Below, one piece after another: positions 1 to 24,425 of a DNA stretch of 24,425 nucleotides (its first letter is position 1; each line of letters begins with the position of its first letter). This DNA is from a virus, in the IMG/VR virus record IMGVR_UViG_3300021964_000513, positions 1-24,425 of that record, one strand, 5' to 3'. Both the position numbers and the translations under genes were made by a program. The notes beneath the pieces are model-generated. The model was not told the origin of the DNA. It saw only the letters and a program-made list of their open reading frames with translations, and did not search any database.

Positions 1-1
1 T

Positions 2-1012
2 GGAATTACTTATGGCATTACCTATCCAACCGCTAACAATGCTTTACCCGATCAACTAGCCACAGCCACGTCTATAAATCAAAGCACGGGCGTTTTTACT
101 TTTGATCCCTCAACAGACACTGCTGATGTTGGGAATGTAAAAGTACGTTTAAGTGCTTCTGATGGAATTTCAACTACAACCCGTTTTGTCACTCTTAACC
201 TTTCACTTATTCAAGGATGGATGCTTGGCAGCGCTTCTTATGACAATGTAAGTTTTAGCGTTGCTACGCAAGAAGGTGCTCCTAAAGCAATTGACTTGTC
301 TCCTGATGGAACTGTTATGATAATTACCGGTGAGGTAGGAGATGACATTGAATACTATACGCTTTCGACTGCTTTTGATGTTAGTACCGCTTCTAGTGGT
401 GGTAATGTTAACCCGGGTTTTGTAAAACCAAATGGAATAAGATTTGGCGACAGCGGAAATAAAATTTTTGTTTGTGATAGGTACACAAATGAAATTTACA
501 GTGTTCCGCTTAGTACAGCGTATGATGTTTCAACAGCAGGAACAAAAACTGGCAGCGGTACTGTTGGGTCAATATCAAGTAACTCAAACACTAGTTGTTT
601 TGGCTTGGCGTTTAAAACCGATGGTACTAAAATGTACGTTAATCACGCCAGTTCTATATATGAGTATAGTCTCTCCACTGCATGGGATATTAGCACACTA
701 TCTTATACCACTTCTTTTTCAACAAGCAGCCAAGACAATGCGATATTAGAAGTAGACTTTTCTTCTGACGGAACAAAAATGTTTGCGTTCGGATCTTCTA
801 ATTCGACAACTGCTCAACGAGATAATGTCATATATCAATATGATCTTTCGACGGCGTGGGATATATCAAGTGCTTCGTATTCTAGCATTTCCTTTTCAAC
901 AAATTCTCAGGAGATATACGGAGAAGGTATGTGCTTCGGAGATAATGGTAAGACAATGTATATTGTTGGGTCATCCAACGACACAGTTTATCAATATTCA
1001 ACTGAGGCATAA
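2..1012 (+). CDS. Tail-associated beta-propeller protein (5' end outside window)
   Basis: The reading frame is open from base 2 without a start codon, so the gene begins to the left of the window; the ATG at 221 is internal. The first ~70 residues look like an Ig/cadherin-like bacterial domain (STGVFTFDPSTD, then VRLSASDG). After this come five blades of a propeller-like repeat, each with an 'F..DGTKMY'-type strand (DLSPDGTVMI, RFGDSGNKIF, AFKTDGTKMY, DFSSDGTKMF, CFGDNGKTMY) alternating with four copies of 'LSTA(F/Y/W)D(V/I)S'. Such proteins occur in phage tail and fibre loci, where they probably act as surface-exposed adhesion or spacer modules. It is followed by another long structural gene on the same strand. 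No catalytic motif is seen. The virion role is inferred from context and fold; the exact function is unknown. Confidence 0.75.
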   Translation, partial: GITYGITYPTANNALPDQLATATSINQSTGVFTFDPSTDTADVGNVKVRLSASDGISTTTRFVTLNLSLIQGWMLGSASYDNVSFSVATQEGAPKAIDLSPDGTVMIITGEVGDDIEYYTLSTAFDVSTASSGGNVNPGFVKPNGIRFGDSGNKIFVCDRYTNEIYSVPLSTAYDVSTAGTKTGSGTVGSISSNSNTSCFGLAFKTDGTKMYVNHASSIYEYSLSTAWDISTLSYTTSFSTSSQDNAILEVDFSSDGTKMFAFGSSNSTTAQRDNVIYQYDLSTAWDISSASYSSISFSTNSQEIYGEGMCFGDNGKTMYIVGSSNDTVYQYSTEA

Positions 1013-1070
1013 GCGATGAGCAACACAAAAAATTCAGCTAATCTCGCCGCACCGTTGAAAGGCTAACTGA

Positions 1071-3728
1071 ATGCTCGGCTTTTCACCTCTCGCCGCCGCC
1101 CCTCTAGCAGATGACGGCGCGGTTGTTGTCAATGTCGCTCTGACAGCTGACAGCATCACGACAGGTGCGCCTAAAGTTGGTGATTTATTTACTTACGATG
1201 ACTATGAGGCCACAGCCAGCGGCTTATTTGATAGCATCGCAAGCACCAATAAAACGCTATATAGTGATAACAGGGGCCATAATTCTAGTCTTACTCCATC
1301 CACCGGCTATGTGGCTCAAAGTGGATATTATGTATATAATTTAAGTGTAAATTCCACCGGCATTTCGTTTCGGCTTTACGGTCAAGTCGCGGAGCAAAAC
1401 GCTAATGACCAATGGTCTGTTTCAAGTTATAAACACTGGGCTGACGTTACGCTGAATTGGTCAGGCACTACGGTTATATCAACAACCAACGAAGGCAGTC
1501 TATCAAACTTAGACTTGTCCGGCGAAACAGTTTACGCCCTTGGATCAACGGCCCTCGACAACGCAATTGCTTCGGCGGCAGCAACGGCGGGTGTTAGTAG
1601 TAACCTATATGACTGGATACCGGACGAGGTAACTGTCACTGAGGTTTCAGATGTTTTCCGCGCTCGACTTGCTGGGTCTTCCACCGACCTTGATACTTAT
1701 TCGTTTAGTCAAAATAGCGCCAGCATTTACATCTATCAGCACTATGTCGTCGCTGGTCGATTTTTATTTTTAAGTGTTTATCCAAACCAAAACGATAGCG
1801 CTTTTAACGATAGCAGCGCCTCTGCTAATCCAGATACGGAGCTTACTGTCGCACGGTTTACGCGGTCGGTTCAGCCGCGATATGCCTATGAGGTTTCACA
1901 CGCTCAAGATTACAATCTGACCCCCACAGATGTTATTGCCGCTGCGCCGACTGTTGATGCGCCTAGCATTTCCCATGATTACAATTTTACAGCTACAGAA
2001 ATCACAACCGCTGCACCTACCGTTGATGCGTCCACGCTCACTGAAGATGGCGTGTTTACTGGTGTTGATATTACAGCGGGTGCGCCAGTTGTCGATCAGT
2101 CTAGTATAACTCAGTTGCACAACGCTGCGTTGACGGAGATTACGACATCCGCGCCGACTGTTGATACGCCTGACATCACAGAAGATTACGCTCTCACGGG
2201 CGCTGAGATCACGACCGGCTCACCAGCCGTCGATGCGTCTAGCTTAACGCAGCTTCACAACATCAGCTTCAGTGGTGATATTGTTAGTGGCGCACCGACT
2301 GTTGATGCATCAAGCATTACCCAAGTTCACAACATTTCGCCGACCGCAATTGACGCGGCGACACCAACCATTGACGCCTCTGACATCACTCAGGTTCACG
2401 ATCTCACAGCGACAGAGATCAACGCTGGTGCGCCTGTTGTTGATGCACCGACAATCACGGGCGTAAGTGAACTCACGGCCTCAGAAATTACGACCGGCGC
2501 TCCCAGCGTCGATGCGCCGACCATCGCCCAACTTCACAATATTGGGTTCAGTGGTGATATTGTCAGCGGCGCGCCGACTGTTGACGCTTCTGGAATTACA
2601 CAGGTTCACGATCTTGCATCGACAGAAATCACGACTGGCGCGCCTGTTGTTGATCAGACTGGTATTACTCAGGTTCACGACATTGCTTCGACCGAAATCA
2701 CAGCTGGAACCCCTGTCGTTGATAATGCAGCGCTTTCGCGTAATTACAATCTAGCGCCGGTAGAAATCACGGCTGGTGCGCCAAGTGTTGACGCATCAAG
2801 CATTACCCAAGATCACAGCGCGGCACCGGTTGAAATCACGGCTGGCGCACCGACTGTCGATCAGTCTGGTATCACTCAGGTCCACGATCTCACCTCAACT
2901 GAAATTACAGCGGGTGCGCCGTCAATTGATGCGCCTACGTTTACAATTGGCACACTCGTCGGAGACGACATTACGGCGGGTGCGCCGACTGTCGATACTT
3001 CAACAATTTCTCACGATTATCAGCTAACGCCCGTTGATATTACGGCAAGTGGATCAACTGTTGATGCGTCAAGCATAACACAAGTTCATAACATTACACC
3101 GGTTGAGATCACGACATCCGCGCCGGTCATTGATGCTGCAAGTCTGTCCCCCGACTACAACTTAACACCAACCGAAATCACAGCGGGTACACCGCTTATT
3201 GACAGCGCTGATCTGGATGAGGTCAACAACTTTAGTGGATCGGTCACGGCTGGAACGCCGACCGTTGACGCCGCGACAATCACTCAGCTGCACAACATTG
3301 CAGCAACTGAGATTACCGGAAGCGCCCCACAGATCGACGCGGCATCGATTACTCAAGTTCACGATCTCACGGCGCTCGAAATAACGACTGGCCAGCCAAC
3401 TATTGATGCGCCAAGTGCAGTCGAAAATGTTGACCTGACCGGCACTGACATCACCGGCGGCACTCCGGCTATTGACCAGCCGACAGCCGACACAAATACG
3501 AACAACCGACTGACATCTACTGACATTGACGTGGGCGTACCGACAATTGACGCGCCGACTTTCGGTCAGGTTCATGTCTTAGGGTCGGCTGGTATTACAA
3601 CGGGCGCGCCACAGGTTGGCCCTGCGCGGTTCTTGTGGCAGCTGCAAGTGGTGACTGGTGCGCCATCAGACATCTGGACAGAGCAAGTTGCAGCGTCAAA
3701 TCAAAACGTTTGGACAGACGCAGCCTGA
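1071..3728 (+). CDS. Large tandem-repeat virion protein (tail fibre/appendage-like)
   Basis: This 885-residue protein starts at an ATG with GAAAGG 8 nt upstream. Residues 1-35 contain one isolated copy of the repeat (ALTADSITTGAPKVG). Residues ~36-285 form a Ser/Tyr/Asn-rich globular region with no recognised motif. From residue 287 to ~850 there are about 25 copies of a 23-24 residue unit of consensus EITTGAPxVDAxxITQVHxLTxT. The last ~35 residues are unique (WQLQVVTGAPSDIW). Repeats of this style are familiar in tail-region proteins of marine alphaproteobacterial phages. Their regular Thr/Val strands with G-A-P turns suggest an elongated beta structure, such as a fibre or decoration rod. 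There is no signal peptide or membrane segment. It lies between the propeller protein and the fibre genes, which supports a tail-appendage role, but the function is unproven. Confidence 0.8.
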   Translation: MLGFSPLAAAPLADDGAVVVNVALTADSITTGAPKVGDLFTYDDYEATASGLFDSIASTNKTLYSDNRGHNSSLTPSTGYVAQSGYYVYNLSVNSTGISFRLYGQVAEQNANDQWSVSSYKHWADVTLNWSGTTVISTTNEGSLSNLDLSGETVYALGSTALDNAIASAAATAGVSSNLYDWIPDEVTVTEVSDVFRARLAGSSTDLDTYSFSQNSASIYIYQHYVVAGRFLFLSVYPNQNDSAFNDSSASANPDTELTVARFTRSVQPRYAYEVSHAQDYNLTPTDVIAAAPTVDAPSISHDYNFTATEITTAAPTVDASTLTEDGVFTGVDITAGAPVVDQSSITQLHNAALTEITTSAPTVDTPDITEDYALTGAEITTGSPAVDASSLTQLHNISFSGDIVSGAPTVDASSITQVHNISPTAIDAATPTIDASDITQVHDLTATEINAGAPVVDAPTITGVSELTASEITTGAPSVDAPTIAQLHNIGFSGDIVSGAPTVDASGITQVHDLASTEITTGAPVVDQTGITQVHDIASTEITAGTPVVDNAALSRNYNLAPVEITAGAPSVDASSITQDHSAAPVEITAGAPTVDQSGITQVHDLTSTEITAGAPSIDAPTFTIGTLVGDDITAGAPTVDTSTISHDYQLTPVDITASGSTVDASSITQVHNITPVEITTSAPVIDAASLSPDYNLTPTEITAGTPLIDSADLDEVNNFSGSVTAGTPTVDAATITQLHNIAATEITGSAPQIDAASITQVHDLTALEITTGQPTIDAPSAVENVDLTGTDITGGTPAIDQPTADTNTNNRLTSTDIDVGVPTIDAPTFGQVHVLGSAGITTGAPQVGPARFLWQLQVVTGAPSDIWTEQVAASNQNVWTDAA
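1929..3620 (+). repeat. Coding tandem repeat, ~25 units of 69-72 bp
   Basis: Within the 885-residue protein, units of 23 residues (69 bp), with a few of 24 (72 bp), run head to tail. The core 'GAPxVDAxxITQVH' is kept in most units, and DNA identity is higher between some distant units than between neighbours. For example, the FSGDIVSGAPTVDAS version occurs twice, about 290 bp apart, which points to duplication of multi-unit blocks. The units near the 3' end (residues ~750-850) are the most degenerate. Confidence 0.9.
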
Positions 3729-3782
3729 CATCGTCAGAGAGGTGAGTAATCGCCGCAAAAAATTTAAGGCAGGGATGATGCA

Positions 3783-4244
3783 ATGTTGGCTGAACTGGCA
3801 GCTGCCAACGCGGCTTATGCGACAATTAAAAAGTTTGTCATTAACGGCAAAGAAATTACGGACGTCCTGTCGCCACTCAAAAACCTGGTCACAGCTGAAG
3901 AAGAATTACGGGCGCGGGGCAATCGCAAGAAGAACGGCTTATTTTCTAAAGTTATGGGCAAGGCAGCTGATGACTTTGATGAGTTTCTGGCGCTTGAGCA
4001 GATGGCTGAAAAGCGAAAGGAACTGGAGAGCATTTGCCGCTTATATGCCACGCCAGGCACTTGGGATCGGTTTATCGAATACGAAGCCAAAATGCGCAAG
4101 CAGCGCAAAAAAGAGGCAGAAGAGCGCCAGCGCCAAATCGCCCAAACGATACGATACATTTCGTGGGGTTTAATTACAGCGTTTAGCTTTGGCGGGTTGG
4201 CGTTGCTGTACTTTTTCACTGAGTTTTTGCGCGGTTTAAAATAG
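3783..4244 (+). CDS. Phage protein with coiled coil and C-terminal membrane anchor
   Basis: This 153-residue protein starts at an ATG with AAGGCAGGG about 9 nt upstream. The N-terminus (MLAELAAANAAYATIKKFV) and the central 'ALEQMAEKRKELE' and 'PGTWDRFIEYEAKMRKQRKK' segments match the style of a small protein often found beside tail-fibre genes in marine phages. Residues ~100-125 are strongly charged and helical (KMRKQRKKEAEERQRQ). A single hydrophobic segment follows at ~130-148 (WGLITAFSFGGLALLYFF), with a short basic tail, so the C-terminus is probably membrane-anchored with the bulk in the cytoplasm. A lysis-related (spanin- or holin-like) or virion role is possible, but no diagnostic motif supports either. 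Function unknown. Confidence 0.75.
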   Translation: MLAELAAANAAYATIKKFVINGKEITDVLSPLKNLVTAEEELRARGNRKKNGLFSKVMGKAADDFDEFLALEQMAEKRKELESICRLYATPGTWDRFIEYEAKMRKQRKKEAEERQRQIAQTIRYISWGLITAFSFGGLALLYFFTEFLRGLK

Positions 4245-4309
4245 GTCGCCAAGCAGAGAAAAAACAAAAATACCTTATATGATAGCAAAAAAAATCGAGC
4301 GGTACACAG

Positions 4310-4873
4310 ATGGCAAACACAACAAATTACTATTTTAACCTGCCAGTGATCGGTGGAAGCCAGAACTCCTGGGGGTCAGACCTTAACGAAAACTGGTCTA
4401 AGCTTGATAGCTTGCTCTTTGGCGCGTCTTACACAGACAGCGACACGAATACTGTTGAAAAAATTCGTCCTGACTTAGAACAAAACAATTGGACTATCAA
4501 CGGCGCAGCTGTGACAGCAACAGCGGCTGAGTTAAATAAACTTGATGGATACACCGGAAATACAAACGATCTAAATATCTTATCTGGCGCAGCGGCGGCT
4601 GGTGTGACGGCAACTGAACTGCAATATATTAATGGCGTTACCAGTGACATCCAAGCTCAGATCAACAGTAAGGGGTCTGCGTCAAGTCCAACTTTTTCTG
4701 GAACCGCTACTATACCAACCGCTAATATTACGACTTTAAATGTTGGCGATTGGAAAATTTATGTGTCGGGAACTGACTTAAAATTTCAATACAATAGCGT
4801 TGATGTTTTGAAATTAACGACAGCTGGTGCGCTTACGGTAGAAGACGATATCACAGCATTTGGGAGTGCTTAA
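4310..4873 (+). CDS. Short tail fibre protein
   Basis: This 187-residue protein has a sequence typical of phage tail-fibre shafts. The N-terminus (YYFNLPVIGGSQNSWGSDLN, then ENWSKLDSLL) is the conserved start found on many phage fibre and baseplate-attached proteins and probably attaches the fibre to the tail. The middle holds the recurrent fibre motifs 'VTATAAELNKLDG' (~residue 67) and 'VTATELQYINGVTSDIQAQI' (~100-119). Then come 'SPTFSGTATIP' and a beta-rich C-terminus (KIYVSGTDLKFQYN, LKLTTAGALTV) ending in a short Ala/Ser tail. Its TAA shares a base with the next ATG (TAATG), so it is translationally coupled to the adhesin gene. The start has only a weak GAGCGG-type site upstream. Confidence 0.85.
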   Translation: MANTTNYYFNLPVIGGSQNSWGSDLNENWSKLDSLLFGASYTDSDTNTVEKIRPDLEQNNWTINGAAVTATAAELNKLDGYTGNTNDLNILSGAAAAGVTATELQYINGVTSDIQAQINSKGSASSPTFSGTATIPTANITTLNVGDWKIYVSGTDLKFQYNSVDVLKLTTAGALTVEDDITAFGSA

Positions 4874-5901
4874 TGCCGCTGCCAGGTAATAATAATTCAA
4901 TCAGTTTTTCTCAAATTCAAACTGAGTTTGGCGGGTCCAACCCCATCAATTTCAGTGAATATTTGAGAAATGGTGGAAATGTAAATAATTCAACTGATAA
5001 CCAGCATATCCCGCTGTACAATGCTAACAATAAGGCGGTGAATGCCTCCGATTTTTTTGGGTTGAATGGTTGGTCGGCTAATCAATATGAGCTAATCACA
5101 TCAAGTAACACAAGTTGGACCCCGTCTTATTCAGGTTGGGAAACCGCGACAGTATATGTCATTGGAGGTGGTGGGTCTGGTGGATCAGTGACTGATGGAG
5201 ATGCATCAGCCGCATCTGGCGGGGGAGCCGGTGGAACGGCTATCCGACAATACACAAAGCTCTTATCTGCTTTAATTTACATTGGCGGCGGCGGGTCTAG
5301 TGTTACGGGGTACAGCAATGGAAACAACGGTGGACTAACATATTTTAGTCCTAATACAAACAGTGTTCCGACAAATGCTTTGAAAGGTAATGGTGGAAAG
5401 GGCGGCGTTGCAACGCACGGCAATAGTCAAAATGCTACGGCCATCACAAGCAATTCGAGCGGGTTTGGCTCAGGTTTGTCTGGTGGTGTAGGGGAGCAAG
5501 GGTCAACTAATTATTGGGGGTCAGACGCGCACTCAACGAATGGACGAAATAGTTCGCACGTTGGGGGTGCTGGTGGTTCTGTCTCACTAACAAGTCAGGT
5601 CGTTCCGAATATTTCTGGCACCCAAGGTAACCTTGGCGTTTATGCCTGGACAATCGCCGAAAACTCTACGGCTGCAACGCCGACACAACCAACGCCCACC
5701 AAACCCTCACATTGGTCTAGCTTTTCTGCACTCACGTCACTTACTTTTCGCGGCGGTAAGGGAACGGGCGGTGAGGGCGCGCATACTGTCGCGGCTGGCT
5801 CTAATTACGGCGCGGGTGGTGGAGCAAACTCAAAGCTGACCTCTGGTGCGTCTTCGGGCGCTGGTGCGCAGGGCTGTGTCATAATCATTTACGAGGGTTA
5901 A
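4873..5901 (+). CDS. Glycine-rich tail fibre adhesin
   Basis: This 342-residue protein has two clear parts. Residues 1-63 (SISFSQIQTEFGGSNPINFS, NASDFFG) form the conserved attachment domain found at the N-terminus of many phage fibre-tip proteins. Residues ~90-342 are very rich in glycine (GGGGSGGS, SGGGAGGTA, IGGGGSS, GNGGKGG, VGGAGGS, GAGGGAN) and end in the hydrophobic strand GCVIIIYEG. That layout matches glycine-rich adhesins in which polyglycine helices pack together and the intervening loops bind the host receptor (compare the gp38-type adhesins of T-even phages). It would act at the distal tip of the fibre and set host range. It starts within the stop of the preceding fibre gene, which suggests co-expression in similar amounts. 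Confidence 0.85.
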   Translation: MPLPGNNNSISFSQIQTEFGGSNPINFSEYLRNGGNVNNSTDNQHIPLYNANNKAVNASDFFGLNGWSANQYELITSSNTSWTPSYSGWETATVYVIGGGGSGGSVTDGDASAASGGGAGGTAIRQYTKLLSALIYIGGGGSSVTGYSNGNNGGLTYFSPNTNSVPTNALKGNGGKGGVATHGNSQNATAITSNSSGFGSGLSGGVGEQGSTNYWGSDAHSTNGRNSSHVGGAGGSVSLTSQVVPNISGTQGNLGVYAWTIAENSTAATPTQPTPTKPSHWSSFSALTSLTFRGGKGTGGEGAHTVAAGSNYGAGGGANSKLTSGASSGAGAQGCVIIIYEG

Positions 5902-7419
5902 ATGGCTTTAGTTCCTCTTGATATTCCAGCCGGTGTTTACAAAAACGGCACTGAATTAGAGGCAGCTGGTCGTTGGGCTGACGGTAGTCTTGTGCGCTGG
6001 CAGGGCGGCTCTCTGCGTCCTGTAAATGGGTGGGAAGTGCGTCAAGATGATAGCACCCCAACGTCAAACGATGTTGATATATCGACCAATCCACCACGGG
6101 GGATGCATGCCTGGGAAAGCCTCAATGGGACAATTTATTTAGCAGCTGGCACTTACAACGAAATTAAGGTCATGCTTTCGTCGGGCGCAGTCTACAGCAT
6201 CAAACCAGCAAGCGGGTTTACGGACGGCATAGAGCATGGCACCGTGGCTGATGGATATGGTAAACAATTTTACGGTCGTGCGACTTATGGAGATGCTAGG
6301 CCAAGCACAGGAGTGCGATCCGAAGCAACAACAATTTCTTTCGACAATTTTGGTCAATATTTATTGTTTTGTTCTTCTAATGATGGTGGAATTTACAAGT
6401 GGGAACTAGACACTTCGGTGCTAGCTGCAATTGTTGATAGCAGTGCTCCGACTAACAATAAAAGTATTCTGGTTACTGAGGAGCGCTTTATTTTCGCGCT
6501 GGGCGCTGACAACAACCCGCGCCTGGTTCAGTGGGCAGATCGTGAGAGCCTGACAGACTGGACTGTCTCTGTGACGAATGAAGCTGGGTTCATTGAGTTG
6601 TCAACAAATGGCCAAATCATGCAGGGGTTGAGAACGCGGGGCCAAACTTTAATATTAACGGATACCGATGTTCATGCTTTTAGATACATTGGACCACCTT
6701 ACGTTTACTCAGTTACTAGAGTTGGAACATCGTGCGGAACAATTTCCCGAAGAGCAGCTGTAGATACTTCGGCTGGCACGTTCTGGATGGGACCGAAAGG
6801 TTTTTTTGTTTTCAACGGGAACACGGTCACAGAGTTACCCTGCGATGTATTTGACCACGTATTTTCAGACATCCTAGTTACGCAGCAATCAAAAGTTTGG
6901 GCGTGGGACAACTCTCAATTTGGTGAAGTCTGGTGGTTTTATCAGTCTCAACAGCAAGGCGCTACCGGCGAAATAGATAAATATGTCAGCTACTCTTATA
7001 GAGAAAATTACTGGTCAATTGGGTCGTTATCTCGCACGGCTGGGATCTCTCGCGGTTTGTTTCAGTTTCCAATTTTAGCTGATGGTACGGGGCTTCTCTA
7101 CAACCATGAAAAAGTTGGAACCGGCGTGACCGGCGCATTTGCCGAGAGCGGTCCAATTCAAATTGGCCAAGGTGACAATATTGCGCACGTCACGTCTGTT
7201 ATACCAGACGAGGCGTCACAAGGCGGCGTTAGTCTGAAATTCAAGACACGCTTTTATCCCAATGCGGCTGAGACAACGCACGGCCCGTATTCCACAGCAA
7301 GTCCAACGGATGTTCGTTTTGCTGGTCGGCAAATTAAAATGCGCTGCGATGGGACGGATGGAGCCGACTTTAAGGTGGGTATCATGCGCCTTGAGACAGT
7401 GCCAGGAGGGCGACGATAA
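5902..7419 (+). CDS. Tail hub / DNA-stabilisation-like structural protein
   Basis: This 505-residue protein opens with MALVPLDIPAGVYKNGTE, followed by GRWADGSLVRWQGGSLRPVNGW. That opening recurs in marine phages and is usually placed with the P22 gp10-like 'packaged DNA stabilisation' or tail-hub proteins. The body is rich in short beta segments with aromatic turns (GMHAWESLNGTIYLAAGT, ERFIFALGADNNPRLVQWAD, TDTDVHAFRYIGPP), compatible with a propeller-like closed structure. The C-terminal ~100 residues form another beta domain (KFKTRFYPNAAETTHGPY). GAGGG lies 4 nt upstream of the ATG, and the preceding TAA ends immediately before it. In the family such proteins close the portal/tail channel after DNA packaging; here this is inference from similarity of style, without a structural match. 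Confidence 0.7.
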   Translation: MALVPLDIPAGVYKNGTELEAAGRWADGSLVRWQGGSLRPVNGWEVRQDDSTPTSNDVDISTNPPRGMHAWESLNGTIYLAAGTYNEIKVMLSSGAVYSIKPASGFTDGIEHGTVADGYGKQFYGRATYGDARPSTGVRSEATTISFDNFGQYLLFCSSNDGGIYKWELDTSVLAAIVDSSAPTNNKSILVTEERFIFALGADNNPRLVQWADRESLTDWTVSVTNEAGFIELSTNGQIMQGLRTRGQTLILTDTDVHAFRYIGPPYVYSVTRVGTSCGTISRRAAVDTSAGTFWMGPKGFFVFNGNTVTELPCDVFDHVFSDILVTQQSKVWAWDNSQFGEVWWFYQSQQQGATGEIDKYVSYSYRENYWSIGSLSRTAGISRGLFQFPILADGTGLLYNHEKVGTGVTGAFAESGPIQIGQGDNIAHVTSVIPDEASQGGVSLKFKTRFYPNAAETTHGPYSTASPTDVRFAGRQIKMRCDGTDGADFKVGIMRLETVPGGRR

Positions 7420-7769
7420 TGCCAGCGCCCATTCTCCCAACAATCGGCTTTGACCTCACTCAGTGGGGCATACAGCTAACCTCGTTCTTACAAAAGAACT
7501 TGGCCAAGCTCGGTTTTCTGACCGACGACGACAACCCTAGCGACGATGGTGTTATTCTTTGGGATGCGTCAAAGAAATATGTTGTTGTCTCGCTAGACGA
7601 AGCCTTTCGTCAAGTCGCTACCCAGCAAGCCGTGCCAGCTGCAAACACAGGAGCGGCGGGTGACGTTTCTGGAATGATCAGTTGGGACAGCAATTACATA
7701 TATATCTGCACTGGCTCCTATGACGGCTCCACGGCTATCTGGAAGCGCGTTGCATTAAGTACGTGGTGA
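7419..7769 (+). CDS. Small virion protein with fibre-like C-terminal domain
   Basis: This 116-residue protein starts in a TAATG overlap with the upstream gene and has a strong AGGAGGG ribosome-binding site at 7404-7410. The N-terminal half (GFDLTQWGIQLTSFLQKNLA) is predicted helical. The C-terminal 45 residues (GAAGDVSGMISWDSNYIYIC, then TGSYDGSTAIWKRVALSTW) are a compact beta module seen at the ends of phage fibre and baseplate proteins. It lies between the putative hub protein and the GNAT-like gene. A minor structural role is the most likely; the function is not established. Confidence 0.75.
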   Translation: MPAPILPTIGFDLTQWGIQLTSFLQKNLAKLGFLTDDDNPSDDGVILWDASKKYVVVSLDEAFRQVATQQAVPAANTGAAGDVSGMISWDSNYIYICTGSYDGSTAIWKRVALSTW

Positions 7770-7773
7770 TAGA

Positions 7774-8136
7774 ATGAAGAGTGAATTAGCGCGCTGTAAG
7801 GACTGGATAGAGGCCGCTCTGGACAAGGGTGAGGGTACGCACGACTTCTGGGATATTGTTGACGGGGTTTATTCTGGTCACATGCAGCTTTGGCCGCGCG
7901 CTAAAGGGTGCCTCGTCACAGAAATCGTGGTATTCCCAAAAAGAAAGATACTGAATGTTTTCTTGGGCGGCGGCGATTTAGATGAATTGGCCGGTATGCA
8001 TGAGGAAATTATCGAGTGGGCAAAGTCCAAGGGTTGTGACGGTGCCTCAATTAACGGACGCCCTGGGTGGGTGAGAGCCTTTAAAAAGTATGGCTGGAAA
8101 GAAATTCAAAGAACAGTAGGATTGGACTTCACATGA
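7774..8136 (+). CDS. GNAT-like phage protein
   Basis: This 120-residue protein resembles a short protein that recurs next to structural genes in marine phages and is often labelled as GNAT-like. Visible elements are CKDWIEAALD (N-terminal helix), THDFWDIVDGVYSGHMQLWP, then the central strand CLVTEIVVFPKRKILNVFLG and the helix MHEEIIEWAKSKGCDGASIN, ending with RPGWVRAFKKYGWKEIQR. The order strand - loop - helix - 'GW...GWKE' fits the second half of an N-acetyltransferase fold. No clear acetyl-CoA Q/RxxGxG/A loop can be seen, so activity is doubtful and it may be a structural reuse of the fold. It ends in an ATGA overlap with the following gene, so both are co-translated. Confidence 0.7.
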   Translation: MKSELARCKDWIEAALDKGEGTHDFWDIVDGVYSGHMQLWPRAKGCLVTEIVVFPKRKILNVFLGGGDLDELAGMHEEIIEWAKSKGCDGASINGRPGWVRAFKKYGWKEIQRTVGLDFT

Positions 8137-8702
8137 GTGGTGGTGGTGGTAAAGGCGGCAAGAACACGACAGAACAAACTTCGCGCGCCGTAAATCAGGT
8201 TTCTCCATTTCAAGAAGCTTTAGGAATGAAAAACGTACTGGCAGCGGATGCCATCGCTGGAATGGGGCCGGTGCGATCTTACGGTGGAACAGCAACGGCG
8301 TTTACACCAATGACCGAAGCCTCGTTTCAAAATGTGGCCGACACGGCAAGCGCTTTTGGTTTGAATGTACCGGACAACGTCATGGCGGGAATGCCAGAAA
8401 AAGTCGATCTTGGCGGTGGTGTCATGGGTTACTCAGCCGCGCCTATTGTAGACCAAATGCTCTCTGAGTTGCAGATGAATGCGCCTGGTCAGTTTGCTGC
8501 AATGACCGACATGTATATGGACCCCATCACCGGTGAGCGGCCCACAACAGGCCCATTCGCTGAGATTACGCCAGGTATTTTGGAAGACCTAATGAAAGAT
8601 TATGAAAACTTGAGGATCAAGGCAAATGCAGCAAATCCGCAGCTGAGCGATGATGGTGAAGACCTAATGAAAGATTATGAAAACTTGAGGGACAAGGCAT
8701 GA
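8133..8702 (+). CDS. Virion-associated protein, N-terminal part of a split pair
   Basis: This 189-residue protein begins with a Gly/Lys-rich stretch (MSGGGGKGGKNTTEQTSRAV), followed by FQEALGMKNVLAADAIAG and by TAFTPMTEASFQNVADTASA with FGLN. This arrangement recurs at the N-terminus of longer phage structural proteins. Its last ~45 residues contain an imperfect 25-residue internal duplication (EDLMKDYENLR occurs at ~152 and ~177). The duplicated block spans the boundary with the next gene. Removing a 5-nt segment (TGAGC) in the second copy would fuse this protein in frame to the downstream one, so the two genes may once have been a single ~430-residue gene. The genes now overlap by ATGA. A role in the tail or in ejected material is inferred from position only. 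Confidence 0.75.
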   Translation: MSGGGGKGGKNTTEQTSRAVNQVSPFQEALGMKNVLAADAIAGMGPVRSYGGTATAFTPMTEASFQNVADTASAFGLNVPDNVMAGMPEKVDLGGGVMGYSAAPIVDQMLSELQMNAPGQFAAMTDMYMDPITGERPTTGPFAEITPGILEDLMKDYENLRIKANAANPQLSDDGEDLMKDYENLRDKA

Positions 8703-8727
8703 GCAATGCAGCAAATCCGATGATGGT
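8583..8727 (+). repeat. Imperfect tandem duplication at a gene junction
   Basis: Copy 1 spans 8583-8657 (75 nt) and copy 2 spans 8658-8727 (70 nt). The first 33 nt are identical. Copy 2 then carries an extra TGAGC that creates the TGA stop of the upstream gene and the ATGA start of the downstream one, whereas copy 1 lacks it and stays open. Copy 1 has about 10 extra nt just before GATGATGGT. Confidence 0.9.
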
Positions 8728-9430
8728 GCAGCCTGGCCAGTCTGTCGGGCAGACATCAGCTAACACGTACAATACAGCGGTGAATGCGACAAATGCTGCG
8801 ATGGGTTTCAACCCAGGTTCAATTGCCAACGCTAACCTCTCGCAGTACATGAACCCTTACACTCAGAATGTGATTGACAACAACCTAGACGCTATGAACC
8901 GCGCCAATCAAATGGCTTTGAATAATGTCGGCGCGGATGCAAACAGAAACGGCGCATTTGGCGGTGGCCGCATGGCCGCTGTCGAGGCAATGACCAACGC
9001 AGACTTCCTGACACAAGCCAGAGACATGGCAAATTCTGCCAATGCTGCGAACTTTATGAATGCGCAAAACATGGCGCAGCAAGACATCAGTAATCAGTTT
9101 AACAGGCAGAACGCCGTGCTAGGCGCGGCCAATCAGCTGGCCGGTTTAAGCCAGCAAGGCTTTAATTACGATCAGAAACTCAATAGCAATCTGGCAAATG
9201 TCGGCTCACAACAGCAAGGGTTGCTGGATCTTCTTTTAAGAGCCGCACAAGGCGAATACGGCAACATTGTGAATTACGGAAACACGATGCTGCAACTGCC
9301 CCTGATGGCTCTGGGTGCAGCGCCAGGTACGACTGCGCAAATTGGCTCTGGCACGACGACTGAAACCAAAACGCCTGGTCTGTTCGATTACTTGACGCTT
9401 GCTACAAGTTTTATTCCTGGGAAACAATAA
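8699..9430 (+). CDS. Asn/Ala/Gln-rich virion protein, C-terminal part of a split pair
   Basis: This 243-residue protein is very rich in Asn, Ala, Gln and Met. It contains the recurring phage structural signature YMNPYTQNVIDNNLDAMNRA followed by ALNNVGADANRNGAFGGGRM and a long helical part (AQNMAQQDISNQFNRQNAVL). The C-terminus (LLRAAQGEYGNIVNY, LPLMALGAAPGTT, SFIPGKQ) also follows the known pattern. In related phages this signature sits inside longer proteins of the head-tail/ejection region. Its start ATG is created by the TGAGC segment described at the junction duplication, and translation is probably coupled to the upstream gene through ATGA. It ends with a TAATG overlap to the next gene. 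Internal virion or ejection function is inferred. Confidence 0.75.
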   Translation: MSNAANPMMVQPGQSVGQTSANTYNTAVNATNAAMGFNPGSIANANLSQYMNPYTQNVIDNNLDAMNRANQMALNNVGADANRNGAFGGGRMAAVEAMTNADFLTQARDMANSANAANFMNAQNMAQQDISNQFNRQNAVLGAANQLAGLSQQGFNYDQKLNSNLANVGSQQQGLLDLLLRAAQGEYGNIVNYGNTMLQLPLMALGAAPGTTAQIGSGTTTETKTPGLFDYLTLATSFIPGKQ

Positions 9431-10890
9431 TGGGCATACTTGATAATCTTCTGTCACAACGAACCCTGGATAATCTGGCGCTTGGGTTTAACTCAATGCG
9501 CCTAAATCCAGACGAAAATCTACCAGATATGATTGCTCGACGCCAGGCGCTGCGCCGTGAGGCAGGGAACCGTCAGAAGGCTATCGATTACTTTAAGAAT
9601 ATACCAGGCAGCGAAGCCTATATCGGCGCGCTCAACGCCGGTGGCAGCGGCGCAAATCTGATTTCAAATTATATTGCAACGCTGGAGCAGCGCGAGCGTG
9701 ATGAGTTAGCTCACAAGCGCGCTATGCAAATTGCGGCGTTTAACAAAACACCGCAAGGAACGGTCGAAATGACGACGATGGGCGCTCTGCAAAAGATGGG
9801 TTTAATGCCGGAAGGCGTTGTGGTTCCTCCCAACATGGTGAACATGCCAGTCACGATTACAAAAAGAAACAATCAAGTCGTTGGTATAGATCCAATCCAA
9901 ATGCCAACACCGGCCAAAACATCAGCAACTGAAATTTTGACAGTACAGCAACTGATGGAAAGTGGTGCAATTGGTAAGGGTGCAGCGCAACGATTGGCTG
10001 AAAACCCCAATGCACTTTATGAGGTCAAAAAAGAAAATGGCGTTGTGACGGGCATTGAGCCGTTCACGCCACAAGCTAATTCAAATAAAACAATTCAGAT
10101 GCTTAAAGACGCAGCGGCCAGTGGAGATACGCTTGCGCAAAGCGCTTTACAGCAAATAGAAGCTGACCCTGCCAACGCCAGCTTTTATTTTAAACAGTAC
10201 ACAATCAACAAGGGTTATCAAGATAGAGACGCGAACACAGTTTTCCAAAGTAAAGACTTAGGAAATGGTTTGGTGCAGCAAACAATGAAGGACAATAAAG
10301 TTCGTTATATTCAAGATGGCCAACTTTTAACCGATGCAGCGGAAATTCAGCTAGCAATAGATAATGCTGACCAAGCAAAGGTCAAACAAACGCGAGATGA
10401 AGCATACGCAAAATCAGAAGGCAAATACTCTGGCAAAGAATACAGTGACATCAATGCCGCTATTAGGGGCGTTGGCGAGCGATATGCTTATTCGCGCGAC
10501 CTAATTATGAGAATAATGAACCATCCTGGCATGGCGGGGGCAACGGGCAGCGTTGCAGGATTGCGCGGTATCGGCACGTATGGTGAAGGTAGCCCCGAAA
10601 AAGAATTTATCACGCTCTATAATCAGCTTGCAGGTCAAATTTTCTTGGGTGCATTTGAGGGTCTAAAAGGTGGCGGTCAGATTACTGAATTGGAAGGCAA
10701 GACAGCGCGACAAGCAGCTGCAAACATCGATAGGCAACTAGATGCCCCAGCGCTTAGAAAGGCTCTTGAGCAATATTTGGTTGATATCTTTAATCAGCAT
10801 AATCGGTTGACGGAGCAGCGTAAAAACCAGAAGGCAAATGCTGACCCAAGCGCCCTTGAACCACTGCCAACCTTTGAACCTGACTTTTAA
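9430..10890 (+). CDS. Internal virion / ejection-type protein
   Basis: This 486-residue soluble protein has no signal peptide or membrane segment. The N-terminus (LSQRTLDNLALGFNSMRLNP, MIARRQALRREAGNRQKAID) is helical and basic. The middle is loosely repetitive (QQLMESGAIGKGAAQRLAEN). The C-terminal ~150 residues hold a motif common to phage internal virion proteins (LYNQLAGQIFLGAFEGLKGG followed by GQITELEGKTARQAAANIDR). It is coupled to the upstream gene through TAATG and followed 15 nt later by another long internal protein, which fits a set of proteins packed in the capsid and delivered with the DNA. A peptidoglycan-hydrolase domain is not visible. Confidence 0.75.
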   Translation: MGILDNLLSQRTLDNLALGFNSMRLNPDENLPDMIARRQALRREAGNRQKAIDYFKNIPGSEAYIGALNAGGSGANLISNYIATLEQRERDELAHKRAMQIAAFNKTPQGTVEMTTMGALQKMGLMPEGVVVPPNMVNMPVTITKRNNQVVGIDPIQMPTPAKTSATEILTVQQLMESGAIGKGAAQRLAENPNALYEVKKENGVVTGIEPFTPQANSNKTIQMLKDAAASGDTLAQSALQQIEADPANASFYFKQYTINKGYQDRDANTVFQSKDLGNGLVQQTMKDNKVRYIQDGQLLTDAAEIQLAIDNADQAKVKQTRDEAYAKSEGKYSGKEYSDINAAIRGVGERYAYSRDLIMRIMNHPGMAGATGSVAGLRGIGTYGEGSPEKEFITLYNQLAGQIFLGAFEGLKGGGQITELEGKTARQAAANIDRQLDAPALRKALEQYLVDIFNQHNRLTEQRKNQKANADPSALEPLPTFEPDF

Positions 10891-10905
10891 CGAAAGACAA
10901 AAAGC

Positions 10906-12621
10906 ATGGAAATTAACATCCGCGATCTGCGTAGCCGCCCCAAGTATCAGGAAAAGCGGTATCAGGAAATGTCAGACGAAGAGTTCGCGCAGAAATACAC
11001 AGCCGCGATGAAGAAGAATGGAACGGACGTTACTGTCACCGGCCTTAATGAGACGCCAGACCTTGAGACAACAAGCGCGCTTGATGACATCACAAAAGCG
11101 ATAGGGTCAGGAGCAAATAGCGCACTGGCCGGTATTATCGGCTTGCCAGGCGCTTTTACTAATACCATTGAAATGGGCCTTGATAAAATTGGCATGGGTT
11201 TTCGCGACGAGGACGAGCGCGCGTTTGGCTTTCCAGAGGCCAACGCAGCTATCAATAATGTGCGCGGTAAATTAAAGGATGCCGGTCTTGATTTTTTGGC
11301 TGGCACAGATCCGACCTATCAACCGCAAACACGCGCCGGTCGTTTTACAAAACTGGCTTCTGAATTAGCGGCGTCAGGCGGCGCGGGTGCAGGGCGCAAG
11401 ATGATGCAGACAGTGGTCGCTCCGACATTGATGTCAGAGGGTGGCAGGGAACTGGCTGAAGGGACTATCTTAGAAACACCGGCGCAAATCGGCGGGTTGT
11501 TGCTTGGTGGCAAAACTCTTGATTTCGCTGAGAATGCTCTTGCTGGCGGTAAGGTTGCTCCAAGCCAATTGGATGCAGTGAAAACTCTTGAGGATGCTGG
11601 GGTGCAGCCGACCGCCGGTCAGGCTACTGGTCAGTCAACTTTGGCTTTTGCAGAAGAAGCGACAAATGCTGGCCAAGCAAAGCGAAAGGCAGCTATTTCT
11701 CAATTTACAGACGCGGCAATCAATACGGCTGTGCCGCCCATGTTGAAAGATAGAATTAGTTTTTCGCCAAACATGATGCCACAAGAAAAAATGGAGACGC
11801 TTCGCACAGTTATAACCCAAACGATGGACGATCTTGCCAGCCGTAACGCAGTGCCAATAACAGATAAGCTGTTTGACGAAATGTTTGATATTGCTCAAGA
11901 CTACAAAAAGACTGTTAGTACGGGCAACAAAACACCGTATTTTGATGGTTTAGCTGAGTTGATGGTCAATCAAGCTGGTGCAGGTCAAATAGACGGCGCA
12001 GCATTTCAAAGAATAAGAACGTCTCTTAGTAATTTAACAAAGCAAGATGCCGTCACGCGATCAGCGGCGGTTAAAACTATCAAGCTGTTAGAAGACGCTT
12101 TAGGTGAAAGAATTAAAAAGTCTAAAAACAAAGATGACATGCAGCTGTATCGTGACGTGCGCAAGGGATACAGTGATCTGATGATTTTAGAGGCGGCGGC
12201 AAAAAGAAATAAGGATGTTGATTTTAGTATTACTCCAAGCGCGCTAGCAAATGCGGCTCGCAATAAAGATGCACAATCATATGTGTATGGGCGCGATACA
12301 TTTTCCGATTTGTACCGCGCAGCTAACACCGTCTTAACGCGCGCTGACAATCCAAGCGGCACAGGGGAAAGATTAAAAGCACTGTTTGGACCAGCTCTTG
12401 CAGCCGGTTCCGCTGGCGCAGTAAGTATGGCAACGGGTGTAAACCCTTATCTTGCGATGGGTGGTGTCATGGCTGCGCCGATAGTGCGTAACCGCGCACT
12501 TCAAAGCGATCCAATACAGAAGTATTTCAAAAGCACCATGCGCCCTGGTGAGCCGTCTACTACGTCCGGTTTCCCTGGTATTCTTGTCGGCTTACAAGAT
12601 TTGCAGCAAGCGGTTCAATAA
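10906..12621 (+). CDS. Internal virion / DNA-transfer-like protein
   Basis: This 571-residue protein is the last of the rightward late genes. It begins MEINIRDLRSRPKYQEKRYQ with an acidic DEEFAQKY segment. It contains Gly/Ala-rich amphipathic stretches (SGANSALAGIIGLPGAFTNT at ~70-90; GGAGAGRKMMQTVVAPTLMS at ~160-180; LFGPALAAGSAGAVSMATGV at ~490-510) that could insert in a membrane during DNA ejection. The middle is a long helical domain (AQDYKKTVSTGNKTPYFDGL, AVKTIKLLEDALGERIKKSK). The 'FxGLAELMVNQAGAGQIDGA' and 'RTSLSNLTK' pattern is typical of phage ejection proteins. Its stop overlaps the convergent repressor gene by 7 nt. The functional call is by position and composition. Confidence 0.75.
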   Translation: MEINIRDLRSRPKYQEKRYQEMSDEEFAQKYTAAMKKNGTDVTVTGLNETPDLETTSALDDITKAIGSGANSALAGIIGLPGAFTNTIEMGLDKIGMGFRDEDERAFGFPEANAAINNVRGKLKDAGLDFLAGTDPTYQPQTRAGRFTKLASELAASGGAGAGRKMMQTVVAPTLMSEGGRELAEGTILETPAQIGGLLLGGKTLDFAENALAGGKVAPSQLDAVKTLEDAGVQPTAGQATGQSTLAFAEEATNAGQAKRKAAISQFTDAAINTAVPPMLKDRISFSPNMMPQEKMETLRTVITQTMDDLASRNAVPITDKLFDEMFDIAQDYKKTVSTGNKTPYFDGLAELMVNQAGAGQIDGAAFQRIRTSLSNLTKQDAVTRSAAVKTIKLLEDALGERIKKSKNKDDMQLYRDVRKGYSDLMILEAAAKRNKDVDFSITPSALANAARNKDAQSYVYGRDTFSDLYRAANTVLTRADNPSGTGERLKALFGPALAAGSAGAVSMATGVNPYLAMGGVMAAPIVRNRALQSDPIQKYFKSTMRPGEPSTTSGFPGILVGLQDLQQAVQ

Positions 12622-13145
12622 TCCCGCCCAACGTGAATAAGCCGTCCCAGCACCTCTAGGTCAGACTTTTTTATTTGGCCCATATTATCGACCATTCGGT
12701 TGTTACAGGACAGAATAACACAGTCATGCTTTCTGATGTCTTGAGTGCTATAGTAAATCCCTGTATTCACAGGAAATCTAAAAAGATAATAACCCTCGAC
12801 GCTAGGGTCTGTTTGTTCTGCATCGAAAAAGGCTCTGTCTCCGATCTGCATTTCGGGGGCGTTTCGTGCAGTCTTAACAATTAATGTGAAAACTTCTTGC
12901 CGCCCTGGCATGAATTTCTGGTCATAGTATGTGTGAGTGCCGTCATCTAAGTCGTGGACGCGGCATTGAAAGTTTTCGTTGGAACCTGTCTCGCCAAACG
13001 CTTTGCGGATTTTAAACAGAGTTGCTGCGCGCGGAGAAACTAAATTACTTTCAATACGTGACAGCGCAGCCTGTTCAATACCGGCAGCTTCGGCCAAGTC
13101 CTGTTGGCTCATTCCACGTTTTATTCTCTCAGCTTTGATGTCCAA
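12615..13145 (-). CDS. CI-like phage repressor with HTH and degenerate S24 domain
   Basis: The N-terminal ~50 residues form an XRE-type helix-turn-helix (IKAERIKRGMSQQDLAEAAG followed by IEQAALSRIESNLVSPRAAT). The C-terminal ~80 residues (MQIGDRAFFDAEQTDP, GYYLFRFPVN, CVILSCNNRM, LEVLGRLIHVGR) follow the fold pattern of S24/LexA-like repressors. No Ser-Met dyad is seen before 'IGD', and there is no Lys in the equivalent of the catalytic strand, so RecA-stimulated self-cleavage looks lost. I chose TTG at 13145 (GGGGG 4 nt upstream), giving 176 residues. An in-frame TTG at 13178 would add 11 residues, but those codons overlap an operator-like palindrome. The gene is convergent with the late operon and separated from the integrase by an AT-rich regulatory region. 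It probably maintains lysogeny by binding TTKACANNGTGTCAA sites. Confidence 0.85.
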   Translation of the reverse strand: MDIKAERIKRGMSQQDLAEAAGIEQAALSRIESNLVSPRAATLFKIRKAFGETGSNENFQCRVHDLDDGTHTYYDQKFMPGRQEVFTLIVKTARNAPEMQIGDRAFFDAEQTDPSVEGYYLFRFPVNTGIYYSTQDIRKHDCVILSCNNRMVDNMGQIKKSDLEVLGRLIHVGRDY

Positions 13146-13163
13146 GTCGCCCCCACAAACCTG

Positions 13164-13178
13164 TTGACATTGTGTCAA
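13164..13178. promoter_or_regulatory. Putative repressor operator (perfect palindrome)
   Basis: TTGACATTGTGTCAA is a perfect 6-3-6 inverted repeat 19 bp upstream of the chosen repressor start. A close match (TTTACACCGTGTCAA) lies at 16210-16224. The position suggests autoregulation of the repressor. Binding is inferred from the shared motif. Confidence 0.65.
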
Positions 13179-13206
13179 TCTGCATAATTTTTAATCAATT
13201 TACATG

Positions 13207-13248
13207 GTTTCAAAAATAAGTGCAAATAAGTACAGTTATTTTTGAAAC
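13207..13248. repeat. 13-bp inverted repeat, possible integrase arm sites
   Basis: GTTTCAAAAATAA (13207-13219) is repeated exactly in reverse as TTATTTTTGAAAC (13236-13248), with a 16-bp spacer. Related copies in direct orientation lie at 13357 and 13369. They could be arm-type sites for the adjacent integrase. An AT-rich terminator for rightward transcripts is an alternative, because TTTTTCTTTT follows. Confidence 0.7.
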
Positions 13249-13261
13249 TTTTTCTTTTAAG

Positions 13262-13290
13262 TTATTGAAAACATTGTATGCTTGTATAAT
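13262..13290 (+). promoter_or_regulatory. Possible integrase promoter
   Basis: A perfect -10 box TATAAT (13285-13290) is preceded at 17 bp by the weak -35 TTATTG (13262-13267). It points to the integrase, leaving a ~145-nt leader. It lies inside the putative attP, so integration would change what lies upstream of it. Confidence 0.4.
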
Positions 13291-13356
13291 TACTGATGCT
13301 ATAAGCATAAAAATACAACATTGTTTTTATTACATTTTTTAATAATTTACCTTAAA

Positions 13357-13380
13357 GTTTCAAAAGCAGTTTCAAAAATA
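13357..13380 (+). repeat. Direct repeat of GTTTCAAAA, 12-bp period
   Basis: GTTTCAAAAGCA (13357-13368) is followed directly by GTTTCAAAAATA (13369-13380). Both share the core of the inverted pair at 13207-13248. A similar tandem pair occurs upstream of the small terminase gene (22147-22168). Confidence 0.7.
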
Positions 13381-13440
13381 GGTATTGAAATATGTTCTGT
13401 TGTGTCTTATGTGTCTGTTAAGTTGACAAGGAGACAACCA

Positions 13441-14475
13441 ATGAAGAGCCGTAAATTTAATGGTCACGTACTTCCACCCTACGTTTACGTGAAGAAGAAA
13501 ATTTATCTGTACTTCAACAAGGATGGCAACCTGGTGAAACTGCCAAACGATCCAGCCTCAGCTGCGTTCTATGCAAAGTACACAGAGTGCCTCAAGGGCG
13601 AGGTCACTGGCACCGCTGCCAAAACGATGGGTAACCTGGCTCTGGAATATTTTGCGTCCGACAAATTCAAAAAGCTGGCGACGAATACGTCAAAAGATTA
13701 CCGGTCAAAAATCGGTTGGATCTTGGAGCGTTGCGAGCATGTGCAGGTTCAAAAGATTAAACGGACGGACATCATCGCAATGCGCGAGGCGCGCAAGGAG
13801 CAGCCGCAAACCGCCAACAAAACGCTGGCCGTTATGAACGTGCTTCTTGAGTATGCCTGTGATCTGGGCTGGATACCCTTCAACCCAGGAAAGGGCGTAT
13901 CGAAGCTGGACAAGCAGCAAGAGCAGCGGGTGCCGTGGACCGACGAAGAGATCCGCGCCTTCCATGAAATCGCTGACCCACGCTCCTCACTCGTTCTCGA
14001 ACTGTGCATCAATACCGGCCAGCGCTTGGATGACGTTCTGTCGATGCAGTGGTCACAGGTGTCAAACGACGATCTGGCTGGTTACGGTATTTCTGTCACT
14101 CAACAAAAAACCGGCACAAAAGTTTTCATCCCATTCAGCAAGCGTCTGCAAACTATGATGCAGCGCCTCAACAATCAGATCGATCAGCGCGGCTCAAAGT
14201 ACATCGTCGTCAATCAGAAGTACCCTGAGAAAAAGCTGGAGAAGATGTCAGTGCAGATCCCTATGAAGGCGCTGCGCGATAAAATCGGTGTCAGCAAAAC
14301 TCTGCACGATCTGCGCCACACATGCGCTCACCGGCTCGCAGAGCGTGGCCTGGCAGCTGAAACCATCATGGCGATCACTGGGCATGGTTCATCAACTATG
14401 GTGCGCCACTACTGTGCTCAGACAGCGCAGCGTGTCCAAGCGCGCAAGGCGATAGAGGCTGTGGACGCGGCTTAG
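13441..14475 (+). CDS. int: Tyrosine site-specific integrase
   Basis: This 344-residue phage integrase inserts and excises the genome by recombining attP with attB. The catalytic set is complete: Arg195 (NTGQRLDDVLSMQW), Lys223 (QQKTGTK), His289 and Arg292 (LHDLRHTCAHRLAERG), His315 (ITGHGSST) and the nucleophile Tyr324 (VRHYC). Residues ~57-150 form the SAM-like core-binding domain (MGNLALEYFASDKFKKLA). The short Lys-rich N-terminal segment (KKKIYLYFNKDGN) resembles an arm-binding domain. I chose the ATG at 13441 because AGGAGA lies 6 nt upstream. The frame is open upstream to a TTG at 13321, but that stretch is low-complexity AT-rich sequence. It ends in a hairpin terminator and overlaps the last gene of the opposing early operon by 4 nt. 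Confidence 0.97.
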   Translation: MKSRKFNGHVLPPYVYVKKKIYLYFNKDGNLVKLPNDPASAAFYAKYTECLKGEVTGTAAKTMGNLALEYFASDKFKKLATNTSKDYRSKIGWILERCEHVQVQKIKRTDIIAMREARKEQPQTANKTLAVMNVLLEYACDLGWIPFNPGKGVSKLDKQQEQRVPWTDEEIRAFHEIADPRSSLVLELCINTGQRLDDVLSMQWSQVSNDDLAGYGISVTQQKTGTKVFIPFSKRLQTMMQRLNNQIDQRGSKYIVVNQKYPEKKLEKMSVQIPMKALRDKIGVSKTLHDLRHTCAHRLAERGLAAETIMAITGHGSSTMVRHYCAQTAQRVQARKAIEAVDAA

Positions 14476-14642
14476 CGCCAATCAATCACGTTGTCTTCCT
14501 CAAGAGCGCCGTATCTTATGGCGCTCTTTTCCAATATTAGTTCAATTTTACTGCCATCGATTATTACTTTGTGAACGGTCTTTCCCGCTTCCTCAAGCAC
14601 TCGCACAGCCTCACCGGCACGATCAGTTGTCTTTGTTCGCAT
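14472..14642 (-). CDS. Small 56-residue phage protein
   Basis: A short frame (56 residues) starts at ATG 14642, inside the end of the upstream winged-HTH gene, and stops at 14472-14474, four bases into the convergent integrase. The product, starting MRTKTTDRAGEAVRVLEEAG and continuing KTVHKVIIDGSKIELILE, reads as a plausible helix-strand-strand domain ending NVIDWR. It resembles a kind of small conserved protein seen in alphaproteobacterial phages, but I cannot name a function. The integrase terminator hairpin lies within its coding sequence. Support comes from the coding-like sequence, the tight overlap with the upstream gene and filling an otherwise empty gap. Confidence 0.65.
   Translation of the reverse strand: MRTKTTDRAGEAVRVLEEAGKTVHKVIIDGSKIELILEKSAIRYGALEEDNVIDWR
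14502..14530. terminator. Intrinsic terminator after integrase
   Basis: AAGAGCGCC (14502-14510) pairs perfectly with GGCGCTCTT (14520-14528) across a 9-nt loop. The T-run at the 3' end of the stem (TTTT, 14527-14530) fits rightward termination of the integrase message. On the minus strand the hairpin is inside the 56-residue gene and lacks a good U tract. Confidence 0.75.
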
Positions 14643-15033
14643 TTGAACCCTTTATCTTTGGTAGCCTGTATTTTTTTATATGCCCTGGGCCAGAGGGAAG
14701 CCGTACCAGCCGCCCCTTGCGCACCAAGTCACCAATTGCAGCCTGGACAGATCGATTGCTGATGCCTGTCTCCAAGCTAATATCGTGGCAGCTGGCAATC
14801 CCAAGTTTTTTCACCGCGTACACCATCTCGTCCTGCCGACCCCGCGCATGCTCTGACTTATGACCCTCTGGATCATCATAATAGACCGACATATTCCGGC
14901 GCATGCGGCTGTTCTCTTCATCGACGATCTTTCTTAACTGCTTCGCGTATAACTCTTCAATCAGTCGTGACCGGTGCCGCTTGAGCGCCGTTATTTGACT
15001 GTCTATGTCCTGTATCTGCTCGACCAACGTCAT
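14623..15033 (-). CDS. Winged-helix DNA-binding protein
   Basis: This 136-residue protein has two parts. Residues 1-50 (VEQIQDIDSQITALKRHRSR, YAKQLRKIVDEENSRMRRN) look like a coiled coil likely to dimerise. Residues ~66-130 form a winged helix-turn-helix: MVYAVKKLGIASCHDISLET, then SNRSVQAAIGDLVRKGRLVR as recognition helix and wing, ending GHIKKYRLP. It is the fifth gene of the leftward early operon and overlaps both neighbours. The role is probably transcriptional control of phage or host genes, or DNA binding in replication; its target cannot be deduced. Confidence 0.75.
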   Translation of the reverse strand: MTLVEQIQDIDSQITALKRHRSRLIEELYAKQLRKIVDEENSRMRRNMSVYYDDPEGHKSEHARGRQDEMVYAVKKLGIASCHDISLETGISNRSVQAAIGDLVRKGRLVRLPSGPGHIKKYRLPKIKGSNANKDN

Positions 15034-15325
15034 GTAACTCCACCAGCAAACAGGCGTAGCCGATTATATCGATCACGCTGTCCCGCTTGTAATGATGTTG
15101 TAAGCGGCTCAGCTTGAGATCGATCATCAACAAGCAGATCTCCCAAGGCTCAACCTGTCGCCCAAAACGCTGGCTCCAGCGCTCAGCCAGGCGCGTAAAA
15201 TTTTCTGTCCCGCCATAATCTTTTTGACGGTCACCGCATATCAAATCCAGCGCCTCAAGCGCCGGTTCCACCCGCGCCAAATTTGCTGCAAATCGGTCAT
15301 TGTCAAACTGTGTTGATGCGCTCAT
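14957..15325 (-). CDS. DUF6378-like phage protein
   Basis: I chose the ATG at 15325 (GGAG 9 nt upstream), giving 122 residues. The frame is open further up, but that part is a low-quality shadow of the overlapping nuclease gene. The core (LICGDRQKDYGGTENFTRLA, ERWSQRFGRQVEPWEICLLM, IDLKLSRLQHHYKRDSVIDI, IGYACLLVEL) matches the pattern of phage DUF6378-type proteins: an all-helical domain with a conserved 'D..DYG...NF', 'LMI.LKL.R' and 'D...D..GYA'. Some authors compare such helical folds with MazG-like nucleotide hydrolases. I infer only a possible nucleotide- or metal-binding role. It overlaps the start of the downstream winged-helix gene by ~77 nt. Confidence 0.75.
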   Translation of the reverse strand: MSASTQFDNDRFAANLARVEPALEALDLICGDRQKDYGGTENFTRLAERWSQRFGRQVEPWEICLLMIDLKLSRLQHHYKRDSVIDIIGYACLLVELHDVGRADTGHRQSNNGAQAAPVTTD

Positions 15326-15767
15326 AAACCCGCTCCAGATTTTTCTTTTCCTCAACGCGCGCCATGATTTCCCGCGCAATCTCCGCAAAGCCTTCCAGGT
15401 CGCTCTCCCACACCGTGTCTTTGTGGAAGTCTTTGTTGCCCATCGCGTCAGCGATAGCCGCCAACGAGACGGCCACGCGCACGGGTTTGCGGTCATATTG
15501 GTAAACGACTGCCCAATGCTTCTTTGCCGTCTCAGCGGCTTTCTGAGCCTGTCTCAGCCACGCTGGCTGGACGCCGTTGCCCTGGGCATATCGCTTGCAC
15601 TCAATAATGAAGGGAAAGTCAGGATCTGAGCAGAGAATGTCGCCCAAATCTGCCTGTCGAAACTGCTCAATATCTCTCTTAAAGCTCATCGACATTCCAA
15701 ACATCATTTCAAATTCGAGACAAATCTTCCGCTCAAACGCCTTACCCTTGCGGTTACCGTTGACCAT
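15303..15767 (-). CDS. PD-(D/E)XK nuclease / resolvase-like protein
   Basis: This 154-residue protein has the core motif of the restriction-endonuclease-like fold: Glu12 in the first helix (KAFERKICLEFEMMF), Asp43 (QADLGDI), and Glu56-x-Lys58 (FPFIIECKRYAQG). This places it among small phage PD-(D/E)XK enzymes that act as Holliday-junction resolvases or other structure-specific nucleases. The start is ATG 15767, within a TAATG overlap with the coiled-coil gene and with GAGGGG 6 nt upstream; an in-frame ATG at 15785 is possible. It acts in the cytoplasm, probably in recombination or replication. A second, larger PD-(D/E)XK protein is encoded on the other side of the divergent promoter. Confidence 0.75.
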   Translation of the reverse strand: MVNGNRKGKAFERKICLEFEMMFGMSMSFKRDIEQFRQADLGDILCSDPDFPFIIECKRYAQGNGVQPAWLRQAQKAAETAKKHWAVVYQYDRKPVRVAVSLAAIADAMGNKDFHKDTVWESDLEGFAEIAREIMARVEEKKNLERVYERINTV

Positions 15768-15976
15768 TACTCGCCCCTCATCCACCGCAATTGCTCTTCC
15801 AATTGCAGCGCCAGCGCTTTCACTTCAGACAGCGATGCATTGAGCCGCCCGTTCTCCAGCCGCTGACGCTTGATCTTCTTTCGCATCTCATTTGTCCGAC
15901 TAAACATTTCAGACAGCTGGCGATTTTTCTCGTCCAATTCATGCATCAAGCGCTCAATCGTCTCAGTGTCGGTCAT
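15767..15976 (-). CDS. Small coiled-coil protein
   Basis: This 69-residue, highly charged protein is almost entirely a heptad-patterned helix (ERLMHELDEKNRQLSEMFSR, KIKRQRLENGRLNASLSEVK, ALQLEEQLRWM). It overlaps the Cro-like gene by 14 nt upstream, and its TAA shares a base with the ATG of the nuclease gene. A dimeric adaptor or regulator is possible; no function can be assigned. Confidence 0.7.
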   Translation of the reverse strand: MTDTETIERLMHELDEKNRQLSEMFSRTNEMRKKIKRQRLENGRLNASLSEVKALALQLEEQLRWMRGE

Positions 15977-16163
15977 CTCGCTGCACCCAATCTGTCCAAG
16001 TCACTGCGCCCTTGGTGGCGTGATGAATTTTCTCAATTGCGCGGCGAGACGGCATCCGCTCTCCGCTTAGCCAACGGCTCACCGTGGCGCGACAAAAGCC
16101 AGTCACAGCGGCAAGTTCTTTTTGCTGCGATTTCGATAGGTCCAAGTATTCTTTTAAGGTCAT
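15963..16163 (-). CDS. Cro-like helix-turn-helix regulator
   Basis: This 66-residue protein is a minimal HTH domain. Residues ~12-37 (SQQKELAAVTGFCRATVSRW, LSGERMPS) form the helix-turn-helix, followed by RRAIEKIHHATKGAVTWTDW, a C-terminal pattern typical of YdaS/P22-Cro-like phage regulators ('T.GAVT..D'). It is the first gene of the leftward early operon. AGAG lies a few nt before its ATG, and its promoter region is shared with the rightward early operon. By position it should be the counter-regulator to the repressor at 12615-13145. Confidence 0.85.
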   Translation of the reverse strand: MTLKEYLDLSKSQQKELAAVTGFCRATVSRWLSGERMPSRRAIEKIHHATKGAVTWTDWVQRDDRH

Positions 16164-16194
16164 CTGCTCTTTGTCTTGTTATATATTTTTATGC

Positions 16195-16224
16195 ATTGTT
16201 ATGTCCCGATTTACACCGTGTCAA
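16195..16224 (-). promoter_or_regulatory. Leftward early promoter candidate
   Basis: On the minus strand a perfect -35 TTGACA (16224-16219) is followed after 18 bp by AACAAT (16200-16195; 4 of 6 to consensus). The -35 is half of the operator-like palindrome at 16210-16224, so repressor binding would block it. Confidence 0.45.
16210..16224. promoter_or_regulatory. Putative repressor operator in the early divergent region
   Basis: TTTACACCGTGTCAA matches the palindrome upstream of the repressor (TTGACATTGTGTCAA) in all but one half-site base and two spacer bases. It covers the -35 of the leftward early promoter and lies 8 bp from the rightward -35. Confidence 0.6.
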
Positions 16225-16232
16225 ACAACATA

Positions 16233-16263
16233 TTGACATAAATAAAACAATTTGTCATTTATA
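16233..16263 (+). promoter_or_regulatory. Rightward early promoter candidate
   Basis: TTGACA (16233-16238) is a perfect -35. The best -10 candidates are TTTATA (16258-16263, 19-bp spacer) or the overlapping ATTTAT (18-bp spacer). It would transcribe the small membrane protein, the nuclease and the replication genes. Confidence 0.4.
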
Positions 16264-16279
16264 TCAAACATAAAACGAC

Positions 16280-16483
16280 ATGAGCAGAGAAATGAAAAAT
16301 ATGAAAACGACATCGACACTAACCGTTGAACAGCGGGATCGTTTTCTCAACATGAGAAATAACCGCGAGCATATCATCCTCAAAGTGTGGCGCAGCCGCT
16401 CAATGTGGTGCCACATTTCTGAAATTATCGCGCTTGGCAGCATATTTGCCTACCTTTTTATTGCGCTGTCACTACTAACATGA
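16280..16483 (+). CDS. Small single-pass membrane protein
   Basis: This 67-residue protein has a basic, helical N-terminal half (KTTSTLTVEQRDRFLNMRNN, REHIILKVWRSRSMW) and a hydrophobic C-terminal helix (ISEIIALGSIFAYLFIALSL, ~residues 46-65), so it is probably anchored in the inner membrane with the N-terminus in the cytoplasm. It is the first gene of the rightward early operon, a position often used by phages for small host-takeover or superinfection-exclusion proteins; that role is only a guess. Starts at 16292 and 16301 are alternatives, as none has a strong ribosome-binding site. Its TGA overlaps the next ATG (ATGA). Confidence 0.6.
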   Translation: MSREMKNMKTTSTLTVEQRDRFLNMRNNREHIILKVWRSRSMWCHISEIIALGSIFAYLFIALSLLT

Positions 16484-17247
16484 ACGGCTTTGAAAAGTTC
16501 GAGGTCAGTCACCTCAGCGCGTCTTCAATTAATCTCTCCAAGAACGCGCCCGATGTTTGGGTCGCACAAAAACTTGCGAAGAAGAAATTCCCAGGAAGTC
16601 CAGCGATGACCAGAGGCATCGCAATTGAGGATGCCGTGGTTGCCGCGCTGGCAACCGGCAAGACGCTGGAAGAGGCCATTGATGTTGGTCATGCGCGCTT
16701 CGATAAGACTTATCCTATTGCCAACGAAAAGACGACTAAAGAGCGCGAGATGATTGCGCCGTCGATCAAGCTGAGTATCGATGCGCTGCAAGAATATGGC
16801 AAGCCAGAGTTTGATGAAAACGCCGGTGCTTTCGGTCAGGAAAAGGTAAGTCTGACAACGCAGCTAAGTGACAATTCGCTCATAGAGGTCATTGGCTACC
16901 TGGATCTGGTTTATCCAGCGCAGGGGCTGACCGTCGATCTAAAAACAACTGGGCGCATGCCAAGCGTAATGTCACCAGAGCATCAATTGCAGCGCGCCAT
17001 TTACGCGCATGCCAAGGGTAATCACGCTGTAAAGTTTCTCTACGTGACGCCCAAGAAATATCAGTTTTTGGAAGACGGTGATCCCAGAACAATCTTGGCA
17101 AAAACCAAAATCCAAATTCAGCGGCTGAACGACTTCTTGCTCACCTGCGAGAGCGTCGAGCATGCGCTGTCTATCGTCCCGCACAATCCAGACAGCTTTT
17201 ACTGGAACGGCGCGGAAACACTACGGGCCGAGTTATTCGGCACATAA
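16480..17247 (+). CDS. RecB/Cas4-like PD-(D/E)XK exonuclease
   Basis: This 255-residue protein has the ordered motifs of the PDDEXK_1 (RecB C-terminal/Cas4-like) family: an N-terminal 'HLSASSINL' start, motif I 'RGIAIED' with Glu50, motif II Gly139-Tyr-Leu-Asp142, motif III Asp153-Leu-Lys155 (VDLKTT), and the QxxxY motif Gln171-Tyr175 (LQRAIYAHA). No Cys cluster for an iron-sulfur centre is seen, unlike Cas4. Such phage enzymes act as recombination or replication-associated exonucleases. It is coupled to the upstream small membrane protein and precedes the replication genes, so it likely processes DNA ends during phage recombination. The product acts in the cytoplasm. Confidence 0.85.
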   Translation: MNGFEKFEVSHLSASSINLSKNAPDVWVAQKLAKKKFPGSPAMTRGIAIEDAVVAALATGKTLEEAIDVGHARFDKTYPIANEKTTKEREMIAPSIKLSIDALQEYGKPEFDENAGAFGQEKVSLTTQLSDNSLIEVIGYLDLVYPAQGLTVDLKTTGRMPSVMSPEHQLQRAIYAHAKGNHAVKFLYVTPKKYQFLEDGDPRTILAKTKIQIQRLNDFLLTCESVEHALSIVPHNPDSFYWNGAETLRAELFGT

Positions 17248-17263
17248 AACAGAGGAAGGCAAA

Positions 17264-18091
17264 ATGTTAAACTCCAAAAAAATCGAAGTCTACGCAAAGA
17301 CAATAACGCCTGACATGGCCACAACTTTGCTTAAAGGCAATATTGGCAATAGAAATCCATCTAAAAGCCACGTCAATCACATTGCCAAGCAAATGCGCAA
17401 GGGCCGTTGGCAGCTAACGCCGTCACCAATTATGATGACAAAAAGTGGTAGGATTTTAGATGGCCAGCATCGACTTCTTGGCTGTCAGCAATCTGGCCGC
17501 ACAATAGAATTTTCGTTTGCAGTAGTGCCAGATGAAGACGCCGGTGAAATTTTTAAAGTTTTAGACCAAGGCAAAAAGCGTTCACTGGAAGATTTAACCG
17601 GAAAGTCACCTAAATTAATAAAGCCATTAGTTTACTTGTTGCGCGCTGGACTACGTGTTCCAACGCCAACCGTCGAAGACATAAAGCCCTTTCTTAATAG
17701 TGAAATCGGTGAAATTTTAAGCGCTTTTGTTGACACTAAATCTAAAATGAGATTGTGGCGCGCAAATCATTTTATCGCATCGATGGTCGTCGCAGTTTTA
17801 AATAAAGACGTCACTTTGGAAGAGGCGAAAGAAACTTATCGCTGCTTAACACAAGACGACATAACAACTTGGCCCCCAGTGTTCACCGCGCTCTATGTCC
17901 GGCTGACTGAAGACCGGCGGTGTCTTGGCGGAACACGCATAGACAATCCGATATTTATTTGCGGGTTTTATGCGTGGAAGCATCTGCGCCGCGACACGAA
18001 AACAATTCGCATTACAAACGGCTTTGTCAAAAACACTAAAGCTGACGTTTATGCCGCGCTTTACAACATTTGTCCCGAAATTGCGAACTAA
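17264..18091 (+). CDS. ParB/DGQHRL-type phage protein
   Basis: I chose the ATG at 17264, with a strong AGAGGAAGG 4-12 nt upstream, giving 275 residues. The frame also runs upstream to 17162, but only inside the previous gene. The N-terminal ~105 residues contain the ParB-N-like pattern: HVNHIAKQMRKGRWQLTPSP, IMMTKSGRILDGQHRLLGCQ with the hallmark DGQHRL at 66-71, and VLDQGKKRSLEDL. The rest is helical (MRLWRANHFIASMVVAVLNK, FICGFYAWKHLRR). Proteins of this type are frequent in phage replication regions. A nucleotide-dependent or nuclease activity has been shown for some ParB-fold relatives but cannot be read from this sequence. Function unknown. Confidence 0.75.
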   Translation: MLNSKKIEVYAKTITPDMATTLLKGNIGNRNPSKSHVNHIAKQMRKGRWQLTPSPIMMTKSGRILDGQHRLLGCQQSGRTIEFSFAVVPDEDAGEIFKVLDQGKKRSLEDLTGKSPKLIKPLVYLLRAGLRVPTPTVEDIKPFLNSEIGEILSAFVDTKSKMRLWRANHFIASMVVAVLNKDVTLEEAKETYRCLTQDDITTWPPVFTALYVRLTEDRRCLGGTRIDNPIFICGFYAWKHLRRDTKTIRITNGFVKNTKADVYAALYNICPEIAN

Positions 18092-18104
18092 GAAAGGAAA
18101 AAGC

Positions 18105-18776
18105 ATGCTTATTGATATGGGAAACAGCAACTCTGGCACCGACCTATATTTTGGTTGGCAGCAAAAGCCAGGTCTTAATTTTAATCACGCGCAGGTGTTT
18201 TTCACCAACCTGTCTGGCCAACCAAAGGAAGTTTGTGATGTCAGCCAGGGCATGGTCCTAGACACAACGGAACTCAGAACCGGCTGGCAGTGCGGCGAGA
18301 CTAACAAATGGCAGTTCAACGCCAGTGTCAGCCAAATGCAGCCCAAGCCAGGTGAAACCTGGAAACGAGGGTTTTCTATCCCAGTGGCGCTGGGTGCCGG
18401 TAAGGTCGCGCTGTGGATGGCGTCAGGGGCAACAGCATGGGACACGCTTGCCTATTTGGGGCAACAGCTAGCCCAATGCCCACAAGCCGGTCAGGTGCCG
18501 CTCGTCACGCATGACGGCGTTGCAGAGGGTCGTTACGAAACACGAACCTGGGTTTATCCGCTCCTCAAGGTTCAACAGTGGATGCCGCGCCCAGAAAGCC
18601 TCTCAGCGCGCACAGCAATCGACATGGGTAATGAAAACCAAGCGCCACAAGTCATGCCCAGCCCACCCTCGCCTGGCATGATAGCGCGACCCGCACCCGT
18701 TGCTAATGTAGCGGCACCAGTCGCACCGCCAGCGCCGCCAGCGCCAGCGGCAACATCAGGGACAACCTTCTTCTAA
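18105..18776 (+). CDS. Replication-region protein with Pro/Ala-rich tail, possibly ssDNA-binding
   Basis: I chose the ATG at 18105, with AGAAAGGAA just upstream, giving 223 residues. Residues ~15-165 look like a beta-rich globular domain with many aromatics (DLYFGWQQKPGLNFNHAQVF, TGWQCGETNKWQFNASVS, RYETRTWVYPLLKVQQW). Residues ~170-218 are a Pro/Ala/Val linker (APVANVAAPVAPPAPPAPAA) that ends in SGTTFF. A compact domain, disordered linker and short hydrophobic tip recall single-stranded DNA-binding proteins, and the location just before the primase-helicase fits that. The tip lacks the acidic DDDIPF of SSB, so this is a low-certainty suggestion. No other function is visible. Confidence 0.65.
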   Translation: MLIDMGNSNSGTDLYFGWQQKPGLNFNHAQVFFTNLSGQPKEVCDVSQGMVLDTTELRTGWQCGETNKWQFNASVSQMQPKPGETWKRGFSIPVALGAGKVALWMASGATAWDTLAYLGQQLAQCPQAGQVPLVTHDGVAEGRYETRTWVYPLLKVQQWMPRPESLSARTAIDMGNENQAPQVMPSPPSPGMIARPAPVANVAAPVAPPAPPAPAATSGTTFF

Positions 18777-18808
18777 TACGTGCGTTTCTCCTCCCTGTAC
18801 GCACGTAT
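18776..18808 (+). ncRNA. Hairpin 1: perfect 10-bp stem with anti-SD loop
   Basis: ATACGTGCGT (18776-18785) pairs perfectly with ACGCACGTAT (18799-18808). The 13-nt loop contains CTCCTCCC, complementary to GGGAGGAG-type ribosome-binding sites. It starts at the last base of the preceding stop codon. It is one of three consecutive 10-bp hairpins and may be the first element of a 3'UTR-derived small RNA. Confidence 0.55.
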
Positions 18809-18811
18809 ACG

Positions 18812-18856
18812 CCCCGCCGTTGCCTCATAGATCAGGCGATGGTCTTAACGGCGGGG
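18812..18856 (+). ncRNA. Hairpin 2: perfect 10-bp GC-rich stem
   Basis: CCCCGCCGTT (18812-18821) pairs with AACGGCGGGG (18847-18856). The 25-nt loop can form a small inner stem (GCCT/AGGC) and carries ATCAGGC, also present in the loop of hairpin 3. No T tract follows, so it is not a terminator by itself. Confidence 0.55.
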
Positions 18857-18862
18857 TCACTT

Positions 18863-18913
18863 GGCCGGTCAGTTTTAGCTTCATCAGGCTCTCCTAGCTG
18901 ACCGGCCCTTTTT
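18863..18913 (+). terminator. Hairpin 3: intrinsic terminator before primase
   Basis: GGCCGGTCAG (18863-18872) pairs perfectly with CTGACCGGCC (18898-18907), and TTTTT follows at 18909-18913. This is a strong rho-independent terminator for the rightward early transcript. It ends 6 nt before the first possible primase ATG (18919), so primase expression would need read-through or antitermination. Confidence 0.8.
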
Positions 18914-18933
18914 AAAAAATGCAGAGCAGAACG

Positions 18934-20847
18934 ATGGACATGCGAGAAGCCATTAAAGATTACACAGAGAGAGGCTGGAAGATTTTTCCAGTAGAACAAA
19001 ATTCCAAGCTACCAGCAAAGCGCGAAACAGGCGTCAGGCTGTCATACCAGGAAGCCACAGACGATCTCAACGCGCTGGTGCCATATTTTGAAAGATACCC
19101 GAACGCCAACCTTGGATTAAATCTGATCGAAAGCGGCCTCGTTTGCATCGACGTGGACGACTACAAGACCGACTGCAAATTCCAAGAGTTTATGATCGGT
19201 AAGGAAATGCCGCCCACGCTCATTCAAAAGTCAGCCAGCGGCGGGACGCACTACCTCTTCAGAGCAGACCAGGTCGAGCAATTCCCTGGCGAAATGTGCA
19301 GCCAAGTTGACATCAAACACAAGGGTTACATCCTCATTGAGCCGTCCAAAATAGACGGAAAAGCGTACACCTGGCAGACCGATGATGATCCCGCGCCCGT
19401 TCCACAGTGGGTGCCACGCAAGGCAACGACCCCGCTGCTAGATAAACCGGCAGAAAGTATACACAGCGGTATACACATCGATCTAGCCAGAGGTGCGGTC
19501 AATCCGCAAGACCTGATCGATCAAATCAAAGCCGGTCACAACTGGCACAACAACATCGTCACGCTCGTCGCCTACTATGTCAGCCAAGGCTACTCAGCCA
19601 GCCAAGTGCATCAAATCACCGACAACCTCACGCTCTCAGGCTGGACAGTCGAGCAAACGCGCAGGGAAGTGCAGACAGCCTTTGATGGTGCCATCGGCAA
19701 GGGATACGCACCAATCGTACCCAAACAGCCCTCAGAGGTGCTTACAGCGCCAGCTACGCCCGAAATACAAGCCAAGGCTCTGTCTTCAATTATCTACCCA
19801 GGTCAGGCGCAACCCATCCTCTCCAGCAATTACCTGGTCAAGCGATGGCTCGACAGATCCGGCACGTCAGTCATCTACGGAGAAAGCAACATAGGTAAAA
19901 GCTTTTTCGTATTGGAAATGTGCTACTGCATTGCCGCCGGTATACCCTGGTATCAGTACAGAACCCAACAAGGGCCAGTCGCATACCTCGCGCTCGAAGG
20001 TGGCCTGGGAATGAACAACAGGCTCTACGCACTCCAGCAAAAATACCAGTGCAAGGACGTGCCGCTTGCTGTTAGGCGCGCGCCGCTCGACATGCTCAAC
20101 AGCGAGGAAGATCTCCAAATCCTCGCCGCCATGATCCAAGAGATCGAAGCGCAATACGGCAAGCTCGCAATGATCGTCGTCGATACACTCAGCCGCGCTC
20201 TGGCCGGTGGTGACGAAAACTCATCCACAGACATGGGCCGCATGGTCAAGATCAAAGACGCACTGGCAGAGCAAACCGGCGCGCACGTCTGCCTTATCCA
20301 CCACTCAGGCAAGGACGCGTCACGCGGAGCGAGGGGCCATTCCTTGCTGAGAGCGGCTGTCTCAACCGAAATAGAATTAACCAAGATGGACGGGATCTCT
20401 TTTGCGACTGCAACAAAGCAACGAGATCAGGAACCAGCTGAGCCATTCGCATTCACGCTCGACAGCGTGGAACTGGGATACGATCAAGATGGAGATGCCG
20501 TCACAACAGCGGTCGTGAAAGCTGCAAGCGCCGAGGATGCGCAAGAGGCCAAACAGAAGAAACGACCAAACGGCAAGAACCAAGTAGCGATCTTCAATGC
20601 CTTTCGGCAGCTGAGAGCCGACAACGTAGGCAAGGCAAATCCTGGCGGCACTGGTTGGCCCGAAGGTGGCAAGTATTGGTGCATCGATGCTGAGCAGCTG
20701 CGTGAGTTTACCAGAGGCCAGATGAACACGCCAAACAGCCGGTCAGCCTACGACAAGGCAATGGACGCGCTGTTGGGCAGCGGCCTGATGGGCAAGAACC
20801 ACAATCAAGTTTGGATAACAACGAAGGAAGGACGAGTAAATGTCTGA
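18934..20847 (+). CDS. Bifunctional primase-polymerase and RepA-like helicase
   Basis: This 637-residue protein (ATG 18934; ATG 18919 would add 5 residues) is a replication protein fusing two domains. The N-terminal ~165 residues are PrimPol-like: DYTERGWKIFPVEQNSKLPA, the metal-binding Asp73-Val-Asp75 (CIDVDD), SASGGTHYLF with His106, and DIKHKGYILIEPS. Residues ~285-490 are an AAA_25/RepA-type hexameric helicase: Walker A GESNIGKS (316-323), LALEGG, Walker B LAMIVVDTL (Asp417), and the RecA-fold sensor VCLIHHSGKDASRGARGHSL. A C-terminal region (CIDAEQLREFTRGQM, AYDKAMDALLGSGLM) resembles a small winged-helix domain. It would open and prime the phage origin. It is preceded directly by a terminator hairpin and overlaps the next gene by 8 nt. 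Confidence 0.93.
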   Translation: MDMREAIKDYTERGWKIFPVEQNSKLPAKRETGVRLSYQEATDDLNALVPYFERYPNANLGLNLIESGLVCIDVDDYKTDCKFQEFMIGKEMPPTLIQKSASGGTHYLFRADQVEQFPGEMCSQVDIKHKGYILIEPSKIDGKAYTWQTDDDPAPVPQWVPRKATTPLLDKPAESIHSGIHIDLARGAVNPQDLIDQIKAGHNWHNNIVTLVAYYVSQGYSASQVHQITDNLTLSGWTVEQTRREVQTAFDGAIGKGYAPIVPKQPSEVLTAPATPEIQAKALSSIIYPGQAQPILSSNYLVKRWLDRSGTSVIYGESNIGKSFFVLEMCYCIAAGIPWYQYRTQQGPVAYLALEGGLGMNNRLYALQQKYQCKDVPLAVRRAPLDMLNSEEDLQILAAMIQEIEAQYGKLAMIVVDTLSRALAGGDENSSTDMGRMVKIKDALAEQTGAHVCLIHHSGKDASRGARGHSLLRAAVSTEIELTKMDGISFATATKQRDQEPAEPFAFTLDSVELGYDQDGDAVTTAVVKAASAEDAQEAKQKKRPNGKNQVAIFNAFRQLRADNVGKANPGGTGWPEGGKYWCIDAEQLREFTRGQMNTPNSRSAYDKAMDALLGSGLMGKNHNQVWITTKEGRVNV

Positions 20848-21133
20848 CATGGCCAGGGTGCGTGACTTGCTAAGACAAGCCATCGACAGCACCGCAAACG
20901 AAGAGGTGATCAGTCTTATTCAAGAGGCGATCAGCTACAGCTACCGCGATTACGTGAAGAAGAAAGCGCCGTGCGAAAGTCAGAGGATAACACGGCACAT
21001 CGCCAACATGATCATGGACGATTATCGAAAGAACCCAAACCAAAGCTGCATGACATTAGCGAAACGCTACAAGGTCAATGCGGGCAGAATATCGGAGTTG
21101 CTCAGTGGTAAGCATGAATATTCAGAGGTGTAG
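20840..21133 (+). CDS. Small HTH protein next to a palindrome cluster
   Basis: This 97-residue protein starts at ATG 20840, with GAAGGAAGGA upstream, inside the end of the primase gene. The N-terminal half is helical (VRDLLRQAIDSTANEEVISL, IQEAISYSYRDYVKKKAP). The C-terminal half holds a probable helix-turn-helix (NQSCMTLAKRYKVNAGRISE, LLSG) that resembles the DNA-binding part of small phage replication or transcription regulators. The first GTAGAAA half-site of the downstream palindrome overlaps its stop codon, so it could be the protein that reads those sites; this is inference from position. The family is not recognised. Confidence 0.75.
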   Translation: MSDMARVRDLLRQAIDSTANEEVISLIQEAISYSYRDYVKKKAPCESQRITRHIANMIMDDYRKNPNQSCMTLAKRYKVNAGRISELLSGKHEYSEV

Positions 21134-21170
21134 AAAACGTAGAATTTCTACGCTTTTCTATTTCTACACC
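21127..21170. repeat. Nested palindrome A of GTAGAAA half-sites
   Basis: An outer inverted pair GGTGTAGAAA (21127-21136) / TTTCTACACC (21161-21170) encloses a perfect 15-bp palindrome CGTAGAATTTCTACG (21138-21152). It contains four GTAGAA-type half-sites (two per orientation) and begins at the 3' end of the small HTH gene. Confidence 0.85.
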
Positions 21171-21185
21171 ACAGCCTGCAAAAGC

Positions 21186-21228
21186 GTAGAAAACGTAGAA
21201 AAACCCTATAGGGTTTCTACGTTTCTAC
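21186..21228. repeat. Palindrome B of GTAGAAA half-sites
   Basis: Two direct GTAGAAA sites (21186-21192, 21195-21201) mirror two TTTCTAC sites (21214-21220, 21222-21228) around the centre CCCTATAGGG (21204-21213). With palindrome A the region has eight half-sites in ~100 bp, the density expected of an origin or a cooperative operator. Confidence 0.85.
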
Positions 21229-21250
21229 ACTGCGCTGTCGGAGCAAGATA

Positions 21251-21439
21251 ATGGAAAGAGTAAAAAGCAAGAATGTTAAGATTGTCGGTTGGCTGGAGTG
21301 GGACTACGACTACGGCGAGGGCTACGTTGTCTACGATGGCTTCGACCGTCTAGGCTGCGTCGATAGGAAGGATGCGCTGCAAGATTACATTCACGAACTA
21401 GATCACAAGTATTACAATCAGAAGTTTCGTGATGGCTAG
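21251..21439 (+). CDS. Small hypothetical protein
   Basis: This 62-residue acidic protein (NVKIVGWLEWDYDYGEGYVV, DRLGCVDRKDALQDYIHELD, KYYNQKF) starts at ATG 21251 with GGAG about 7 nt upstream. It lies just after the palindrome cluster, so it is the first gene behind a possible operator/origin. A beta-strand start and a helical middle are predicted from the sequence pattern. No family is recognised. Its end overlaps the next gene by 8 nt. Confidence 0.65.
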   Translation: MERVKSKNVKIVGWLEWDYDYGEGYVVYDGFDRLGCVDRKDALQDYIHELDHKYYNQKFRDG

Positions 21440-22022
21440 AGGTGCGTATAAAGCCAGAGGAAAGGGGAAGAAGTTTGATCGGCTCCTCAATCCACAGTCG
21501 TCAAAGGAAGAGATAGCAACCGAACTGGCAATAGCTGGCTTCGATAGATGGGTGCGCTACGTCGATCAGAAGTGGGGCGTCGATAGGCTCATCCAACTGG
21601 TCGATGCTGACACGGCTCACAAGTATGGCCAGGCACTGGGGAAGCTGAACGATGCGATCAATGCCAATGATGCAGCCCAGGCACGGCACTGCGCGGATGA
21701 CTGCATTCGAGGCATGATCAAGATGGATCAGCTGGCAGATGCGGCTGGTGCGGTTGGTGCCGATGCAACTTACTGGGAGTTCGAGGTTGATGGCGTGAGG
21801 GCAGCGATCCTCGCTGATGAGGATGCTTGGCCGAGAGTAAGAGCAGATCGTCCTGACCTAGAGTTAATCACACTGCATGAGGTTGGCGTGTATTATGCGC
21901 AGTGGCGCAAGACAAAGCTGGGCGACATGACGGCTGAAGTGAAGGGCGCGTTCCCCAATGCAAAGCTGCAAAGCGTTAGCTTACCGGATGTCGGTGAGCA
22001 TGACGATCCGATACCGTTTTGA
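21432..22022 (+). CDS. Hypothetical protein with SSB-like C-terminal tip
   Basis: I chose ATG 21432 (a GTG at 21429 precedes it directly), giving 196 residues. The N-terminus is basic (ARGAYKARGKGKKFDRLLNP). It is followed by a helical region (EIATELAIAGFDRWVRYVDQ, AHKYGQALGKLNDAINANDA, ADDCIRGMIKMDQLADAAGA), then YWEFEVDGVRAAILADEDAW with a strand/turn structure, and ends GEHDDPIPF. The acidic tip ending in hydrophobic-Pro-Phe resembles the DDDIPF tail with which SSB recruits replication partners. The body has no visible OB fold, so I call it only a protein with an SSB-like tip. Some relatives in phage genomes are annotated as unknown. It is the last gene before the packaging block. Confidence 0.75.
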   Translation: MARGAYKARGKGKKFDRLLNPQSSKEEIATELAIAGFDRWVRYVDQKWGVDRLIQLVDADTAHKYGQALGKLNDAINANDAAQARHCADDCIRGMIKMDQLADAAGAVGADATYWEFEVDGVRAAILADEDAWPRVRADRPDLELITLHEVGVYYAQWRKTKLGDMTAEVKGAFPNAKLQSVSLPDVGEHDDPIPF

Positions 22023-22032
22023 CTGGGACCAA

Positions 22033-22055
22033 GGATTTGCACACGGCGCAAATCC
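22033..22055. repeat. Inverted repeat after the replication genes
   Basis: GGATTTGC (22033-22040) pairs perfectly with GCAAATCC (22048-22055) across 7 nt, and a small CGCG-TGTA-CGCG palindrome (22059-22070) follows. No T tract follows, so a rho-independent terminator is unlikely. Confidence 0.6.
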
Positions 22056-22111
22056 GCGCGCGTGTACGCGAGGCGGCTCCTCATAGCACCGCACATCACT
22101 TCCTATGCTAA

Positions 22112-22117
22112 TATAAT
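22112..22117 (+). promoter_or_regulatory. Possible -10 box for the packaging genes
   Basis: TATAAT (22112-22117) is a perfect -10 hexamer in the gap before the small terminase gene. No convincing -35 lies at 17 bp upstream, so it may be an activator-dependent late promoter or chance in AT-rich sequence. Confidence 0.3.
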
Positions 22118-22146
22118 GCAGCAATATCAATGAGTTAGCAGGTATG

Positions 22147-22168
22147 GTTTCAGAAAGGTTTCAAAAAG
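22147..22168 (+). repeat. Tandem GTTTCA(A/G)AAAG repeat, 11-bp period
   Basis: GTTTCAGAAAG (22147-22157) is followed directly by GTTTCAAAAAG (22158-22168). The core matches the repeats near the integrase (13207, 13236, 13357, 13369), but here it lies upstream of the packaging genes. An 11-bp spacing places the two on one face of the helix. Confidence 0.6.
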
Positions 22169-22178
22169 GGCCGGTTTT

Positions 22179-22223
22179 GGGGTGGGGTAGGCCGAAAATA
22201 CCCCCCCCCCGGGGGGGTGGGGG
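22179..22223. other. C10G7 tract with flanking G-runs
   Basis: GGGGTGGGG (22179-22187) is followed by ten C (22201-22210), seven G (22211-22217), T, and five G (22219-22223). The C/G block is self-complementary, and the G-runs could form quadruplexes. It lies ~95 bp before the small terminase start, a usual position for a cos or pac signal. The homopolymer lengths should be treated with caution, because such tracts are error-prone. Confidence 0.55.
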
Positions 22224-22317
22224 TGCTGGTAAGCTGGGCAGGGAATTACGGACACACATCCGCTAAGCAATGCGTCAGGAAAAAAATTTTTGTAAATTTG
22301 GTGAGAAAGGACAACAA

Positions 22318-22755
22318 ATGGCAGGAAGAAAAAAACATCGCACCCTATTGGCTCTTATCGATGAAACCGGCGGCGTCGAAAAAATTTTTGAGGAAATTTC
22401 AAACGGGCGCACAATCGCCTCAATTGCGAGAGAGTTCCAGGTGTCGCGCAACATGCTCTCTGCCATCCTCAATAAGCCAGAAAACCGCACCCAGCTGCGC
22501 GAAGCGCAGAGGCTAGGCGCGGAGCAGCTTGCAGACGCTGCTCTGGAAATTGCTGACAACGTGCCAGAGGAGACAGCGGCCATCTCCAAGGCGCGGGAGC
22601 GGATTGCTGTACGCAAGTGGATTGCCAGTGCGATGGATCCTGACCGGTGGAACACGACGAGGGCAAATCAGCAAGTCCAGGTCAACATACATGCTCAGCA
22701 CTTGGATGCGTTGCGCAAGGTACAGGCAGAGGTGATTGATCATGAGGGCGATTGA
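22318..22755 (+). CDS. terS: Terminase small subunit
   Basis: I chose ATG 22318 with AAAGGA upstream, giving 145 residues; the open frame begins at 22270 but those codons are not supported. The N-terminal half contains a helix-turn-helix (RTIASIAREFQVSRNMLSAI, residues 31-50), which recognises the packaging site on phage DNA. The central helices (REAQRLGAEQLADAALEIAD) and the signature VRKWIASAMDPDRWN are typical of phage small terminases and serve oligomerisation. The gene lies 193 bp before the large subunit and directly after a GC tract that could be the packaging site. It would start DNA packaging by loading the large subunit. Confidence 0.9.
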   Translation: MAGRKKHRTLLALIDETGGVEKIFEEISNGRTIASIAREFQVSRNMLSAILNKPENRTQLREAQRLGAEQLADAALEIADNVPEETAAISKARERIAVRKWIASAMDPDRWNTTRANQQVQVNIHAQHLDALRKVQAEVIDHEGD

Positions 22756-22948
22756 GGTTTTGAATTATTTGGCCTGGGCCGATGATTTTGTGATGATAGT
22801 TCGCAAGGATGATCGTCTGGTGACTGTGAGCGATACGGACGAGCGCGGCATGCATGAATTGATTATGCTGGCGGCTGAGTGTTTAGTTGATGATTTTGAG
22901 GATGTTCGGCGCGCGATGTTGGAGCGGCGCGAGGAGACGCTGCACTGA
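22742..22948 (+). CDS. Small acidic protein between terminase genes
   Basis: This 68-residue acidic protein (MRAIEVLNYLAWADDFVMIV, RGMHELIMLAAECLVDDFED, VRRAMLERREET) starts at ATG 22742, 14 nt before the end of the small-terminase gene. Its TGA shares a base with the ATG of the large terminase (TGATG). The translation coupling ties it to packaging. Its predicted strand-helix-helix make-up does not match a family that I can name. Confidence 0.7.
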   Translation: MRAIEVLNYLAWADDFVMIVRKDDRLVTVSDTDERGMHELIMLAAECLVDDFEDVRRAMLERREETLH

Positions 22949-24351
22949 TGGCCGGCAATGCGTTTGAGGATTTTGTAAGGCGTTATCGCAAGCGGCCTGT
23001 CTTATTCGTTCAAGAGGTTTTGAACTGCGAGCCTGATCCCTGGCAGAAGGAATTGATGGAAGCGATTGCCAGTGGCGAGCGCCGGTGTTCGGTGGCGTCT
23101 GGACATGGCGTTGGAAAGTCTACTGGCACGTCCTGGCTGATGTTGTGGTTTTTGCTGACGAGATTTCCGGTGAAGGTTGTGGTGACGGCTCCGACAAGCT
23201 CGCAGCTGTTTGATGCGCTGTTTGCGGAGTTGAAGCGGTGGGTGCGTGAGATGCCGGAGCCGTTGCAGAAGTTGTTGAATGTGAAGTCGGATCGGGTTGA
23301 GTTGATAGCGGCACCCAGCGAGGCATTTATCGCGGCGAAAACCAGTCGGAAGGAAAGTCCAGAGAGTTTGCAGGGTGTCCACTCGGATCATGTGCTTTTG
23401 TGTGCCGACGAGGCGTCTGGGATACCGGAAGAGGTGTTTTCGGCTTCTGCGGGGTCGATGTCGGGCGATCATGCACACACGATTTTGTTGGGCAACCCTA
23501 CGCGGGGATCTGGGTTTTTCTATGACACGCACCATCGTTTGAAAAAGAACTGGTGGACGCGCACGGTGAGTTGTTTGGACAGCCCACGGGTGTCGAAAGA
23601 GTATGTCCAGGAGATGCGCGAGCGTTATGGCGAGGGGACGAATGCCTGGAGAACGCGCGTCACGGGCGAATTTCCCATTGCTGACGATGACACGGTTATT
23701 CCTCTGCACTTGATTGAGAGTGCGATGCACAGGGACATTGAGGCGGCTGATGGTGTAACGCCGGTTTGGTCGTTGGATGTTGCGCGCATGGGGGATGATG
23801 CGAGCGTGTTGTGCAAGCGTGTGGGTCGTGTGGTGACGGACATGCGCGTGTGGAAGAAGTTGGATTTGATGCAGCTGTGCGGGTCAGTGATGGCTGAGTA
23901 CGAGGCGTTGCCGCCCTCTGCGCAGCCTGGGCAGGTTTTTGTGGACAGTTCTGGATTGGGCGCTGGGGTGGCTGACAGGCTCACTGAGTTGGGGTTGCCG
24001 GTTCAGGGCGTGAATGTGTCGGAAAGTCCCTCTATGGGTACTCAGTATTTAAACTTGAGGGCAGAATTGTGGTTCCGTCTGAAGGCGTGGTTAGAGGCGC
24101 GGGATTGTCGCTTGCCGCGCAATGAGGATCTGCTCTCAGAACTTTCTGCCCCTAAGTATAGTTTCACGTCTTCGGGTAAGATAAAGATTGAAAGTAAGAG
24201 TGATATGAAGTCGCGGGGGTTGAAGTCGCCCGACATGGCTGACGCGCTCTGTTTGTCCTTGTCGGGTGATGCGGCGATTGCGCTGCATGGATCGGCTGGT
24301 GCGATGCGGTGGAACAAGCCGATAAGGCGTAACTTGAGAGGTGTAGCGTGA
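22948..24351 (+). CDS. terL: Terminase large subunit
   Basis: This 467-residue packaging motor has an ATPase and a nuclease domain. ATPase: adenine-binding WQKELMEAI, Walker A SGHGVGKS (residues 51-58), Walker B HVLLCADE with Asp154-Glu155, coupling motif LLGNPTR (180-186). Nuclease (RNase-H-like) acids: Asp277 (WSLDVAR), Asp333 (VFVDSSG) and Asp429/Asp432 (SPDMADALCLS). The protein pumps DNA into the procapsid at the portal and cuts it. Both active centres are complete and the length is normal. It is coupled to the upstream small gene, and its TGA overlaps the ATG of the Lys-rich microprotein that follows. Confidence 0.97.
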   Translation: MAGNAFEDFVRRYRKRPVLFVQEVLNCEPDPWQKELMEAIASGERRCSVASGHGVGKSTGTSWLMLWFLLTRFPVKVVVTAPTSSQLFDALFAELKRWVREMPEPLQKLLNVKSDRVELIAAPSEAFIAAKTSRKESPESLQGVHSDHVLLCADEASGIPEEVFSASAGSMSGDHAHTILLGNPTRGSGFFYDTHHRLKKNWWTRTVSCLDSPRVSKEYVQEMRERYGEGTNAWRTRVTGEFPIADDDTVIPLHLIESAMHRDIEAADGVTPVWSLDVARMGDDASVLCKRVGRVVTDMRVWKKLDLMQLCGSVMAEYEALPPSAQPGQVFVDSSGLGAGVADRLTELGLPVQGVNVSESPSMGTQYLNLRAELWFRLKAWLEARDCRLPRNEDLLSELSAPKYSFTSSGKIKIESKSDMKSRGLKSPDMADALCLSLSGDAAIALHGSAGAMRWNKPIRRNLRGVA

Positions 24352-24416
24352 TGTACGGGAAGAAGAAGGGTACGAAGAAGAAGCCCAAGGGCAAGAAGGG
24401 CGGGATGTTTCAGTGA
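24351..24416 (+). CDS. Lys/Gly-rich microprotein after terL
   Basis: A 21-residue frame starts at ATG 24351, which shares its A with the TGA of terL, and ends at TGA 24416. The product (MYGKKKGTKKKPKGKKGGMF plus Gln) contains 10 Lys and 5 Gly. Tiny Lys-rich products between terL and portal genes recur in marine podoviruses, in my recollection. It could bind nucleic acid or act as a packaging accessory. Its coding status rests on the TGATG coupling and composition. Confidence 0.55.
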   Translation: MYGKKKGTKKKPKGKKGGMFQ

Positions 24417-24425
24417 TTTTCGGGG

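Follow-up and report, generated by a model that had tools for sequence, protein, structure and literature searches.

The alpha protein of satellite P4 is a primase-helicase with a C-terminal origin-binding domain and type I iterons, and its primase is of the Toprim type. Lambdoid phages carry type-specific initiator-iteron pairs (O/ori), and in lambda the O gene itself contains the ori. For SaPI Rep and SCCmec Cch2, the summary given in PMC7581432 describes a C-terminal domain that recognises multiple short iterons directly downstream of the protein's own gene. In the PLE of V. cholerae, the DNA-binding domain of RepA and the origin co-vary and swap as a module with the rest of the initiator conserved, cognate RepA-ori pairs were required in experiments, and the origin-directed nuclease Odn is a selective force (PMC8263062). 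The pRN1 protein ORF904 unites Prim-Pol, helicase and C-terminal winged helix, and a required origin-like stem-loop, whose structure is kept and whose sequence is poorly conserved, lies 3' of its gene; the authors compared P4 with pRN1 and pointed to phages of similar layout (PMC4234260). Closely related geminiviruses have different short iterons, which are paired with specificity residues of Rep (PMC12548392, PMC2974675).

Here, a repeat array in a 24,425-base virus record (IMGVR_UViG_3300021964_000513; this whole stretch is called the window) was compared with those of its relatives. The gene content of the window was that of a temperate-type phage (integrase, CI/Cro-like repressors, terminase). 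Judged from sequence comparison, the array is likely to be an iteron-type replication origin, read by the C-terminal winged helix of the adjacent PrimPol-helicase.

Repeat array and PrimPol-helicase of the window

A preliminary description of the window had reported eight copies of GTAGAA/TTCTAC, four per orientation, in about 100 bp, and had proposed a genome-wide count. The eight copies were confirmed at 21130(+), 21139(+), 21146(-), 21162(-), 21186(+), 21195(+), 21215(-), and 21223(-), within 99 bp (21130-21228), with only three further copies in the remaining 24.3 kb; whole-window dinucleotide shuffles gave an expectation of 7.4 ± 2.6 per 24,425 bases. GTAGAAA was the best 7-mer, with seven copies in at most 300 bp against a maximum of four when the 720-bp stretch was dinucleotide-shuffled 100 times; chance was excluded by the shuffles.

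The array comprised two modules, neither of them assigned to a strand. In module 1 (21127..21170), the words ran > > < (degenerate <) <, and an outer pair, GGTGTAGAAA/TTTCTACACC, enclosed CGTAGAATTTCTACG; the degenerate word is a ninth copy, TTTTCTA, at about 21154-21160. Module 2 (21185..21230) ran > > CCCTATAGGG < < around a core palindrome at 21204-21213, and was the part of the array with the most constant layout among relatives. Neighbouring same-strand words were spaced 9 bp. The nested palindrome and the second palindrome centred on CCCTATAGGG had both been described before, and all their parts were found; on comparison with relatives, they are read as the two modules typical of a single, conserved kind of array (>> << and >> CCC^GGG <<).

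The gene of a 97-residue HTH protein (phrog_23243; 20840..21133, plus strand) was inserted between the initiator gene and the array, in the window's clade only. As stated in the preliminary description, its stop codon overlapped the first site, the TAG of the 97-codon ORF (21131-21133) falling within it.

The proposed initiator, a PrimPol-helicase of 642 aa (18919..20847, plus strand), was assigned from Pfam matches and relatives. It contained a Prim-Pol domain at residues 14-164 (PF09250, E = 2.5e-24) and an AAA_25/RepA-like ATPase domain at residues 298-467 (PF13481, E = 2.1e-37). In the Pfam search, AAA_25 was the only match of the ATPase part, with no SF3 helicase domain, and the primase part was of the Prim-Pol (AEP) type, with no Toprim primase domain.

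The C-terminal domain (residues 539-642, coded by 20533..20844; domain about 545-642) was delimited by an AlphaFold2 model, fold matches and identity profiles. It was predicted to be a winged helix with the order a1-b1-a2-a3-b2-b3 (pLDDT 81), and the recognition helix a3 was placed at residues 607-621 (SRSAYDKAMDALLGS, 20737..20781) by the model and by word association. No credible match was found by sequence in PDB or Pfam, and Foldseek gave only the general winged-helix fold (E > 0.04). Structurally, the model came closest to other winged-helix domains, among them the one in ORC1 (Z 9.2, rmsd 3.1, 85 aligned); the fold is a common one and gives no indication of function.

Array words among relatives

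For relatives of the PrimPol-helicase, 299 loci were gathered, 156 of them unique; the IMG/VR contigs among them are partial and unevenly sampled. Arrays were searched for in 720 bp spanning the initiator stop codon, with 100 dinucleotide shuffles per locus. A word array unmatched by any of the 100 shuffles was found in 85 of the 156 unique loci, and in most loci the array near the initiator stop was the strongest word cluster in the entire locus. The arrays began at the initiator stop codon or within about 40 nt of it; in the window's clade they began after the inserted HTH gene. In L080, L093, L233-L235, and L269, the first array words fell inside the 3' coding end of the initiator gene.

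One large group of relatives nearly always had, directly 3' of the PrimPol-helicase gene, an array in which a word of 7-9 bp recurred on the two strands; at its end, inverted words enclosed a CCC-TWWA-GGG palindrome. The words themselves varied by relative (GTAGAAA, GTATGAAA, ACTACAAA, TATAAAA, AATCGTA, CGTGACA and others) and formed at least 11 classes. In the closest relative (L004/L005, initiator 92% identical), layout and place were as in the window and the words were of the GTATGAAA type, not GTAGAAA. The words of L006/L008 were GTAGAAA/ATAGAAA, and that of L009 consisted of A+T only. Roseobacter phages CRP-823 and CRP-831 had ACTACAAA and GTATAAA, respectively; counted over these complete genomes, 11 of 13 and 10 of 11 word copies lay inside the array. 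Same-strand spacing across arrays was mostly 8-12 bp, with a peak at 9-10. An exact IHF-type site stood between the word clusters in 21 of 56 arrays, against 2.5% in shuffles; an IHF-like site was absent from the compact array of the window.

RepA-type helicases of more remote kinship had the same array layout 3' of their genes: Rhizobium phage 16-3 (12 × CGTGACA), Idiomarinaceae phage 1N2-2 (8 × CGGTACA), a Myoviridae isolate (8 × TGGGACA), a Xanthobacter plasmid (7 × CGGGACA), Sinorhizobium (9 × AGGAACA), an E. coli plasmid (6 × AAGTGAG), and Salicola phage CGphi29 (5 × GGGGACA). The region after the RepA gene of Polaromonas pPNAP03 held no significant array. The preliminary description had stated that a motif not conserved in relatives would speak against its reading. 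The word did vary, and the architecture and the pairing of word with helix were conserved; conservation of the word was therefore the wrong test for this array.

Several neighbouring features were also recorded. Directly after the array, the 62-aa ORF at 21251-21439 was missing in L004, L007, L008, and L009, L006 had a different small ORF in its place, and CRP-831 had a PAPS-reductase-like gene close to the array; small cargo genes may insert at this spot. The intergenic stretch 22022-22270, ahead of the gene for the terminase small subunit, contained an exact IHF consensus, TATCAATGAGTTA, at 22125, together with the inverted repeat GATTTGCACACGGCGCAAATC and a homopolymer hairpin (C10/G7); L004-L009 have it conserved, and it may serve packaging or act as a promoter. 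The 309-aa protein encoded at 17162-18091 matched phrog_5931 (E 1.5e-27), with weak matches to ParB-like profiles. The 885-aa ORF at 1071-3728 had many degenerate repeats of the DASSITQVHDLTATEITTGAPTV type and is probably a tail or fibre protein.

Co-variation of the word with the recognition helix

In a set of 63 dereplicated loci, word similarity correlated with recognition-helix identity (r = 0.67), with the rest of the winged-helix domain (r = 0.53), and with the ATPase domain (r = 0.42). Given the ATPase and the rest of the domain, the partial correlation of helix and word was 0.49, a value reached in 0 of 2000 permutations; the partial correlation of ATPase and word given the helix was -0.07. 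The best 12 of about 340 nine-residue protein segments all lay within residues 602-621, and the columns most associated with the word, out of 346, were 613, 609, 612, and 608, in that order. The corresponding residues of the window, R608, S609, D612, and K613, all stand on modelled helix a3 at i, i+1, i+4, and i+5, a single face. In a strict set of 33 loci, this four-residue face gave a partial r of 0.44 (0 of 5000 permutations). The single-linkage word classes merged some related words, such as TATAAAA with GTATGAA, which weighs against, not for, the association.

In two separate lineages, the window group and the L021/L031 group, helices ending in KA were paired with GTAGAA and those ending in QA with GTATGAA, a parallel switch. 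There was one exception: L088 and L085 have identical helices and differ in the words of the central palindrome, and other copies of the L085 word persist in L088.

The 97-residue HTH protein had been proposed as the alternative reader, with the array as its operator or cooperative site, and its gene does adjoin the array, with the stop codon inside the first site. The changes in the word did not track its HTH half: window/L004 and L006/L009, two pairs with different words, each differed at 1 of 45 residues, and 12 of 45 differed between the window and L006, which have the word in common. Arrays also occurred without the HTH gene, which was seen only in the window's own clade. This reading is highly improbable, as it is the helicase helix that follows the word. 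The N-terminal half of the HTH protein, unlike the HTH half, diverged with the swapped cassette between the window and L004. In sequence comparison the word tracks the recognition helix of the winged-helix domain, not the remaining PrimPol-helicase nor the HTH protein.

The permutation tests leave some shared ancestry uncorrected, and for this reason the sister pairs and an out-of-sample match weigh most. In the pairs L072/L070, CRP-831/CRP-823, and L004/window, the ATPase domains were identical at 239-240 of 240 positions, the words were different, and the helices differed at 7-8 of 17 positions; close pairs with a common word had on average 1.1 helix differences. Alignment of L072 with L070 showed a divergent stretch of about 500 bp, made up of the helix-coding gene end and the array, between flanks that were 96-100% identical. 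As this divergent stretch covers helix and array, the domain and the array move as a cassette, and phages whose ATPase domains are almost the same exchange both at once.

The clade with the helix NPRS.YKQA had no array 3' of the initiator gene. Whole-contig scans of its 6 records showed, in 4 of them, a GTATGAA array that followed a RuvC-like gene and lay 5-6 kb upstream of the initiator gene, and 2 of the 3 displaced arrays read directly had a clear closing palindrome of the ACCTTCAGGT or GTGTCTGAAAGACAC type. GTATGAA is the word already paired elsewhere with R...(K/D)QA helices; the displaced arrays carried the word implied by their helix, an out-of-sample match in 4 of 6. In the sister sub-clade (G003 and G006, two partial contigs, helix NPK..YKQA) the array was not found. 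Clusters of TTTAGAA in these two contigs were considered as the array and rejected, as they appear to be coding sequence.

Origin reading and comparison with known systems

The preliminary description had offered iterons of a replication origin for the PrimPol-helicase as one reading. The comparison supports it well: copies of a short word are clustered beside the initiator gene, as in iteron origins, the array accompanies the helicase in numerous phages, and the word co-varies with its recognition helix. A change of GC skew at the array had been suggested as a further sign, and this check lent no support. A local sign change was seen near 20.3 kb in the window, and in the two complete relatives the detrended minimum was at 8.0 kb (CRP-823) and 8.7 kb (CRP-831), away from the array; gene orientation dominates the skew.

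In the proposed mechanism, several initiator copies would bind the 7-9 bp words through recognition helix a3. The words follow one another at intervals of about one helical turn and form inverted pairs with the CCC-TWWA-GGG palindrome at the centre, so that helicase rings could assemble and load on both sides of it. The palindrome would then melt or extrude and be unwound, and the fused Prim-Pol domain would prime the DNA opened at this putative origin. Helix and words change and are exchanged as a single cassette, so that each phage would have an initiator-origin pair of its own.

An operator bound by the same PrimPol-helicase, or by its winged helix, and regulating its own operon or downstream genes, not (only) an origin, would show the same co-variation of helix and word. 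Iteron origins often serve as regulatory sites as well, and the array lies inside the early operon. It stands after, not before, the initiator gene, however, and in one clade 5-6 kb off, after the RuvC-like gene; its reader, as a primase-helicase, requires a place to load; and up to 12 words with a symmetric palindrome exceed the needs of an operator. Regulation by this protein is unlikely to be the function of the array. An RNA element, such as a stack of hairpins acting as terminator or attenuator, or else an RNA decoy, ending the early transcript with pairing kept by compensatory change, would account for the strong predicted RNA fold (z = -7.07) and for the three terminator-like sites (G+C stem and T tract) against 0.6 expected. 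The T tracts of these sites are weak, Rfam gave no match to the array, and all copies switch word together, even direct-repeat copies that do not pair mutually, with the new word fitting the protein helix. Pairing alone does not predict such a joint switch, which counts against an RNA element; this reading is very unlikely, and the palindrome arms could act in mRNA too.

Phages carry clustered repeats for packaging, and the weak ParB-like profile match encoded nearby (17162-18091) would suit a partition site. Yet the co-variation is with the primase-helicase, the array is not adjacent to the terminase in the CRP phages, and a chance repeat is ruled out by the shuffles, so that a partition or packaging site, or a chance or low-complexity repeat, is extremely unlikely.

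If the array is an origin, its diversification may serve to avoid cross-talk with co-infecting relatives or satellites, or to escape origin-targeting antagonists. We lean slightly towards a broader view, in which the phage PrimPol/RepA-type initiators form a large family with a near-modular code: four residues on one helix would set the 7-9 bp word, and repeated switches, by swap or mutation of helix and array, would yield natural orthogonal pairs; the probable driving force is conflict, be it with co-infecting relatives, with satellites or with origin-directed nucleases. Because very close phages switched origin specificity many times, the family is a dataset on how an initiator changes its DNA target. 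The word-helix pairs can be read from sequence and offer a practical rule to locate origins wherever a RepA-type helicase is encoded, in many uncultivated phages, prophages and plasmids. Why origins diversify (incompatibility, satellites, origin-targeting defence) becomes testable with natural pairs in which little besides the cassette is different. A literature search, in which subscription journals were sparsely covered, found no description of word-helix pairing in these phages.

Geminiviruses are likened to these phages from the literature only; they are rolling-circle ssDNA plant viruses with unrelated proteins. The window protein differs from P4 alpha in having a Prim-Pol (AEP) domain, not Toprim. 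With pRN1 it shares the Prim-Pol domain, a predicted C-terminal winged helix and a palindrome (21185-21230) 3' of the gene; the helicase of ORF904 is of the SF3 type and iterons were not found in pRN1, whereas the phages have an AAA_25 helicase and clear repeats. The likeness to SaPI Rep-ori is one of layout and lies in the array 3' of the helicase gene (in the window with one HTH gene between them), the oppositely oriented sets and the C-terminal reader suggested by co-variation. Unlike in SaPI, the AAA_25/RepA-like ATPase is fused to Prim-Pol, the iterons centre on the CCC-TWWA-GGG palindrome, and the words are far more diverse and visibly paired to four helix residues. PLE has a RepA_N initiator with an N-terminal reader, three iterons of about 30 bp and two specificity groups, whereas the phages have at least 11 word classes and the reader at the C-terminus. 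As far as sequences can tell, the layout resembles those of SaPI Rep-ori, PLE RepA-ori and pRN1, and what appears new is the pairing of word and helix at such diversity.
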